From Candidatus Dadabacteria bacterium (GTDB lineage: Bacteria; Desulfobacterota_D; UBA1144; Nemesobacterales; Nemesobacteraceae): 64,000 nt of DNA. The translations under genes and the position numbers were made by a program. Numbering within the stretch: position 1 is the stretch's first letter; each line of letters opens with the position of its first letter. This document shows positions 1 through 64,000 of this stretch, piece by piece. The stretch spans positions 40,345 through 104,344 of the forward strand of contig VXTZ01000007.1 in assembly GCA_009837205.1 (NCBI GenBank). Direction: 5' to 3'. Below the pieces are notes generated by a model that made no database searches, had not been told where the DNA came from, and worked only from the letters and a program-made list of their open reading frames with translations.

Positions 1-6
1 TCTGTT

Positions 7-116
7 GCTTCTATTTGTCGGTGGCAATGTTGCACGGGAAAACTATCTTGAGGGTTGTTTTCTATGTACATCTGCTGCTGCTTCAATGAGGCCGAGGCAA
101 AGTTGCCTCGGAAAAC
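7..116 (-). CRISPR. End of a type I-G CRISPR array (two repeats, one spacer visible)
   Basis: Two 37-nt repeat copies lie at 7-43 and 80-116, separated by a 36-nt spacer (44-79); the period is 73. The copies agree at 27 of 37 positions. The inner one is a near-perfect palindrome built on CCGAGGCAA/TTGCCTCGG. Read on the minus strand the repeat ends in CATTGAAGC, close to the ATTGAAAC handle of Cas6-processed type I repeats, so transcription is probably leftward, away from cas2. No further repeat is found to the right at the expected spacing, so 116 is the array boundary. The array continues past the left edge. Confidence 0.85.
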
Positions 117-341
117 AGCCCCCTTCATAACTTGCTACGGAGATTAAATTATTCTTATTTGCTGCGAGTGCTGCTATCCGTTTGATTATAAGAGCTAAAA
201 CTTCCCGAAAAAGATTTGCTGTGGTGTTGTATATCTCCCTCGAATATAAGGAAAAACTGAGATGCGAGTGCTCCCCATTATTATTTTTCCATTGAAGTTC
301 TCGTGACAGGTCCGGCACTCTTCCCTTACCATGAATCATAT
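117..341 (-). promoter_or_regulatory. Putative CRISPR leader between cas2 and the array
   Basis: This 225-bp, rather AT-rich stretch separates the last cas gene (cas2) from the first repeat. If the array is transcribed leftward, as its repeat 3-prime end suggests, this is where the leader and array promoter should be. An open frame runs through it and into the repeats, but it is not credible as a gene because it overlaps repeat units. I do not see a clear promoter consensus. The assignment is by position. Confidence 0.5.
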
Positions 342-635
342 CTATATGATTATAGCCTCTCTTGTCGGCATTTTATAGTTTTTTCCCAAACTTTCGACAT
401 TAGGATTGACTTGATCAGCGTCACCTAGATCAAGGATCAGCACATGGTCTTCAGTTGAATGTATTAATTCTTCCAAGCGTGCGCACATTTGCGCATGGCG
501 TTTAGAAGTTAGCCTGCACTGAAATACAGATAGCTGTAACCAATGGCCGTATCCTTTCATCAGCTTGAACACTTTTCTCCAGCGCTTAGGTTCTGAGATG
601 TCGTAAGTGACTATGTAAAGCTTTTCCTTTGCCAT
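342..635 (-). CDS. cas2: CRISPR-associated endonuclease Cas2
   Basis: Cas2 forms the adaptation complex with Cas1 that integrates new spacers. The 97-residue product has the usual length. Its ferredoxin-like first strand reads YIVTYDISEPKRWRKVF, including the conserved Asp after the first beta strand. The start lies two bases downstream of the stop of cas4-cas1, so the two adaptation genes are expressed together. It is the last gene of the cas operon before the array. The family is clear; nuclease activity is not needed for spacer integration in studied systems. Confidence 0.95.
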   Translation of the reverse strand: MAKEKLYIVTYDISEPKRWRKVFKLMKGYGHWLQLSVFQCRLTSKRHAQMCARLEELIHSTEDHVLILDLGDADQVNPNVESLGKNYKMPTREAIII

Positions 636-637
636 TG

Positions 638-2353
638 TTAGCGGGGTAGGTAATTAGGGTAAACGGGAATTTCACCTTGTAAATGCCTAGCCATTAATCG
701 CGCCTGAACATTTATTAGCCGTCGCATGGAAACCTGATAACCGAAAAGCGGATGGGTGGTTTCCTGATCCATACGACGTTCGAAAGCCGAAATAAGCGCC
801 TTGCGTCCGCCAGCTTTCAGCGAGCAGGCCGGTCCGTTGAAAATGAAATCTTTCGGTTTAACTTCTCCGTTGTTTATGGCCTGTATTACGCAGGAATCAG
901 CTACGATGGGGCGAAACGGTTCCATCAAGTCAAGAGCTAATGCCGGGCGACCGTGTCTGGGACGGTGGTAGAAACCCATATAAGGGTCTAATCCGACTGC
1001 TGAAGTTATTGTAGTGAAAGTCCTTGTAAGCAATGCGTAGGCTAAAGACAACATGGCGTTTACGGGGTCGGTTGGTGGACGGCGATTGCGTGTGGAGAAG
1101 GAAAAGTTTGGCAAATTACTTCTTGGATGTTTAGCCAGCATGTTCTCGAACGAAGCGAAATATATCGCTGCCGCTTCGCCCTCTGCCCCTAATAACTGCT
1201 GAACATTATCTATATTATGAGCCTGCTTGGCGATACGTTTCAACCTTTCCAGAGCTTGGTCTTTGCTGGTTGTGTCTTCTCGTTCTGTGCGCCAGTTACG
1301 GCGGAGCATGGTACGAGAGTTCTGTATCTTTGCCGTAACCAGATTGCGTGAAAGAGCCAGACATCTGTTTTCATCAAAAGCGCAACGATACTGGGCTTCG
1401 CGTACGGCTACGTTTCCGTTTCCGGTTCCAGTTGTGTGACCGAGAAACCAGCCTCCTGTGGAAAGCCAGGACACGGGGATTTCGCTTTTCATAAGTTCGT
1501 GCAGTGCGGGAGTTGTAACCGACACAGGCCCCAGCAGAACAACTTGCGAAACATCTATCATCGGCACTTCCATTGAATCTTCCTCGGTTTCCACAATCAG
1601 TCGCTCGCCGCTTTTCCGCAGTCTTGCGCCGGGTGTCTGCACATAGAGAGGAAGTGCGGGGTCGTCTGACGGGTTCAGGGGGCGGGGAGTGTATTTCTTC
1701 GAGAACAGATTGGTTTCGTCCGGAAGACATATTCCGGCTAGCGAGCAGCGAGGGCACTTGGGGCTGTTTTCCAGGGGTGGTGGTCTGTGACCGGAGGCGG
1801 CTGCGTCTCGCAGGGCGGAAATTGCGCTGATGGTCTTGGCTCGGAGTTCATCATCCAGAATGACCGGAACTTTCTCTCGGGAGCCTACATACCATAGAGC
1901 GCCCTGAGGGACCTCGTAGCCGTTATCTTCCAGAATCATTGCCTGCGTGCAGACCTGTACTCGCTCGGGTTCGTACGCCCCGGAGGCGACATGAGGGCGC
2001 TTCCCCTTTTTGAAGTCCACGGGCATTGCCGTTCCTTCGCTGATTTCCACAACGTCCATTTTTGCTATAACGCCCAGACGTTCCGAGGAAAGAGTGATGG
2101 ATCGGGTCTTAAGCATTTCATCACCAAGATCCTCTGGGGAGGGCAACTGTTTCCCACTTTTGTCCACTCGGGCATGGGCACGTTTTCCTTGGGCTGTATC
2201 TCCGCTGTCGGCCCATTCGCCCTCCACCCACTCCAGATAAGCAAGTCTAGGGCAATACACCCATTCGTTAACCATTCGGGCCGGAACTAATGGTGTATTA
2301 TCCCTGATCGGTGACGGAGGCAACGGCAGAGGAATTTGGTGCTTGGAAGTCAT
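638..2353 (-). CDS. cas4-cas1: CRISPR-associated Cas4-Cas1 fusion protein
   Basis: This is a spacer-acquisition fusion. The N-terminal Cas4 nuclease (about residues 20-210) has an iron-sulfur Cys in WVYCPRLAYLEW and a Cys cluster in CPRCSLAGIC, plus the active-site DFKKGKRP and QVCTQAMILEDNG. The C-terminal Cas1 integrase has E in LLGAEGEAAAIYF, H in GFYHRPRHGRP and D in LALDLMEPFRP, the metal-binding triad. Cas4-Cas1 fusions are typical of type I-G (I-U) loci such as that of Geobacter. I chose the ATG at 2353, preceded by AGGA, over an ATG 51 nt upstream with no ribosome site, giving 571 residues. A 305-bp gap separates it from the interference genes, so it may have its own promoter. Confidence 0.93.
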   Translation of the reverse strand: MTSKHQIPLPLPPSPIRDNTPLVPARMVNEWVYCPRLAYLEWVEGEWADSGDTAQGKRAHARVDKSGKQLPSPEDLGDEMLKTRSITLSSERLGVIAKMDVVEISEGTAMPVDFKKGKRPHVASGAYEPERVQVCTQAMILEDNGYEVPQGALWYVGSREKVPVILDDELRAKTISAISALRDAAASGHRPPPLENSPKCPRCSLAGICLPDETNLFSKKYTPRPLNPSDDPALPLYVQTPGARLRKSGERLIVETEEDSMEVPMIDVSQVVLLGPVSVTTPALHELMKSEIPVSWLSTGGWFLGHTTGTGNGNVAVREAQYRCAFDENRCLALSRNLVTAKIQNSRTMLRRNWRTEREDTTSKDQALERLKRIAKQAHNIDNVQQLLGAEGEAAAIYFASFENMLAKHPRSNLPNFSFSTRNRRPPTDPVNAMLSLAYALLTRTFTTITSAVGLDPYMGFYHRPRHGRPALALDLMEPFRPIVADSCVIQAINNGEVKPKDFIFNGPACSLKAGGRKALISAFERRMDQETTHPLFGYQVSMRRLINVQARLMARHLQGEIPVYPNYLPR

Positions 2354-2438
2354 TTTATTCCTGCGACCATTAAAAAGGTGCTGGTCTAAATCAACTTCCA
2401 ACATACCAGATATATTGTAGGGGTTCCATTTCTGTTAT

Positions 2439-2600
2439 CTAAAGAGACTGGGACGGTAAGAAATTGCTGTAGTATTGGTTTTGGGCGATACGACGACTTC
2501 GACAAGCTTCCTTGATACCTCTCTGGGCAAGAGATGAATAGGGATATTTGTGAAACTGTTGTGAGTTGCTGATAGCAGCTCTGTAGAAATTTTCTTTCAC
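2439..2600 (-). CDS. Possible small ORF inside the cas operon gap (53 codons)
   Basis: The gap between csb2 and cas4-cas1 is much longer than any other spacing in the cas operon. On the minus strand it contains a 53-codon open frame starting GTG at 2600 and ending TAG at 2439. The predicted peptide is basic and rich in Gln, Ser and Tyr. I do not recognise it, and there is no convincing Shine-Dalgarno sequence, so it may be chance. Its position between the interference and adaptation modules is the only reason to list it. The stretch has no recognisable CRISPR repeat. Confidence 0.2.
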   Translation of the reverse strand: MKENFYRAAISNSQQFHKYPYSSLAQRGIKEACRSRRIAQNQYYSNFLPSQSL

Positions 2601-2658
2601 TTAGAAGTTCGGATATTACAGATAGGGGTCGTTCTTGACTCTAGCAATATGAAGGTTA

Positions 2659-4278
2659 TCAGGTGGATTGCAGGACGAACAGTCCAAGACCAAAATGGCA
2701 TGCATATCCGAGACACAGCGGGCCGTTGATCGGTTCTGGGAAATTCAAACGCAACAATGCTCCTTGGGAATCGGTCTGTTTTTCTTGTCCTTGGGAGCGG
2801 AAGCGGTGAAAATATGCTGTGCGACGGTCAGCGCCGCCGATTCTTATGCTGGGAAGGACTTCGATTTGAACATCGTCCACTAGGTGCTCAGGAAGGATTT
2901 CCCGGCGTTTCAATAGCCTTTTTACTTCACTTGGATAGCCTTGGGACTTCAGGTGTCCCGTAGCAAGAAACGGGGTTATGCTTACCCAAACCCTTCCCGT
3001 ACCGAGAATTTTTGAGGAATCGGAGAAGTCCTCGGGATTTCCAAATCCCTCGAGAGCTAAGCGCCATTCAAACCCGTTGATCCAAAGACGCGTCAATCGG
3101 TCAAGCTTAACCCTGACGTCGGTACTCAGTCCTTCTGGTGCATAGACCGTGATATGATCAATCCAGCCGTCGCCATCCGTATCCTCGGGGAGCCAGAACG
3201 CATGCGAGTGTGAAGAGTTGCGCAGGGGTTTTCCCTTGTGGTCGCGTCCCGAAATTACCGAGGGTGCCTTCGGTTTTCTGCGACCGGTTGCCACCGTTTC
3301 CCATCCGAACTTAGCTAGTGTCGCAAGGCGGATGAGTTCGCCGATTTTAACCGTATCCTCAACTCGCGGCAGCGGCCTGCCAGCTAACAGGTAACGCGCA
3401 ACCGTGCATCTGTCATGGGTTTTGACACCTTGGCGACTGCTGGCGTAATGTTGCCGAGCGACAGTTGGCAACGATGACACCTCGGGAGCGAGATATATGA
3501 CTTCCCGAGACGCAGGAGGACGGTTCCAGCCGTATTTCAGGTAATTGGCCGTGTCCAGAGCAAGAGCGTCAACAAGAAGTTCCGGCAGTGTAGGTCCGAA
3601 TTCTTGAGACCGCTTTTTTTCAAGCATTCTGGCTGTCGGAGGGTTTTTTTCAGAAGCTTTGGCTTCCTCAAGCAAACGTTTTTCGAATTCTGCCATTAAG
3701 CGTGCGCGTTCTGCGGAATAGTCACTCGCACTGAGGGGAGCAATCACTTTTATAGGGTTTCCTTTAGCTTCTCCTGTTGTTTTTACTGCTGGGTGACACA
3801 TCAAGTCATTTTCTTCTGGATTCCATTTGTCCGTAGCGGTGCAGTTGGCCCAGCTCTCGGCGCGGCCCAGATACCCAATTCCCTCGGCGAGGTGCGAGGC
3901 GAATGCAAAAAGCTTTGAATTTAGTTTCAGGTCGGGCCAGACTGCGACAAGTTTCTCACCTTTTGGTAATTGCAGAAAAGCGTCAAAAACCAGGCTTTTC
4001 TTGTTTCCCTGCAAAGGCATGTAATGGCGGGTGTGCGTATGAACGACGGCTTTCGGCAGCCGGTAGGAAGGCAGATTCTCCACAAGGGCAGAGATTAATG
4101 CGTTGAGGTCGCTTTCCTGCCACAATGCATGGTTTCCCTTGCGTTTGTAGCTGGCGATCAACGCACGGAGGATTCGCCATGGTTCAGGAGGCCACGGGAC
4201 TCTAACTTCGTTGACATGATGCCCCCACTGTGTCGCATGATATCTGTTTGCAGGAAACTCGAAAATTAATCCGAACAT
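2659..4278 (-). CDS. csb2: Type I-G Cas5-Cas6 fusion protein Csb2 (GSU0054 family)
   Basis: Csb2 combines the Cas5 backbone subunit with the Cas6-like crRNA-processing endonuclease of type I-G Cascade. The 539-residue product has the Cas5-like N-terminus with PWPPEPWRILRALIA at residues 29-43 and, near the C-terminus, the Gly-rich loop CLGYACHFGLGLF characteristic of Cas6-type RAMP proteins. A mid-protein segment reads GRDHKGKPL...HSHAFWLPEDTDGDGWIDH, a Csb2 hallmark. It starts 8 nt after csb1, so it is co-translated with the other interference genes. It would cut pre-crRNA 8 nt from the repeat end, leaving a handle of ATTGAAGC type. The family call is firm. Confidence 0.93.
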   Translation of the reverse strand: MFGLIFEFPANRYHATQWGHHVNEVRVPWPPEPWRILRALIASYKRKGNHALWQESDLNALISALVENLPSYRLPKAVVHTHTRHYMPLQGNKKSLVFDAFLQLPKGEKLVAVWPDLKLNSKLFAFASHLAEGIGYLGRAESWANCTATDKWNPEENDLMCHPAVKTTGEAKGNPIKVIAPLSASDYSAERARLMAEFEKRLLEEAKASEKNPPTARMLEKKRSQEFGPTLPELLVDALALDTANYLKYGWNRPPASREVIYLAPEVSSLPTVARQHYASSRQGVKTHDRCTVARYLLAGRPLPRVEDTVKIGELIRLATLAKFGWETVATGRRKPKAPSVISGRDHKGKPLRNSSHSHAFWLPEDTDGDGWIDHITVYAPEGLSTDVRVKLDRLTRLWINGFEWRLALEGFGNPEDFSDSSKILGTGRVWVSITPFLATGHLKSQGYPSEVKRLLKRREILPEHLVDDVQIEVLPSIRIGGADRRTAYFHRFRSQGQEKQTDSQGALLRLNFPEPINGPLCLGYACHFGLGLFVLQST

Positions 4279-4286
4279 CTATATAT

Positions 4287-5237
<951 letters not shown>

Positions 5238-5246
5238 TTACTCCTT

Positions 5247-7586
5247 TTACGTGTTTTTTGTTTCTTCTTCTATTATATATGCCCGCTCCGCCACGTGTTT
5301 CAAATCCCATTTGTGTAATGGAATCAGAAAGGATGCGGCAAGCAGTCGTCCATTAGTTCTGGAGCCGAAGCGACTGATTCTGCGAGAAACTTGTTCTGCA
5401 GAGAAATATGAACCGATCCCAGATGCCCGCATTCGGGCAAGAGCAATGCGTACCGCGTTATCCACGTTATTATTCCGCAATTGCGCTAGAAGGCTTGTTG
5501 GGATTGGCAGGTTGGTCTCTGGTGCTGGTGGCAAGACGCCAGCTTCTTTAAGAATGTTGTTCGGGGTGAATAGGGGCTTCAAAACTGCATAAGGAAAAGG
5601 AGGAAAGAGTCGTTCTGCTTTTTTCGAGTCGGGTTCGAGATAACCGGTGGGACGTGCCCAGACTAGGCCGGAGAGTAGCCGGCCGCAGAGCATATGATCA
5701 AAACTGGGAGATAGAAATGCCGAAATGTCAGAACTGTTTACATGTGTGACTGCGCACAGGGGTTTCTCTCTAAACCCTCTGACTGACTGTTCAACCAGAC
5801 GTCGCTCCAACACCGCAATCAAACCGGATATTAAATTAGCTGAAGTAAAAACGGTCAGTTTTTCGTTAGATTGTGTGTTCCAGGAACGAAATTTTCTTGA
5901 TACTGAACTTGGATCAACTGGTGCGAAATGAGTAGCCATTGCAATTCTCGGATCAAGCCGGTTTTTCGATTCATATTCCGCCGTGTTTTCAGGTAATTGT
6001 TGATCTGAATCTGAAGATGCTTTTTCAATGTCTGAATCTGTTTCCGAACCTGCCTCAACCTGCCAGCCAAGACTTGCCAGAGCTCTAGCGACTCTGTACT
6101 CGTAGGTTCCATCATTTGCTTTGAGTACCCATTCGCTGGACAGTAGAGGTGGAGGCGGAGGTTTTTCATCAAACGAACCCCCGCTTCTTGCAAGCCATGA
6201 GACAAAATCGCCGAGAATAACCAGAGTGTTTTGTACGGAGCGGGGGTTAACATCGGTTTTTGTCATGTCAAAAAGGGAATCTTCGAGTTGTTTAATGATT
6301 TGACGCCCATGTGACGAAGAATTGCTTCTTCGTGCAAATCGGCGAACCTTCTCAAACCAACCTCCGCAATCAAAATCGTTTATCAGTTTGGAGGTATCGG
6401 TGACTTCAGAAGAGACTTTCCGTTTGCCTAGGGGAACGGCGAGGTAAGCCTTTCCAGAGCGCATCAGGAATCCGTAGCGCTCAAAACATTCCACCCCCCG
6501 ACTGGTTCCAAGACTGGCCGCCGCACGTGCGAAATCCAGACCATGGTATGCCGTTTTGCCGTTTAAAACGGCACGCCCTTCTTTCAGTAGCGCTACGAGT
6601 TCCCCATAGCTGGCTTGTTGGTTCCATAGAGGTGCCCAGAATTCCGCTCTTGATAGTTCTTCGTCAACGCTTGAAATTCCTCCGTGTCCTGCTCCTACAG
6701 TTTTGACCATGAAAGGGAAGCTTGCACCGGAGTCCGTTACGCTTTGGTGACGTCGAGTTGCGGCGCCCGCAAACATGATAGAACCTTCAAGAGCAAATAT
6801 AAAATCCCACGGATTTACAGAGGCATCGCCTTCATAACCGGAGCTGGTTGCATTTGGTCCTCCCGCGGACCCAGGATGGAATTGACCTATTGGAACGGAG
6901 TAAAAACCTTGCGAGGTGTTTCCGAAAAGAGAAGTCTTCAGTAGCCTCTTCGTATTCGGGAAGGGTTTGCCGGTTCTAACGTCAAACAGTCCCTTTCTGG
7001 CGGACACGAGGCGTTGCATGAAGTTGTTTGTGAAGTCCAGTCTTCCATCGTTTCCTCCTGTTCCCAGAAGGGGGGGGAAGCTCAGACGGCCTTTGGAGAA
7101 AGCCAGCACGGCATCAATCCAATTGAGCGCGGACTCGGGGTATTTGCTGCGGAGTATGCAGACAAGTTTGGCTTTGATTGTATCTGTGGGACGTTCGGTT
7201 AATTCCAGCTTTTCAATTTCTTTTTCGGCGATTTGAATTGCTTTTTGAATGGGTGAAAACCGCTCTGCGATGCCATCTTGATCTGATAGCAAGTCAAAAG
7301 CGCTTTTGTTGTCCTTTGGATAAAAACCGCTACCGCCATTCCATGGAGCTATAATTGGGCTGGGCATGTAATCTTCAAGAAAAAACCCCAACAGATTCTC
7401 ATGATTCAGCTTGCTTTGCAAGCAGAAGAGGTTGGCTGCCCACCAGCATCGCACCCTTGAGTCCGCGGCGGATTCCTTAACGTGATTCAACGGATCTGCT
7501 ACCAAGCGAAATATGCCTAATGCTTTCAAATAGCTTGAAAGAGGAGTTGGAGTACAGCCTCCAAGTTGGATGGTGTTATTAGTTAT
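5247..7586 (-). CDS. csx17: Type I-G Cas8 large subunit Csx17, probable ATA start
   Basis: Csx17 (Cas8u2) is the large subunit of type I-G Cascade, expected to recognise the PAM. Family landmarks are YLKALGIFRLV near the N-terminus, WWAANLF, FFLEDYMPSPIIAPWNGGSG and FPPLLGTGGNDGRLDFTNNF. The first conventional start is a TTG at 7529, but it would cut into the conserved N-terminus: in frame upstream one reads LGGCTPTPLSSYLKALG, as in other Csx17 proteins. The open frame reaches back to an ATA at 7586, placed 7 nt after AAGGAG (7594-7599) and overlapping the end of cas3 by 8 nt. I therefore annotate 779 residues with an ATA start. If that is wrong, the start is TTG 7529 (760 residues) or there is a sequence error. 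Confidence 0.9.
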   Translation of the reverse strand: MTNNTIQLGGCTPTPLSSYLKALGIFRLVADPLNHVKESAADSRVRCWWAANLFCLQSKLNHENLLGFFLEDYMPSPIIAPWNGGSGFYPKDNKSAFDLLSDQDGIAERFSPIQKAIQIAEKEIEKLELTERPTDTIKAKLVCILRSKYPESALNWIDAVLAFSKGRLSFPPLLGTGGNDGRLDFTNNFMQRLVSARKGLFDVRTGKPFPNTKRLLKTSLFGNTSQGFYSVPIGQFHPGSAGGPNATSSGYEGDASVNPWDFIFALEGSIMFAGAATRRHQSVTDSGASFPFMVKTVGAGHGGISSVDEELSRAEFWAPLWNQQASYGELVALLKEGRAVLNGKTAYHGLDFARAAASLGTSRGVECFERYGFLMRSGKAYLAVPLGKRKVSSEVTDTSKLINDFDCGGWFEKVRRFARRSNSSSHGRQIIKQLEDSLFDMTKTDVNPRSVQNTLVILGDFVSWLARSGGSFDEKPPPPPLLSSEWVLKANDGTYEYRVARALASLGWQVEAGSETDSDIEKASSDSDQQLPENTAEYESKNRLDPRIAMATHFAPVDPSSVSRKFRSWNTQSNEKLTVFTSANLISGLIAVLERRLVEQSVRGFREKPLCAVTHVNSSDISAFLSPSFDHMLCGRLLSGLVWARPTGYLEPDSKKAERLFPPFPYAVLKPLFTPNNILKEAGVLPPAPETNLPIPTSLLAQLRNNNVDNAVRIALARMRASGIGSYFSAEQVSRRISRFGSRTNGRLLAASFLIPLHKWDLKHVAERAYIIEEETKNT

Positions 7587-10080
7587 TTATATTCTCCTTC
7601 TCTTTTGCCGATGCTCGCCAGTCTGCGATTCTCAGTATAGCTTCCAACCAAGCAAGGCGAAAAGGTCCGTGTTCAGATAGAAGGCATTGTGCACGTTCCA
7701 TCCAGCTTGAACCTGTAACTGGATGTTCTCCGAGTTCCATCAACGACAAGGTCAATTGTCCTCCATCCCAGAGGGTTTTCCCGTTAATTTCAATTGAAGG
7801 AATATAATCTCCTTCCCAAATGCCTCTGGCAAATCGAGGTGGGTTTGGTGGCTGGGTTTCTTTTGCCCTCTCCGGCTTTGCTGGTTTTTCCGCCGGTAGC
7901 GCTCTAAGGTTCATGCGCAGTTTGCCATGATGTGTTGCAATCAAATAGGCGACTAGGTCGACATCTCTTGACCAGTTTTCCCGAGACAAATAAGCCAAGA
8001 CAGAGGCAAGTTCATGACGGAAGTATGGGCGGCCTTTTCTTCGGTCATAGCGTGGAGCTTTTGCGAGCAGATACTCAGGTCGTGGATTCGATTCCTTGTC
8101 GTCGGTTGACATGCGTTCCTGAAATGCTGGGTGTGCTTTGCCGACATCGTGCCAGAGGGCAGCAGTGGAGATAAGTTTTTTTTCGCGAGGTTCTATGTTT
8201 AGTGTATCGCACAGACTTTCTGCTTCAGCTGTAACGTGTTTGAGATGGTCATCAAGCTTTACGAAACGCTTTGATTCGCTGTCTGTATCGGCGTCATTCA
8301 CTTCGGCGATGGCGCTAATCCGCGCTTCTTGTGAAAAAATTGGTTCTACTGCGACCCTGTTTTCTGAATCGAAACCAGTCTCCATGGTATAACCGCCCGT
8401 TTCCTTATCCAGAAGCAGAACCAAGCCCGGCCAAGGTGAATCATTGAAAGCAACCCATATTGTCGGACGATTTTTATCATGGCGTGCTTGGGGATCAACA
8501 CAATAGGCCTTGATCTCTTTAGATTTTAGCCAACTGGCGCAACGGCCAATGGGTATTGCGCAGATCTCTTCGTACGTCGGCATAGTTTGTTCTAGCTGAC
8601 TATTTGAGAGATCTCTCCAGAAAACCCGCACATCGGTATCTTCTGAGTCGCGGATGTAATGTGAGATATCAACATCAAAACCAGTGAGGTCAGGGTCGGT
8701 GTCGTATAAATCCCTGAAGTCTTTGGTTCGGATCACAGATTGGCTGACATAGTCATCCGATTCAGGTGGAGGGAGGTTAGATGGTCTTGCGTCGCTCAGC
8801 ATTGAGATCCGTTTGCGACAGGTATCAAGTTCTTCGGGAGTATAAGGTGCCGACAGTGCTTTCGCATATTTCTCGTTTTTGGGGCCATCGCCGAGAATGT
8901 CAATCCAGCGGATTTTTCCCCCACCGCAATTATTAAGTTCACCGTAGCGATTTACCCTGCCTAGTCGCTGAACTATTGAAGACATTGGCGCAAGTTCGGT
9001 CAGCATGACAGTGGCTGAGAAATCCATCCCTGCCTCTATTGCCTGCGTAGCTACTACCATAAGATCTTTTTTTTCGCTTGGTTTGGGGAGTTTTTCTATT
9101 TGAGTTTTTCGGTCTGCGGGCCTGAACCTCGAGTGAATGAGAGCTAGACGATCAGGTGCGAATCCTTTTCTCTGGATTGCCTTATACACCGCTTGAGCTC
9201 GGGAAACCGTGTTTACAACCAGAAGGGTCACTTGGTTTTTTCTGTGCATGGAAACTGCCTCTGAAGCTAATGCCTCGGCGTAGTCACGTATATGCTCTTT
9301 ATCGGTACTGCGGAGAATCAAGGCGGATTTTTCTATAGGCTTCAGAGCATCGACCAGCTTTCGGACTTGTGGAGAATTCTCGTCGTTCAGAAATTTACTC
9401 GGAACATTCCATGTCTTAGGAGATTCGTGGAAATCCACGGTTTCCAACCATTTTGGGTGAAGTGTTGCCGAGGTCCAGAGGCTCCGTGAGGGGATTTCAG
9501 TCGGAAACTTGCGACGAAAGCCTTCCAATTGTGCCGAGGTTGTAAGACCGGATCCCATGAGCTGCACTTCGTCAAATACCCACTGCGTGTCGTTGTGAAG
9601 CAGTGCGAAGTCCACAGGCCATCGAAATCGATTCATGGCGTAACCGCGCATCAAGGCGCGACTGAGCAGCATATCTTGGCTTCCTATCAGTATCGCGGTT
9701 CTCTCGGGTTCTGTGAACCATGGGGTTTCATCAACCCCACCCATAAGTATATGAACATCTCTGCTTGGATCTGGTAGGCATGATTCCCAATCCAAGTTGG
9801 CTTTCTGTAGTCGTTTAAGCCATTTTCTTATATTGAGTGCTGTTTGGTCAACCAAAGTGCGCATTGGCAAGCAGTATGCCAGTCTGCGAGGAGGTTTTTT
9901 TTGGTCGGTAGAACAATGTTTCCATGCCCAAGATAGTACTACTGCAGCTGTTTTACCAAGTCCGGTCGGAGCGATTAGAACATCCGGCCAGTCTTTTTCA
10001 GCCAATTCTTGCTGATAAGAATAGGGGTGAATATCGTTGCCTAGGGCAACAGAGAATAATGATTGGAAATTATGTGGCAT
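7579..10080 (-). CDS. cas3: Type I-G Cas3 helicase-nuclease (helicase then HD)
   Basis: Cas3 unwinds and degrades target DNA recruited by Cascade. The SF2 helicase comes first: Walker A in IAPTGLGKTAAV, a DEVQ box in WVFDEVQLMG, motif VI in SSIVQRLGRVNRYG. The HD nuclease is at the C-terminus, with ALWHDVGKAHPAF and later IATHHGKLRM. Helicase-then-HD order is the type I-G arrangement and the reverse of most Cas3 proteins. I placed the start at ATG 10080 (833 residues), just below a good promoter; an upstream TTG at 10158 would add 26 residues without family support. It is the first gene of the cas operon. Confidence 0.93.
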   Translation of the reverse strand: MPHNFQSLFSVALGNDIHPYSYQQELAEKDWPDVLIAPTGLGKTAAVVLSWAWKHCSTDQKKPPRRLAYCLPMRTLVDQTALNIRKWLKRLQKANLDWESCLPDPSRDVHILMGGVDETPWFTEPERTAILIGSQDMLLSRALMRGYAMNRFRWPVDFALLHNDTQWVFDEVQLMGSGLTTSAQLEGFRRKFPTEIPSRSLWTSATLHPKWLETVDFHESPKTWNVPSKFLNDENSPQVRKLVDALKPIEKSALILRSTDKEHIRDYAEALASEAVSMHRKNQVTLLVVNTVSRAQAVYKAIQRKGFAPDRLALIHSRFRPADRKTQIEKLPKPSEKKDLMVVATQAIEAGMDFSATVMLTELAPMSSIVQRLGRVNRYGELNNCGGGKIRWIDILGDGPKNEKYAKALSAPYTPEELDTCRKRISMLSDARPSNLPPPESDDYVSQSVIRTKDFRDLYDTDPDLTGFDVDISHYIRDSEDTDVRVFWRDLSNSQLEQTMPTYEEICAIPIGRCASWLKSKEIKAYCVDPQARHDKNRPTIWVAFNDSPWPGLVLLLDKETGGYTMETGFDSENRVAVEPIFSQEARISAIAEVNDADTDSESKRFVKLDDHLKHVTAEAESLCDTLNIEPREKKLISTAALWHDVGKAHPAFQERMSTDDKESNPRPEYLLAKAPRYDRRKGRPYFRHELASVLAYLSRENWSRDVDLVAYLIATHHGKLRMNLRALPAEKPAKPERAKETQPPNPPRFARGIWEGDYIPSIEINGKTLWDGGQLTLSLMELGEHPVTGSSWMERAQCLLSEHGPFRLAWLEAILRIADWRASAKEKENINN

Positions 10081-10095
10081 CTGACAATTTGAGTT

Positions 10096-10124
10096 TATAT
10101 AACCATTAAGAACAGAAGATTCAA
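10096..10124 (-). promoter_or_regulatory. Probable cas operon promoter
   Basis: On the minus strand a -35 TTGAAT (10124-10119) and a -10 TATATA (10101-10096) are separated by exactly 17 bp. Transcription would begin about 9 nt before the cas3 ATG at 10080, giving a nearly leaderless message. No other promoter of this quality is seen upstream of cas3. Confidence 0.55.
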
Positions 10125-10223
10125 AGCGATTTTTATTGATATGACACTGGGAGCGCAAACCAACCTGTTTTTTGAAAACTCGATTTTCATGTCTATACGA
10201 GGCGAGTATCGCTCAAATATACA

Positions 10224-10335
10224 GTTTTAAAGAGGCCGAGGCATTGCTGCCTCGGGGGAAAAGCTTGCTAGACAACAACTTCATCAATTAACATGGCTTC
10301 AAAGAGGCCTAAGTTTTACTGCTTAGGGGCGATTC
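10224..10335 (-). CRISPR. Relic CRISPR: two degenerate repeats upstream of cas3
   Basis: Two 40-nt sequences at 10224-10263 and 10296-10335 resemble the repeat at 80-116. Both keep AAGAGGCC and an inverted repeat, and read on the minus strand they end in GGCCTCTTTAAAAC and GGCCTCTTTGAAGC. Their start-to-start distance is 72, against 73 in the main array, so this is repeat-spacer-repeat architecture with a 32-nt spacer remnant. Neither copy would be a normal repeat now, so the unit is probably a dead array left from an inversion, duplication or contraction. No third copy is found one period away on either side. Confidence 0.65.
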
Positions 10336-10377
10336 TAATTTTATATACAGAAAGATATCCATAAGCATAATTCATAA

Positions 10378-10551
10378 TCAGGAAACCACGATGTCAAAAA
10401 AATTGCTAATTCTTTGGAACAACTCTTGAATGTCTTTGTCTCAAATACTAACAGGATCATATCGACTATGATCCTCATCAAATGCGTAAAGGCGAGTAGT
10501 ATCAATTACAACCTCCTTAAGCAAAACCCTCTTCAACAAATAACATGAAAC
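10378..10551 (-). pseudogene. Decayed small ORF interrupted by a stop
   Basis: The minus strand is open for about 36 codons from 10551 to an in-frame TGA at 10441-10443, then open for 20 more in the same frame to a TGA at 10378. The reading contains EVVIDTTRLYAFDEDHSRYD and, after the stop, DKDIQELFQRISNFF, both of protein-like composition. I do not recognise the family. There is no start codon with a ribosome site. It looks like a gene fragment decaying beside the cas locus; chance cannot be excluded. The rest of 10336-10639 shows nothing I can name. Confidence 0.3.
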
Positions 10552-10639
10552 TCAATTTTATTGGCTTTAATGGTAAAAGTCAATAGAGCAATCCGAAATT
10601 CCATTTGAGGTCGATAGAGGTCTTGATATGCTGCAACAA

Positions 10640-12136
10640 TCAAATTCGAACCTTTGCGGCAAATAAAATTGAGTTGTGAAAGGGAAACTGTCTGAATTGG
10701 TTGAAGATATTCAAGGCACGATTCCGTGCTGCCACGTGATTCACGATAGGAAGGGGATAGCTATTTTCTAGAAAAATCCCCGAGTCTTCAAGTACATGTT
10801 CGGGTGCGGTCCAAGGCTGGTGAATATACTTATTCGGCAAGCTTGCGAGTTCAGGAACCCAGCGTCGCACGTAACCGCCGTCGGGGTCGAATTTCTGGCC
10901 TTGGAGAATCGGATTGAAAATACGAAAAAACGGAGCTGCGTCAACCCCGCAACCCGCGACCCACTGCCAGCTTACTGAGTTGTTAGCAAGGTCCGCGTCC
11001 ACCAGGGTATCCCAGAACCAGGCGGCACCGTCCTGCCACGGGATAAGCAGGTGCTTCACGAGAAAAGAAGCGGCGATCATGCGTACCCGGTTGTGCATCC
11101 ATCCCGTTGCCCACAGTTCCCGCATCCCCGCGTCAACTATTGGGTAGCCAGTGAGACCCTGCTGCCACAGGCGAAGCGCTTCTTCATTCCTTGCCCACGG
11201 GAAGCGTTCAAATTCCGGTCGGAAAGGTTTTTCAGGAAATGTCGGCCAGTGGTAAAGCAGGTGGTGTGAGAATTCCCTCCATACGATCTGGCGAAAAAAG
11301 GATTTCAGATCATCTTGCGATTCAGGTTTTACGCTTGCAAGCGAGCGATGCCAGCATGTCCTTGGTGATATTTCACCTAAATGAAAATGAGGAGAAAGCT
11401 TGGAAGTTCCCGCGATGTCGAGCCGGTCGCGCTTGCTTCCGTATCCCGTTGCTGACTGTTCCAGAAACGAATCCAGGCGCAAGAAGGCTCCCTGCTCCCC
11501 CGGCGTCCACATATCAAGCCAGTCGGTACTCCAGTCGGGCCCTTGCGGCAGCAGTTTCCACTCCTTAAGCGAATCACTCCTGATAGGTTGTTTCATGCGT
11601 GGAAGCTGTTTTGGCGCAGACAGGGGTACAGGCGGTGGAAGCTTTTTCAAGCAGGTTTTATAAAAAAGTGTGAACACCTTGTAGGGTTCGCCGTTTTTTG
11701 TCCTAACAGATTCGGGGGGAAAAAGCAGGTTGCCGTCAAACACCTTTAGCTTAGCTCCGAGGTTGTTCAGAACGGTTCTCACTTCGGACTCAACTTCGAT
11801 CGCGTGCGGTTCCGTGAGTCGGGTGACATGAACTGTCGTGGCTCCTGTTTCAGTCACAAGATTTTGCAGTATTTCCTTCGGCTGGCCGCGACGCAGAATC
11901 AGCCTGTTTCCGCGGGCTTCCAAGGATCTGTTTAGCGCCAAAAGGCTGTTATGTAACCACCACCTGCTTGCGCCGCCGGGTGGCCAGGGATCTGAATCTG
12001 CGTCTTCAAGTATATAGACCGGCACTACGGGCCGAGCGGATTTGCCTGCCTCCGCTAGTGCCGGATTATCCAGAAGCCTGAGGTCCTTTCTGAACCAGTG
12101 AATGATTGGATTTGCCGTCTCTTTTGCTTGACTCAT
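10640..12136 (-). CDS. phrB: Deoxyribodipyrimidine photolyase (class I)
   Basis: This flavoenzyme uses blue light to split cyclobutane pyrimidine dimers. The 498-residue protein has the N-terminal antenna domain (HWFRKDLRLLDNPAL) and the C-terminal FAD domain with FFRQIVWREFSHHLL, TGYPIVDAGMRELWATGWMH, DLANNSVSWQWVAG and IFNPILQGQKFDP. Length and all FAD-binding landmarks are those of class I CPD photolyases rather than cryptochromes or (6-4) enzymes. It stands alone, divergent from era across 118 bp. Its presence fits an organism exposed to sunlight. Confidence 0.95.
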   Translation of the reverse strand: MSQAKETANPIIHWFRKDLRLLDNPALAEAGKSARPVVPVYILEDADSDPWPPGGASRWWLHNSLLALNRSLEARGNRLILRRGQPKEILQNLVTETGATTVHVTRLTEPHAIEVESEVRTVLNNLGAKLKVFDGNLLFPPESVRTKNGEPYKVFTLFYKTCLKKLPPPVPLSAPKQLPRMKQPIRSDSLKEWKLLPQGPDWSTDWLDMWTPGEQGAFLRLDSFLEQSATGYGSKRDRLDIAGTSKLSPHFHLGEISPRTCWHRSLASVKPESQDDLKSFFRQIVWREFSHHLLYHWPTFPEKPFRPEFERFPWARNEEALRLWQQGLTGYPIVDAGMRELWATGWMHNRVRMIAASFLVKHLLIPWQDGAAWFWDTLVDADLANNSVSWQWVAGCGVDAAPFFRIFNPILQGQKFDPDGGYVRRWVPELASLPNKYIHQPWTAPEHVLEDSGIFLENSYPLPIVNHVAARNRALNIFNQFRQFPFHNSILFAAKVRI

Positions 12137-12254
12137 TTTTACTGGGAAACCGGTTTTTGCCTCGAAGATGACGGTAAATTATACTGGTAGGAACATATTT
12201 CTCTGAAAGAAATTCGGCAACTTTTTGTTAGAATCTAACTAGAGATTCATTTCC

Positions 12255-13160
12255 ATGGTCCAAACAGCTTCAAAAGAGGGTTTCAGGTCCGGGTTCATTT
12301 CCGTGATAGGACGACCTAATGTCGGAAAATCCACTCTTGTGAATTCCATCGTCGGAGAAAAAGTTTCGGCCGTTTCGGATAAGCCGAGCACTACCAGGAA
12401 CAGAATTCTGGGAGTAAGGACTTTTGATGATTCGCAGCTGGTTTTTCTCGACACTCCTGGGGTATACAGGGAGAAAAGCAGGCTCGGGAAATCCATGGCC
12501 CGTGCGGTAAGCGGTGCTCTTTCCGACGCTGATCTGGTGGCGTTCGTTACGGACGTGGAAAAGCCTTTCAGGGCGGCTGATCAGTCCATACTTAAGATGC
12601 TCAGGAAACCTTCCTTGTTTGTCGTAAACAAGATCGACAAGATAAAGAAATCAAAGCTCCTGTCGATGCTTTCAGCTGCCGAGAGATTTTCTGAGAAGTT
12701 CCTCGAAATAGTTCCCATCTCGGCTATTACGGGCGACGGGGTGGAGGAGCTCACGCAGCTTCTCAAAAAACACCTGCCCGAAGGGCCGAAATATTTCCCT
12801 GATGATATTTTCACGGATCAGCCTGAGATTTTTTACGTAAGCGAACTCATAAGGGAGAAAGTCTTCAATCTCACGCGAAAGGAAATTCCCTATAAAGTTG
12901 CGGTGGTGGTCTCGGGATTCAGCGAGGATACGGAACGGAACCTGATCAGGATAAGTGCTGAAATCTATGTTGAGAGAAAAAGCCACAAGGGGATTCTCAT
13001 AGGAAAGGGCGGGGGGATGCTAAAGCGGATCGGTTCCGAGGCCAGGGTTGATATTGAAAGGATACTGGGAGTTAAGCTGTTTCTTGAGATTTGGGTCAAG
13101 GTTAAGGAGAACTGGACCCAGAGCGATTTCCTTATAAAGGAATTCGGTTACGGGGACTGA
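12255..13160 (+). CDS. era: GTPase Era
   Basis: Era binds the 3-prime end of 16S rRNA and checkpoints 30S assembly. The 301-residue protein has G1 GRPNVGKSTL, G3 DTPG, G4 NKID and G5 SAITG, followed by a KH RNA-binding domain with HKGILIGKGGGMLKRIG. The GTPase part occupies about residues 10-175 and KH about 205-295. The Shine-Dalgarno sequence before the ATG is weak. It is transcribed divergently from photolyase and convergently with the enoyl-CoA hydratase gene. Confidence 0.96.
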   Translation: MVQTASKEGFRSGFISVIGRPNVGKSTLVNSIVGEKVSAVSDKPSTTRNRILGVRTFDDSQLVFLDTPGVYREKSRLGKSMARAVSGALSDADLVAFVTDVEKPFRAADQSILKMLRKPSLFVVNKIDKIKKSKLLSMLSAAERFSEKFLEIVPISAITGDGVEELTQLLKKHLPEGPKYFPDDIFTDQPEIFYVSELIREKVFNLTRKEIPYKVAVVVSGFSEDTERNLIRISAEIYVERKSHKGILIGKGGGMLKRIGSEARVDIERILGVKLFLEIWVKVKENWTQSDFLIKEFGYGD

Positions 13161-13173
13161 ACCGCAGAAGTCT

Positions 13174-13959
13174 TTATTCTCCCTTGAAAATGGGCTTTCT
13201 CTTTCCGAGAAAAGCCCTTTTTCCTTCCTTGGAGTCGCTGCTTTTCCTCACCTTGGCGAAAAGAGACCTTATGAGCTCTTCGTTTTCTTCCGATACTGGC
13301 CTTCCTTCTTCCCAGATATTTATCATCTTTTTCATCGATATCATCGAAAGCGGGGCGTTTTCGCTTATTCCCTCGGCAAGTCCATAGGTGAACTCTTCAA
13401 GCCTTTCTCTTTTTACAACATGGTCGACAAGTCCTTTTTCCAGGGCTCTTTCGGCATTAACGGGGTTTCCGGTGAGAAATAGTTCCCTTGTAAACCCGGG
13501 ACCCACCAAGTTCAGAAATTGCTTTATTCCGCTGTAATGATAAGTCACTCCCAGCTTTACGGGCGGGATTGCGAGTTTCGCGTCGTCGGCGCATACTCTC
13601 AGGTCGCAAGTCGCCGCGAGTTCTAGTCCCGCTCCGAAGGCATGACCGTTTATCATTGCTATTACGGGGAGAGGGTAGGACTTGACCGCCCGCATGGCTT
13701 CGGTCAGGGGATGGCCGCTTTCTATGGCAACTTCTTCCTCGGATATTGCGGCTATATCATATCCTGAGCAGAAAGCCCTATCACCGCTTCCTCTTATAAC
13801 AACACATCTGATATCAGTGGTTTTTCCCAGTCTTAGGAATTCCTCGGTTAAAAGTCCTAGAGTTTCTGGCGTAAGGGAGTTTCTTTTCTCAGGGCGATTG
13901 AGAGTAAGAGTGCAGATTGAACCCTTGGTCTCTATAAGAATTTCTTTGTTCTCGGCCAT
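13174..13959 (-). CDS. Enoyl-CoA hydratase/isomerase family protein
   Basis: This is a crotonase-superfamily enzyme acting on acyl-CoA. The 261-residue protein shows LNRPEKRNSLT near the N-terminus, the oxyanion-hole region GDRAFCSGYD, and INGHAFGAGLELAATCDLR. The usual first catalytic Glu of a true hydratase falls in GLELAATCDLR. The exact substrate cannot be read from sequence; crotonases catalyse hydration, isomerisation and hydrolysis. No beta-oxidation partners adjoin it, so it is probably a single transcription unit. Confidence 0.88.
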   Translation of the reverse strand: MAENKEILIETKGSICTLTLNRPEKRNSLTPETLGLLTEEFLRLGKTTDIRCVVIRGSGDRAFCSGYDIAAISEEEVAIESGHPLTEAMRAVKSYPLPVIAMINGHAFGAGLELAATCDLRVCADDAKLAIPPVKLGVTYHYSGIKQFLNLVGPGFTRELFLTGNPVNAERALEKGLVDHVVKRERLEEFTYGLAEGISENAPLSMISMKKMINIWEEGRPVSEENEELIRSLFAKVRKSSDSKEGKRAFLGKRKPIFKGE

Positions 13960-14015
13960 GAAGAAATTATATGTTATCGAAGCTTGAGGTCTAAGCGGAA
14001 ACCGGGAGACGGAAC

Positions 14016-14465
14016 TCAGAACACCCGTTCAGATTCGTTGATTACGCTTTCTTTGACGCGCGGGTGAAGACCTTCCCGAGTCGTCACGTCAACCTCACAT
14101 CCTAAGTTGTCTTCAAGAAACTGTTTTACCCCGGCTAGGTCAAGCAGACTGAAGCTGATTCCCGGGTCAATGTCTATAAAAAAGTCTATGTCGCTTGACG
14201 AGGTGTTTTCACCCCGAACGGCGGAACCGAACAGGAAAATGGATTTTACTCCTTGTCCGCGCAACGGTTTTTCAAGCGACAGAACCCGTTTATGAATTTC
14301 TCCTTTTGTCATGGGTTTTGCTGGAAGCCCGTCGGTTGATGCTATATCTCTTTCCACTAGAAGCCGCAACGCTTCGCGAACCACTTCGCTTGCGTTGTTG
14401 TAAAGTCCAGACGAAACCTTTTTCCGGATAAACTCTTCCAGTCTGGGTGTGAGCGAAACATTCAT
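14016..14465 (-). CDS. ParD-like ribbon-helix-helix fused to a nucleotidyltransferase
   Basis: The first ~45 residues, MNVSLTPRLEEFIRKKV then YNNASEVVREALRLLVERD, are a ParD/CopG-type DNA-binding antitoxin domain. The rest is an MNT-type minimal nucleotidyltransferase with FLFGSAVRGE and SDIDFFIDID, the GS-x(9+)-DxD catalytic signature. I chose ATG 14465 because the ParD domain begins there and AGAGG precedes it; an earlier ATG at 14528 adds 21 unrelated residues. MNT proteins usually pair with a HEPN toxin and ParD with ParE; neither toxin is adjacent. The promoter region carries an inverted repeat that could be its own operator. The domains are clear; the function is inferred. Confidence 0.8.
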   Translation of the reverse strand: MNVSLTPRLEEFIRKKVSSGLYNNASEVVREALRLLVERDIASTDGLPAKPMTKGEIHKRVLSLEKPLRGQGVKSIFLFGSAVRGENTSSSDIDFFIDIDPGISFSLLDLAGVKQFLEDNLGCEVDVTTREGLHPRVKESVINESERVF

Positions 14466-14495
14466 CAGCTTGCCTCTGCAGTGCATAAGGATACT

Positions 14496-14527
14496 TTGAT
14501 AACAGGGTTTATCAATCTCTGTTATCA
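14496..14527. promoter_or_regulatory. Inverted-repeat operator with TGATAA half-sites
   Basis: TGATAACAG (14497-14505) and CTGTTATCA (14519-14527) form a perfect 9-bp inverted repeat, centre to centre 22 bp, about two helical turns. A further inverted half-site, TTATCAA (14509-14515), lies between. Clusters of short half-sites at such phasing are what ribbon-helix-helix repressors such as ParD bind. The element lies between the ParD-nucleotidyltransferase gene and the divergent AlbA gene, so it could control both. Confidence 0.5.
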
Positions 14528-14559
14528 TGCTCCGCTTCGTTGCTCGCTGTTGCGAGGGG

Positions 14560-14586
14560 TTGTTTTTTCAGTCTTTGAAGTATAAT
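14560..14586 (+). promoter_or_regulatory. Possible promoter of the AlbA/ATPase gene
   Basis: TTGTTT (14560-14565) and a perfect TATAAT (14581-14586) are separated by 15 bp, slightly short. The ATG of the downstream gene begins 9 nt after the -10 box, implying a leaderless or almost leaderless transcript. A small hairpin (CTCGC/GCGAG, 14543-14556) lies just upstream. Confidence 0.4.
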
Positions 14587-14595
14587 TTATCCAGC

Positions 14596-16350
14596 ATGAC
14601 CTACAGTAGCGAGCATATCATAGAGCAGTTGTCGTTGGGTGAGGACAGCCACTGGGAATTCAAGCAGGTTGTATTTGAGGGAGATCGTCCCAAGAGTCCA
14701 AGCCCCGACAATTGGGCCGACGAGATGGCTGCGTTTGCAAATACAAGCGGCGGGGTACTGCTTTGCGGGGTCACCGACGGGGGAGAAGTGCAGGGCATGT
14801 CAATCGGCCAGATGGACGAGCTTGAAAGGCTTCTGGTGGAAGTATCCTCTAATTCGATAAAGCCCTCAGTCCGGATCAATACATTTCGCAAAAAAATAAG
14901 GGGAAAAGGGGCGATTCTGCTGGTTGAAATACCTGAAGGTTCCTCGCAGCATGACAGTCCCGGAGGCAGCTTTTGCCGGGTGGGGAGCTCAAAGCGGAAA
15001 ATGACGAGCGATGAGAGGTTGCGTCTGGCGCAAAACAGAGGGCAGTCTCGTTTTCTGTGGTTTGATAAACAGACGGTGCCGGAAACCGGATTTGAAACGC
15101 TCAGCAGAGAATTGTGGAATCCCCTGCTGAGTGCCGAGAGTGCCGTTGACCCCGAACTTGCGCTTGTGAAAATGGGTTTGCTGGCTGAAGACGAAACCGG
15201 CACTAGGAGGGCAACAGTGGCCGGCGTGCTTTTGTGCAGCGAATCTCCAGAGCTTCTTCTTCCTAACGCCTCAGTAATGGCCACCTTTTATCTTGGCAAG
15301 GACAGGGCGTCAAAACAGGCTGACGCGCGGGTAATCGGCGGTCCGGTTAATCGGCAGATTGCCGATGCGGTAGCTTTTGTCTTGCGGAACATGAAGACCG
15401 CGGCGCGCAAGGAGCCCGCCCGGGTTGATATGCCTCAGTACAGCGAGAGAGCTGTCTTTGAGGCTGTTGTAAACGCTGTTGTTCACAGGGATTATTCTGT
15501 AAAGGGAAGCAGGATTCGCCTCTCCATGTTTGAGGACAGGCTTGAGATACTGTCTCCGGGTGCTCTTCCGAACAATCTTACCGTTGACAGTATGGACATT
15601 CGCCAGTCCACGCGAAACGAGATACTGGCCTCGGTGCTTGGACGGATGCCGGTCGGCGGTGCCAGAGGATCCGGAGAAAGACAGTTTTTTATGGAAAGGC
15701 GGGGAGATGGAGTGCCCATCATCCGGCGGGAAACTCGGGAACTCTGCGGCAAGCATCCTGAATACAGACTTATTGACGGGTCGGATCTCTGTCTTACCAT
15801 TCCGGCAGCTTCCTTGGAGGCTGAAGCTGCTAGCCCGGTCATTACGGTACGTCATTCGGGCAGACCCCTGCCCGGAACGAGCGTGCTGGTACTGTTTCCA
15901 AACAAGACTTGGAAGCTTGCCGCGACCGATGAGAACGGAGAGGCGACGGTCAGCCTGCATTCAATTCATCTGCCGATGACCGTGTTTGTCGCGGCTGAAG
16001 GCTTTGCCGCTCATGTTGAGCGGGACTGGGTTCCCGCGCAAGCGTCTCTCGCAGTCGAACTGGAAACTTTACCCGAGGGGGGTTCGGTAATTTTCGCTGA
16101 GTCTACGGGAAAGATACCGGGATTGAAGGGGAGACTGAATCCCATTAGAGATACTCATGACCGCACCTATCTTTACGCCTCCAACATCGCGATCGAAAAG
16201 GGAAAGCAGCAGCCGGTTCATTTCACTCTTGGAGAAGGACTGATCCTGACTGACTCGGACGGGCGGGAAATGCTTGTGCGCATTATTGAGATTTTCGGAA
16301 GGTCGTGTCTTGTGGAATATCGCGGCCATGCCAAGCTCGAAACGGGATAG
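14596..16350 (+). CDS. AlbA_2/Schlafen-type ATP-binding protein with Ig-like extension
   Basis: The N-terminus is an AlbA_2 (Schlafen-fold, divergent AAA) domain, residues 1-160, with WEFKQVVFEGD, AAFANTSGGVLLCGV and RVGSSKRKMT. A GHKL-like ATPase C-terminal region follows (about 270-400) with FEAVVNAVVHRDYS, LEILSPGALP and RGSGERQF. Such proteins are often annotated as transcriptional regulators or defence-linked ATPases. Residues about 415-480 resemble a carboxypeptidase-regulatory beta sandwich (GRPLPGTSVLV, TDENGEATV), and the last ~100 residues are unrecognised. I start at ATG 14596, after a TATAAT box; the frame is open 23 codons further up without support. Confidence 0.75.
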   Translation: MTYSSEHIIEQLSLGEDSHWEFKQVVFEGDRPKSPSPDNWADEMAAFANTSGGVLLCGVTDGGEVQGMSIGQMDELERLLVEVSSNSIKPSVRINTFRKKIRGKGAILLVEIPEGSSQHDSPGGSFCRVGSSKRKMTSDERLRLAQNRGQSRFLWFDKQTVPETGFETLSRELWNPLLSAESAVDPELALVKMGLLAEDETGTRRATVAGVLLCSESPELLLPNASVMATFYLGKDRASKQADARVIGGPVNRQIADAVAFVLRNMKTAARKEPARVDMPQYSERAVFEAVVNAVVHRDYSVKGSRIRLSMFEDRLEILSPGALPNNLTVDSMDIRQSTRNEILASVLGRMPVGGARGSGERQFFMERRGDGVPIIRRETRELCGKHPEYRLIDGSDLCLTIPAASLEAEAASPVITVRHSGRPLPGTSVLVLFPNKTWKLAATDENGEATVSLHSIHLPMTVFVAAEGFAAHVERDWVPAQASLAVELETLPEGGSVIFAESTGKIPGLKGRLNPIRDTHDRTYLYASNIAIEKGKQQPVHFTLGEGLILTDSDGREMLVRIIEIFGRSCLVEYRGHAKLETG

Positions 16351-16425
16351 AGGTCGACTGCCTCGGCAAAACTTCCGTCTGCGGTATACTTGTCCGGGAA
16401 GAATATTTTTGCCGGGACAGAAAAA

Positions 16426-16953
16426 TTGCAGAAGCGAATCTACAGGGTGCTATTTCTCTGCACGGGCAATTCGATCCGTTCGATCATTGCTGAATCTCCT
16501 TTGAATTACGATAGCGACGGAAAATTTGTCGGCTACAGTGCGGGCAGTCATCCCCGGGGAGAAGTTCACCCTCAAGCCCTTAATCTGTTGTGCGGCAAGG
16601 GACACGCCATTGAGAACCTGCGCTCCAAGTCTTGGGATGAATTCAAGGTGGAGGATGTTCCTTCGATGGATTTTATCTTGACAGTGTGTGACAACGCGGC
16701 GAATGAACCTTGTCCCGTGTGGCCGAGCATGCCGGTGACGGCTCACTGGGGTCTTGCGGACCCCGCGGGCGTTGAGGGAACTGAAACTGAGCAGTTAAAA
16801 GCTTTTGAAAAAGCCTACGACTTGCTCAAAGAGCCTATCGCTGCGTTTCTGGCCCTTCCGTTTGACTCGCTTGACAGCGTGGAACTTCGTGAGAGACTTG
16901 AAAAGATAGGGCGCCGTGGGTCTGGAACGGATGGAGAGGAGAATAGTTACTGA
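16426..16953 (+). CDS. arsC: Arsenate reductase-like low-molecular-weight phosphatase (ArsC/LMWPTP)
   Basis: The P-loop RVLFLCTGNSIRSIIAE carries the CX5R catalytic signature, with Cys as nucleophile. Later landmarks are TVCDNAANEPCPVWP, with two more Cys, and HWGLADPAGVEG, the catalytic Asp-Pro. This is the thioredoxin-coupled ArsC pattern, which reduces arsenate through three cysteines. No arsR or arsenite pump is nearby, so a phosphatase role or genome-scattered ars genes are possible. The start is uncertain: TTG 16426 gives the family-like N-terminus, and TTG 16390 would add 12 residues but overlaps a TATACT box at 16385-16390. It follows the AlbA gene by 75 bp. Confidence 0.82.
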   Translation: MQKRIYRVLFLCTGNSIRSIIAESPLNYDSDGKFVGYSAGSHPRGEVHPQALNLLCGKGHAIENLRSKSWDEFKVEDVPSMDFILTVCDNAANEPCPVWPSMPVTAHWGLADPAGVEGTETEQLKAFEKAYDLLKEPIAAFLALPFDSLDSVELRERLEKIGRRGSGTDGEENSY

Positions 16954-17021
16954 CGTTTGAAGCGTTTCTGTCCGACCACCGCATGAGACCTGAATCGTTC
17001 TGATTCTCACGCAGAAGCACT

Positions 17022-17495
17022 ATGAAGAAACAAAAAACCCTGTATCTGGCTAACCCCTACGGCTTTTCCGCGCAGCAGCGCGAAGGGCCTCTGGCGGTTC
17101 TTGTCGAGGTTCTGGAATCAATGGGAGCCGAGGTATGGGAGCCGTTTTCCCGGAACAATCAGGTTGATAAGGCGGTTGCCGGCTGGGCCTATCAGGTTGG
17201 ACAGTCGGACCTCAGGGACGTGCGTGAGGCCGACGGGTTGTTCGCGGTTGTCAATGGATGTCCGCCGGACGAAGGAGTTATGGTGGAACTGGGAATGGCT
17301 ATTGCTTGGGAAAAACCCGTGTTTCTGTTCCGAGATGACTTCCGCAGCTGCACCGACAGCGAGGTCTATCCGCTCAACCTGATGCTGTTTGCCGGCATGC
17401 CTGAAAAGGGCTGGGAGGCTTACTTGTATGGTTCTGTAGAAGAGATAACCGACCCGGACAAAGCGCTGGCGAGATGGCTTAAAGATGCGGACTGA
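17022..17495 (+). CDS. Nucleoside 2-deoxyribosyltransferase family protein
   Basis: Members of this family cleave or transfer the deoxyribose of nucleosides or nucleotides during salvage or detoxification. The 157-residue protein has the N-terminal YLANPYGFS, the Asp in LRDVREADGLFAVVNG, and the catalytic Glu region EGVMVELGMAIAWEKPV. It is the size of the usual single-domain enzymes. It is preceded by arsC and convergent with the alcohol dehydrogenase gene. Substrate cannot be predicted. Confidence 0.85.
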   Translation: MKKQKTLYLANPYGFSAQQREGPLAVLVEVLESMGAEVWEPFSRNNQVDKAVAGWAYQVGQSDLRDVREADGLFAVVNGCPPDEGVMVELGMAIAWEKPVFLFRDDFRSCTDSEVYPLNLMLFAGMPEKGWEAYLYGSVEEITDPDKALARWLKDAD

Positions 17496-17526
17496 TTACT
17501 TTTTTAGAGACGAGTCACCAAAAAAT

Positions 17527-18561
17527 TTACCAGTCTGCTATTCTTAGGACCCTAGCCCCCTTTCCTCCTCCCTTTTTCATTTCCAGAAGTGCCGCGTTTG
17601 CCTCTTCAAGTTCGTACTCGGTGACTTCAGCCTCTATTCCCAGAGTGGACGCGGCCGAAAGAAAGCCGGCAACATCTTCCCTTGTGACATTCGCTACGCT
17701 TTTTATCTCTTTCTCAAGCCAGAGATGCGACTGGTAATCGAGACTCAGCAGAGAATTGATGTCGGAGTTCTCCTTGCTTATGGAGTTTACAATCAGTTTT
17801 CCCCCGGGGACAAGATTCTCAAGCGAGCGCAAAACGGGCGTCCATGCCGGAGTGGTGTCAATGATGCCTGAAAGCTGCTTGGGGGAGTGCTCTTCAATTC
17901 CGCCTGACCAGGATGCTCCAAGCTCCATGGCGAACAGCCTTTCCCTTTCTCCTCTTGCGAATACGAACACCTCGCATAGTGGATATGAGTGACGAAGTAG
18001 CTGTATGACCAGATGCGCTGAAGCTCCGAATCCCATAAGCCCTACGGCGTCGCCGTCTGTTATTCCGGAAAGTCTGGCGCAACGGTAACCTATCGCTCCG
18101 GCACACAGGAGAGGGGCCGTCTTCACTGGGTCCATTCCCTCCGGTATGCGGTGAACGAAGTCTGCGTCCGCGACCATAAATTCGGCAAAACCTCCGTTTC
18201 TGTCCCTGCCGGTGGCGATGAAATCATGGCAGAGGTTTTCCCGTCCGCTACTACAATAGGAGCATTTTCCGCAGACTCCTCCTATCCACGCAACTCCGAC
18301 CATATCGCCTGCGTCGAAACTTCTTACGCCCGAGCCGTGTTCTTCGACCACCCCCACGACTTGATGTCCTGGAACAATCGGAAGAGACGGGGGGATCACC
18401 CTTCCTTCTGCCTCGTCCATGTCGGTGTGACAGACCCCGCAGGCTAAAATGCGTATTAGCACTTCTTCTTCAGCGGGTTCTGGTGTGGGAATCTCGAGCA
18501 GTTCAAGAGGAGTATCGTTATTGAGCAGGTCGTACGTACCTCTTAGAACCATTGCCTTCAT
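17527..18561 (-). CDS. adh: Zinc-dependent alcohol dehydrogenase
   Basis: This medium-chain dehydrogenase oxidises alcohols with NAD(P). The catalytic zinc site is in ACGVCHTDMDEAEG, with the conserved PGHQVVG. The structural zinc lobe is CGKCSYCSSGRENLCHD, with four Cys. The Rossmann segment has VGLMGFGASAHL, typical of the AdhP/propanol-preferring branch. I start at ATG 18561 (MKAMVLRG), the family N-terminus, giving 344 residues; an in-frame ATG 24 nt upstream has no support. The gene is convergent with the deoxyribosyltransferase gene. Confidence 0.9.
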   Translation of the reverse strand: MKAMVLRGTYDLLNNDTPLELLEIPTPEPAEEEVLIRILACGVCHTDMDEAEGRVIPPSLPIVPGHQVVGVVEEHGSGVRSFDAGDMVGVAWIGGVCGKCSYCSSGRENLCHDFIATGRDRNGGFAEFMVADADFVHRIPEGMDPVKTAPLLCAGAIGYRCARLSGITDGDAVGLMGFGASAHLVIQLLRHSYPLCEVFVFARGERERLFAMELGASWSGGIEEHSPKQLSGIIDTTPAWTPVLRSLENLVPGGKLIVNSISKENSDINSLLSLDYQSHLWLEKEIKSVANVTREDVAGFLSAASTLGIEAEVTEYELEEANAALLEMKKGGGKGARVLRIADW

Positions 18562-18607
18562 CACGCTACCAAGTATAACACGCATATATGGCGTGCGGGC
18601 CGGTTCC

Positions 18608-19195
18608 TCACTGCTTGCTTGTTCCGAGTGTGGTGTCCGCGTACGCCCTCAGAACGATTTCCGCTGCGACTCTTGCGTCTTCTCCGGCGTCGTGGTGGCG
18701 AAAATCAATCCTGAGGTCCCGGGCAATATTCTCGAGATTGTAACCCCTAAGGGCGTATTTATCCGGCCAGGCGCGTCGCGCTACCTGCGCACTGTCAATC
18801 CAGGTTCCGTAACGAAGAGATTTTCCACATTCTTTAAATGCTTTTGAGATTGCTCGACGGTCAAAGAATGTATGGCTTACGACGATTTCTCCCAAGTGTC
18901 GCGCGATCTTGTCGCATAATTCTTCAAACCGCGGGCAGCCACTTACCATCTTCTGGTCTATGCCGTGTATGGCGATATTGTACGGATCAAAAAAGTCATG
19001 CGGATCAACAAGCTGCGTCCATACCTCTTTGATCTCCGCTGATCTTACCACCGCGATTCCCACTTGGCAGATGCTTGAAACGTTTGAATTCGCGGTCTCG
19101 ACATCGATGGCGACAAAATCCAGATTTTTACTCGCGTGGAGATAGTTTTTTCCGTTTTGCCCGCAGGGCGTTTTCGGCTTTCCGGCTTTTTTCAT
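18608..19195 (-). CDS. 3'-5' exonuclease, DEDDh family (DnaQ/RNase T-like)
   Basis: This protein has the exonuclease fold with the four acidic motifs: DFVAIDVETAN (motif I), a middle Asp in SHTFFDRRAISKAF (motif II) and HHDAGEDA (motif III with the His and Asp). The 195-residue length fits a stand-alone proofreading-type exonuclease rather than a full DnaQ with a polymerase-binding tail. TAGGAG sits 5 nt before the ATG. It follows 46 nt upstream of the adh gene in the same direction and may be co-transcribed with it. DNA repair or RNA trimming are both possible. Confidence 0.88.
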   Translation of the reverse strand: MKKAGKPKTPCGQNGKNYLHASKNLDFVAIDVETANSNVSSICQVGIAVVRSAEIKEVWTQLVDPHDFFDPYNIAIHGIDQKMVSGCPRFEELCDKIARHLGEIVVSHTFFDRRAISKAFKECGKSLRYGTWIDSAQVARRAWPDKYALRGYNLENIARDLRIDFRHHDAGEDARVAAEIVLRAYADTTLGTSKQ

Positions 19196-19263
19196 TCTCC
19201 TACATTATGAGCCATAATAGGCTTTCTTTCAGCAGTGTTTCGTCCGCTTCGGCGTTTTCGGGC

Positions 19264-19291
19264 TTTAAACTCAGATTATATTGTTTATAAT
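19264..19291 (+). promoter_or_regulatory. Probable promoter of the tandem zinc-ribbon genes
   Basis: TTTAAA (19264-19269) and TATAAT (19286-19291) are separated by 16 bp on the plus strand, in the 129-bp region divergent from the exonuclease gene. A GGAGG follows at 19314 and the start codon at 19325. The -10 box is perfect and the -35 weak. Confidence 0.5.
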
Positions 19292-19324
19292 TCTCCAAAT
19301 TAAAAGTTTTTCCGGAGGCGTAAG

Positions 19325-19828
19325 GTGCCGTTATATGAATATGAGTGCGACAGTTGCATGGAGAGTTACAATACGGACATAGACAGTCTGGTCGCCAAGC
19401 TTACCAAGACAAACGCAAAGAAGATTTTCAAGCAGAATCGCAACTTCTGTTATGTTGAAGTCACAAGCGATAAGAATGGAAAACTGTTTTTCGAACTGGG
19501 GGAAAGGGGCGTACGCGGCGCGAGAAGGTTTCGTTATAAGCTAGATAACGGAAAGGTCCTTTACCTTGAGCTCAAGGACTTCCGCTTCGATCACCTTGTG
19601 TACGGAGATGATGATCAGGATGAAGTCAAATGCCCTCTCTGCGACGATTCCGAGACAGTGAGAAGGGTTTTTTCCACTTTCAAGGCCATATTCGACGATA
19701 AGAATAAAAGAGCTCCAGGTCCCGGGGATGAGCTTAGATGGCATCTTGAATACAAACAGCAAAAGGATGAAGAAATAGCGAGCGACTGGGTAGGGCAGGA
19801 TCACCTGAACCAGTATTTCAACAGATAG
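19325..19828 (+). CDS. FmdB-like zinc-ribbon protein with inserted domain (paralogue 1)
   Basis: The protein begins MPLYEYECDSCMESY, exactly like the FmdB family zinc ribbon, with Cys8 and Cys11. The second Cys pair, CPLC, is not the usual ~15 residues later but at residues 103 and 106, followed by the FmdB-like TVRRVFSTFKAIF. About 90 residues are therefore inserted inside the ribbon, including GERGVRGARRFRY and LKDFRFDHLVYG. The GTG start has GGAGG 6 nt upstream. A related gene follows 9 bp downstream with the same layout. FmdB proteins are small putative regulators of poorly known function; I cannot say what this one does. Confidence 0.75.
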   Translation: MPLYEYECDSCMESYNTDIDSLVAKLTKTNAKKIFKQNRNFCYVEVTSDKNGKLFFELGERGVRGARRFRYKLDNGKVLYLELKDFRFDHLVYGDDDQDEVKCPLCDDSETVRRVFSTFKAIFDDKNKRAPGPGDELRWHLEYKQQKDEEIASDWVGQDHLNQYFNR

Positions 19829-19837
19829 GAGACGCAA

Positions 19838-20341
19838 ATGCCCCTCTATGAGTTTGAATGCATCAAGTGCAGACGCAACGTTGAGAAATCATTGAAGGCT
19901 CTTGAGAGAAAACGGGACAAGGAGACCGTAAAAAACCTTGTCGAGAAATATGACAACATAAACGCCATAGAAGTTATCGACCTTGAGCGCGAAGAAATAG
20001 TCGCGAAGCACGGAAGAAGGGGAAAAGATTCCATATTCAACGACTTTTACCTTAAGGACGGAGCCCTGCTTGCGCTTTTCAACATGCGAAACTACAGATT
20101 TTCCGAGCTTATATACGAAGAGGGGGACGAGAAAAACGTAAAGTGCTACTGCGGGGAGAAAAAGAAAGTGGAGAAAGTTATCTCGACTTTTGCTTTTACC
20201 AAGGACCTCTCAACCAATATGCCGAAGCCCGATCTCTCGAACCTGCCGCCTTCGGTTAGAAACAGAACTTACATAGGAGATTACATAGAGGAAAAGGACA
20301 GGCCTAAAAAGCACAGACCTCCCAAGGGAAAAAGGCAGTAG
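19838..20341 (+). CDS. FmdB-like zinc-ribbon protein with inserted domain (paralogue 2)
   Basis: This 167-residue protein matches its upstream neighbour in length and layout: MPLYEFECIKC (Cys8, Cys11), an inserted region containing KHGRRGKDSIFNDFYLKDG and MRNYRFSELIYE, then a second Cys pair at 103 and 105 (KCYCGEKKKVEKVISTF). The second pair is C-x-C, not CxxC. The C-terminus is basic (RPKKHRPPKGKRQ). It starts 9 bp after paralogue 1, preceded by AGGAG. The two genes arose by tandem duplication after the insertion. It is convergent with hisIE. Confidence 0.72.
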   Translation: MPLYEFECIKCRRNVEKSLKALERKRDKETVKNLVEKYDNINAIEVIDLEREEIVAKHGRRGKDSIFNDFYLKDGALLALFNMRNYRFSELIYEEGDEKNVKCYCGEKKKVEKVISTFAFTKDLSTNMPKPDLSNLPPSVRNRTYIGDYIEEKDRPKKHRPPKGKRQ

Positions 20342-20373
20342 GGTCCTGTCCAGCCTTCCAGCGCTTCTGTGTG

Positions 20374-21027
20374 CTACTTCTTCTGCGCGTACTCTTCTTT
20401 GCGCCTGCCGAACCTTCTCTCAAGTTCATCCGATATGTCCTGAGGCGAAAGACCCGCTTCGCAGAGAAGCACCATGGAATGGAACCACAGATCGGTAAGT
20501 TCGTAGACGAGTTCGTCTTTATCCTCATTTTTGGCGGCTATTACTACTTCGCCGGCTTCCTCTCCGATTTTTTTAAGTATCCTGTCAACTCCGCCCTTCA
20601 TAAGGCCGCTCACATAAGAGCCTTCCTTGGGGTTCTGCTTCCTGTCTTCTATTACGGAAAATACCTTTCTGAGTGAAGCTTTCTCGAACACGGGGGCAAT
20701 TTTTTCTTCCATGTCCCCGGATCTGTAAAAGCATGTCGGCTTTCCGGTGTGGCAGGCTGCTCCGGTCTGCTCCACGGTTATTAGCACCGTATCGCAGTCG
20801 CAGTCAACGAAGATTTCCTTTACGTCCTGAAAATGGCCTGATTCTTCCCCTTTGTTCCAGATCTTTTTTCTCGATCTGCTCCAGAAGTGGGTCCTTCCGG
20901 TCTTGACGGTCATCTCGAGAGCCTCTTTGTTCGCATATGCGAGCATGAGCACCCGCCCGCTTGAACTGTCCTGCACTATTACGGGCAAAAGGCCTTCGTC
21001 GTTGAACTTGAGTTCTTCTAGTTTCAT
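20374..21027 (-). CDS. hisIE: Bifunctional phosphoribosyl-AMP cyclohydrolase/phosphoribosyl-ATP pyrophosphatase
   Basis: HisIE catalyses steps two and three of histidine synthesis. The HisI part (residues 1-110) has [27 protein letters not shown] and [14 protein letters not shown], with the metal and zinc Cys residues. The HisE part (about 120-210) has the ExxE pattern in [13 protein letters not shown] and [16 protein letters not shown] 21027 is preceded by AGGAAAGGGG, so I discard an ATG 33 nt upstream. No other his genes are next to it, so the pathway is dispersed. Confidence 0.95.
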
Positions 21028-21244
21028 ATAATCCCCTTTCCTAATCCACCGGGTTTTCATTCCGTTTGAAGTACGTCAAGATAATAATTGCAAAGCTTCC
21101 GTTGTCAAAGAACTGACGGGGCGGGGAAACCGGCATATTGAGGCTTCGGATCGGCTGTTTTCTCCCCCCGAAGCTTTTTTCTGAATTGCTGTTGATTTCA
21201 GGTGTATAACTGTAAAACTGCTGTGCACGGGGAGGAATTGATCT

Positions 21245-22975
21245 GTGTTTTCGAGAAAACATCTAGTTTATGCTTCGGCGGTTCTGATTTTCGCCCTTCT
21301 GCTTGTCGCTATTGGTTTTGTGCTCTACGGCGGTTCAGGGCGCGTGAGTTTCGAACATGGTGTCGCAAGCGGTGATCCTCTGGATGACAGGGTTATTCTC
21401 TGGACGAGAGTCACTCCCAAGGAATCCCAGAGAAAAGTCAGGGTAAGGATCGAAGTCGCTTCGGATGAGAAGTTCGAAAGCGTTGTTTACAGTTCTGTTA
21501 AGAGCACTACGGCCGAGAGCGACTACACTATCAAGGTTGACATCAAGAGCCTTTCGGCAGGAACGGCTTATTACTACCGTTTTCGCTCAGGTGAGACCGC
21601 ATCCGTTGTCGGCCGTACCAAGACCTTACCCCGGGGCGATGTGGATTCGGTCAGGCTGGCGGTGTTTTCATGTGCGAACTATCCTACTTCTCATGGCGGT
21701 TACTTTAACGTTTACGGCCACGCGGCGGAAACGGCTGACATCGATGCCGTGGTACACCTCGGCGATTATATCTACGAGTACGGCAAGGCGCCGGATTCCG
21801 GGAAAGATAATTCCCAAGGAGCCGGAAGGGACTTTCCGGAATACAGCGATAAGGAAATCCTGACGCTTGACGATTACCGAAGGCGCTACGCCCTATACAG
21901 AACTGATCCGCAGCTTCAGGCTCTTCATGCCACACATCCGTTCATCGCCGTCTGGGATGATCACGAGGTAGCAAACGACGCTTATGTGGGGGGTGCGCAA
22001 AACCACAACGAAGACGAAGGGAGTTTTGATGCGCGCAAAGAGGCTGCGCTTCGGGCGTATTACGAGTGGATGCCGGTTCGCCCCGTAAAAGAGAATGATT
22101 CCGGGCGGGTCTACCGCAGTTTTTCTTTCGGAAATCTGGTTGAACTTTTCATGCTCGATACCCGCCTTGCCGGACGGGAAAAACAGCTTAGTTACAAGGA
22201 TTATCTTGACCCGGATACCGGTTTCAACGCCCGGAGTTTTCGTGAGGACATTGGTTCTCCCGAACGAACCCTGCTCGGTCGGGATCAGCTTGCCTGGCTT
22301 CAGGGGAAGCTTGCTGACTCAACCGCCGCTTGGCAGGTTCTGGGTCAGCAGGTGCTTATGGGCAGAATGAACGTTCCGGCTGAAATAATTCCCCATCTGG
22401 GCGATCGCACACCGCAGGTCGCGGATCTTATTGATGAACTGACCGGGATTAAGGAGCGGGTGTTGCGAGAAGATCCTTCCGTGACTCAGGATGAGCGGGA
22501 CCGTGTAAACACTGTGCTTCCCTATAATCTTGATGCCTGGGACGGTTACCCTGCAGAACGCGAAGCGGTGTTAGGCGCGGCTTACGGAAGGGATAGGAAC
22601 TTGATAGTGCTTGCCGGGGATACGCATAACGGGTGGGCAAGCAATCTCAAGGATGCGGCAGGTAATCAGGTAGGTGTCGAGTTCGCCACCGCGTCTGTGT
22701 CCTCGGGGGGTCTTGAGACTTATCTGAAACTTGAACCGGAGCAGGCCGAGGAATTTGCCTGGGATCTGGAAGTGCTGGTCGACGGTCTTGTCTACTCAAA
22801 CACAAAGGATCGCGGTTATATGATTGTCAGTTTTACTCCGAAAAGGGCCAAGTCGCGGTGGATATATGTGGATACAGTCAAGCATCCGGAATTCAGGGAA
22901 CTAACTTCAAGTGGAAAGGCCCTTGGTGTGCTTCCCGGCGCGGGAAATCGTGAACTTGTTCCTGTTGGTAATTAG
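21245..22975 (+). CDS. phoD: PhoD-family alkaline phosphatase/phosphodiesterase
   Basis: PhoD enzymes release phosphate from phosphomono- and diesters outside the cytoplasm. The 576-residue protein starts with a hydrophobic N-terminal anchor (residues 9-27) after RKH. A PhoD N-terminal domain follows (FEHGVASGDPLDDRVILWTR), and then metal-binding motifs VHLGDYIYEY, AVWDDHEVANDA and VLAGDTHNGW. GTG 21245 has GGAGGA about 7 nt upstream. The anchor lacks an obvious twin-arginine signal, unlike the Bacillus enzyme. No phosphate-regulon genes adjoin it. Confidence 0.9.
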   Translation: MFSRKHLVYASAVLIFALLLVAIGFVLYGGSGRVSFEHGVASGDPLDDRVILWTRVTPKESQRKVRVRIEVASDEKFESVVYSSVKSTTAESDYTIKVDIKSLSAGTAYYYRFRSGETASVVGRTKTLPRGDVDSVRLAVFSCANYPTSHGGYFNVYGHAAETADIDAVVHLGDYIYEYGKAPDSGKDNSQGAGRDFPEYSDKEILTLDDYRRRYALYRTDPQLQALHATHPFIAVWDDHEVANDAYVGGAQNHNEDEGSFDARKEAALRAYYEWMPVRPVKENDSGRVYRSFSFGNLVELFMLDTRLAGREKQLSYKDYLDPDTGFNARSFREDIGSPERTLLGRDQLAWLQGKLADSTAAWQVLGQQVLMGRMNVPAEIIPHLGDRTPQVADLIDELTGIKERVLREDPSVTQDERDRVNTVLPYNLDAWDGYPAEREAVLGAAYGRDRNLIVLAGDTHNGWASNLKDAAGNQVGVEFATASVSSGGLETYLKLEPEQAEEFAWDLEVLVDGLVYSNTKDRGYMIVSFTPKRAKSRWIYVDTVKHPEFRELTSSGKALGVLPGAGNRELVPVGN

Positions 22976-23017
22976 GCTAGAGCATTTTGGTCAGGGAAAG
23001 TATCAAGGCGGGATTAA

Positions 23018-23045
23018 TTGACATTACCGTGAAGAGTCGTATAAT
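23018..23045 (+). promoter_or_regulatory. Promoter of rpoZ
   Basis: TTGACA (23018-23023) and TATAAT (23040-23045) are both perfect consensus, spaced by 16 bp. The start of rpoZ is 37 bp further on with an AAGGAAGG ribosome site between. Confidence 0.8.
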
Positions 23046-23082
23046 ATTCAGGTTAGGTACTGATTAAGGAAGGTAACAATCC

Positions 23083-23295
23083 ATGGCCAGAATTACAATT
23101 GAAGACTGCTTAGAGAAAGTTGAAAACAGGTTTGCTCTCTCCATCGCAGCGATGAAAAGAGCAGGCCAGATATCCAAGGGAGCTACCGTGGTGGCGTCTG
23201 AGAACGATGACAACAAACACGTTGTTTCGGCGTTAAGAGAGATAGCCGAAGGAAAGGTAAACGTCATATATCCCAAGGATAGAGATAATTACTGA
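23083..23295 (+). CDS. rpoZ: DNA-directed RNA polymerase omega subunit
   Basis: Omega chaperones the beta-prime subunit into RNA polymerase. The 70-residue protein has the conserved pattern [17 protein letters not shown] and then residues such as [21 protein letters not shown] consensus promoter and AAGGAAGG precede it. In many bacteria rpoZ is followed by spoT; here a lone hydantoinase gene follows after a hairpin region. Confidence 0.93.
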
Positions 23296-23298
23296 TTG

Positions 23299-23334
23299 CG
23301 CACGTAGCCCCGTGCGGTTTTAACCCGCGCACGG
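23299..23334 (+). terminator. Alternative hairpins after rpoZ (terminator or attenuator)
   Basis: Three segments can pair in two exclusive ways. CGCACG (23299-23304) pairs with CGTGCG (23311-23316), giving a 6-bp stem followed by GTTTT. Alternatively CCGTGCG (23310-23316) pairs with CGCACGG (23328-23334), giving a 7-bp stem that reaches the ribosome site of the next gene. The first looks like a weak intrinsic terminator for rpoZ. The mutual exclusion resembles an attenuator, but the tail is short and I see no ligand-binding domain. Confidence 0.45.
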
Positions 23335-23352
23335 CGAGGTAACCATCTTTTT

Positions 23353-25299
23353 ATGCTCTCGGTAGGCATAGACGCGGGAGGAACTTTCACCGATTTTGTT
23401 TTCTTCGATGGAAAGGAAATATCGGTAAACAAGGTTCCTTCCACTCCCCGCGATCCTTCGATAGCAGTACTGAACGGGCTTAAAACCCATCCCGTTGAGT
23501 TCTCCCATATATCGGAAATCATTCACGGAACCACCGTGGCCACGAATGCTCTTTTGGAACGGGAAGGGGCAAAGACCTGTCTTATTACCACAAGGGGTTT
23601 CGAAGACGTAATCGAGATCAGGCGGCAGAACAGGGAGAAACTGTATGATCTGCTATGGAGTCCGGCCGTCCCTCTTGTGTTACCGGAACTCAGGTTCGGG
23701 GTTTCCGAGAGAACGGATTATCGCGGTTGTGTGCTTGTCTGTCCGGATGAAGCAGAAGTGGAGAAAATAAAGGAGGAGATATCTTCTCTCGGTATTGAGG
23801 CGATAGCGGTTTGTTTTCTCCATTCGTACGCAAACCCCGAGAATGAACGCAGGGTTGCGGCCGTGCTTTCCGAACTCGGTATCCCGATTACCCTCTCCTC
23901 TGAGCTTGTCGCGGAATTCAGGGAGTATGAGAGAACTTCGACGACGGTTCTTAATTCCTATCTGATTCCAAAAGTGAACAAGTACATGCGTTCGCTCTCC
24001 CGTACCCTCGGGGAAAAATCTCTTTCCATCATGCAGTCAAACGGTGGGGTTATATCTGCTGAGCAAGCGGCCGAAGAACCTGCAAAAATAGTTCTTTCCG
24101 GTCCCGCCGGGGGGGTGGTCGGGGCGTTTGAGATATGTGCGCTCTCCGGGAGAGAGAAAATTATTACCTACGACATGGGTGGAACTTCGACAGACATATC
24201 CCTTTGCGACGGCAAAATAAGCTTTACGACCGAGAACACCCTGGGAGGCGTTGCGCTTAAGGTGCCGATGATAAACATCTCGACCATAGGGGCCGGAGGC
24301 GGTTCAGTCGCTTACATTGCCGACGGGGGCATTCTTAAGGTCGGCCCGCGAAGCGCCGGCGCTGATCCCGGCCCCGCGTGTTACGGGAAAGGCGTTCTGC
24401 CGACCGTAACAGACGCCAATATAGTTCTCGGGAGAATGGACCCCGGCTGGTTTCTGGGTGGCGAGATGAATATATACCCCGAAAGGTCATTTGAAGCGAT
24501 TCGCTCTCTCGCCCCGGATCATGCCGCGGAGGAAGTCGCCGAATCCGTAATCAGGATTTCAAATTCAAACATGGAAAAGGCCCTCCGCGTGATATCGGTC
24601 GGTAGAGGCTACGATCCGAGAGAATTTTCGCTTGTTTCATTCGGCGGCGCGGGAGGTCTTCATGCCTGCGAGCTTGCCCGCTCCCTTGGTATACGAGAGG
24701 TCGTGTTTCCCCGAAATCCCGGTGCACTCTCCGCCTACGGGATGCTTCTTGCCGACTCTTTCAAGGATTACGGAATCACGTTTTTTTCCTCGGCGGACGG
24801 GGATCATCTTAGGGAGACTGACAGAAAGTTCGCGGATCTCGAGAAGCTCGCGCGCGAGGACCTCGAAAGAGAGGACCTAAGGTTCGAAAAGCGTGTCGAT
24901 GCGAGGTACCGAAGGCAGTCCCATGAACTGACTGTTTCCTATAGTGACTCCATAGCTTCGGATTTTCACCGCGAGCATGAAAGAGTTTACGGATACAGGA
25001 AGGAATCTTCCGTCGTCGAGATCGTGACCCTGAGACTCAGGGCCTATATGCCGGAGCGAAAAATAGATATTCTTCCCGTTTCTGCTGTGGAGGCGGAGCC
25101 CCGGTTCTTTACAAAGGATGTGATTTTTGAGGGCAAGAGCATTAAGGCCGGATGCTGCGAAAGGGAAAGACTACGGCCGGGTTTTCAACTTGCAGGTCCC
25201 TGCGTTCTTTACGAGAGAACCGCCACTGCTTTTATCCCTCCCGATACCGCCTGTGAAGTGGACGATTACGGAAGCGTTATAGTGACCCTCGATCCGTAG
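23353..25299 (+). CDS. hyuA: Hydantoinase A/N-methylhydantoinase subunit A family protein
   Basis: HyuA-type enzymes hydrolyse hydantoins or 5-oxoproline with ATP, usually with a HyuB partner. The 648-residue protein has the N-terminal LSVGIDAGGTFTDFVFF (ATPase-like phosphate loop), IIHGTTVATNALLEREGA, ITYDMGGTSTDISL and STIGAGGGSVAYI. The length is that of HyuA. No hyuB is adjacent and the following gene is convergent, so the partner must be elsewhere or absent. The exact substrate is unknown; acetone carboxylase and oxoprolinase subunits share this fold. Confidence 0.88.
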   Translation: MLSVGIDAGGTFTDFVFFDGKEISVNKVPSTPRDPSIAVLNGLKTHPVEFSHISEIIHGTTVATNALLEREGAKTCLITTRGFEDVIEIRRQNREKLYDLLWSPAVPLVLPELRFGVSERTDYRGCVLVCPDEAEVEKIKEEISSLGIEAIAVCFLHSYANPENERRVAAVLSELGIPITLSSELVAEFREYERTSTTVLNSYLIPKVNKYMRSLSRTLGEKSLSIMQSNGGVISAEQAAEEPAKIVLSGPAGGVVGAFEICALSGREKIITYDMGGTSTDISLCDGKISFTTENTLGGVALKVPMINISTIGAGGGSVAYIADGGILKVGPRSAGADPGPACYGKGVLPTVTDANIVLGRMDPGWFLGGEMNIYPERSFEAIRSLAPDHAAEEVAESVIRISNSNMEKALRVISVGRGYDPREFSLVSFGGAGGLHACELARSLGIREVVFPRNPGALSAYGMLLADSFKDYGITFFSSADGDHLRETDRKFADLEKLAREDLEREDLRFEKRVDARYRRQSHELTVSYSDSIASDFHREHERVYGYRKESSVVEIVTLRLRAYMPERKIDILPVSAVEAEPRFFTKDVIFEGKSIKAGCCERERLRPGFQLAGPCVLYERTATAFIPPDTACEVDDYGSVIVTLDP

Positions 25300-25441
25300 T
25301 TTCTTCGGGAATTGCCAACTTAAGCGGTCGAGACGCAAAATGCTGTCTTCAAGGAAACGGTGGAGTCCCTTTATTATCGAATGCTCGGTTTTTTCTGTAT
25401 CTCCTGGACTCTCCGGATAACCGGCGTGAGAAGATATCGAT

Positions 25442-26551
25442 TCACGGAGCGTTACGCTCCGCCCTCTCAAGAAAAATCCGCGGATTCTCATGCCACTGCG
25501 CAAAGCCTATGCTGCCGCCGTCCGTAAGGCAGTTTATCAGCTTGTCCATTATCCCGCGCAAACTGTCGCCTTCCGGCGTATGGGGATAGCTGAAAGCAAT
25601 GTCCTCGGAATTGTCCCGGTCAACGGCCGTAACCCGCAATTCTCCGTTGGAATTGTCGGCCGCGTGCTGGTTGCCGACCTCGCCCCGGGCGACGGCGTCC
25701 ACCGCGCCGTCGGTTACCGCCTCAATCTGCTCGTTCTCGGAGGAGAAGTATTGAATCTCGGGGATGTCGTCGCCGGGCCCTACCAAGCGCTTGCGGGTTT
25801 CAATGCCCGGCGTTGTCGTTGACTCGGAAGCTGTAATCCTGTGGCTCTGTTCCTCCGTCGTCAGTGTTGAGTCGTCCTCAAGCGTGATGATCGTACCTGG
25901 CCGCAGGTAGCCTCGGGCATCGGCGATTTCGGCAAGCTGCAGCAGGCGGCTCTCTCCGGTCGTGCCCTTCAGCAGGCCGACGGTGTGGGAGCTGACGAGG
26001 TCGTCGTGGCTGTTAATGCTGGATTCGTTGCGCACCAGCAATGATTGAAATATCTTCACGTGGCCATCGCCGAAAGTAATCAGGGGTTTTTCCCTCTCGC
26101 GGTCGCCCTGAGCATAGCGTCGGTCCGGCAAGACTGTAATCCCGCCTCCAACCATGTCGAAAGGGTTGTGGGGGTCGGCGGCGCTTAGCAGCCAGATGCC
26201 GGAGAACTCTTCACCGATACCGATGGGCCTGAACTGAAGCCATTCCCCGCTTAATTCGTTGACCGCTTCAATTAAGGAAGGCTCGTAGCCAAGCGGACGA
26301 TGAAACGCCGGGTCGCTGCGGTCCTGGGTATCCGCATAGCTCATCGGCTCAAAATCGGTATAAAAGCCATAAACGACATTTCTCGGGTCGGACGCCAGAT
26401 CATTGATCACGCTGCCCACATCCGCGCAAGCGGCGTCAACCGGCTTGGGGTCACTGTCGTTACCGCCACAGCCCGCTACAAGCAGGACCAGGCCGCAAAA
26501 GACGACAAGCGGCAGATGATTGCGAGTGGTCTCCAGTATTGAACAGATCAT
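25442..26551 (-). CDS. Solute-binding lipoprotein (family 3 SBP-like)
   Basis: The N-terminus has a hydrophobic segment followed by a lipobox, LVLLVAGCGG (about residues 19-28), so it should be anchored to a membrane facing the periplasm. The body resembles amino-acid-binding proteins of ABC transporter family 3 and periplasmic cyclohexadienyl dehydratases: VVYGFYTDFEPMSYAD, GGGITVLPDRR, GLLKGTTGESRLLQLAE and VDAVARGEVGNQ. No permease or ATPase gene adjoins it. Its codon choice is GC-richer than that of the neighbours, which suggests later arrival. Ligand and role are unknown. Confidence 0.7.
   Translation of the reverse strand: MICSILETTRNHLPLVVFCGLVLLVAGCGGNDSDPKPVDAACADVGSVINDLASDPRNVVYGFYTDFEPMSYADTQDRSDPAFHRPLGYEPSLIEAVNELSGEWLQFRPIGIGEEFSGIWLLSAADPHNPFDMVGGGITVLPDRRYAQGDREREKPLITFGDGHVKIFQSLLVRNESSINSHDDLVSSHTVGLLKGTTGESRLLQLAEIADARGYLRPGTIITLEDDSTLTTEEQSHRITASESTTTPGIETRKRLVGPGDDIPEIQYFSSENEQIEAVTDGAVDAVARGEVGNQHAADNSNGELRVTAVDRDNSEDIAFSYPHTPEGDSLRGIMDKLINCLTDGGSIGFAQWHENPRIFLERAERNAP
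25445..25461. terminator. Hairpin between convergent hyuA and lipoprotein genes
   Basis: CGGAGCG-TTA-CGCTCCG is a perfect 7-bp stem with a 3-nt loop. It lies across the final codons of the binding lipoprotein gene, downstream of hyuA. It could stop transcription from either side, but no clear U-tract follows on either strand. Confidence 0.3.
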
Positions 26552-26862
26552 TCTTACGTCTCTCGCACTTCGGGATTTCGGCCTCCGGAAAGATAAAACG
26601 CCTGAAGGTAGCTTAGCGAAAAAAATGGAATATTCAATCTGTCAATGGCTATGTCGCGCGAATCGGAGGTCCAAACTTCAGATTGTCCGGGTGAACAGAG
26701 ATTCGATCGGGAAGGCCTGTTTTCGCTGAATTGATAATTCCCTGTTTTTTTTCATCCAAACCTGGGGCCCTTTTTATGGAGATGTCGTTTTCATTCAGGC
26801 GAGGGATAGCGTACCCTAAGGTGGGGAAAGGGTGAAGCTTAGCGGTTGATAGTTCTCTTTTC
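26552..26862. other. Divergent intergenic region
   Basis: The 311 bp between the lipoprotein gene and the Nudix gene contain only short frames. They hold the start signals of both genes, but I find no convincing promoter consensus, RNA gene or repeat. Confidence 0.4.
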
Positions 26863-26865
26863 TTG

Positions 26866-27462
26866 ATGGACGTGATGGACATTCGAGAAGAAATAAGAAA
26901 GGTCTTGGATCCTCCGGGGACCCTCCTTGATCCAGGTGGGGAATTCTTGGCATCTGCCGTGCTGGTTATGCTCTGCGAGCGGGGCGGAGATTATGGAATA
27001 TGGTTTATAAGAAGAACCGAATACAGGGATGACGCTTTTTCAGGTCACGTGGCCTTTCCGGGGGGAAAGAAAAAGCAAAGTGACGCGACTCTTGTTGATA
27101 CGGCTTGCAGGGAGGCTGGAGAGGAGCTTGGTTTTGACGCCGGGAAGGAAGTAGAGATTCTCGGGGAAATGGATTTCGTGCGTCCCTACACTCCTTCTGT
27201 CAGACAGTATGCGGTAAAGCCTTTTGTAGCGATGATAAATGACGAAGTGGGGTTTGTTCCCAATTATGAGGTATCAGAATTTTTCTGCGTCCCGGTTTCC
27301 CACTTGGTTAACCCAGAAAACAGAGATGTAAGGGAAAGAAGACGTGATGGGAAGACAATAGATGATTACGTGTTTGCTTACCGCAATCACATAATATGGG
27401 GACTTACGGGGAGAATACTTAATGAATTCTTCAAGAAAACTTCGGCGTGTCTCACGATGTGA
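26866..27462 (+). CDS. Nudix hydrolase, CoA pyrophosphatase-like (NudL family)
   Basis: The Nudix motif is in FPGGKKKQSD followed by CREAGEELGFD, with the EExG core intact. The protein is near the length of CoA pyrophosphatases, and the text just upstream of the box (DDAFSGHVAFPGG) resembles the UPF0035 signature of the NudL/YeaB branch, which splits CoA into 3-phospho-ADP and phosphopantetheine. Two close ATG codons (26866, 26875) are possible starts; I take the first (198 residues). Specificity needs biochemistry. Confidence 0.8.
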   Translation: MDVMDIREEIRKVLDPPGTLLDPGGEFLASAVLVMLCERGGDYGIWFIRRTEYRDDAFSGHVAFPGGKKKQSDATLVDTACREAGEELGFDAGKEVEILGEMDFVRPYTPSVRQYAVKPFVAMINDEVGFVPNYEVSEFFCVPVSHLVNPENRDVRERRRDGKTIDDYVFAYRNHIIWGLTGRILNEFFKKTSACLTM

Positions 27463-27575
27463 GATAATATCGGGAGTTTTTCATGCATCCTGATTCCTAC
27501 TTCAAACTTTCATTTGTGTCAGTTGTTTGAATCTAACTAACATAAACCATGAATTACGTTAGTTGAGAGTTTTTC

Positions 27576-28246
27576 ATGGAGAAGAAAAAGCGCATTGGCG
27601 CATATCTCAGAAGTTCAGTTGTAGAGGAAGAGTATTATGATTCCTATATTCCCAAGCCTCTGCCACCTGAACCGCCTCTTGACATGAGAGAACTCTACCC
27701 TTTGCTTGATCAGGTAAATGCGGCGCTGGGACGGCTTGACGGAATGAGTGCGGTTTTGCCTGACACGTCACCTCTTCTTTATCTGAGTCTCTATTTCAAA
27801 GTCAACCGTCGGGCTTACTACGATCACCTGCAATTCGTGAGAGAAACCGGAGATTGGGAGGAATGGATTGAGTTTTTTCTGGAAGGTGTGGTTGAGACAG
27901 CTGGTCAGGCAATGGAAACGGCAAAGGCTGTTTAAGGATCTGTTCGAAAGGGATAAGACTCGCATTGAGGTGTCCGGCAGGTCGACTCCCGGGGTCTTAA
28001 AGATACATGATCGCCTCAAGCGCTTCCCCGTCAGTAATACGACCGGGATCAAAGAGTTTTGCGGAGTTTCGCTGCCCACTGTGTTTCGCTGCCCACTGTG
28101 CTTCGCTGCCTGCTGTGCTTCGCTGCCTGCTGAGTCTTGAATTCCTGGGGATTGTAAAAGAGATTGCGGGCAAGGACCGCCGTAAAATCTTTGTTTACGA
28201 AGAGTATCTTGATATTCTCAACCGGGGTACCGAACCGATTTTTTAG
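27576..28246 (+). pseudogene. Broken Fic-family gene (internal deletion plus frameshifts)
   Basis: Fragments of a Fic protein with C-terminal winged helix lie in order but in three frames. Frame one gives the N-terminal domain (PKPLPPEPPLDMRELYPLLD, ALGRLDGMSAVLPDT), then jumps to LLYLSLYFKVNRRAYYDHL and WIEFFLEGVVETAGQA: the central catalytic block with HPFxDGNGR is gone, joined in frame near 27765. A one-base shift near 27925 moves to LFKDLFERDKTRIEV and LKRFPV. A 17-bp tandem repeat then interrupts, and the tail LEFLGIVKEIAGKDRRKIFV continues in the third frame to 28246. Fic proteins AMPylate targets; without the core this one cannot. A 7-bp inverted repeat (27535-27541 with 27558-27564) precedes it. 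Confidence 0.85.
28067..28134. repeat. Four-unit 17-bp tandem repeat within the fic remnant
   Basis: Four consecutive 17-bp units fill 28067-28134: two copies of TTTCGCTGCCCACTGTG and two of CTTCGCTGCCTGCTGTG or its GAG-ending variant. Because 17 is not a multiple of three, each unit gained or lost shifts the reading frame. The array sits where the winged-helix segment of the fic gene should continue. Confidence 0.9.
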
Positions 28247-28378
28247 CCTGTTGCTCATGTGGAATCTTTTTCCTGATCTTATAATCTGGGTGTGACCCTT
28301 TTCCCGAAGTTGTATTTAAATCCGACGGATATTCATGTAGAATTCCACGGAATCCAAAAACGGCGGTGACCAAGACTC

Positions 28379-28810
28379 ATGGCAGCGGTTAACAAGGCTA
28401 TAATACTCGGCAATCTGGGAAGGGACCCCGAAGTAAGATATACGCCTGACGGAATGGCGATTACTACTTTTTCGGTTGCCACAACGGAAAAACGCAAGGA
28501 CAGGGACGGAAATTCCCAGGAACAGACCGAATGGCACAGGGTAGTGACGTTCGGCAGGACGGCGGAGGTATGCGGCGAGTACCTTTCCAAGGGAAGCTCG
28601 GTTTACGTGGAAGGTTCAATCAGGACCCGATCGTGGGATGACAGGGAAGGCAACAAAAGATACACGACCGAAATTGTCGGGAGGACGGTTCAGTTTCTCT
28701 CCCCCAGAGGGGAAGGCGGAAGGCAGAGCCGCTCCGAGGCGCCTCCGCCCGAGGATGATTTTGCCTACGAAGAGGGCACTGGTATGACGGACGACGACGT
28801 CCCGTTCTGA
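28379..28810 (+). CDS. ssb: Single-stranded DNA-binding protein
   Basis: SSB coats exposed single strands in replication and repair. The 143-residue protein has the OB-fold N-terminus NKAIILGNLGRDPEVRYTPDG, the central EWHRVVTFGRTAEVCGEYL, and a disordered Gly/Arg/Asp-rich linker ending in the acidic tip DDDVPF that recruits partner proteins. It is followed 30 bp later by glmU. The 132 bp upstream carry no strong promoter match that I trust. Confidence 0.96.
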   Translation: MAAVNKAIILGNLGRDPEVRYTPDGMAITTFSVATTEKRKDRDGNSQEQTEWHRVVTFGRTAEVCGEYLSKGSSVYVEGSIRTRSWDDREGNKRYTTEIVGRTVQFLSPRGEGGRQSRSEAPPPEDDFAYEEGTGMTDDDVPF

Positions 28811-28840
28811 TTTTTGAGTTTTTACTGACACGTTAAGTCT

Positions 28841-30226
28841 ATGTCTCTGGCCGTTATAATCTTGGCGGCGGGCAAGGGAGTCCGCATGAATTCGCAACTC
28901 CCCAAGGTGCTGCACCCAATCTTGAAAAAGCCCATGTTGCGCTATGTCCTTGAGACGGCGCAGAAGATGGAGCCTGAGAAGATAGTGCTTGTCCTGGGAT
29001 ATGATTCGGAGCTTGTGAAGGAGGAGGTCTCGGATTACCCGGTGGAGACGGTCATCCAGGAACCGCAGCTTGGAACCGGGCACGCGGTTTTGTGCTGCGA
29101 GGATTCATTTCGGGATTTTTCCGGGGACATTCTCATACTAAGCGGAGATGTTCCCGCAATAAGTTCTTTTTCTCTGCGCGAGTTTACGGATTCTCACGTG
29201 AAAAACGGAGCGGACCTCTCATTAATGTCCACTCTGGTGGAGGAACCCGACGGATACGGGAGAGTATTGAGGAATGCCGAAGGGGAAGTGCTTCGCGTGG
29301 TTGAGGACAAAGACGCCACGGCTGACGAGAAGAAGGAAAACGAGATAAATGCAGGCGTTTACTGCGTGAATTCCTCCTTTCTCTGGGAGAGCCTAGGCGG
29401 ACTTAGCAGTGAAAACAGCCAGGGGGAATATTACCTGCCAGGAATTGTGGATCTCTGCATTTCCCGCAAACGCAGACTTTTGGCTTTTAGCTTGGCGGAT
29501 CCAAAGGAGGTGTCCGGAGTGAACAGCAGAGAGCAACTCGGCGAGGCGGAAAAAACCATGAGACAGGCAATAAACCGCCGCCACATGGGAAACGGGGTTA
29601 CCATAGAGGATCCCGAAACCACCTACATATCAGACTCTGTCAGCATAGGGAGGGATACAACCGTGTGTCCCAATACCTATATTTACGGCGAAACCAGTAT
29701 AGGCGATGGTTGTCGCATAGGACCGTCTGTATACATTGAAGGTTCACGTATAGGAAACAATGTCGAGATAAGGTTTTCTTCGTATCTTACGGGGTGTGAA
29801 GTCGAAAACGGCGTAGTGATGGGTCCTTTCTGTCACCTGCGGCCCGAAGCTAGGATAAAAGACGGGGCCAAGATCGGCAATTTCGTTGAGATAAAGAAGT
29901 CAGAAATAGGGGTTGGCTCCAAGGTCCCGCATCTTTCCTACGTGGGAGATGCCGATATCGGCGACGGAGTTAATATCGGTGCCGGAACCATCACCTGCAA
30001 CTACGACGGGGTAAACAAGCACAGAACCGTGGTCGAGGATCGCGCTTTCATAGGAAGCGACACCATGCTTGTTGCGCCGATCAGGGTTGGAAAAGATGCT
30101 ACTACGGCCGCGGGTTCCACGATAACGAAAGATGTTTCCCCGGGTGCTCTGGCCATAGAACGTGCCGGGCAGAAGGAAATAACCGGCTGGGCGGAGAGAA
30201 AAGGGGTAAAGAAGAGGAGATCCTGA
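28841..30226 (+). CDS. glmU: Bifunctional GlmU (GlcN-1-P acetyltransferase/GlcNAc-1-P uridyltransferase)
   Basis: GlmU makes UDP-GlcNAc for peptidoglycan and LPS. The N-terminal uridyltransferase has LAAGKGVRMNSQLPKVLHP and LSGDVPAISS; the C-terminal left-handed beta helix has hexapeptide repeats and the acetyltransferase site around GDADIGDGVNIGAGTITCNY. At 461 residues it is full length. The glmS start is one base after its stop codon, an arrangement seen in many bacteria, so the pair makes and activates glucosamine together. Confidence 0.97.
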   Translation: MSLAVIILAAGKGVRMNSQLPKVLHPILKKPMLRYVLETAQKMEPEKIVLVLGYDSELVKEEVSDYPVETVIQEPQLGTGHAVLCCEDSFRDFSGDILILSGDVPAISSFSLREFTDSHVKNGADLSLMSTLVEEPDGYGRVLRNAEGEVLRVVEDKDATADEKKENEINAGVYCVNSSFLWESLGGLSSENSQGEYYLPGIVDLCISRKRRLLAFSLADPKEVSGVNSREQLGEAEKTMRQAINRRHMGNGVTIEDPETTYISDSVSIGRDTTVCPNTYIYGETSIGDGCRIGPSVYIEGSRIGNNVEIRFSSYLTGCEVENGVVMGPFCHLRPEARIKDGAKIGNFVEIKKSEIGVGSKVPHLSYVGDADIGDGVNIGAGTITCNYDGVNKHRTVVEDRAFIGSDTMLVAPIRVGKDATTAAGSTITKDVSPGALAIERAGQKEITGWAERKGVKKRRS

Positions 30227-30227
30227 A

Positions 30228-32057
30228 ATGTGCGGAATAGTGGGATATGTGGGAAGTTCGGATAGAACCAAAAGCGTTCTCTGCGAAAGCTTGGGGAGAT
30301 TAGAGTACAGGGGTTACGATTCTTCCGGGATATGCTTTGTCGAAAACGGCCGTTCCCGCGTCATAAGAAGCAAGGGAAAACTTGAAAATCTTTTCACCAA
30401 GCTAAAAGACTGCGAAGTGACCTCTTCACTCGGCATCGCTCACACCAGATGGGCCACCCACGGCGATCCCTCGGAGCGAAACGCCCACCCTCAGGTATCC
30501 GGTCCGATAAGCGTAGTGCATAACGGAATAGTGGAGAACTACCCCGAGCTTAAGGAGGAACTTGTTGCCGCAGGTTATGAATTTTGCTCCGATACCGATA
30601 CCGAAGTCATCTCCCATCTGATCCGCGATTTTACGGAAAAAGGAAACTCCCTTCTTGAGTCAACGAGAAAAGCCTTTGAGAAAATAGAGGGCTCTTACGC
30701 CGTGGCGGTCATGTCGGATACAGAACCCGGGAAAATAATCGCCACCAGGCGTTTCTCTCCTCTTATAATAGCGCGCAGCGGAAACGAATGTTTTCTGGCT
30801 TCAGACATCCCTGCGATTCTGCCCTACACGAGGGAATTTATTTTCCTTGAGGATAACGATTTCGTGGTTCTAGAAGAAAACGGCATTTCCGTAACCGACG
30901 CCGTCGGCAATGACGTTAGCAGAGACCCGACGGTTGTGGACTGGGACCCTTCGGTAACCGAGAAGTCAGGATATCGCCATTACATGCTGAAAGAAATTTT
31001 CGAACAGCCCGCGGCCATCTTCGATACGCTTCGGGGGAAATTCACGACGGACATGAGGAAAGTGGTTTTTGAGGACTTGGATCCCTCGCTTTTGCGAAAC
31101 ACGCAAAGAATTATTATCGCGGCCTGTGGCACTTCCTACCACGCTGCTCTTATAGGGAAGTACATGATAGAGGAAGTCGCGGGAGTGAACACTCAGGTGG
31201 AGCTTGCATCGGAGTTTCGACACCGAAATCCGGTCGTTGGCCCCGACAGCCTTTTTATCGCGGTTTCTCAGTCGGGCGAGACTGCGGACACCTCGGAAGC
31301 GCTTCTAAAGGCCAAGGAACTCGGTATGAACTCAATCGGAATAACGAACGTTGCGCTGAGCAAAATCTCAAGAGAGTCTGACTGCGTCATAGCTACAAAG
31401 GCGGGACCTGAGATCGGGGTTGCCTCCACAAAGTCTTTCACGACGCAGGTAATGGCGTTCTATCTTCTTTCCGTATATCTCGCGATTTCAAGGAAGACGG
31501 TTGATTCAAAAAGGGCTAGGCAGCTGATAGCCGATGCCATATCGGTTTCAAAACTTCAGCAGGAAGTTCTTGGGCTCGATGAACGTCTCAGGGAGCTTTC
31601 AAGAGATTTTTACGGTTACAGGAATTTTATATATCTGGGCCGGGGAATTAATTACCCCGTGGCTCTTGAGGGAGCACTTAAGCTCAAAGAGATTTCATAC
31701 ATCCACGCCGAAGGATATGCCGCCGGGGAGATGAAGCACGGTCCCATAGCTCTTATAGACAGGAACATGCCCGTTGTGTTTATAGCTCCGGAGGAAGATG
31801 TATATTACAAAAAGCTCCTTGGAAATTTTCAGGAGGTAAAGGCCAGGGGAGGGCGAATAATTTTCATAACGTCGGATAGAGAGCTTCGACTTCCCGACGA
31901 AAGGGACAGGAAGATAGTGATTCCGAAAAGTTCTTATCTTGTAAGCCCGATGGTATCGGTTATCCCCGTTCAGTTCATGGCTTACCACATAGCCAATATT
32001 CTGGGGACAGATGTTGATCAGCCAAGGAATCTGGCCAAGGTTGTCACGGTTGAATAG
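30228..32057 (+). CDS. glmS: Glutamine-fructose-6-phosphate aminotransferase
   Basis: GlmS converts fructose-6-phosphate and glutamine to glucosamine-6-phosphate, the committed step of amino-sugar synthesis. The protein begins MCGIVGYVG, where Cys2 becomes the N-terminal nucleophile, and has the two SIS isomerase domains (ACGTSYHAALIGKYM, SQSGETADTSEALL, YLGRGINYPVALEGALKLKE). The C-terminal LAKVVTVE is the normal end. The 609 residues are full length. It is the last gene before the restriction locus. Confidence 0.97.
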   Translation: MCGIVGYVGSSDRTKSVLCESLGRLEYRGYDSSGICFVENGRSRVIRSKGKLENLFTKLKDCEVTSSLGIAHTRWATHGDPSERNAHPQVSGPISVVHNGIVENYPELKEELVAAGYEFCSDTDTEVISHLIRDFTEKGNSLLESTRKAFEKIEGSYAVAVMSDTEPGKIIATRRFSPLIIARSGNECFLASDIPAILPYTREFIFLEDNDFVVLEENGISVTDAVGNDVSRDPTVVDWDPSVTEKSGYRHYMLKEIFEQPAAIFDTLRGKFTTDMRKVVFEDLDPSLLRNTQRIIIAACGTSYHAALIGKYMIEEVAGVNTQVELASEFRHRNPVVGPDSLFIAVSQSGETADTSEALLKAKELGMNSIGITNVALSKISRESDCVIATKAGPEIGVASTKSFTTQVMAFYLLSVYLAISRKTVDSKRARQLIADAISVSKLQQEVLGLDERLRELSRDFYGYRNFIYLGRGINYPVALEGALKLKEISYIHAEGYAAGEMKHGPIALIDRNMPVVFIAPEEDVYYKKLLGNFQEVKARGGRIIFITSDRELRLPDERDRKIVIPKSSYLVSPMVSVIPVQFMAYHIANILGTDVDQPRNLAKVVTVE

Positions 32058-32139
32058 TTCTGACTCGTAAACAACCGGCTTTTGTCTTTGATTCTCGTGT
32101 ATCAAGCTCAACAAAAAAGGGGTTATTTTATTTCTTAGA

Positions 32140-32161
32140 GTTGTGACAACCATTGTATACT
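32140..32161 (+). promoter_or_regulatory. Possible -10 box and palindrome upstream of hsdM
   Basis: TATACT (32156-32161) is a plausible -10 box and the 11-bp palindrome GTTGTGACAAC (32140-32150) sits just before it, where a repressor could block polymerase. There is no good -35 box. A palindrome this short is expected by chance in a window of this size, so the operator idea is weak. Confidence 0.25.
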
Positions 32162-32207
32162 TGATAGCTGGAAGGGCAGTTTTTAATGTGTGGAGGAGTT
32201 TGTAAAT

Positions 32208-33920
32208 TTGAACAATATTAACAGTCTTTCATCTCTGATTTGGTCTTCTGCTGACGATGTGCTGCGTGGTCTTTTCAAACCCAGTGAATACGGACGAGTC
32301 ATCCTTCCGTTTGTGGTTATGAGACGTCTTGACTGTGTTCTCGAATCCCAAAAGGACAAGGTTTACAATCTTTACGATTCTTATAAGAATAAATTGTCCG
32401 ACCCGTCCCCCGTTATCCTTAAACAAGTCGGATTACCCTTCTTTAACTATTCCAAATACGACCTGACGCGAATCAAGAGCGATCCGAACAATGTGCTAAT
32501 GAATTTCAACAACTACATTCAGGGATATTCACCAAATGTTTTCGACATCATCGAAAACTTTTCGATCGACCCTTTAGTTGAGAAACTTCATAAGCACAAA
32601 CGTCTTTATCTCCTGATAGACAAGTTCACTGAATTTGATCTTCATCCGTCAGTCATTGACAACCACCAGATGGGCTTGGTCTACGAAGAACTGCTGCGCA
32701 TGTTTTCTGAGATGTCCAACGAGGAAAGTGGAGATCATTTCACCCCTCGGGACGTGGTAAAACTGTTGGTGTCATTCGTGTTTGGCGGAGACAGAGAAGA
32801 TCTTCAAGGTGAAGGAAAGATTCGATCAGTTTTTGATCCTTGTTGTGGTACTGGGGGTATGCTGACTATCGGCAAGCAATGGGCTCACGAGAATATCAAC
32901 TCAGACCTTAAGATTGATCTCTACGGACAGGAACTCAACGATGTTACCTATTCGATTTGCAAGTCAGACTTCCTAATGATGAATGAGAACCCGGACAACA
33001 TTCATGGGCCGTGTTCCTCAATTTCTGATGACCGTCTCCAAGGCCGTAAATTCGACTACATGATCACCAATCCACCATTTGGCGTGAGTTGGAAAAGTGA
33101 AAAAATTTTTGTTGAGGAAGAAAAAAAAGATCCTAACGGCCGGTTTTTTGTCGGAACTCCAAGGGTCTCGGATGGATCCCTGCTGTTCCTGCAGCACTTG
33201 ATCCACAAGATGAATCCAGAAGGATCTCGCATAGGAATTGTTTTTAACGGATCACCGCTGTTTACGGGTGACGCCGGGAACGGCGAATCCGAAATACGTA
33301 AGTGGATCATTGAGAATGACTGGCTTGAATGCATTGTCTCTCTTCCTGACCGAATGTTTTTTAACACTGGAATCACTACTTACATCTGGATTGTTACCAA
33401 TAAAAAATCGAGGGCTCGGAAAGGTAAGGTTCAACTGATTGATGGAACATCATTCTCTACCGGGATGAAGAAAAACCTTGGAGACAAAGGCAAGTATATG
33501 TCGGATGATCAAATTCAAACCTTGTTCGATGTTTACCAATCAAACAAGGAAAGCAATTTTTGTAAGATCTTCCCGAATGAACATTTCGGATATACAAAAG
33601 TCGTTGTTGAACAGCCATTAATAGAAAACGGCAATATCAGAACCGACAAAAAAGGCAACCCGAAACCTGATACCAAAAAACGGGATAGCGAACGAGTACC
33701 TTTGAATCAAAATGTGGATAAGTATTATAAAAGAGAAGTCCAGCCACATCTTCCAGATTCATGGATGGACCGATCTAAAGATAAAATTGGCTATGAAATC
33801 AACTTCACCAAATACTTCTATGAATTCAAGTTCCTGAGACCACTTGAACAAATCACTCAAGACCTGAAATCTCTTGACAATGAAATCAAACAGTTATCTG
33901 TGGAGATAATTGGTGAATAG
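32208..33920 (+). CDS. hsdM: Type I restriction-modification methyltransferase subunit
   Basis: HsdM methylates adenine in the sequence chosen by HsdS. The 570-residue protein has an N-terminal helical domain (FKPSEYGRVILPFVVMRRLD), SAM motif I FDPCCGTGGML at about residue 208, and the catalytic NPPF in YMITNPPFGVSW at about residue 287. I start at TTG 32208 because GGAGGAG lies 9 nt before it; a GTG at 32190 would lie upstream of that site. The gene overlaps hsdS by 8 nt. Codon use is AT-richer than in the ribosomal genes, a sign of transfer. Confidence 0.94.
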   Translation: MNNINSLSSLIWSSADDVLRGLFKPSEYGRVILPFVVMRRLDCVLESQKDKVYNLYDSYKNKLSDPSPVILKQVGLPFFNYSKYDLTRIKSDPNNVLMNFNNYIQGYSPNVFDIIENFSIDPLVEKLHKHKRLYLLIDKFTEFDLHPSVIDNHQMGLVYEELLRMFSEMSNEESGDHFTPRDVVKLLVSFVFGGDREDLQGEGKIRSVFDPCCGTGGMLTIGKQWAHENINSDLKIDLYGQELNDVTYSICKSDFLMMNENPDNIHGPCSSISDDRLQGRKFDYMITNPPFGVSWKSEKIFVEEEKKDPNGRFFVGTPRVSDGSLLFLQHLIHKMNPEGSRIGIVFNGSPLFTGDAGNGESEIRKWIIENDWLECIVSLPDRMFFNTGITTYIWIVTNKKSRARKGKVQLIDGTSFSTGMKKNLGDKGKYMSDDQIQTLFDVYQSNKESNFCKIFPNEHFGYTKVVVEQPLIENGNIRTDKKGNPKPDTKKRDSERVPLNQNVDKYYKREVQPHLPDSWMDRSKDKIGYEINFTKYFYEFKFLRPLEQITQDLKSLDNEIKQLSVEIIGE

Positions 33921-35226
33921 ATATTCGGATCACACGGATACAGGTATCGAATGGATTGGCGATATTCCAAGTAATTGGAACATAAAACCGTTATTTGCTC
34001 TACTACAAGAAAATAAGACCAAAAACATCTTTAAAAACGAGAATGTCCTTACTCTTTCTTATGGACAAATAAAGTTAAGAGATTTGTCCAAGAATAGAGG
34101 TCTCTTACCCGAAAATTTTGAAGGGTATCAGGTTGTAGAAAATGGATACATAATTATTCGATCAACAGATTTACAAAATGACAAGAAGAGTTTAAGAGTG
34201 GGTCTTGTACGTAACACTGGAGTTATTACTTCAGCATATCTTGGTTTAATTCCCAGCAAAGAAATTTCCCCGGACTTTACTTACCAATATCTAAATATGT
34301 GTGACTTAAAAAAGGTGTTCTACGGTCTAGGAGGAGGATTACGTCAGAGTTTGAGGTTTGACGATTTTAAACGGTTTCCTTTATTGGTTCCGCCTCCCCA
34401 TGAGCAAACTCTGATCTCCAAATACCTTAACAAGAAAACCTCACAGATCGACTCTCTTATTGAGAAAATTGAACGAAAAATCAAACTTCTCAAAGAACAA
34501 AGAACTTCGTTAATCAATCAATGTGTCACAAAGGGATTAAATCCCGATGTTGAGATGAAAGACAGCGGGATTGAGTGGATGGGGGAAATACCACGTCACT
34601 GGAAGGTAAAAAGACTAAAGTACTTTAGTTCTGTAGAGTTGAGTAGTGTAGATAGACATATTGTCGAAGATGAGATCCCAGTTGATGTTTGTCACTATAC
34701 GCAGGTTTATAAAAACGAAAAGATTAATAAAACAACCGAGTTATCAAAAGGAACTTGTACACCTCAAGAACTGAAAAAGTTTTCACTGTTTAAGGGAGAT
34801 ATACTACTGACCAAAGACTCTGAATCCCCCGACGACATTGGCATCCCTACATTAATTGAAGAAGAGTTAAAAGATACTGTCTGCGGATACCATCTGTGCC
34901 ATATCCGCGTCTTGAAAAAAGAAATGAATCCAGAATTTCTATACCGTTTTATTGAGTCAACAATGATCCAAAAATATTTCTCAATAAGTTCTAATGGTGT
35001 TACTCGGTTTGGCCTCGGGAAACCTATAATAGAAAATATGCCTGTTCTTTTACCTCCACCTGTGGATCAACAAACCATCGCTGACAAAATCAACAGGTTT
35101 TCTACCTTGGTGTTATCAACTATTTCCAAAGAGACTAACCGCATTGAACTCCTCAAAGAGTACCGACAGTCCCTAATCTCAAATGTTGTCACTGGCAAGA
35201 TAAGAATTACAGAAAAAATGATATGA
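33913..35226 (+). CDS. hsdS: Type I restriction-modification specificity subunit
   Basis: HsdS reads the target sequence with two target-recognition domains. The 437-residue protein has the two-fold repeat typical of the family: each half starts with a D/SGIEWIGDIP or SGIEWMGEIP-like segment, near residues 10 and 220, and ends in a helix such as KKTSQIDSLIEKIERKIKLL that spaces the domains. GTG 33913 is 7 nt after GGAGA. It overlaps hsdM and then hsdR by a TGA/ATG join. It is AT-rich. The recognition sequence cannot be read from this. Confidence 0.92.
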   Translation: MNRYSDHTDTGIEWIGDIPSNWNIKPLFALLQENKTKNIFKNENVLTLSYGQIKLRDLSKNRGLLPENFEGYQVVENGYIIIRSTDLQNDKKSLRVGLVRNTGVITSAYLGLIPSKEISPDFTYQYLNMCDLKKVFYGLGGGLRQSLRFDDFKRFPLLVPPPHEQTLISKYLNKKTSQIDSLIEKIERKIKLLKEQRTSLINQCVTKGLNPDVEMKDSGIEWMGEIPRHWKVKRLKYFSSVELSSVDRHIVEDEIPVDVCHYTQVYKNEKINKTTELSKGTCTPQELKKFSLFKGDILLTKDSESPDDIGIPTLIEEELKDTVCGYHLCHIRVLKKEMNPEFLYRFIESTMIQKYFSISSNGVTRFGLGKPIIENMPVLLPPPVDQQTIADKINRFSTLVLSTISKETNRIELLKEYRQSLISNVVTGKIRITEKMI

Positions 35227-38183
35227 GTGACTTGAAACCCATAGAAGAAAAGTTTGAAGACCATATTGAAAAACATCTCAATTCAATTGGTTATAAATCT
35301 TGCCATTTCTCAGAATATAACCGCTCTCTGTGTCTCATCCGCGATGATCTGCTTGAATTCATCAAGACCACACAGCCGGACAACTGGAGCAAGCTAGAGG
35401 AAATCTATGGAATCGACACGGAGAACAAAATCCTCTCACGCATTTCATCCGAAACCTCAAGAAGAGGAATTATTGATGTTCTTCGGAACCCCGTTGTCGA
35501 TCGAGGTGTCTATCTCACTCTATGCTTTTTCCAACCCAAAAGTGACCTTAATCCCGATCATCAAAAACTCTATCAACAGAATAGATTTGCTGTTGTAAGA
35601 CAACTTCATTATTCAAATCAGAACGAGAACTCAATTGATATGGTTCTCTTCTTAAACGGTCTTCCGCTGATTACGATGGAACTGAAGAACCAGTTGACAG
35701 GACAGAACATCGTTCACTCCCAGAATCAGTATAGAAACGACAGGGACCCAAGAGAACATCTGCTCCGGTTCAAACGATGCGCCGTTCATTTCTGCGTAGA
35801 TAACAACGCAGTCTCGATGACTACCAAGCTGGAAGGTGAAAAAACTTCCTTCCTCCCCTACAACCGGGACCTGGAAAATCCACCGGTAGAGAGTGGATAC
35901 AGAACCAAATATCTCTGGGAAGACATGCTGGCACCGGACTCGGTTCTGGACATTCTTGAGAACTTCGTCCATGTATCCCAAGAGAAAAGATATTTCTTCA
36001 ACGAAAACAAACAAAAAATTGATGCAAAAACATCTGAAGTTCTCATCTTTCCCCGCTACCATCAACTCGACCTTATAAGGAAATTCAGAAATCAGATAAA
36101 AGAGGACGGAACGGGTAAGAACTACCTTGTTCAGCACACCACCGGTTCGGGCAAGTCATACTCGATCGGCTGGCTGGCGCACACATTAACTTCCCTTTAC
36201 CGTTCAAAAGATGATAAAAAGCGGATGTTCGACACCATAGTCGTCGTGACCGATAGGACGGTTCTCGATGATCAGTTAAGAAACACCGTCCGGTCGCTTG
36301 AGAAAACCGCCGGAGTCGTAAGTGGCGTCGATAAAGATTCCGGGCAACTGAAGGCTTTTCTCGAACAGGGTAAAGACATAGTAATTTCCACGATCCAGAA
36401 GTTTCCTTTCATCTCGGAAACAATCTCCTCATTGGGCCACAGGACTTTCGCCGTCATAATTGACGAGGTTCATTCGAGCCAGAGCGGCGAACTCTCAAAA
36501 GAACTTAAAAAATCTCTCTCTAAAACAGGAGATGATGACGACGAGTTTGACTACGAGGAGATGTTAAGACAGGAGATTAAAAACCGTGGAAGACAGAACC
36601 ACATATCTTTCTTCGGGTTCACCGGAACTCCCAAAGACAAGACTTTGGAACTTTTCGGAACCAAGACCGAAGATGGAAAATTCATACCGTTCCATATTTA
36701 CTCAATGTACCAGTCAATCCATGAAGGCTTCACCCTTGACGTTCTTCAGAATTACACGACTTACAAGCGATATTTCAAGATAAAGCAGGTAAGAGACAAC
36801 GAGATGGAGATTCCCGTATCCGAGGGCAAAAAAGAACTCGTCAGATACGTGGATTCCCATGAACAGACGATCCGCTACAAGGTCAATATCATGCTGGATC
36901 ACTGGATCAACAAGGGGTCGAAGGAGATCAGGGGTCAATCAAGAGGCATGATTGTCACCAGGTCACGGAAGCAATGCGTACTTTACTTCAAGGAAGTAAA
37001 TGCCCAACTTAAGCAGCGAGGAATCAGCTACAGGTCTCTGGTTGGATTCTCGGGCGAAGTGACTCTGGACGGTGAAAAATACACCGAGCATTCGCTTAAC
37101 CATACAGTAGAACATCAAGGCGACATCCCTCTTGGGTTGAAGAATCCTAAATTCCGCCTTTTGATCGTGGCGAACAAATTCCAGACCGGGTTTGACGAAC
37201 CGCTTGTTCAGTCAATGTATGTCGATAAGATTCTCGGAGGAGTTCAGTGCGTACAGACTCTCTCAAGGCTTAACAGGACCACTTCGGGCAAGACGGAAAC
37301 TTTCGTGCTGGACTTCGTGAATACTCCCGATGATATCCGAGAGTCCTTTCAGACATTCTATCAGTCAACGATCCTTGAAGGCGAAACCGATCCTAATCGT
37401 CTCTACGATATACAAAGAGAAATCTACAATTTCCATTTATATACGCATGAAGACGTAAATCGCTTCTGCCAAGTCTTTTATGACCGAAACCGCGATGAAG
37501 GGGATCTGCATCCGGTTCTTGACGGGGTAGTTGATCAGTTCAAGAAAATTGAAGACAGGGAACTAAGAGAAGATTTCCACTCGAAAATCCAATCGTTTAT
37601 CCGGATGTACGGATACCTGTCCCAGATAATAAACTTCACCGATATTGAGCTTGAAAAATCGTTTGTATTTTTCAAATATCTGAACAAGAAACTTCCGAAG
37701 CGTGAATCTGAGAGATTCGACATCAGCGATACCGTAGATCTCGATTCGCTTCGCATACAGAAGATCCATGAGAGTGTCGGGAAACTTGAGAAAACCGATA
37801 CTTCTCTCACCCCTCCCGAGTTTGAAGGAGGTGCTGTCTCTGAGCCGGAATTTGATCTGCTTTCAGAAATCATAACCCAGGTGAACAGGCTTTATGGAGT
37901 GAACCTTACGGAGGAAGACAGGCTTGATCTGTTCCGATTGCGGAAACGTTTAAACGACGATGCCGAGGTGGCAAAGTACATGAATGAGGATAATACTGAA
38001 GAGAACAAGAGAAATTTCTTTGCAAAACAGTTTGACAGCATGCTGATTGACTACGTAAATGAGAGGTTTGATTTCTACAAGAAAGTAGGAGAAAACCAGT
38101 CAATCAAGAACATGATATGCCAGATGCTTTACTCCGGCTATCAGCAAGACAGACCATTGATGGTACTGGGAGATTCCGAATGA
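35223..38183 (+). CDS. hsdR: Type I restriction enzyme, motor and endonuclease subunit
   Basis: HsdR translocates and cuts unmodified DNA. The 986-residue protein has the nuclease motif at about residues 136-154 (VLFLNGLPLITMELKN, with E and K), Walker A HTTGSGKSYSIGWL near 305, the DEVH box IIDEVHSSQSGEL near 413, and helicase motif VI RLNRTTSGKT. Length and order are complete, so the system should be active. The ATG overlaps the hsdS stop by 4 nt, and its own stop overlaps the next start in the same way, so translation is coupled along hsdS-hsdR-purD. Confidence 0.95.
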   Translation: MSDLKPIEEKFEDHIEKHLNSIGYKSCHFSEYNRSLCLIRDDLLEFIKTTQPDNWSKLEEIYGIDTENKILSRISSETSRRGIIDVLRNPVVDRGVYLTLCFFQPKSDLNPDHQKLYQQNRFAVVRQLHYSNQNENSIDMVLFLNGLPLITMELKNQLTGQNIVHSQNQYRNDRDPREHLLRFKRCAVHFCVDNNAVSMTTKLEGEKTSFLPYNRDLENPPVESGYRTKYLWEDMLAPDSVLDILENFVHVSQEKRYFFNENKQKIDAKTSEVLIFPRYHQLDLIRKFRNQIKEDGTGKNYLVQHTTGSGKSYSIGWLAHTLTSLYRSKDDKKRMFDTIVVVTDRTVLDDQLRNTVRSLEKTAGVVSGVDKDSGQLKAFLEQGKDIVISTIQKFPFISETISSLGHRTFAVIIDEVHSSQSGELSKELKKSLSKTGDDDDEFDYEEMLRQEIKNRGRQNHISFFGFTGTPKDKTLELFGTKTEDGKFIPFHIYSMYQSIHEGFTLDVLQNYTTYKRYFKIKQVRDNEMEIPVSEGKKELVRYVDSHEQTIRYKVNIMLDHWINKGSKEIRGQSRGMIVTRSRKQCVLYFKEVNAQLKQRGISYRSLVGFSGEVTLDGEKYTEHSLNHTVEHQGDIPLGLKNPKFRLLIVANKFQTGFDEPLVQSMYVDKILGGVQCVQTLSRLNRTTSGKTETFVLDFVNTPDDIRESFQTFYQSTILEGETDPNRLYDIQREIYNFHLYTHEDVNRFCQVFYDRNRDEGDLHPVLDGVVDQFKKIEDRELREDFHSKIQSFIRMYGYLSQIINFTDIELEKSFVFFKYLNKKLPKRESERFDISDTVDLDSLRIQKIHESVGKLEKTDTSLTPPEFEGGAVSEPEFDLLSEIITQVNRLYGVNLTEEDRLDLFRLRKRLNDDAEVAKYMNEDNTEENKRNFFAKQFDSMLIDYVNERFDFYKKVGENQSIKNMICQMLYSGYQQDRPLMVLGDSE

Positions 38184-41029
38184 AAGTACTTGTCGTAGGA
38201 GGCGGGGGAAGGGAACACGCTCTCTGCTGGAAAATAAGCCAAAGCCCTCTTGTGGAGAAAACCTACTGTGCTCCCGGAAACGCCGGGATAAGCCGCCATG
38301 CCGAGTGTGTGGCTATCGGCGTCGGAGATTTTGATTCGCTTGCGCAGTTCGTCAAGAAAGAGTCGGTGGATCTTACGGTTGTCGGTCCCGAACAGCCTCT
38401 TTGCGAAGGAATAACAGATTTTTTTGAAAAAGAGGGTCTTTTGGTCTTTGGTCCCTCTAAAGCCGCGGCGGAGCTTGAAGGAAGCAAGAGTTTCTCAAAA
38501 AACCTGATGAAGAAATACGGAATTCCAACCGGAGAATATTCCGTGTTCACCGATATCGGACAGGCGATTGCCAAGGTAAGGGAAAGCGAGCCTCCTTTTG
38601 TGGTGAAGGCAGACGGTCTCGCGGCCGGCAAAGGCGTTATCATATGCGCTTCTCAAGTGGAGGGCGAGGATGCGCTTCGTTCAATGATGGAGCGTGCAGC
38701 GTTCGGCGAGGCAGGGACTAAGGTCGTGATAGAGGAATTTCTTGCGGGCGAGGAGGCTTCTTTTTTCGCCTTTACCGACGGGGAAACCGTACTTCCTCTG
38801 GAGCCTTCTCAAGACCATAAGCCAATTTTTGACGGAGACAAGGGGCCGAATACAGGAGGCATGGGGGCTTACACTCCTGCCCCCGTGGTTACCGACCAGC
38901 TTAGGCAGAGAATAATTGACGAAGTCATGGTTCCAACCGTCCAAGCGATGAAATCCGAGGGGAGAACTTACAGGGGAATTCTCTACGCTGGACTGATGAT
39001 AAAGGACGATGACCTCAAGGTGCTTGAATTCAACTGCCGCTTCGGTGACCCCGAAGCCCAGCCTCTTCTTATGAGAATGGGATCGGACATCGTTCCTATT
39101 CTTTATTCAATAGCCCGTGGCGAGATGAAAGCGGATCCCATAGAATGGAAAGACGGCTTCTGTGTGTGCGTAGTCATGGCTTCAAGGGGCTATCCCGGAA
39201 GTTATGATAAGGGGGTTGAACTTAAAAAACTAAAGGATTTTAAAGACACTAGCGAGACAGTAATTTTTCATGCCGGAACTGCTTTTTCTGGAGATAAACT
39301 CGTTACAAGCGGCGGAAGGGTTCTCGGAGTCACTTCTTTCGGTAGTACTATAGAGGAATCCATACAGAGTGCTTATGAGACCGTCAATTTCGTTTCCGAT
39401 GAAAATCTGGTTTACAGAACGGATATAGGAAAGAAAGCGCTTTTGCGCATTGCAAACCAGAAACTTAATCACAAAATACAGAAGATTTTAGATAAATGTA
39501 GCAAAGGAAAATATATTTTTCGCGGCGAAAAAGAGTGTTATGACAAAGTATCTTCAAACTTATACAGATATTATAGCGAATTGTATAAAACTAGAGGGCA
39601 GCCCCTTGATAATAATTTTCCTGTCTCAAAATTAGAAAAAGAGATTGTTGACAGAGCAAAAAGGCACATTCGTCTTGACGCTCCAAATATTGAGGTTCTG
39701 ACACAATTACAACATCATGGTGGGAAAACCACCTTGATCGACTTTACTAAGAATATCTATGTTGCTTTGTTTTTTGCCTGTAATGGAAGTTTTGATAAAG
39801 ACGGCAGGATAGTCTTACTCAGTACATCCGGAATACCAGAACAAACCGATATTGATTATGAAAAGGAGAATGAATACACGATAGTTCGTCCCACAAGTAA
39901 AAACCCGCGAGTTGTTTTCCAAAATAGCATATTTCTTCACGTCACTAAGGGGTTTATGGAAACAGGCAAATATGAAATCTTTAAAGTTGAAAAAGATTTA
40001 AAAAAAGAATTCCTAGATTATTTACGTCAATACTTTGGTATAGAAAGCGAAAGTATCTACAATGACATACAGGGCTTTATTGAGAATCAGGAGAATTACC
40101 CGGATGCGGAAGCAGAATTTTATCTAGGAGTAATGCGCCATGATGAAGATTTATTTGGTAAAGCCGTAACACATTACAACGAAGCCGTAAGATTAAAACC
40201 TCAATTCGCCGAAGCGTATTTCAACCGCGCAGTTGCAAAGGCTGATCTGAAAGAAGTAGAAGAAGCTATTAGGGATTATGACCAAGCTATAGAATTGAGG
40301 CCTGAATTTGTTAAGGCATATGTTAACAGAGGTAATATGAAGACTCAATTGGGTAAATTTGAGGAAGCTGTTGAAGATCTTGATCAAGCATTAAAACTAA
40401 GCTCCGAACATGTCGAAGCGTATACAAACCGCGGTTACACGAAAACCCTCTTGGGCAGGCTGGAAGAAGCTATTAAAGATTACAACCAAGCTATAGAATT
40501 AAAGCCTGATAACGAGACATATACTAATCGAGGTTCTGCAAAAGTTGCTTCGGGGTGCCCAGAAGAAGGTATAAAAGATTTCGACAAAGCTATAGAACTG
40601 AATCCCAAATCCGCCAGAGCATATTATAATCGAGGGCTTGCCAGACTTTCCATGGGTAATCCGGAAGAAGCCATAAGAGATTTTGACAAATCTATAGAAT
40701 TAGATCCTAAACATATGGAAACATACATCAATCGAGGCTCCATGAAAGTCGTTTTGGGCAATTATGAGGAAGCTATAAAAGATTTTGACAAGGCTGTAGA
40801 GCTAAGTCCCCTACGCGCTGGAGGATATTTCAACCGAGGCAATGTTAAAGTCCGCTTGGGCAACTATGAGGAAGCTATAAAAGATTTTGACAAATCTATA
40901 GAATTAGAACCCTTATCTGCGGAAGCATATTACAGTCGAGGCAAGGTCAGAACTCACTTGGGCTATGAGAAAGAAGCTGGAAAAGATTTCGATAAAGCAA
41001 AAAAGTTAGATCCTGAGAAGTATTCATAA
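38180..41029 (+). CDS. purD: PurD (GAR synthetase) fused to FRG domain and nine TPR repeats
   Basis: Residues 1-424 are a complete PurD, which joins glycine to phosphoribosylamine in purine synthesis: VLVVGGGGREHALCWKI, ATP-grasp residues in FVVKADGLAAGKGVI, GPNTGGMGAYTPAP, LEFNCRFGDPEAQ and the usual end YRTDIGKKAL. The frame then continues without a stop into an FRG domain (YIFRGE at 445-450; LQHHGGKTTLIDFT near 510-523) and, from about residue 643, nine 34-residue TPRs (for example NRGNVKVRLGNYEEAIKDF). Sequence turns AT-rich near 39452, the join. ATG 38180 overlaps the hsdR stop by 4 nt; a 21-residue upstream extension lies inside hsdR and is rejected. No internal start with a ribosome site separates the halves. 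FRG function is unknown. Confidence 0.9.
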   Translation: MKVLVVGGGGREHALCWKISQSPLVEKTYCAPGNAGISRHAECVAIGVGDFDSLAQFVKKESVDLTVVGPEQPLCEGITDFFEKEGLLVFGPSKAAAELEGSKSFSKNLMKKYGIPTGEYSVFTDIGQAIAKVRESEPPFVVKADGLAAGKGVIICASQVEGEDALRSMMERAAFGEAGTKVVIEEFLAGEEASFFAFTDGETVLPLEPSQDHKPIFDGDKGPNTGGMGAYTPAPVVTDQLRQRIIDEVMVPTVQAMKSEGRTYRGILYAGLMIKDDDLKVLEFNCRFGDPEAQPLLMRMGSDIVPILYSIARGEMKADPIEWKDGFCVCVVMASRGYPGSYDKGVELKKLKDFKDTSETVIFHAGTAFSGDKLVTSGGRVLGVTSFGSTIEESIQSAYETVNFVSDENLVYRTDIGKKALLRIANQKLNHKIQKILDKCSKGKYIFRGEKECYDKVSSNLYRYYSELYKTRGQPLDNNFPVSKLEKEIVDRAKRHIRLDAPNIEVLTQLQHHGGKTTLIDFTKNIYVALFFACNGSFDKDGRIVLLSTSGIPEQTDIDYEKENEYTIVRPTSKNPRVVFQNSIFLHVTKGFMETGKYEIFKVEKDLKKEFLDYLRQYFGIESESIYNDIQGFIENQENYPDAEAEFYLGVMRHDEDLFGKAVTHYNEAVRLKPQFAEAYFNRAVAKADLKEVEEAIRDYDQAIELRPEFVKAYVNRGNMKTQLGKFEEAVEDLDQALKLSSEHVEAYTNRGYTKTLLGRLEEAIKDYNQAIELKPDNETYTNRGSAKVASGCPEEGIKDFDKAIELNPKSARAYYNRGLARLSMGNPEEAIRDFDKSIELDPKHMETYINRGSMKVVLGNYEEAIKDFDKAVELSPLRAGGYFNRGNVKVRLGNYEEAIKDFDKSIELEPLSAEAYYSRGKVRTHLGYEKEAGKDFDKAKKLDPEKYS

Positions 41030-41303
41030 TAATTTCGGTGAGTACGGTCTGAAACTGAATTCATTGGTTCACAAAACCGATTTCTAAACGATGGGCCAAA
41101 ATAGTTAAGTCTTTCTTCACCAACGACCCCAAGCCTAAAAAATCTTTCGAGAAAACCGAAAAAGCAACCATTTTTCCGCAAAGCATTATAGCTTGACTAG
41201 CATCGTATATAGCCCCGAAAATTTTTTGTTGAAAACCTGTTTTCTTTCTGTAATATAGTCCTTCCCTCGATTTGGGATTTAGCGGTTTTTTCCGTTTTTT
41301 CAT
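41030..41303. other. Gap between purD fusion and the ribosomal operon promoter
   Basis: These 274 bp have no convincing gene; open frames on the minus strand are short, have no ribosome site and overlap the promoter side. I see no hairpin strong enough to call a terminator for the long upstream gene, nor any rpoBC remnant. Confidence 0.4.
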
Positions 41304-41333
41304 TTGACATCCGTCCGTTATAAAGCTTATAAT
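41304..41333 (+). promoter_or_regulatory. Promoter of the str/S10/spc ribosomal operon
   Basis: TTGACA (41304-41309) and TATAAT (41328-41333), both consensus, are spaced 18 bp apart. The predicted start lies about 30 nt before the ATG of rpsL, leaving a short leader with GGGAGAGG at 41353. No comparable promoter follows until the end of the cluster, so much of the 19-kb run could be read from here. Confidence 0.85.
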
Positions 41334-41368
41334 AATCGGATTACCCAAATTTGGGAGAGGATGATTTT

Positions 41369-42228
<860 letters not shown>

Positions 42229-42245
42229 TTCCCCGGAGGATTAAG

Positions 42246-44330
42246 GTGTCAGAACAGATATTCCCCATAGACAGGGTGAGAAACATCGGAATTGTTGCTC
42301 ACATAGACGCTGGCAAGACCACCACTACTGAAAGAATACTTTTCTATACTGGCATAACCTACAAAATCGGCGAGGTGCACGAAGGCGCGGCGACCATGGA
42401 CTGGATGGAGCAGGAGCGCGAAAGGGGCATCACCATTACTTCCGCTACCACTACGTGTTTCTGGAAGGACTGCAGGATAAACATCATAGATACTCCCGGC
42501 CACGTTGATTTCACCATAGAGGTTGAAAGATCGCTCAAAGTGCTTGACGGGGCAGTGGTTGTGTTTGACTGCGTCGGAGGAGTCGAACCTCAGACCGAGA
42601 CGGTTTGGGGACAGGCCGACCGGTATTCAGTTCCAAGAATGTGTTTTGTGAACAAGATGGACAGGGTCGGGGCGGATTTCTACAAGGTCGTGGACCAGAT
42701 AGTTGAAAGGCTTAACGCCAATCCCGTGTGTCTTCAGATTCCCTGGTTTGACGGCGACGACTTCACCGGAATAGTTGACCTGATAAGGATGAAAATGGCG
42801 GTCTGGGACGGGGAAAGCCTTGGGGCCAAGTTTGAATTCATAGATATTCCCGAGGACACCAAGGAGCAGGCGGCCGAGTACAGGGAGAAACTTATAGAAG
42901 CCCTCTCGGATAACGACGAGGAGATAATGGAGCTTTATCTCGACGGGGAGGATGTCCCCGAAGAGATGATCCGGAAATCCATAAGACGACAGACAATCGA
43001 CGCGACCATAGTCCCGGTTATGCTGGGATCGGCTTTTAAGAACAAGGGAGTGCAACTCCTGCTTGACGCCGTTGTGGAATACATGCCTGCTCCCGTGGAT
43101 CTGCCACCGGTAAAAGGCATTCATCCCAAAACCGATGAGGAAGTCGAAAGAAACCCCGACAAAGAAGAGCCCTTCTCCGCGCTTGCGTTTAAGATCATGT
43201 CGGACCCGTTCGTCGGCCAGCTTACCTACCTCCGGGTTTATTCAGGCAAACTGAAATCAGGCACCATCGTCTACAATTCGTCCAATCTTAAGAATGAGAA
43301 AATCGGAAGACTTCTTCGCATGCACGCGGAAAAACGCGAGGATATAAAAGAGGTTGAGGCCGGCGGTATAGCGGCTGCGGTTGGGCTTAAGAACACTCTT
43401 ACGGGCGATACCCTGTGCTCGGATTCAAATCCCGTCATACTTGAGAGTCTTCATATCTCGGACCCGGTAATTTCGATTGCAATAGAACCTAAGTCAAACG
43501 CCGACCAGGAGAGACTCGGTCTCTCGCTTAGCAAGCTTGCAATGGAGGATCCTTCCTTCAAGGTGAAAACCGATGAGGAGACCCGTCAGACGGTAATTTC
43601 CGGCATGGGGGAGCTTCACCTTGAGATAATCGTCGACAGGCTTAAAAGGGAATTCAAGGTAGATGCGAACGTAGGGAGGCCTCAGGTTGCTTACAGAGAG
43701 ACGATAACCGACACTTCTCAAACCGAAGGGAAGTACATAAGACAGACCGGTGGGCGTGGTCAGTACGGCCACGTGAAGATAAGGGTGGAGCCTCTTGAGA
43801 GGGGTGAAGGATTTCAGTTCCACGATCAGATAAAGGGAGGGGTGATTCCCAAGGAGTTTATTCCCGCGGTGGAGAAAGGAATAGTCGAGGCCATGGATAC
43901 TGGAGTTGTCTCCGGGTATCCGGTTGTCGACGTGGCGGTCACTCTTTACGACGGTTCTTTTCACGATGTCGATTCCTCGGAGATCGCTTTTAAGATCGCC
44001 GGTTCCATGGCATTTAAGGAGGCGATTCATAAATCTTCTCCGGTTGTGCTTGAGCCCGTAATGAAGCTTGAGGTGGTTGTTCCCGAAGCTCACATGGGAA
44101 CTGTCATAGGTGATCTGAGTTCAAGGCGCGGAAGAGTAAGCAGTACGGAAATGAGAGGTGCTATGCAGGCGGTAAAGGCGGAAGTTCCGCTTGGCGAAAT
44201 GTTCGGTTACGCGACCCACTTGAGGTCAATGACCGAAGGCAGGGGATTGTTCACTATGGAATTTTCCCATTATTTCGCCCTGCCCGCCAACATAGCCGAA
44301 GAGTTAAAACAGGCAGCCAATGTCAGCTGA
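42246..44330 (+). CDS. fusA: Elongation factor G
   Basis: EF-G drives translocation. The 694-residue protein has G1 [16 protein letters not shown]3 [17 protein letters not shown]4 NKMDR, and domain IV with [13 protein letters not shown] and [15 protein letters not shown] start at GTG 42246, 5 nt after GGAGGA; an upstream in-frame ATG at 42222 overlaps rpsG and lies before the ribosome site. This is the standard place between rpsG and tuf. Confidence 0.97.
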
Positions 44331-44368
44331 TATTTTTATGTTCTTTTTAACAAGGAGGTCAACGAGAG

Positions 44369-45553
44369 ATGTCTAAGGCGAAGTTTGAGAGGGGGAAGCC
44401 GCATTTAAACATAGGTACGATAGGCCATGTGGATCATGGCAAGACTACTTTAACGGCGGCGATAACGAGCATACTGTCAAAGCGAGGGCAGGCGGAGTAC
44501 GTGGAGTTTGACAACATAGACAAGGCGCCAGAGGAGAGGGAGAGGGGGATAACGATAAACATAGCGCACGTTGAGTATGAAACGGACATCAGGCACTACG
44601 CGCACGTGGACTGTCCCGGTCACGCTGACTACGTGAAGAACATGATAACGGGGGCTGCGCAGATGGACGGTGCTGTGTTGGTGGTGAGCGCGCCTGACGG
44701 GCCTATGCCTCAGACAAGGGAGCACATACTGTTAGCAAGGCAGGTAGGGGTGCCGTACATAGTGGTGGCGCTTAACAAGGTAGACATGCTTGATGACGAG
44801 GAGTTGCTTGAGCTTGTGGAGCTTGAGATAAGGGAGCTTCTAAGCGAGTACGGGTTTCCAGGGGATGACATACCAGTGGTTAAGGTAAGCGCGCTTAAGG
44901 CGATAGAGGGAGATGAGGGGGCGGCAGAGCAGGTAGTGGAGTTAATGAATCAGATAGACAGTTATGTTCCGGAGCCCGAGAGGGACATGGACAAGCCGTT
45001 TTTGATGGCGATAGAGGATGTGTTCACGATATCGGGGAGGGGCACGGTGGTAACTGGGAGAGTGGAGAGGGGTAGGATAGTAGCTGGGAACGAGATAGAG
45101 ATAGTGGGGTTTAAAGATACGACGAAGACTGTGGCTACGAGTTTGGAGATGTTCCGCAAGATACTTGACGATGCGCAGGCTGGGGACAACGTGGGAGTGT
45201 TGCTGAGGGGTACGGGGAAGGATGAAGTGGAGAGGGGGCAGGTGTTGAGTGCTCCTGGGAGCATAAAGCCACACAGGAAGTTCAAGGCTGAGGTGTACGT
45301 ATTGAAGAAGGAGGAGGGGGGAAGGCACACGCCGTTTTTCCCTGGGTACAGGCCTCAGTTTTATTTAAGGACAACGGACGTGACAGGGGCGGTGATATTG
45401 CCTGAGGGGGTGGAGATGGTGATGCCAGGGGACAATGTGGGCATGGAAGTGGAGTTGATAGCACCGGTGGCGATGGAGGAGCAGTTACGTTTTGCGATAA
45501 GAGAGGGTGGAAGAACAGTAGGGGCAGGCGTAGTAACGGAAATCATTGAGTGA
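44369..45553 (+). CDS. tuf: Elongation factor Tu
   Basis: EF-Tu delivers aminoacyl-tRNA. The 394-residue protein has G1 [15 protein letters not shown]3 [13 protein letters not shown] and G4 NKVDM, and the domain 2-3 landmarks [13 protein letters not shown] and [18 protein letters not shown]. An AGGAGG precedes the ATG. Unlike its neighbours, the gene prefers G-ending codons (GTG, TTG, GGG, ACG, ATA), giving unusually long open antisense frames. That could mean separate ancestry or gene conversion with a second tuf. Confidence 0.98.
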
Positions 45554-45873
45554 TGAGTAAGGCTTCGAAGATAAGAATAAAGCTTAAGTCTTTTGACTAC
45601 AGGCTTCTTGATAATTCAACGGAAGAAATTGTCGATACCGCCAAGAGAACGGGTGCGAGAATAGCCGGCCCGGTTCCGCTTCCTACCAGTATAAACAGGT
45701 ACTGCGTGCTGCGCGGTCCTCACGTGAACAAGAATTCAAGAGAGCATTTCGAAATAAGAACGCACAAAAGACTTGTAGACATACTTGAGCCTACACAGCA
45801 GACAATAGATGAACTTATGAAACTAAACCTTGCTTCGGGTGTGGAAGTGGAGATAAAACTAACGGGTTCGTAA
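45553..45873 (+). CDS. rpsJ: 30S ribosomal protein S10 (NusE)
   Basis: S10 is a head protein of the small subunit and, as NusE, a transcription antitermination partner. The 106-residue protein has [30 protein letters not shown] and [12 protein letters not shown]. It starts at ATG 45553, sharing a base with the tuf stop. It opens the S10 part of the cluster. Confidence 0.97.
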
Positions 45874-45876
45874 AAA

Positions 45877-46521
45877 ATGATTCAGGGAATTATAGGAACA
45901 AAAAAGGGAATGACCGAGTTTTTCAACGATGACATGGTCAAGGTCATTACTACGGTAGTTGAAGCGGGTCCGTGCTTCGTGGTTTCGAAAAAAACCAAGG
46001 ACTCAGACGGCTACGACGCTGTTCAGCTCGGTTTTGGGGAAGTAAAACCCCAGCGGCTCACGCGTCCCATGAAGGGACATTTCACAAAAGCCGGAGTGAA
46101 CCCTACTGCGAAGCTTAAAGAGTTTTCCGCCACGGTTGATGATTACGAGGTGGGGGACTTGGTAAAAGTTGACATTTTCAAGGTTGGAGATGTTCTAGAC
46201 GTCACGGCTAAAAGCAAGGGAAAGGGATTCGCCGGGACCATAAAACGTTACAATTTCTCAAGGCAGCCAATGTCCCACGGCGGCATGGCCCACAGGAGAC
46301 CCGGCTCCATAGGACAGGCATCATCTCCGGCCAAGGTGTGGAAAGGGTTGAAAATGCCGGGGCGAATGGGTGGAAAGAATGTAACAGTTCAGGGCGTCAG
46401 GGTGGTTGACATAGATGTTGAGAGAAATCTTCTTTTCGTAAAGGGGTCGGTTCCGGGCCCGGTGGGAGGAACGCTTTTTCTCCGGCACACGTCAAAGGGG
46501 GCGAAAGATGCTCCAAGTTGA
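45877..46521 (+). CDS. rplC: 50S ribosomal protein L3
   Basis: L3 initiates large-subunit assembly near the peptidyl transferase centre. The 214-residue protein begins [16 protein letters not shown] and has the W-finger region [19 protein letters not shown] and [13 protein letters not shown]. Its end overlaps rplD by 14 nt. It follows rpsJ by 3 nt. Confidence 0.97.
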
Positions 46522-47128
46522 CGTATATGACATCGCCAGGAAAAAGGTGGGGACAATAGAACTTCGCTCCGAAATATTTGAAGCTCCAGTGAAAAAGCAC
46601 TTGCTCCATGAAGTAGTCAATTGGCAGCTTGCCAAAAAAAGGGCCGGAACCTCGTCCACCAAGACAAGAGCTGAAGTCCGAGGCGGCGGAGCAAAGCCAT
46701 GGAAGCAGAAACACACAGGACGCGCAAGGGCGGGATCCAGGCGTTCCCCGATCTGGCGCAAGGGTGGAGTAGTTTTTGGACCGAAACCGAAAGACTGGTC
46801 TTACTCGATTCCGAAAAAGGTGAGAAAAGGGGCACTTGTTTCCGCTCTCTCAAGCCGTTTCGGCGAAGGTGCCATAGTTGTGCTCGACAGTTTTGAGCTT
46901 CCGGAGATAAAGACTAGGCAGGTGGCGAAATTCATGAAGGATTTTGAATTTTCCCAAGCTCTTGTGATTGTCAGTTCGGATAACGAGAATCTCCACAAGT
47001 CGGCAAGGAACATACCTGACGTAAAGGTGCTCAGGGATGACGGGCTTAATGTATACGACCTTCTCAGGCACAAGAACATAGTCATGGTGCGGGATTCGGT
47101 TGAAAAAATCCAGGAGAGACTATCATGA
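46508..47128 (+). CDS. rplD: 50S ribosomal protein L4
   Basis: L4 lines the exit tunnel. The 206-residue protein has the tunnel loop KPWKQKHTGRARAGSRRSP followed by IWRKGGVVFGP, and the end ADVYDLL-like sequence NVYDLLRHKNIVM. The ATG lies within the end of rplC and the stop overlaps the rplW start by 4 nt, so translation of L3, L4 and L23 is coupled. Confidence 0.97.
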   Translation: MLQVDVYDIARKKVGTIELRSEIFEAPVKKHLLHEVVNWQLAKKRAGTSSTKTRAEVRGGGAKPWKQKHTGRARAGSRRSPIWRKGGVVFGPKPKDWSYSIPKKVRKGALVSALSSRFGEGAIVVLDSFELPEIKTRQVAKFMKDFEFSQALVIVSSDNENLHKSARNIPDVKVLRDDGLNVYDLLRHKNIVMVRDSVEKIQERLS

Positions 47129-47412
47129 AAGATCCCCGTTCGGTCATAAAACTTCCTGTGATTACCGAGAAAAGCACAGAAGCCAGGGAAGACGGCTGGT
47201 ATGTTTTTTCCGTAGACAGAAGATGCAACAAAAAGGAGATACAGGATTCCGTCGAGAAGATTTTCGGCGTCAAGGTGGACAAGGTGAGAACCCTTGTGCT
47301 TCCTGGAAAAAGGGTGAAAAGATTCGGCAGGGTCGTAGGAAAGAGGTCAGCGGTTAAAAAGGCTTACGTTAAGCTCAGAGAGGGAGAAATCAACCTGTTT
47401 GAGGGAGTTTGA
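47125..47412 (+). CDS. rplW: 50S ribosomal protein L23
   Basis: L23 sits at the tunnel exit and docks trigger factor and SRP. The 95-residue protein has [20 protein letters not shown] and [20 protein letters not shown]. The start overlaps the end of rplD, and the stop lies 2 nt before the rplB start. Confidence 0.95.
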
Positions 47413-47414
47413 TC

Positions 47415-48257
47415 ATGGGAGTAAAAAAATACAATCCCACATCTCCGGGAAGAAGGTTCATGTCCGGGTTTGATTTTGAGGAGGTAACCTCAAAAAAGCC
47501 CCACAAATCCCTTACGGTTTCTCTTAAAAAGAACTCAGGACGCAACTCGAATGGAAGGATTACCAGCTTCAGGAAAGGCGGCGGTCACAAGAAACGCTAC
47601 AGAATAATAGACTTCAAAAGAGACAAACACGGCATACCCGCCAGAGTTGTCTCGCTGGAGTATGATCCGTATCGCTCGGCTAGAATTGCTCTTCTGTCCT
47701 ATGCTGACGGTGAAAAAAGATATATCATAGCCCCTGCCGGCCTTAAAGTGGGTGATGAACTAAATTCCGGACCCGGGGTGGAAGTTTCAAACGGAAATGC
47801 TCTTCCCATAGAGAATATTCCCGTGGGTACGGTTATTCACAACATAGAAATGAGGCCCGGAGGCGGAGGAAAGCTGGTTCGTTCCGCAGGTTCGGCAGCG
47901 CAGATTGTCGCAAAAGACGGTAACTATGCCCAGATAAAACTCGCTTCTGGGGAAATAAGGCTGATTCATCTTCGGTGCATGGCTACCGTGGGAAGGATCG
48001 GAAACGCCGAGAACGAGCTTATAGTCTGGGGGAAGGCGGGGAGGTCCCGTCACAAGGGCATAAGACCCACGGTTCGCGGGGTGGCGATGAATCCAGTTGA
48101 TCATCCCCATGGCGGAGGAGAAGGCAAGGCGACCAAGGGAAACCCTCATCCTGTTTCTCCTTGGGGATGGATTACGATAGGAAAGAAGACGAGAAACAAC
48201 AAGAGAATGGACAAATATATAGTTAAGCCGAGAAGGGTTGGCTACGGAATGGATTAA
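47415..48257 (+). CDS. rplB: 50S ribosomal protein L2
   Basis: L2 binds at the peptidyl transferase centre and is needed for subunit joining. The 280-residue protein begins [16 protein letters not shown] and has the conserved [17 protein letters not shown] and [18 protein letters not shown] start at ATG 47415, 7 nt after GAGGGAG; a TTG at 47409 overlaps the rplW stop. Confidence 0.97.
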
Positions 48258-48272
48258 TCGCGGGAGCTTCAG

Positions 48273-48551
48273 ATGGCAAGATCAAGCAAAAAGGGACTGT
48301 ATGTGCACGAAAAGCTTATGAAGAAAGTTGAGCAGGCACAGAGTTCCGGGAGTCAGAGAATCATCAGGACCTGGTCAAGAGCTTCGATGATAATACCCGA
48401 GATGATAGGAATGACTTTCGCGGTTCACAACGGAACGAGGTTTATTCCCGTGTTCGTGTCTGAACAGATGGTAGGACATAAACTGGGCGAGTTTTCTCCC
48501 ACGAGGACTTACCATGGTCATGCGGGTGATAGAAAAGCTAGAAAAAGATAG
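48273..48551 (+). CDS. rpsS: 30S ribosomal protein S19
   Basis: S19 is a head protein near the A-site. The 92-residue protein has [19 protein letters not shown] and the C-terminal [18 protein letters not shown]. It follows rplB by 15 nt and precedes rplV by 19 nt, the standard order. Confidence 0.97.
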
Positions 48552-48570
48552 TAACGACGAGAGATAGCAG

Positions 48571-48909
48571 ATGGTTTCTAAAGCAGTACATAAATATGCC
48601 AGAGTGTCGCCGAAGAAGGCTAGGGTGGTTCTTGACCTCATAAGGGGAAAAAGCGTGGAGGAAGCTTCCTCGATTCTGCTTTCCGCTCGCAGGAGGGTCT
48701 CGCCGCTACTCTCTAAGCTGCTTAAATCGGCTGTGGCCAACGCCTCTGAGAAAGGATACAGCGACATCGACTCCCTTTACATAAAGGAAGTCTACGCAAC
48801 CCAGGGTCCGACACTTAAGCGTTTTAGGGCCAGGGCGATGGGAAGGGCTTTTGCCCGTAAAACCAGGATGAGTCATATAACGATAGTACTTGAACAGAGG
48901 GGATTCTGA
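48571..48909 (+). CDS. rplV: 50S ribosomal protein L22
   Basis: L22 lines the exit tunnel opposite L4. The 112-residue protein has the pattern [20 protein letters not shown] and the tunnel loop [17 protein letters not shown]. It is one base from the rpsC start. Confidence 0.96.
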
Positions 48910-48910
48910 A

Positions 48911-49603
48911 TTGGGACAGAAAATTAATCCTATAGGACTTCGTATTGGAATAACCAAGTCATGGGATTCCAAGTGGTTTGCCGAGAAACAGATGTACAGG
49001 ACTCTGCTCAAAGAGGATATAGACATCCGTAACTATGTGAAGAAGACCTTTTATCAGGCGGCCATATCGAACATTGAGATTGAAAGGGCCGCGGCGGACA
49101 AGGTCAGGATTCTAGTGTATGCGGCAAGGCCCGGGATCATCATAGGAAGAAAGGGTCAGGAGATAGAGCAACTCAAGAAAAAGCTCCAGCAGATGACCGG
49201 AAAAGGCATATTTCTTGACATAAGGGAAGTAAAGAGACCCGAAACCGATGCCCAGCTTGTTGCTGAGAACCTTGCCCTTCAGCTTGAAAGAAGGGTTGCA
49301 TACAGAAGGGCCATGAAAAGGGTGCTTTCATCCTCTATCCGAGCCGGGGTTCTAGGAATAAAAGTCATGGTTGCCGGGCGTCTCGGCGGAGCCGAAATAG
49401 CGAGAAGGGAATGGTACAGGGAGGGAAGAGTGCCCCTCGGTACGCTCCGTGCGGATCTTGACTACGGGGTTGCCGAAGCGTCAACCACCTACGGAGTGAT
49501 AGGCGTAAAGGTCTGGATATTCAAAGGCGAGATAATACAGAAAAAGACTAAAGAGAGAGCAGGTGAAATTCCTGAGAGTGTAGATACCGATGCTTCAGCC
49601 TAA
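48911..49603 (+). CDS. rpsC: 30S ribosomal protein S3
   Basis: S3 forms part of the mRNA entry channel. The 230-residue protein reads [20 protein letters not shown] at its start, then a KH motif ([15 protein letters not shown]) and [21 protein letters not shown] start at TTG 48911, 7 nt after AGAGGGG; an earlier ATG at 48890 lies inside rplV and adds 7 residues not present in the family. It overlaps rplP by 14 nt. Confidence 0.96.
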
Positions 49604-50012
49604 GAAGACAAAGTACAGAAAACAGTTCAAGGGAAGAAACCGAGGAGCGGCGACCCGGGGAACGACGTTCGCCTTCGGCGACCTTGCGCTTCAGACGTTG
49701 GAAAACGGGACGATTACCTCAAGGCAGATAGAAGCCGCCCGTATTGCGATCACAAGACACGTGAAAAGGGGAGCAAATCTCTGGATAAGGATATTCCCCT
49801 ATAAACCTGTTACCAAGAAGCCTGCAGAGACCAGAATGGGAAAGGGAAAGGGGGATGTGGACAAGTACGTGGCGCCAGTAAAAAGAGGACAGTTTCTTTA
49901 CGAAATATCGGGAGTAAGCGAAGAACTTGCACGCTCAGCCTTAAGGCTTGCTTCCTATAAGCTTCCTCTTAGAACCAGGATAGTGTCCAGAAGCGAGGAG
50001 GAATTTATCTGA
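49590..50012 (+). CDS. rplP: 50S ribosomal protein L16
   Basis: L16 positions A-site tRNA. The 140-residue protein begins [15 protein letters not shown] and has [31 protein letters not shown] and [16 protein letters not shown]. The start lies inside the end of rpsC; the stop shares a base with the rpmC start. Confidence 0.97.
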
Positions 50013-50218
50013 TGGCAACGAACGCGGAAGAACTAAGAAACCTCACGCCCGAGGAACTGAACAAGCGCCATCGTGATGCGAATGAAGAGCTTTTCAATGT
50101 CAGAATACAGGTCGCCACTGGACAGAACCCCAACAATGCGAGGGTAAAGCAGCTGAGAAGGGAGATTGCGAGGATACTTACCATAAAAAAACAGCGGGAT
50201 ACGGCTTCGGGGAGTTAA
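50012..50218 (+). CDS. rpmC: 50S ribosomal protein L29
   Basis: L29 is a small tunnel-exit protein next to L23. The 68-residue product has ELRNLTPEELNKRHRDANEE and NARVKQLRREIARILTI, typical of the family two-helix hairpin. ATG shares its A with the rplP stop. It precedes rpsQ by 4 nt. Confidence 0.93.
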   Translation: MATNAEELRNLTPEELNKRHRDANEELFNVRIQVATGQNPNNARVKQLRREIARILTIKKQRDTASGS

Positions 50219-50222
50219 TTCT

Positions 50223-50483
50223 ATGGAAAGAGGAAAGTTAAAGACCAGAACGGGAATTGTGGTAGGTAACAAGATGGACAAGACCGCGGTCGTGGAAGTA
50301 CAGCGGATCAAAAGTCACGGTCGATATAAAAAGCAGATAAGAACCAGCAAGCGATTTAAGGTCCATGATGAGCGCAACGAGTGCAACATAGGAGACAAGG
50401 TCACAATAATAGAGTCAAGGCCCCACAGCAAAACCAAGAGGTGGAGGCTGGGCAAAGTGGTCAGTCAGGCCGCAAGCGCGTAG
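50223..50483 (+). CDS. rpsQ: 30S ribosomal protein S17
   Basis: S17 is an OB-fold protein that folds the 5-prime domain of 16S rRNA. The 86-residue protein has KTRTGIVVGNKMDKTAVVEV and NIGDKVTIIESRPHSKTKRW. It is 38 nt before rplN, the largest gap in this part of the cluster. Confidence 0.96.
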   Translation: MERGKLKTRTGIVVGNKMDKTAVVEVQRIKSHGRYKKQIRTSKRFKVHDERNECNIGDKVTIIESRPHSKTKRWRLGKVVSQAASA

Positions 50484-50521
50484 GACGTGGTTTTTGATTC
50501 TTCGGACTACGGGAGAAAAAA

Positions 50522-50890
50522 ATGATTCAGTCAAGCACATATCTGGACTCGGCGGATAACACAGGGGCCAAAAGGCTTTTCTGCATAAAGGTCCTGGGAG
50601 GTTCCGGAAGAAAGTACGCGCGGCTTGGAGATGTTGTTGTGGTTTCGGTCAAGCAGGCAATTCCGAAGTCCAAGGTGGAGAAAGGTTCTGTGTACAAAGC
50701 CGTGATAGTAAGGGTGAGGAAGGAACAGAGAAGACCGGATGGTACGTATGTGCGCTTTGATAACAATGCCGCCGTTATAATAGACAAGGAAAACGAACCG
50801 ATAGGTACGAGGGTTTTCGGACCGATCGCACGTGAACTGAGGCTCAAGGGTTTTATGAAAATTATCTCGCTTGCTCCGGAGGTCGTTTGA
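50522..50890 (+). CDS. rplN: 50S ribosomal protein L14
   Basis: L14 bridges the subunits. The 122-residue protein begins [20 protein letters not shown] and ends with FGPIARELR and IISLAPEVV, all as in the family. It starts the part of the cluster that corresponds to the spc operon. Confidence 0.98.
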
Positions 50891-50892
50891 AC

Positions 50893-51222
50893 ATGTCATC
50901 TGGAAAGAGAAAGTTTCACATAAGGGCCGGGGATACGGTTTACGTGGTTGCGGGCAAGGAGAAAGGGAAGACCGGCAAGGTGCTGAGAATTGACAGAAAC
51001 GTCGAAAAGGCCTTTGTCGAGAAGCTCAATATCATAAAGAGACACAACCGTCCGACGCAGAAAAACCCCGCTGGCGGAATCATCGAGAAAGAGGCCGGAA
51101 TCCATATCTCGAATCTGATGCTGTACGATTCTGAGAGCAGTCGGCCGGTAAAGATTGGGTATAGAACCGGCGAGGACGGTAAGAAGGTAAGGTACAACAG
51201 AAGGACTGGAAAGGAAATCTGA
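50893..51222 (+). CDS. rplX: 50S ribosomal protein L24
   Basis: L24 starts large-subunit assembly. The 109-residue protein has the KOW motif [20 protein letters not shown] and the conserved [21 protein letters not shown] start at ATG 50893, 10 nt after GGAGG; a TTG at 50887 overlaps the rplN stop. Confidence 0.96.
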
Positions 51223-51226
51223 GAAA

Positions 51227-51781
51227 ATGGTTCCGAGAATAAAGACCCTATATAAGAGCGAGGTCGTACCTGCACTGATTGAAAAGTTTTCCTACGGAAA
51301 CACTATGCAGGTTCCGAGGCTTGAGAAAATAGTAGTGAACATGGGGCTTGGGAGACTTAGTGAAGCCGGGAGACAGACAAAGGTAATAGATGAAGCCGTC
51401 TCGGAACTTGCGGATATAACAGGACAAAGGCCGGTGATTACCAAGGCGCGGAAGTCAGTTGCGGGTTTCAAGCTCAGAGAAGGCCAGCCGATAGGCTGCA
51501 TGGTTACGCTCCGGGGAGAGAGAATGTATGAGTTTTTCGACCGTTTGGTGAACCTCGCCCTTCCAAGAGTCAGGGATTTTAAAGGACTGTCGCCACGGGC
51601 TTTTGACGGTTCCGGCAACTATACTCTGGGAATAAGGGAGCACTTGGTTTTTCCTGAAATAGATTACAGCAAGGTTCAGTACAACAAGGGAATGAATATT
51701 AGTCTGATTACCACTTCGAAAACCGATGCCGAGGCCATGGAACTTCTTGCCGGTCTCGGAGTGCCGTTTGCGAATAATTAG
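51227..51781 (+). CDS. rplE: 50S ribosomal protein L5
   Basis: L5 binds 5S rRNA in the central protuberance. The 184-residue protein has [33 protein letters not shown] and [20 protein letters not shown]. It follows rplX by 4 nt and precedes rpsN by 12 nt. Confidence 0.97.
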
Positions 51782-51793
51782 AAGAGAGGAATT

Positions 51794-51979
51794 ATGGCCA
51801 GAAAAGCATTACTTGAGAAATCGAAGAGAGAGCCGAAGTTTCGCGTGCGTGCGGTTAACCGTTGCGTACTTTGCGGGAGACCGAGAGGTTTCATGAGAAA
51901 ATTCGGCCTCTGCAGGGTCTGTTTCAGGGATCTTGCCAGCAAGGGACATCTTCCGGGCGTGAGAAAAGCAAGTTTTTAA
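51794..51979 (+). CDS. rpsN: 30S ribosomal protein S14, zinc-binding type
   Basis: S14 stabilises the 30S head. The 61-residue protein is the short type with a four-cysteine zinc ribbon, CVLCGRPRG then CRVC (two CxxC pairs), not the long Cys-less form. The C-terminal [11 protein letters not shown] is conserved. It lies between rplE and rpsH. Confidence 0.96.
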
Positions 51980-51998
51980 GAAACACTTTGGAGAAAAA

Positions 51999-52391
51999 AT
52001 GACGGATCCGATTGCAGATATGTTAACCAGAATAAGGAACGCCTTTATGGCGGGTCACGATCAGGTCGAGATTCCCGGTTCGGTTATAAAAGGCGAGATT
52101 GCCAGGGTTCTTACTGAAGAAGGCTACGTGGAGAGTTATAAAATTACTGAAGAAGGGGTAAAGAAAACCATAAGCATCAAGCTGAAATACGGTCCTGACG
52201 GCAAGGCGGCAGTAGATGAGATAAAGAGGATAAGCAAGCCATCAAGAAGGGTTTACGTTGGCAAAGATGATATTCCGAGGGTCAGGGGCGGAATGGGAAT
52301 TTCAATACTTTCTACTTCAAGAGGAATAATGACGGGGGTTGCCGCAAGGAGCAAAAGTATAGGCGGGGAGATTCTCTGCACGGTGATCTGA
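51999..52391 (+). CDS. rpsH: 30S ribosomal protein S8
   Basis: S8 organises the central domain of 16S rRNA and, in E. coli, represses the spc operon. The 130-residue protein has MTDPIADMLTRIRNA and the conserved VRGGMGISILSTSRGIMTG, and ends GGEILCTVI. It is followed 10 nt later by rplF. Confidence 0.97.
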   Translation: MTDPIADMLTRIRNAFMAGHDQVEIPGSVIKGEIARVLTEEGYVESYKITEEGVKKTISIKLKYGPDGKAAVDEIKRISKPSRRVYVGKDDIPRVRGGMGISILSTSRGIMTGVAARSKSIGGEILCTVI

Positions 52392-52401
52392 GGACAGACG
52401 A

Positions 52402-52953
52402 ATGTCAAGAATAGGAACAAAACCAGTGGTTATTCCCGACGGGGTAACGGCGACGCCCAGACGGGGGGCTATCGAAATCAAGGGGCCAAGGGGAAGTCTT
52501 AAGGTTACCGTGCCCGAGGGAATAAAAGCCGTACTTGAGGACGGAACCGTGGTTGTTTCCAGGCAAAGCGAAGAGAAAAGGATAAAGTCTTTTCACGGTC
52601 TTACGCGAAGCCTTATTAACAATTCAGTAATAGGGGTGAGCGAAGGATTTACCAAGGTGCTCCGCATAACCGGTACGGGTTACAAGGCGGATCTCTTGGG
52701 GAAAACGGGACTCAGGCTTTCACTCGGTTACTCCCATCCGGTTGATTTTGCACTTCCCCAAGGCATAGAGGCAACCGTGGAGGAACGGGGCACTCTGCTC
52801 TCGCTTCATGGAATTGACAAGCAACTCGTGGGGGAGACCGCGGCACGCATAAGAAAGATAAGACCACCCGATTCCTATAAGGGCAAGGGTGTTCGTTACG
52901 AAGGTGAGAAGTTGAGGCTTAAACCCGGAAAAGCTGGAGCGGCTACTAAGTAA
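52402..52953 (+). CDS. rplF: 50S ribosomal protein L6
   Basis: L6 lies near the sarcin-ricin loop. The 183-residue protein begins MSRIGTKPVVIPDGV and has IEIKGPRGSLKV and the end RIRKIRPPDSYKGKGVRYEG. Its stop shares a base with the rplR start. Confidence 0.97.
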   Translation: MSRIGTKPVVIPDGVTATPRRGAIEIKGPRGSLKVTVPEGIKAVLEDGTVVVSRQSEEKRIKSFHGLTRSLINNSVIGVSEGFTKVLRITGTGYKADLLGKTGLRLSLGYSHPVDFALPQGIEATVEERGTLLSLHGIDKQLVGETAARIRKIRPPDSYKGKGVRYEGEKLRLKPGKAGAATK

Positions 52954-53327
52954 TGATAAAAAAGAAAAGCAGAAATCTGGCGCGTAAAAGAAGACACCTT
53001 GCTGTGAGGAAGAAGATAAACGGCACCGCGGAGATTCCTAGGGTTTCCGTTTTCCGCTCGGCAAGGCATATATACGCCCAATTAATAGATGATACCGCAG
53101 AAGTCACCCTTCTTCAGGCGTCAACGATGTTCTCTGAGACGAAAAAGAGGTTGTCTGCCGAGAGCATGAAGAAAACCGAGGTTGCCAAAGAGGTTGGAAA
53201 GCATCTCGGGGAGATGGCTGTTCAGAAGGGTATAACCAGGGTGCGTTTCGACAGAGGGGGTTACGCTTACCACGGAAGGATAAAGTCGCTTGCCGACGGG
53301 ATCCGCGAGGCGGGAGTGGAGTTTTAG
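52953..53327 (+). CDS. rplR: 50S ribosomal protein L18
   Basis: L18 carries 5S rRNA. The 124-residue protein has RKRRHLAVRKKINGTAEIPR, VFRSARHIYAQLIDD and FDRGGYAYHGRIKSLADGIR. It overlaps rplF by one base, so the two are translated together. Confidence 0.96.
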   Translation: MIKKKSRNLARKRRHLAVRKKINGTAEIPRVSVFRSARHIYAQLIDDTAEVTLLQASTMFSETKKRLSAESMKKTEVAKEVGKHLGEMAVQKGITRVRFDRGGYAYHGRIKSLADGIREAGVEF

Positions 53328-53353
53328 GAGAAAAATTAAAGGAGGCTTTGGTT

Positions 53354-53884
53354 TTGGCAGAGGAGAGAATAAATCCGGCAGAACTTGAATTGCAAGAAAA
53401 AGTGATTCACATAAGGAGGGTCGCTAAGGTGACCAAGGGTGGGAAAAGGTTCCACTTTACTGTTCTTGCCGTGGTCGGAAACTCCGACGGAATTGTGGGA
53501 GCTGGACTGGGAAAATCGAATGAGGTTCCTGATGCCGTAAGAAAGGCGGTTGAAAAAGCAAAGAAAACTCTAATAAGGGTGCCGCGCAACGGCGCCACCA
53601 TACCGCACGGAATTCACACGGAATATGTGTCAAGCAAGGTTATGCTCCTGCCTGCTGCCCCGGGTACGGGCGTTATAGCGGGTGGTGCGGTGCGAGCCGT
53701 GGTCGAACTTGCCGGCATACACGATGTTCTCTCGAAAGTTGTCGGATCAAGGAACCCGCTTAATGTTGTTATGGCGGTTGTAAAGGGACTCTCGGAACTG
53801 CAGGTTCCCGAAGAAGTCGCGAAGACGAGGAACAAGGAGATAAAGGACCTTGATCTTCCCAATTACTATGGTGTGGTGCAGTAG
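53354..53884 (+). CDS. rpsE: 30S ribosomal protein S5
   Basis: S5 lies at the mRNA entrance and affects fidelity. The 176-residue protein has KVIHIRRVAKVTKGGKRFHF, GLGKSNEVPDAVRKAVEKAK and AAPGTGVIAGGAVRAVVEL. I start at TTG 53354, 8 nt after GGAGG (53341-53345); a TTG at 53348 is too near that site. No rpmD (L30) follows: rplO begins 32 nt after the stop. Confidence 0.95.
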   Translation: MAEERINPAELELQEKVIHIRRVAKVTKGGKRFHFTVLAVVGNSDGIVGAGLGKSNEVPDAVRKAVEKAKKTLIRVPRNGATIPHGIHTEYVSSKVMLLPAAPGTGVIAGGAVRAVVELAGIHDVLSKVVGSRNPLNVVMAVVKGLSELQVPEEVAKTRNKEIKDLDLPNYYGVVQ

Positions 53885-53916
53885 AACGCACGCTTAACAA
53901 TGGAGCGCAAAAGGAA

Positions 53917-54348
53917 ATGTTAGACGAACTTTCACCGGCTAAGGGATCCAAAACAAAAAGAAAAAGGGTAGGAAGAGGTGCGGGTTCCCAAGGGAAGACC
54001 AGCGGAAGAGGGCACAAGGGCCAAGGGTCCCGTTCGGGGAAAGGGGTATCCAGATGGTTTGAAGGCGGTCAGACTCCACTCAAAATGAGAAGCCCGAAAA
54101 GGGGCTTTACAAACATATTCAAAAAACAGTACGACATAGTTAACTTAAAGGATCTTGAGCGTTTTGCGGATGCGGATTCGGTTACGATCCAGACGCTTGC
54201 CGAGGCGGGAATAGTAAGCGGCAAAAAACCCGTAAAACTCCTGGCCAACGGCGAGATTGCCTCGGCGCTCTCCATAACGGTTAACGCCTGTAGTGAGGCG
54301 GCCGCGCGCAAGATAAACGACGCGGGAGGAAAAGTGGAGATAGTATGA
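53917..54348 (+). CDS. rplO: 50S ribosomal protein L15
   Basis: L15 interacts with 23S rRNA late in assembly. The 143-residue protein has LDELSPAKGSKTKRKRVGRG, the Gly-rich GSQGKTSGRGHKGQGSRSG and FEGGQTPLKMRSPKRGF. Its stop overlaps the secY ATG by 4 nt, linking secretion to the ribosomal operon as in E. coli. Confidence 0.95.
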   Translation: MLDELSPAKGSKTKRKRVGRGAGSQGKTSGRGHKGQGSRSGKGVSRWFEGGQTPLKMRSPKRGFTNIFKKQYDIVNLKDLERFADADSVTIQTLAEAGIVSGKKPVKLLANGEIASALSITVNACSEAAARKINDAGGKVEIV

Positions 54349-55673
54349 GCAGTAATGTCGCGTCACTTCCCAGGATTCCGGAGCTTAACAGGAAGCTTCT
54401 TTTTACAGCCGCAATGCTCGTTGTTTACAGAGCAGGGGTTTTCGTTCCGATTCCGGGAATCGATCCGGATCAGATTGCCAAGATGTTCGAGCAGACCCGC
54501 GGCACGATATTCGACATACTTAACATGTTTTCCGGGGGAGCACTTGAGCAGGCGTCGATTTTTGCCCTGGGGGTTATGCCCTACATTACCGCCTCAATCA
54601 TCATGTCGCTTCTGGTAAAGGCCTTCCCTTCACTTGAAGCAATGCAGAAAGAAGGTGAAGCCGGAAAGAGAAGAATAAATCAGTATACAAGGTACGGTAC
54701 GGTTCTTATATGTCTCGTTCAGGGTTTTATGCTTGCGGTTACCCTTGAGCGCGGCGGAGTAGGAGCGGCTACTGTCGGAAGTGCCGTCACAGACCCCGGT
54801 CTGATGTTCAAGATTACGGCAGTTCTCACGCTCACCGCGGGCGGACTTTTTGTTATGTGGCTTGGAGAGCAGATAACAGAGAACGGAATCGGAAACGGGG
54901 TATCTCTTCTTATCGCCGCATCGATAATCGCCAGTATTCCCGGGGCGTTCTGGAACCTCTCAAGGCTCGTTGGCACGGGCGAGATTACCGTTTTGGGGGT
55001 TTTGCTTATTTTTATTTTCCTAGGGTTTCTTATGGGTCTTATAGTTTACTTTGAGCGTTCCTACCGGAAAATACCGGTTCAGTACCCCAGAAGGGTCGTA
55101 GGGAGGAAGGTAATGGGAGGGCAGAGTTCCCATCTGCCTCTTAAAACCAATCCTTCGGGGGTTATTCCTCCGATCTTCGCCTCCTCGATCCTTATTTTCC
55201 CTGCTACGATTGTTACGTTTGCCGAAGTTCCAGCTCTTCGCACCTTCTCTGACCTTGTGTTTCAAAACGTGTTCGTATACAACTTGATCTTTGCCATACT
55301 CATAATATTTTTCGCCTTCTTCTATACTTCAATAATATACGACCCGGACGATCTCTCGGATAACCTGAGGAAAAACGGCGGAAACATACCGGGAATAAGG
55401 CCGGGCAGAAAGACATCGGAGTACATAGGCAATGTGCTCGGAAAAATTACTTTTATAGGGGCTATATACGTGGCGGCGGTCTGCGTGTTGCCGGCATTTC
55501 TTGAGAGAGAACCTTTTAATCTGCCGTTTTACTTCGGAGGCGTGTCACTTCTTATCGTAATAGGGGTAACGCTTGATTTCATGCAGCAGATCGAATCTTT
55601 TCTGATAACTCACAGTTATGAAGGATTTATGAAGAAGAGGGGAATGAAGGAACCCCAGAGATACAGATTCTGA
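54345..55673 (+). CDS. secY: Protein translocase subunit SecY
   Basis: SecY is the channel of the Sec translocon in the inner membrane. The 442-residue protein has ten hydrophobic segments and the family motifs FVPIPGIDPDQIA, NMFSGGALEQASIFALGVMP and GMKEPQRYRF near the C-terminus, which contacts SecA. It is the first non-ribosomal gene of this stretch and is 24 nt before adk. Confidence 0.97.
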   Translation: MSSNVASLPRIPELNRKLLFTAAMLVVYRAGVFVPIPGIDPDQIAKMFEQTRGTIFDILNMFSGGALEQASIFALGVMPYITASIIMSLLVKAFPSLEAMQKEGEAGKRRINQYTRYGTVLICLVQGFMLAVTLERGGVGAATVGSAVTDPGLMFKITAVLTLTAGGLFVMWLGEQITENGIGNGVSLLIAASIIASIPGAFWNLSRLVGTGEITVLGVLLIFIFLGFLMGLIVYFERSYRKIPVQYPRRVVGRKVMGGQSSHLPLKTNPSGVIPPIFASSILIFPATIVTFAEVPALRTFSDLVFQNVFVYNLIFAILIIFFAFFYTSIIYDPDDLSDNLRKNGGNIPGIRPGRKTSEYIGNVLGKITFIGAIYVAAVCVLPAFLEREPFNLPFYFGGVSLLIVIGVTLDFMQQIESFLITHSYEGFMKKRGMKEPQRYRF

Positions 55674-55697
55674 CGCAAGGGAGAAGACCAAAAGACT

Positions 55698-56264
55698 ATG
55701 AGATTGATACTGTTTGGACCGCCTGGGGCCGGAAAGGGAACGCAGGCTGATTTCATCAGGGAAAAATACGAAGTTGAGCATATATCGACCGGTGATGTGC
55801 TACGTGAAGCCATGAAAAACGAGACCGAGGTCGGGCTTTACGCTAAGTCGTTCATGGACAAAGGGGAGCTCGTGCCTGATGAAGTCGTGACGGAAATAAT
55901 AAGACAGAAAATCTCTGCGATCGGCGAGGGAGGCTTTATGCTTGACGGTTTTCCCAGAACCCTGGAGCAGGCAAGATCTCTTAACGGTATTCTCGCTGAT
56001 GCCGGAATCGGTATTGACGCAGTTATTTCCCTCGAGGTTCCCGACGAGGAGGTTGTGCAGCGAATAACCAAACGCCAGAAAATAGAAGGCAGGCGGGACG
56101 ACACGGAGAATGTGATAAGAAACAGGCTTAGAGTTTACAAGGATCAGACATCTCCCCTTAAGGATTTTTACGAAAAGACCGGCGTTCTGTGCGCAGTTGA
56201 GGGAGTAGGGCAGGTATCGGATATCGCCGGGAGAATAGACGGTGTGCTGAAGCAGTTCCAATAA
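55698..56264 (+). CDS. adk: Adenylate kinase
   Basis: Adk balances AMP, ADP and ATP. The 188-residue protein has the P-loop LFGPPGAGKGTQADFI, HISTGDVLREAM, and MLDGFPRTLEQA. It is the short form: the lid is only ~10 residues (QKIEGRRDDTENVI) and lacks the zinc-finger insert. Its stop shares its final A with the map ATG. Confidence 0.97.
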   Translation: MRLILFGPPGAGKGTQADFIREKYEVEHISTGDVLREAMKNETEVGLYAKSFMDKGELVPDEVVTEIIRQKISAIGEGGFMLDGFPRTLEQARSLNGILADAGIGIDAVISLEVPDEEVVQRITKRQKIEGRRDDTENVIRNRLRVYKDQTSPLKDFYEKTGVLCAVEGVGQVSDIAGRIDGVLKQFQ

Positions 56265-57028
56265 TGATTCGCTTGAAGAACAGAGAAGAGCTCAAACGCA
56301 TGAGGGCTGCTGGCAAGGTGGTTTCCGAAGTGCTTATGAGGCTTGAGGAAGAGGCAAAGGAGGGAGTGACCACTTGGGAGCTTAACGAGATTGCGGAGAG
56401 AATGTGCGCAACAGGAGGCTTTAAGCCCGCTTTTAAGGGTTACGCGAATTATCCGGCGTCGGTGTGCTTTGCCCTTAACGAGGAGATAGTGCACGGTATT
56501 CCCTCGAAGAAAAAGGTGCTTAAGGACGGGGACATAGTAGGAATAGATTTCGGAGTACTGCTGGACGGTTATTACGCCGATTCGGCAATAACGGTTGCGG
56601 TCGGTAAAATCCGTCCTGTTGCCGAGAAACTGCTTCGGGTTACCAGGGATTCCCTATACAGGGGCATAGACATGGTGAAAAGTTCAAACAGAGTTCTGGA
56701 TATATCAAAAGAGATACAGACCTATGTTGAAAATGAGGGTTTTTCTATAGTCAGAGATTTTGTTGGTCACGGAATAGGCAGAGAACTTCACGAGGAGCCG
56801 CAAGTGCCGAATTTTATTCCTCCGAATGGTAAGGGAGGAGGAATAAGACTTCGTTCTGGAATGGTCATGGCCATAGAACCTATGGTAAACGAGGGGTCGG
56901 AGAAAACGAAGATACTCGAAGACGGGTGGACGGCGGTTACTTATGATGGTAAACTTTCCGCTCATTTTGAGCATACTGTGGCCCTTACGGATAACGGCCC
57001 TGAAATTCTTACCGAAAGGATTCACTAG
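56264..57028 (+). CDS. map: Type I methionine aminopeptidase
   Basis: This dinuclear metalloprotease removes N-terminal Met. The 254-residue protein has VCFALNEEIVHGIPS with the substrate His, DFGVLLDGYYADSA with two metal Asp, VGHGIGRELHEEPQVPNF with the metal His and AIEPMVNEG with the metal Glu. adk-map-infA-rpmJ is the usual order after secY. Confidence 0.97.
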   Translation: MIRLKNREELKRMRAAGKVVSEVLMRLEEEAKEGVTTWELNEIAERMCATGGFKPAFKGYANYPASVCFALNEEIVHGIPSKKKVLKDGDIVGIDFGVLLDGYYADSAITVAVGKIRPVAEKLLRVTRDSLYRGIDMVKSSNRVLDISKEIQTYVENEGFSIVRDFVGHGIGRELHEEPQVPNFIPPNGKGGGIRLRSGMVMAIEPMVNEGSEKTKILEDGWTAVTYDGKLSAHFEHTVALTDNGPEILTERIH

Positions 57029-57037
57029 GAACGGGTG

Positions 57038-57259
57038 ATGGAGAAAGAAGAGAAAATAGAGTTTGAAGGAACTATAACCAAAGCTTTGCCCAATGCGATG
57101 TTCATGGTCGAGATAGAGAACAATCACGAGGTGCTGGCTTATGTGTCCGGTAAAATGAGAACCAGATTCATAAGGATACTTCCCGGAGACAGGGTAAAAC
57201 TTGAGATATCTCCCTACGATCTTACGAAGGGAAGGATTACCTACAGGCTCAAGAAATAA
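57038..57259 (+). CDS. infA: Translation initiation factor IF-1
   Basis: IF-1 occupies the A-site during initiation. The 73-residue protein has [39 protein letters not shown] and the end [16 protein letters not shown] start at ATG 57038; a GTG at 57035 is only one codon before it. It precedes rpmJ by 19 nt. Confidence 0.96.
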
Positions 57260-57278
57260 ACAGGGGGACGGAAGCAAG

Positions 57279-57392
57279 GTGAAAGTCAGGGCATCGGTAA
57301 AAAAAATATGCGACAAGTGCAAGATAATCAGACGCAAGGGAGTTGTGCGCGTGATCTGCGTTAACAAAAGATGCAAGCAGAGACAAGGATAG
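57279..57392 (+). CDS. rpmJ: 50S ribosomal protein L36, four-cysteine variant
   Basis: L36 is a 37-residue zinc ribbon in the large subunit. The start is GTG 57279 ([14 protein letters not shown]); the upstream open frame is just read-through of infA. The zinc ligands are Cys11, Cys14 and Cys27 as usual, but the fourth, normally His in the NPKHKQRQG end, is Cys32 here (NKRCKQRQG). The gene is too short to have appeared as a free-standing long frame and is easy to miss. It is followed 21 nt later by rpsM. Confidence 0.93.
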
Positions 57393-57413
57393 CGCCGAGG
57401 AGGATATGCCTTA

Positions 57414-57794
57414 ATGCCCAGAATAGCAGGTGTTGACATACCGCTTAACAAAAGAGTAGAGGTAGGTCTTACGTATATCTACGGTATAGGTAGGGCGACT
57501 TCAAACGTTATACTCGATAAGGCCGGTATAGATATAAACAAAAAATCAGGGGATCTTGACGATCAGGAAGTAACAAAACTGCGGACGATAATTGAAGGCG
57601 AGTACACCGTTGAGGGAGATCTCAGAAAGGAGGTTCAGCTCTACATAAAGCGACTGGTGGAGATAGGTTGCTACAGGGGCATCAGGCATAGGACGGGACT
57701 TCCGGTAAGAGGACAGAAAACCAAGTCGAACGCAAGAACGAGAAAGGGTCGCAGGGGTACAGCCATAGCGAAGAAGAAGAAAGCCGGCAAATAA
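57414..57794 (+). CDS. rpsM: 30S ribosomal protein S13
   Basis: S13 contacts the P-site tRNA and the large subunit. The 126-residue protein has [33 protein letters not shown] and [20 protein letters not shown], with a basic C-terminal tail. It opens the alpha part of the cluster. Confidence 0.97.
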
Positions 57795-57806
57795 GGGTTT
57801 TTCCAG

Positions 57807-58190
57807 ATGAGCAAAAAATTCACAAAGAAGAAAACAAAAAAATTCGTTGAACATGGAGTGGTCAACATACAGGCTACTTTTAACAACACTATAGTCACGA
57901 TCAGCGATATGAATGGAAACGTCATAGCTTGGTCAAGCGGCGGCAACAGGGGGTTTAAGGGCACTAGGAAGGGGACGCCGTTTGCTGCCCAGGTGGCGGC
58001 GGATGACGCATCGAAAAAGGCAAAGTCCCTTGGGCTGAAGTCAGCTAATGTTTACGTGAGCGGTCCCGGTCCCGGAAGGGAGCCGGCGATAAGAGCCGTT
58101 CAGGCTGCTGGGGTGAAAGTGACGATGATAAAGGATGTCACCCCGATCCCCCATAATGGTTGCAGACCACCTGGAAGAAGAAGGGTGTAG
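57807..58190 (+). CDS. rpsK: 30S ribosomal protein S11
   Basis: S11 sits in the platform near the E-site. The 127-residue protein has [38 protein letters not shown] and the end [18 protein letters not shown]. It is 51 bp before the rpsD TTG start. Confidence 0.97.
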
Positions 58191-58241
58191 GCATTGTGGG
58201 AGAGGTCATGTTCACGTTATTTGCGAGGAGGAAGAAGGTAA

Positions 58242-58880
58242 TTGGCTAGGTATAGAGGACCATCTTGTAAGCTTTGCAGGAGAGAGGGCGAACAGCTTTT
58301 TCTTAAGGGCGCTAGGTGTTATACGTCAAAATGTGCCATACAGAAAAGGCCTAACCGCGGACCTGGAGTTCACGGGGCCGCGATTGGCCGTTCCAAATTC
58401 TCCGACTACGGAATAAGATTGAGGGAAAAACAAAAAGTTAAGCGTATTTACGGGTTGACCGAAAAGCAGTTCAGCCGTTATTTTGCCGAGGCTGCGAGGA
58501 GAAGCGGAGTGACTGGAGCAATGCTCATACTGCTTCTTGAGAGAAGGCTTGACAATGTGGTCTACCGTCTCGGGTTTGCGAGTTCTCGCAACGAGGCCAG
58601 ACACTTAGTCTGGCTTGGACATGTTCTCGTGGACGGCAAGAGAGTCAACATTCCCTCTTTCAGCGTTGAGCAGGGAAACAAAATAGAAATCAAGACAAAA
58701 ACCAGAAGTAATCCGCACGTTAACCAGTCTCTTGAAGGTCTTGAGAGAAGGGGTTTTCCCCAGTGGCTCGAGCTTGACAGGGAAAATTACAGCGGAGTTG
58801 TAACCAAACTTCCTGAGAGAGAAGACGTGACGGTTCCCATAGATGAACAGTTGATCGTTGAGTTTTACTCAAGAGTCTAG
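58242..58880 (+). CDS. rpsD: 30S ribosomal protein S4, zinc-binding type
   Basis: S4 nucleates 30S assembly and represses the alpha operon in E. coli. The 212-residue protein has an N-terminal Cys site (PSCKLCRREG, then GARCYTSKC) that would bind zinc, as in many non-enteric bacteria, and the S4 RNA-binding domain with LERRLDNVVYRLGFASSRN and GHVLVDGKRVN. The start is TTG 58242, with GGAGG about 12 nt upstream. Confidence 0.95.
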   Translation: MARYRGPSCKLCRREGEQLFLKGARCYTSKCAIQKRPNRGPGVHGAAIGRSKFSDYGIRLREKQKVKRIYGLTEKQFSRYFAEAARRSGVTGAMLILLLERRLDNVVYRLGFASSRNEARHLVWLGHVLVDGKRVNIPSFSVEQGNKIEIKTKTRSNPHVNQSLEGLERRGFPQWLELDRENYSGVVTKLPEREDVTVPIDEQLIVEFYSRV

Positions 58881-58910
58881 AAAAGCCTGGCACACACGGA
58901 GGTGTGAAAC

Positions 58911-59936
58911 TTGGAGAATTTTCAGAAAAACTGGAGAGATTTGCAATATCCCAAAGCGCTTGAAAAAGACGAGCAGGTATCAACTCCTTTCTACAGCAAA
59001 TTTATCTGCGAACCTCTTGAACCGGGTTACGGTATTACCCTTGGTAACGCGCTTAGAAGGGTTCTCCTGTCCTCGATACAGGGTCCTGCTATTACCGCTG
59101 TCAAGATAGACAAAGTACGGCACGAGTTTTCTACCATACCGGGAGTTATGGAAGATGTTACTGAGATCATACTGAACCTTAAGAACGTGGATCTCAAAAT
59201 GCATACTTACGATCCGCAGACAGTAATTCTGAAAGCGGAGGGCCCGGCAGAAGTCAAAGCGTCCGACATAGAAACGACCCACATGGTGGAAGTGGTTAAC
59301 GGCGAACAGCACATAGCGACATTGGGAGATGACGCGAAGCTTGAAATGGAACTGACAGTGAAGATGGGAAGCGGTTACGAGCCAGTATCGAGAAGAGAGA
59401 CTGAGAAGTCAATAGGCCTGATACATGTTGATGCGTTTTTCTCGCCCGTCAAAAAAGTTAATTACTCAGTTACCAACGCCAGGGTAGGGCAGAGGACCGA
59501 TTATCAGAAACTGACCGTTGAAATATGGACAAACGGTACGATTCTTCCCGAAGAGGCGCTTGCTTACAGTGCAAAAATTATTAAACAGCAGCTAAACGTC
59601 TTCATTGATTTTGATGAGGAACTCGTAGACAAGGTGGAAGAGGAAGAGTCCATGGGTATAAGTGGGACCGACGACAAGCTTTTTATCCCTATAGAGGACG
59701 TGGAACTTTCGGTGAGATCTATAAACTGTCTTAAAAAGGCGGAAATAAAATACATTGGAGAAGTGGTTCAGAAGACAGAACAACAACTTCTTGATCTTGA
59801 GAATTTCGGAAAAACTTCCCTTGAAGAGGTGAACGCTAGACTTAAGGAAATGGGTCTGAGTCTTGGGATGGTTATAGACACCGAGGTCTTTGAAGACGAA
59901 AAGCAAAGGCGGAGTTCTGAGAATTCCGGGGAGTGA
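58911..59936 (+). CDS. rpoA: DNA-directed RNA polymerase alpha subunit
   Basis: Alpha nucleates RNA polymerase and binds promoters and regulators through its C-terminal domain. The 341-residue protein has the N-terminal domain with LEPGYGITLGNALRRVLLSS and the C-terminal domain with LSVRSINCLKKAEIKYIGE. GGAGG (58898-58902) is 8 nt before the TTG start. It follows rpsD and precedes rplQ, the standard alpha operon end. Confidence 0.97.
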   Translation: MENFQKNWRDLQYPKALEKDEQVSTPFYSKFICEPLEPGYGITLGNALRRVLLSSIQGPAITAVKIDKVRHEFSTIPGVMEDVTEIILNLKNVDLKMHTYDPQTVILKAEGPAEVKASDIETTHMVEVVNGEQHIATLGDDAKLEMELTVKMGSGYEPVSRRETEKSIGLIHVDAFFSPVKKVNYSVTNARVGQRTDYQKLTVEIWTNGTILPEEALAYSAKIIKQQLNVFIDFDEELVDKVEEEESMGISGTDDKLFIPIEDVELSVRSINCLKKAEIKYIGEVVQKTEQQLLDLENFGKTSLEEVNARLKEMGLSLGMVIDTEVFEDEKQRRSSENSGE

Positions 59937-59966
59937 TCGGGATTCGGGTCCGTATACGGTGGAAAG

Positions 59967-60545
59967 ATGAGACACAGAAAATCGGGAAGAAAACTGGGAG
60001 TTACTACAAAACACAGAAAGGCCATGTTCCGCAACATGGCTACAGACCTTTTGCGTAACGGCAGGATAAATACAACTGACACAAGGGCCAAAGAAATAAG
60101 AAGGGTTGTGGAGAAGCTCGTAACTTTGGGCAAAAACGGTAGTCTTCACGCGAGAAGAAAAGCTCTGGGATATATAAGGGATCGTGCAGTTGTGGAAAAA
60201 CTTTTCTCCGAGCTTGCCCAGAGGTATATGGAGCGTCCCGGTGGCTATACGAGGATTGTGAAGCTTGGTTACAGAAGGGGAGATAATGCCCCCATTTCTC
60301 TTGTTGAACTCGTGACCGAGGAGTACAAGGCCAAGAGAAAAAGACGGAAGGCAAAACCCAAGGCCGAAACCAAGAGCGCGCCGAAGAAAAGTTCGAAGAA
60401 GAAATCCGCAGAAGAACTTGGTCTGGTTGAGCAACAAGAAACCGCCGAGGGACAGGTGGACGAACAGGGTGAAGCCGAGATGACAGAAGCGGAATCCCAA
60501 GAACCCAAAGAGCAAGCCGGTTCTTCCGAAAAGACTGAGGATTAA
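59967..60545 (+). CDS. rplQ: 50S ribosomal protein L17 with long charged tail
   Basis: L17 lies near the tunnel exit. The first ~115 residues are normal L17: [40 protein letters not shown] and [20 protein letters not shown]. The protein then continues to 192 residues with a Lys-rich stretch ([12 protein letters not shown]) and an acidic Glu/Gln/Ser tail. Most L17 proteins end near 120-130 residues. The tail looks disordered; it is in frame and has no stop. This ends the ribosomal cluster. Confidence 0.95.
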
Positions 60546-60578
60546 TTCCTTCTTTTTTCCTCGCACATACCTAACGGG

Positions 60579-60607
60579 TTTTTTCCGTCTTCCCTATTAT
60601 TTATAAT
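60579..60607 (+). promoter_or_regulatory. Possible promoter of the flavin monooxygenase gene
   Basis: A perfect TATAAT (60602-60607) lies 7 nt before the ATG at 60615. A T-rich sequence 17 bp upstream serves as a poor -35. If used, the transcript would be leaderless. A weak hairpin (ACGG with CCGT, 60574-60588) just upstream of and overlapping it may be part of a terminator for rplQ. Confidence 0.35.
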
Positions 60608-60614
60608 AGACCTG

Positions 60615-61628
60615 ATGAAAAGAGTCGGGTTTATACTTGATGCAAGATCAATTGAAGAACTCAAGGATCTAGCTGTTGCTGCGGAGAAAGCGAATTTCCA
60701 CTCCGTCTGGGCTACGGAACTTTACAGGACTCCTTTTCAGCAGCTCTCTGCAATTGCTCCAGTCACCTCTGAAATAAAGCTCGGCACCGCAGTTGCTCTT
60801 GCCTTTGTGAGAAGCCCGCTGGTTACTTCCATTACTTCTCTTGATCTTGACGAAATTAGTTCGGGGAGGTTGATACTGGGTCTTGGTACCGGGGCAAAGA
60901 GAACGAACGAGAATTTCCACGGCGTTTTCTATGGAGACAGGCCGGTTGCGAGGATAAGGGAATGCGTTGGGTTAATAAGGGAAATTCTGTCCGAGGCTCA
61001 TACAGACAATGATATTGTTTTCGAAGGGCAGTTCTACAGAGTAAACACAAGGGGTTACAAAAGGGCTTTTGAACCTATCAGACAAAACATACCTATATTC
61101 GTGGCCGGTATAGGAAGCAACATGGTTGGTGCTGCTGCCGAAATCGCGGACGGTTACATGGGACATGTAGTCTGTTCGCTTGAATATATAAAAAGGGTAG
61201 TTTCACCTTCGCTTGAAGAAAGGCTTGAAAAACGTAGAAAAAACGGAGATTTTACGAAATGCTCGATTATTACCTGTGCCGTTTCCCATGACTGGGAGAG
61301 GGCGAGAGAAGCCGCTCGGGCGACCATAGCCTTTTACGCTACGGTAAAAGCCTATGATCCTCCTTTCAGGCTTCACAGTTTTACGGATGAGGTCAAAGGG
61401 ATAAGGGATGCTTTTCGTAGAAAAGATATCCGTGCGATGATAAAAGGTGTCAGTGATGAAATGGTTGAAGCGTTTGCTGTTGTGGGGGATGCGGAACATT
61501 GCAGGGAGAGAGTGGAGGAGTACAGGAAATATGTAGACCTTCCTGTACTCAGTGCCCCTCATTATTTTCTTGATTTCAGGGAGGTAAGGGAGTACCAGGA
61601 GCGATTGATCGAGGCTTTTGCCTCGTGA
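60615..61628 (+). CDS. LLM-class (luciferase-like) flavin-dependent oxidoreductase
   Basis: This family of TIM-barrel monooxygenases and reductases uses FMN or F420. The 337-residue protein has VWATELYRTPFQQL, IKLGTAVALAFVRSPL and GRLILGLGTGAKRTNENF, the family landmarks for the flavin pocket. Which flavin it uses and its substrate cannot be read. It stands alone after the ribosomal cluster and is followed 24 nt later by the epimerase gene, so the two may form a unit. Confidence 0.85.
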   Translation: MKRVGFILDARSIEELKDLAVAAEKANFHSVWATELYRTPFQQLSAIAPVTSEIKLGTAVALAFVRSPLVTSITSLDLDEISSGRLILGLGTGAKRTNENFHGVFYGDRPVARIRECVGLIREILSEAHTDNDIVFEGQFYRVNTRGYKRAFEPIRQNIPIFVAGIGSNMVGAAAEIADGYMGHVVCSLEYIKRVVSPSLEERLEKRRKNGDFTKCSIITCAVSHDWERAREAARATIAFYATVKAYDPPFRLHSFTDEVKGIRDAFRRKDIRAMIKGVSDEMVEAFAVVGDAEHCRERVEEYRKYVDLPVLSAPHYFLDFREVREYQERLIEAFAS

Positions 61629-61652
61629 GACCCGGGTTTTTCAGCTAGGAAA

Positions 61653-62549
61653 ATGAAAATACTTGTTTCGGGATCGACTGGAACCGTGGGAACCCATCTT
61701 CTTAATTCCATTCCCTCGGATTCCTATGAAGTATGGCGTCTTGTAAGGTCGCAGGTGGAAGGAGAGAATCTGATTTTCTGGAATCCAAAGGAGGGCTATG
61801 TCGAAGATCCATCTTTGCTTGAGGGTTTTGACGCTGTTATTCATCTCTCAGGGGAGAATATAGTGTGCAGATGGACTGAAGAGAAAAAGAATTCGATACG
61901 GCAGAGCAGGGTGCACAGTACCCGCTATTTGGTGAGTCTTTTCTCTGCGCTTCAACATCCTCCCAAAACCCTTATCTGTGCTTCGGCAATCGGTTACTAT
62001 GGGGACAGGGGGGAAGAAAGACTTACTGAGTGTTCCGTGGCTGGCTCTGGGTTTCTTCCTGATGTTTGCTGCGAATGGGAGAATGAGGCTCAAAGGGCCT
62101 CTGATCTTGGCGTAAGGGTCATAAACCTGCGTTTAGGCGTCGTACTAAGTCCCGAAGGAGGCATATTAAGTTCTTTGCTGCCTCTTTTTAAAATGGGTCT
62201 TGGGGGAGTTATTGGAAGTGGCGATCAGTACTTAAGCTGGATATCGATAGAAGATCTCTCGCGGATAATTATTTATCTGCTGGAGCGGGGAGAAGTAAAC
62301 GGTCCCGTTAATGCGGTATCTCCAAATCCGGTGACTAACAGGCAGTTTACCGCCACGCTTGCGTCAGTTCTACGAAGACCCGCATGGTTTTCAACTCCCG
62401 CATTTGCCGTAAGGCTTTTGTTCGGAGAGATGGGCCGCTCCACAATGCTTGCCGGCTGCCAGGTTTTTCCTGAGAAACTTCTTTCCTCCGGTTACGAGTT
62501 CTTGCACGAAGATCTGGGTTACGCACTTGAGGATGTTGTTCTGAGATAA
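61653..62549 (+). CDS. TIGR01777-family nucleoside-diphosphate-sugar epimerase-like protein
   Basis: This short-chain dehydrogenase/reductase (extended, YfcH-like) has the dinucleotide-binding start KILVSGSTGTVGTHLLNS and HLSGENIVCRWTEEKK, CASAIGYYGDRGEE with the YxxxR-type motif, and VVLSPEGGILSSLLPLFKMG, all typical of TIGR01777. The 298-residue length fits. AGGAAA precedes the ATG. The substrate is unknown for the family. It ends one base before pdxH. Confidence 0.85.
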   Translation: MKILVSGSTGTVGTHLLNSIPSDSYEVWRLVRSQVEGENLIFWNPKEGYVEDPSLLEGFDAVIHLSGENIVCRWTEEKKNSIRQSRVHSTRYLVSLFSALQHPPKTLICASAIGYYGDRGEERLTECSVAGSGFLPDVCCEWENEAQRASDLGVRVINLRLGVVLSPEGGILSSLLPLFKMGLGGVIGSGDQYLSWISIEDLSRIIIYLLERGEVNGPVNAVSPNPVTNRQFTATLASVLRRPAWFSTPAFAVRLLFGEMGRSTMLAGCQVFPEKLLSSGYEFLHEDLGYALEDVVLR

Positions 62550-62550
62550 A

Positions 62551-63195
62551 ATGTCGAAGAAAAATAAGTTCCATTCACGCCAGTACCTGAGATTGAAACT
62601 TGAAAGAAAAGATCTTGACGAAAACCCGTTTGTTCAGTTTGACCTCTGGTATGGCGAGGTTCTTAAAGCGGAAATCGATTTTCCAAACGCTTTTATTCTT
62701 TCTACGGTATGTGCGGATGGCGTTCCGTCCTCAAGAGTGGTGCTTCTCAAGGGTTATGACGAAAGGGGTTTTTCCTTCTATTCAAATTCTCTTAGTCGTA
62801 AGGGACGAGATATAGCTGAGAATCCGGTCGCTTCGCTTTGCTTTTGGTGGTCTGAATTTGAAAGGCAGGTGAAGATAGACGGCGAAGTCTCACTTCTGCC
62901 AGAACGGGAAGCCGATGAATATTTTACGTCTAGACCTCGCCAAAGCCGGATAGGGGCATGTGTTTCGAAGCAGAGCGAGGTTGTTGCAAGCAGGCAACTG
63001 CTTGAGGAGCAATACGACCAGTTCCGGTCTGAACGGAAAGGAAAAAGTATAGCGCGGCCTGAGCTCTGGAAAGGATACGTAGTGAGTCCAGTGCGCTTTG
63101 AGTTCTGGCAGGGAAGAAAGAACAGGCTTCACGATCGTTTCAGATATATTCCTTCCTCAGATGGTGGCTGGAGTATAGACAGGCTTTACCCATAG
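62551..63195 (+). CDS. pdxH: Pyridoxine/pyridoxamine 5'-phosphate oxidase
   Basis: PdxH makes pyridoxal phosphate with FMN. The 214-residue protein has STVCADGVPSSRVVLLKGYD, FYSNSLSRKGRDIAENPVAS, FWWSEFERQVKIDGEV and the C-terminal FEFWQGRKNRLHDRFRY, the FMN and substrate motifs. It starts one base after the epimerase stop, so both are expressed together. It is convergent with ubiE. Confidence 0.95.
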   Translation: MSKKNKFHSRQYLRLKLERKDLDENPFVQFDLWYGEVLKAEIDFPNAFILSTVCADGVPSSRVVLLKGYDERGFSFYSNSLSRKGRDIAENPVASLCFWWSEFERQVKIDGEVSLLPEREADEYFTSRPRQSRIGACVSKQSEVVASRQLLEEQYDQFRSERKGKSIARPELWKGYVVSPVRFEFWQGRKNRLHDRFRYIPSSDGGWSIDRLYP

Positions 63196-63225
63196 TCCGC
63201 GGAAAGAAGAATCGATAGCCCCTGA

Positions 63226-63903
63226 TTATCTGGTTGCGCGATAGAGCGCTACTACTCCCATAGTGAGTTCTGAGTATTGGCAATCCCGAAACCCCGCGTT
63301 TTCAAGATGGCTTATGAAATTCTTTCTTTGAGGAAACGCGGCGGCGGATTCAGCAAGATATCTGTATTCCTTGCCCCTGCCGTAAATGCTTCCGACAAGA
63401 GGCATCAAGACTCTGAAGTAAAACATGTATATGGGTTTGAAAACGGGATTTTTCGGAATCGCAAATTCAAGTATGAGGAGTTTTCCGTTTTCCCTTAGGA
63501 CCCTTCTCATCTCTCTCAGGGAAAGTTCGTAATCTACTGTGTTTCTTATACCGAATGCTATGGTGACGGAGTTAAACTGTTTTTCCGCAAAAGGGAGATT
63601 TTCAGCCGCGGCCGATACAAGAGCTATTTTGCCCCTTAAATCGAGGTCCTTAATTTTCTTTTTTGCTATCCGGAGCATGTTCATGCTGGGATCAATCCCG
63701 ACCGTTTTGGTTGCGGGGTGTTTTTTTGCGATTTCAATCGCAACTTCTGCCGTCCCGGTTGCTATGTCCAGGTTGTACTCGACATCGCGCAACTCTTCTG
63801 CGAGCTTCTTTCTCCAAAGTTTGTGAATTCCAAGGCTGAACAGAGTATTTAGCCAGTCGTAGTGACTCGCCACTTCATCGAAAATTTTCCTTGTTTCAGG
63901 CAT
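63226..63903 (-). CDS. ubiE: Demethylmenaquinone/ubiquinone methyltransferase
   Basis: UbiE/MenG methylates the quinone ring. The 225-residue protein has FDEVASHYDWLNTLFSLGIH, LDIATGTAEVAIEIAKK (SAM motif I), VSAAAENLPFAEKQFNSVTI and FGIRNTVDYELSLREM. The ATG overlaps the stop of the upstream gene by one base. It serves menaquinone or ubiquinone synthesis; which quinone the cell uses is not shown here. Confidence 0.95.
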   Translation of the reverse strand: MPETRKIFDEVASHYDWLNTLFSLGIHKLWRKKLAEELRDVEYNLDIATGTAEVAIEIAKKHPATKTVGIDPSMNMLRIAKKKIKDLDLRGKIALVSAAAENLPFAEKQFNSVTIAFGIRNTVDYELSLREMRRVLRENGKLLILEFAIPKNPVFKPIYMFYFRVLMPLVGSIYGRGKEYRYLAESAAAFPQRKNFISHLENAGFRDCQYSELTMGVVALYRATR

Positions 63904-64000
63904 CAGACGGATTCCAGAATCTTTTCTATGTGGGAGGTTCTGTTGAGAACATAGAAATGAATTCCAGGTACTTTTTCGGCGATAAGTTCCCTTACCTGGT
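63903..64000 (-). CDS. metF: 5,10-methylenetetrahydrofolate reductase, C-terminal part
   Basis: The gene runs off the right edge. The visible last 31 codons end in VPGIHFYVLNRTSHIEKILE, matching the C-terminus of MetF-like reductases (the GIHFYTLNRS end). MetF reduces methylene-THF to methyl-THF for methionine synthesis. The TGA at 63903-63905 overlaps the ubiE start. The call rests on a short segment. Confidence 0.7.
   Translation of the reverse strand, partial: QVRELIAEKVPGIHFYVLNRTSHIEKILESV

Follow-up and report, generated by a model that had tools for sequence, protein, structure and literature searches.

Tandem FmdB/Ruc-family genes of Candidatus Dadabacteria with a predicted domain insertion in the zinc ribbon

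Two adjacent open reading frames, P1 and P2, in a 64,000-nucleotide stretch of a Candidatus Dadabacteria genome (the window, that is, the whole stretch of DNA that was analysed) raise the question of what a small zinc ribbon of the FmdB family might do when its two cysteine pairs stand far apart, and how two genes with such a layout came to stand in tandem. The case matters because it is a clear example of a whole domain inserted into one of the smallest metal-binding folds and retained both past a gene duplication and throughout a bacterial class, and because the pair could help show what the widespread, little-studied FmdB family does. The first-pass annotation of this DNA had proposed tandem FmdB-type ribbons with split cysteine pairs, and this was borne out: both reading frames were recovered (Table 1), and the FmdB model TIGR02605 matched each protein in two separate stretches. 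The whole-protein score of P1 (32.7 bits) lay above the curated cut-off of 31.3 and that of P2 (28.7) just below it. The Pfam family PF09723 (Zn_ribbon_8) gave E 1.8e-07 and 31.5 bits for P1 and E 1.1e-04 and 22.5 bits for P2, both below its gathering score of 34.4 bits, and 34 of the 35 P1/P2 family members scanned matched TIGR02605 at E 0.001 or better. The cysteine pairs are 91 residues apart in both proteins, compared with 16 in L001, an ordinary FmdB of the same genome; P1 and P2 thus lack the continuous FmdB ribbon of about 50 residues, in which the two knuckles are separated by about 16-20, and the insert-free orthologues of P2 have it. The roughly 90 residues first given for the insertion hold for this spacing, but the insert itself, delimited by alignment with the insert-free forms, comprises about 73 residues. 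The same alignment placed RFSELIY, which follows the insert, in the ribbon's own second strand, with the counterparts CGEVFEILVL in the ordinary FmdB and CKHKFSEIIY in the insert-free P2; the motifs YRF and LIY, previously counted as features inside the insert, both belong to that strand. A third motif, GxRG, does lie within the insert, where only its first glycine (59) is invariant. From their sequences and models, P1 and P2 are paralogous FmdB/Ruc-family proteins whose zinc ribbon holds an inserted domain in its first hairpin.

Table 1. Coordinates of the P1-P2 gene pair and its parts in the window, and of the insert-free P2 orthologues in their own loci.
Feature	Position	Strand	Remarks
P1, FmdB-type zinc ribbon with insert	19325..19828	+	167 aa, GTG start; orthologues class-wide
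P2, paralogue of P1	19838..20341	+	167 aa, ATG start; orthologues found
Sigma-70-like promoter candidate, weak	19264..19291	+	10/12; 3 such sites in the stretch against 1.1 expected by chance
Shine-Dalgarno-like GGAGG, 6 bases upstream of the P1 GTG	19314..19318	+	read directly
P1 first half-ribbon, residues 1-12	19325..19360	+	Cys 8 and 11
P1 insert, residues 13-85	19361..19579	+
P1 second half-ribbon, residues 86-118	19580..19678	+	Cys 103 and 106; TIGR02605 stretch 87-119
P1 C-terminal tail (conserved), residues 119-167	19679..19825	+	mean pairwise identity 0.76 (residues 119-165), insert 0.56
Shine-Dalgarno-like AGGAG, overlapping the P1 stop, 6 bases upstream of the P2 ATG	19827..19831	+	read directly
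P2 first half-ribbon, residues 1-12	19838..19873	+	Cys 8 and 11; TIGR02605 stretch 1-20
P2 insert, residues 13-85	19874..20092	+	stretch missing from the short P2 of L073, L093 and L094
P2 second half-ribbon, residues 86-117	20093..20188	+	Cys 103 and 105
P2 C-terminal tail (conserved), residues 118-167	20189..20338	+	mean pairwise identity 0.69 (residues 118-158), insert 0.45
Insert-free P2 orthologues, three genomes of one clade	L093:6435-6698; L094:2309-2572; L073:7232-7546

Regarding the identity of the insert, the initial statement that no described family is known to have this layout agrees with our searches, in which whole-protein queries of Pfam, NCBIfam, PHROGs and PDB sequences gave no acceptable match of a catalogued domain to it. 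Weak matches, such as those to Scm3 (E 0.03) and PhoU (0.055), touched the insert far below the cut-offs and were rejected, and PHROGs returned only weak matches (E 0.04 or worse). Among the matches listed from the literature on FmdB, Rv0991c and Dadabacteria, no report of a split FmdB ribbon was found. The insert is predicted to fold as two helices and four strands: in the AlphaFold2 model of P2 the elements run H9-24, H28-37, E41-48, E53-59, E66-72 and E77-83, with an insert pLDDT of ~88-95, and the model of P1 shows the same order at ~76-88. The pLDDT was ~71-72 at the second knuckle of P2 and low at the termini of both proteins. In the P2 model, strands 3-8, 87-91 and 111-114 follow one another as they do in FmdB, which fits a closed ribbon. 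Since the C-terminal tails of both proteins were poorly modelled alone, they may be disordered without a partner. The structure searches yielded no decisive structural relative of the insert.

Of the 57 genomes of the class, 52 proved in a profile search to carry P1, P2 or both, a recurrence that rules out chance as the source of the split-ribbon pair; the remaining five, in which nothing matched, are 77-96% complete assemblies. P1 and P2 adjoin on one contig in 50 genomes, including G025, where P2 is broken; in G037 they lie on two contigs, and G023 holds only a P1 fragment at a contig end. The gap between the genes is 9 nt in the window; of the 94 loci compared, several per genome, 93 have a gap of 3-27 nt, and the one outside this range is that of G025 with its broken P2. 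Outside the class, none of the matches listed in 329 genomes was a full-length P1 or P2: the full profile matched 38 of these genomes at E 0.01, and the matches listed, except for G375 (three internal stops), covered a half-ribbon, in some cases together with a portion of the tail, and scored no more than 25.7 bits. The insert profile gave weak partial matches in four of the 329 (20-22 bits, E 2e-4 to 1e-3), which were taken as noise. Additionally, relatives occurred in at least 23 named genome records; among the matches listed, 11 are Candidatus Dadabacteria, including the four closest (89-96% identity to P1), and the other 12 bear the names Deltaproteobacteria, Desulfobacterota, Thermodesulfobacteriota, uncultured bacterium and, once, Hydrogenedens. 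The insert is real and old and, as far as searched, confined to one bacterial class. A viral or mobile origin was considered but gained no support: two viral contig scans contained no relative and 72,556 plasmid records no match to P1, the PHROGs matches were weak, and a viral structure library returned nothing better than E 0.089. When the inserts of P1 and P2 were compared alone, hhalign gave a probability of 88.6% and E 2.6e-06 over 59 columns, and the profile comparison of the whole proteins gave E 1.3e-28. In the unrooted combined tree of 89 rows (nine of 98 omitted as short, broken or with many X), a 100/100 branch separates the P1 from the P2 rows, and the f8 rows of P1 and of P2 each group by themselves. 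Because the inserts are homologous and the P1 and P2 rows lie on opposite sides of a fully supported branch, the insertion, judged from the sequences, preceded the duplication, in agreement with the first-pass annotation, and the duplication preceded the radiation of the class.

The insert is missing from P2 in three genomes (G017, G029 and G031), where the protein is an ordinary FmdB ribbon of 87 residues that keeps the usual P2 tail. These short forms scored 54.8-57.6 bits on TIGR02605 against the cut-off of 31.3, and that of L093 reached 47.0 bits on PF09723, above the gathering score of 34.4. Because the insert-free P2 is a complete ordinary FmdB with the same tail, the insert evidently sits in an otherwise intact ribbon. 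In G025, which is kin to these genomes, the P2 frame is broken inside the insert (L095:5678-6119), through either gene decay or an assembly error. On the P1 tree (midpoint root), the four genomes form one group (97/89) nested among genomes with a long P2, and all 50 distinct P1 rows retain the insert. Because of this nesting the short P2 looks derived, the insert having been lost, and a short ancestral state was judged unlikely on the same ground; the short-P2 label needs two changes on this tree, the genome in between being G025 with its broken P2. That an ordinary FmdB took the place of P2 was considered less likely than a deletion, given that the short form retains a P2-like FSEIIY...KKLKCP stretch and the tail. 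The clade, with the insert gone from one copy, allows naturally insert-free ribbons to be compared with those that carry it.

The cysteines themselves were examined across the family. All 50 P1 rows keep the first CxxC along with at least two Cys in the second cluster and thereby at least four ribbon Cys, a number found in 44 of the 48 P2 rows (G013 has three, and three rows are broken or masked); the P2 of G052 lacks Cys 11. The second knuckle of P1 is CxxC in 37 of 50 rows and spread in 13, all of them f8 rows, of which 12 have a Cys six places on and one has that place masked. For the second knuckle of P2, the count over 48 rows is 17 with CxxC (19 when two rows with a broken or masked first half are included), 15 with CxC and seven with CxCC; seven other rows comprise five with adjacent Cys-Cys and no Cys 103, the single Cys of G013 and the masked G050. 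The genus-mate G007 has CYCC at this place, and ordinary FmdBs of the phylum also vary (CPCG, CxxxxC). As aligned, the second knuckle of P2 is irregular in spacing, and the CxC of the window's P2 is one of several variants, with no stable difference between the copies. The suggestion that CxC in one copy and CxxC in the other reflect divergence in metal binding did not survive these counts, in which P1 varies as well.

Conservation was highest at the two ends of P1 and P2. Mean pairwise identity, calculated with eleven of 98 rows omitted, was 0.76 for the P1 tail (119-165), 0.56 for its insert, 0.52 for the second half-ribbon and 0.74 for the first 12 residues; the corresponding values for P2 were 0.69 (tail, 118-158), 0.45, 0.66 and 0.77. 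When the window proteins were compared to their orthologues at nine f8 loci (of 13 in all, three were set aside for masked letters and one for being short), the median identities were 51.8% for P1 and 46.2% for P2, followed by HisIE (44.3), Era (43.2), SSB (41.4), GlmU (37.2), enoyl-CoA hydratase (35.4), the Nudix protein (34.1) and GlmS (32.4). Omega alone exceeded the pair, with a value of 69.5 from one locus. Because P1, P2 and their tails are so highly conserved, the apparent strong constraint speaks for a core function and a fixed partner of the tails. As the pair surpasses several housekeeping neighbours in conservation, it may serve a core function specific to Dadabacteria that is still to be discovered.

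In the gene neighbourhood, enoyl-CoA hydratase, on the opposite strand, precedes P1 in all 31 loci examined, and HisIE, also on the opposite strand, follows P2 in 29; Era is a neighbour in 27 and AspS in 22 of the 31, and omega, ssb, glmU and glmS lie near the pair in part of them. Pfam served to check the identities of Era, enoyl-CoA hydratase, HisIE, AspS and omega; the names of ssb, glmU, glmS, hyuA and the Nudix protein are presumptive. FmdB may be linked to aspS in Proteobacteria. Because P1 and P2 are separated by so few nucleotides and flanked on both sides by genes of the opposite strand, they probably form a transcription unit of their own. Enoyl-CoA hydratase directly adjoins P1 in most other loci examined; in the three examined genomes of the window's genus several genes stand between the two (14016-19195 in the window), including those for a low-molecular-weight phosphatase, a nucleoside deoxyribosyltransferase, an alcohol dehydrogenase and an RNase T-type exonuclease. 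The commonest neighbours in the 31 loci, whose families are annotated in part, included no gene recognisable as that of a chaperone or protease. Heat-shock control by CIRCE was also considered and set aside, as the window contains no CIRCE element.

As to function, the closest guide is Ruc (Rv0991c) of M. tuberculosis. The study describing it reports that reduced Ruc is zinc-bound and inactive, with Cys 8, 11, 29 and 32, and that oxidised Ruc holds unfolded proteins and aids Hsp70, for which its tail is needed (PMC7448276). According to the same study, Ruc tails are variable, hydrophilic and disordered, and ruc often lies near chaperone genes (PMC7448276). A further report annotates Rv0991c as FmdB family (PMC13407613); this annotation and the common Cys positions make up the link between FmdB and Ruc, PMC7448276 itself not using the name FmdB. 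Other papers present predicted FmdB-family selenoproteins, which the authors who predicted them read as a sign of a thiol redox function (PMC2398784; listed again in PMC13188914), and a Burkholderia FmdB gene among candidate genes with an essential domain (PMC8770471). Hsp33 (PF01430) was found in none of 60 genomes, 57 of them of this class, with controls positive in 8 of 14, and it is likewise missing in lineages where Ruc dominates, as stated in the Ruc study (PMC7448276). We favour, at a probability of roughly 0.35, the explanation that P1-P2 is an adaptor of two subunits that docks by its tails on a core machine, with a Ruc-like zinc/thiol switch perhaps present in P1. P1 and P2 would form a heteromer through their inserted domains, the ribbon would still close behind each insert and hold zinc, and the near-invariant C-terminal tails would dock on one fixed core partner. 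The least certain steps are that oxidation of the Cys cluster might release zinc and free the tail, as in Ruc, and that P1, partnered by P2, might serve protein quality control as an adaptor responsive to zinc and thiol state. In favour of the adaptor are the family matches, the homologous and cleanly separable inserts with their predicted fold, the separate gene unit, the constraint on the tails, the Cys retained in all P1 rows, the redox switch of Ruc and the lack of Hsp33. Weighing most against a plain Ruc-like role are the conserved tails, the irregular second knuckles and the absence of recognised chaperone neighbours; with tails more conserved than the insert and the second half-ribbon, P1 and P2 do not match the variable tail of Ruc. 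Further points against the adaptor are the family cut-offs missed (TIGR02605 by P2, PF09723 by both), the lack of CIRCE in the window and the loss of the P2 insert in one clade. Moreover, ordinary FmdBs were present in all 12 genomes searched and in G000, so P1-P2 is not needed to supply a Ruc to these genomes.

Close behind the adaptor, though itself only tentative, comes the reading that the pair, restricted to this lineage, serves a core machine (ribosome or RNA polymerase, for instance) as an accessory subunit or assembly factor; zinc would then be structural only, and the tails would thread in like the extensions of ribosomal proteins. Such a subunit would suit the core-like conservation, above that of Era and SSB, the conserved tails that are poorly modelled alone, the basic median pI (8.7 for P1, 8.2 for P2) and the frequent presence of Era and aspS beside the pair, but the last two genes lie outside the probable P1-P2 transcription unit, and the net charge is modest, its sign varying among orthologues. 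It would also suit the helix/strand order of the insert, which is that of the presumed C-terminal domain of uS3: chains of the small ribosomal subunit were matched, the highest Z being 6.5 for P1 (3.0 A over ~70 residues) and 6.6 for P2, the uS3-type matches in the upper rows having Z ~6-6.6 over 68-89 residues at 2.9-5.8 A. We take the matched chains to be the uS3 C-terminal domain, 7osa and 7osm being named uS3 and the others assigned presumptively. However, Z values below 8 can reflect a common arrangement, and one clade tolerates the loss of the P2 insert. Unlikely, in our estimate, is a more specific proposal, namely that the insert is a new domain family from the Dadabacteria ancestor or earlier and that P1 and P2 heterodimerise obligately, forming a stable pair of subunits, specific to the lineage, in a universal machine (ribosome, RNA polymerase or Hsp70 system) to which their tails anchor them.

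The structure search suggests a further role, which we consider distinctly improbable: a Cache/PAS-like sensory module set in the zinc ribbon, the insert binding a small ligand and the ribbon and tail relaying the signal. The best matches of P2 were indeed Cache-type sensor domains, led by CqsR (Z 8.8, 70 residues, 2.3 A) and followed by TlpC, TlpA and sporulation kinase D, and P1 matched similar entries at Z no higher than 7.7, with Cache-type alignments of ~70-78 residues. Nevertheless, only part of the domain was matched, the Foldseek E-values were 0.04 or worse, and no Cache or PAS model occurred among the 25 of 50 Pfam families listed for the 31 members scanned. Cache-type sensor domains are extracytoplasmic, and neither P1 nor P2 showed, by eye, a signal peptide or membrane segment. 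The least probable role, with very little chance of being correct, is the transcription regulator implied by the family annotation 'FmdB, regulatory protein'. The family name and the members annotated as regulators in the literature would argue for it, but the pair has no adjacent target operon, the family scans listed no DNA-binding domain beyond zinc-finger-type matches, and the only biochemically studied member found is a chaperone (PMC7448276).

When compared to known systems, the predicted fold of the insert, a pair of helices and then a sheet of four strands, resembles the arrangement in Cache-type sensor cores and in the presumed C-terminal domain of uS3, but no sequence relation to either was found, the identity being 4-18% in the alignments listed and the similarity near background. 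With the FmdB family at large, P1 and P2 have in common the start (MPLYEYEC/MPLYEFEC), the first CxxC at 8 and 11, the second knuckle, the third strand and a C-terminal extension; they differ in the ribbon split by ~73 residues, in forming a paralogous pair and in their specific conserved tails. The ordinary FmdBs of the same genomes (L001, L120-L131, L135-L137, L141-L144 and L149) belong to the same ribbon family, in contrast without the insert and with other tails, many of them rich in Ser or Gly and Cys by eye. Among other FmdBs of the phylum, L144 (165 aa) and L136 (124 aa) carry long C-terminal extensions that look helical by eye, and no insert. Finally, Ruc, as portrayed in the study cited above (PMC7448276), has the positions of Cys 8 and 11 and a zinc ribbon plus C-terminal extension in common with P1 and P2, but only 17 residues separate its pairs, it lacks an insert and its tail is variable, whereas P1 and P2 combine the far wider spacing of 91 residues with conserved tails.
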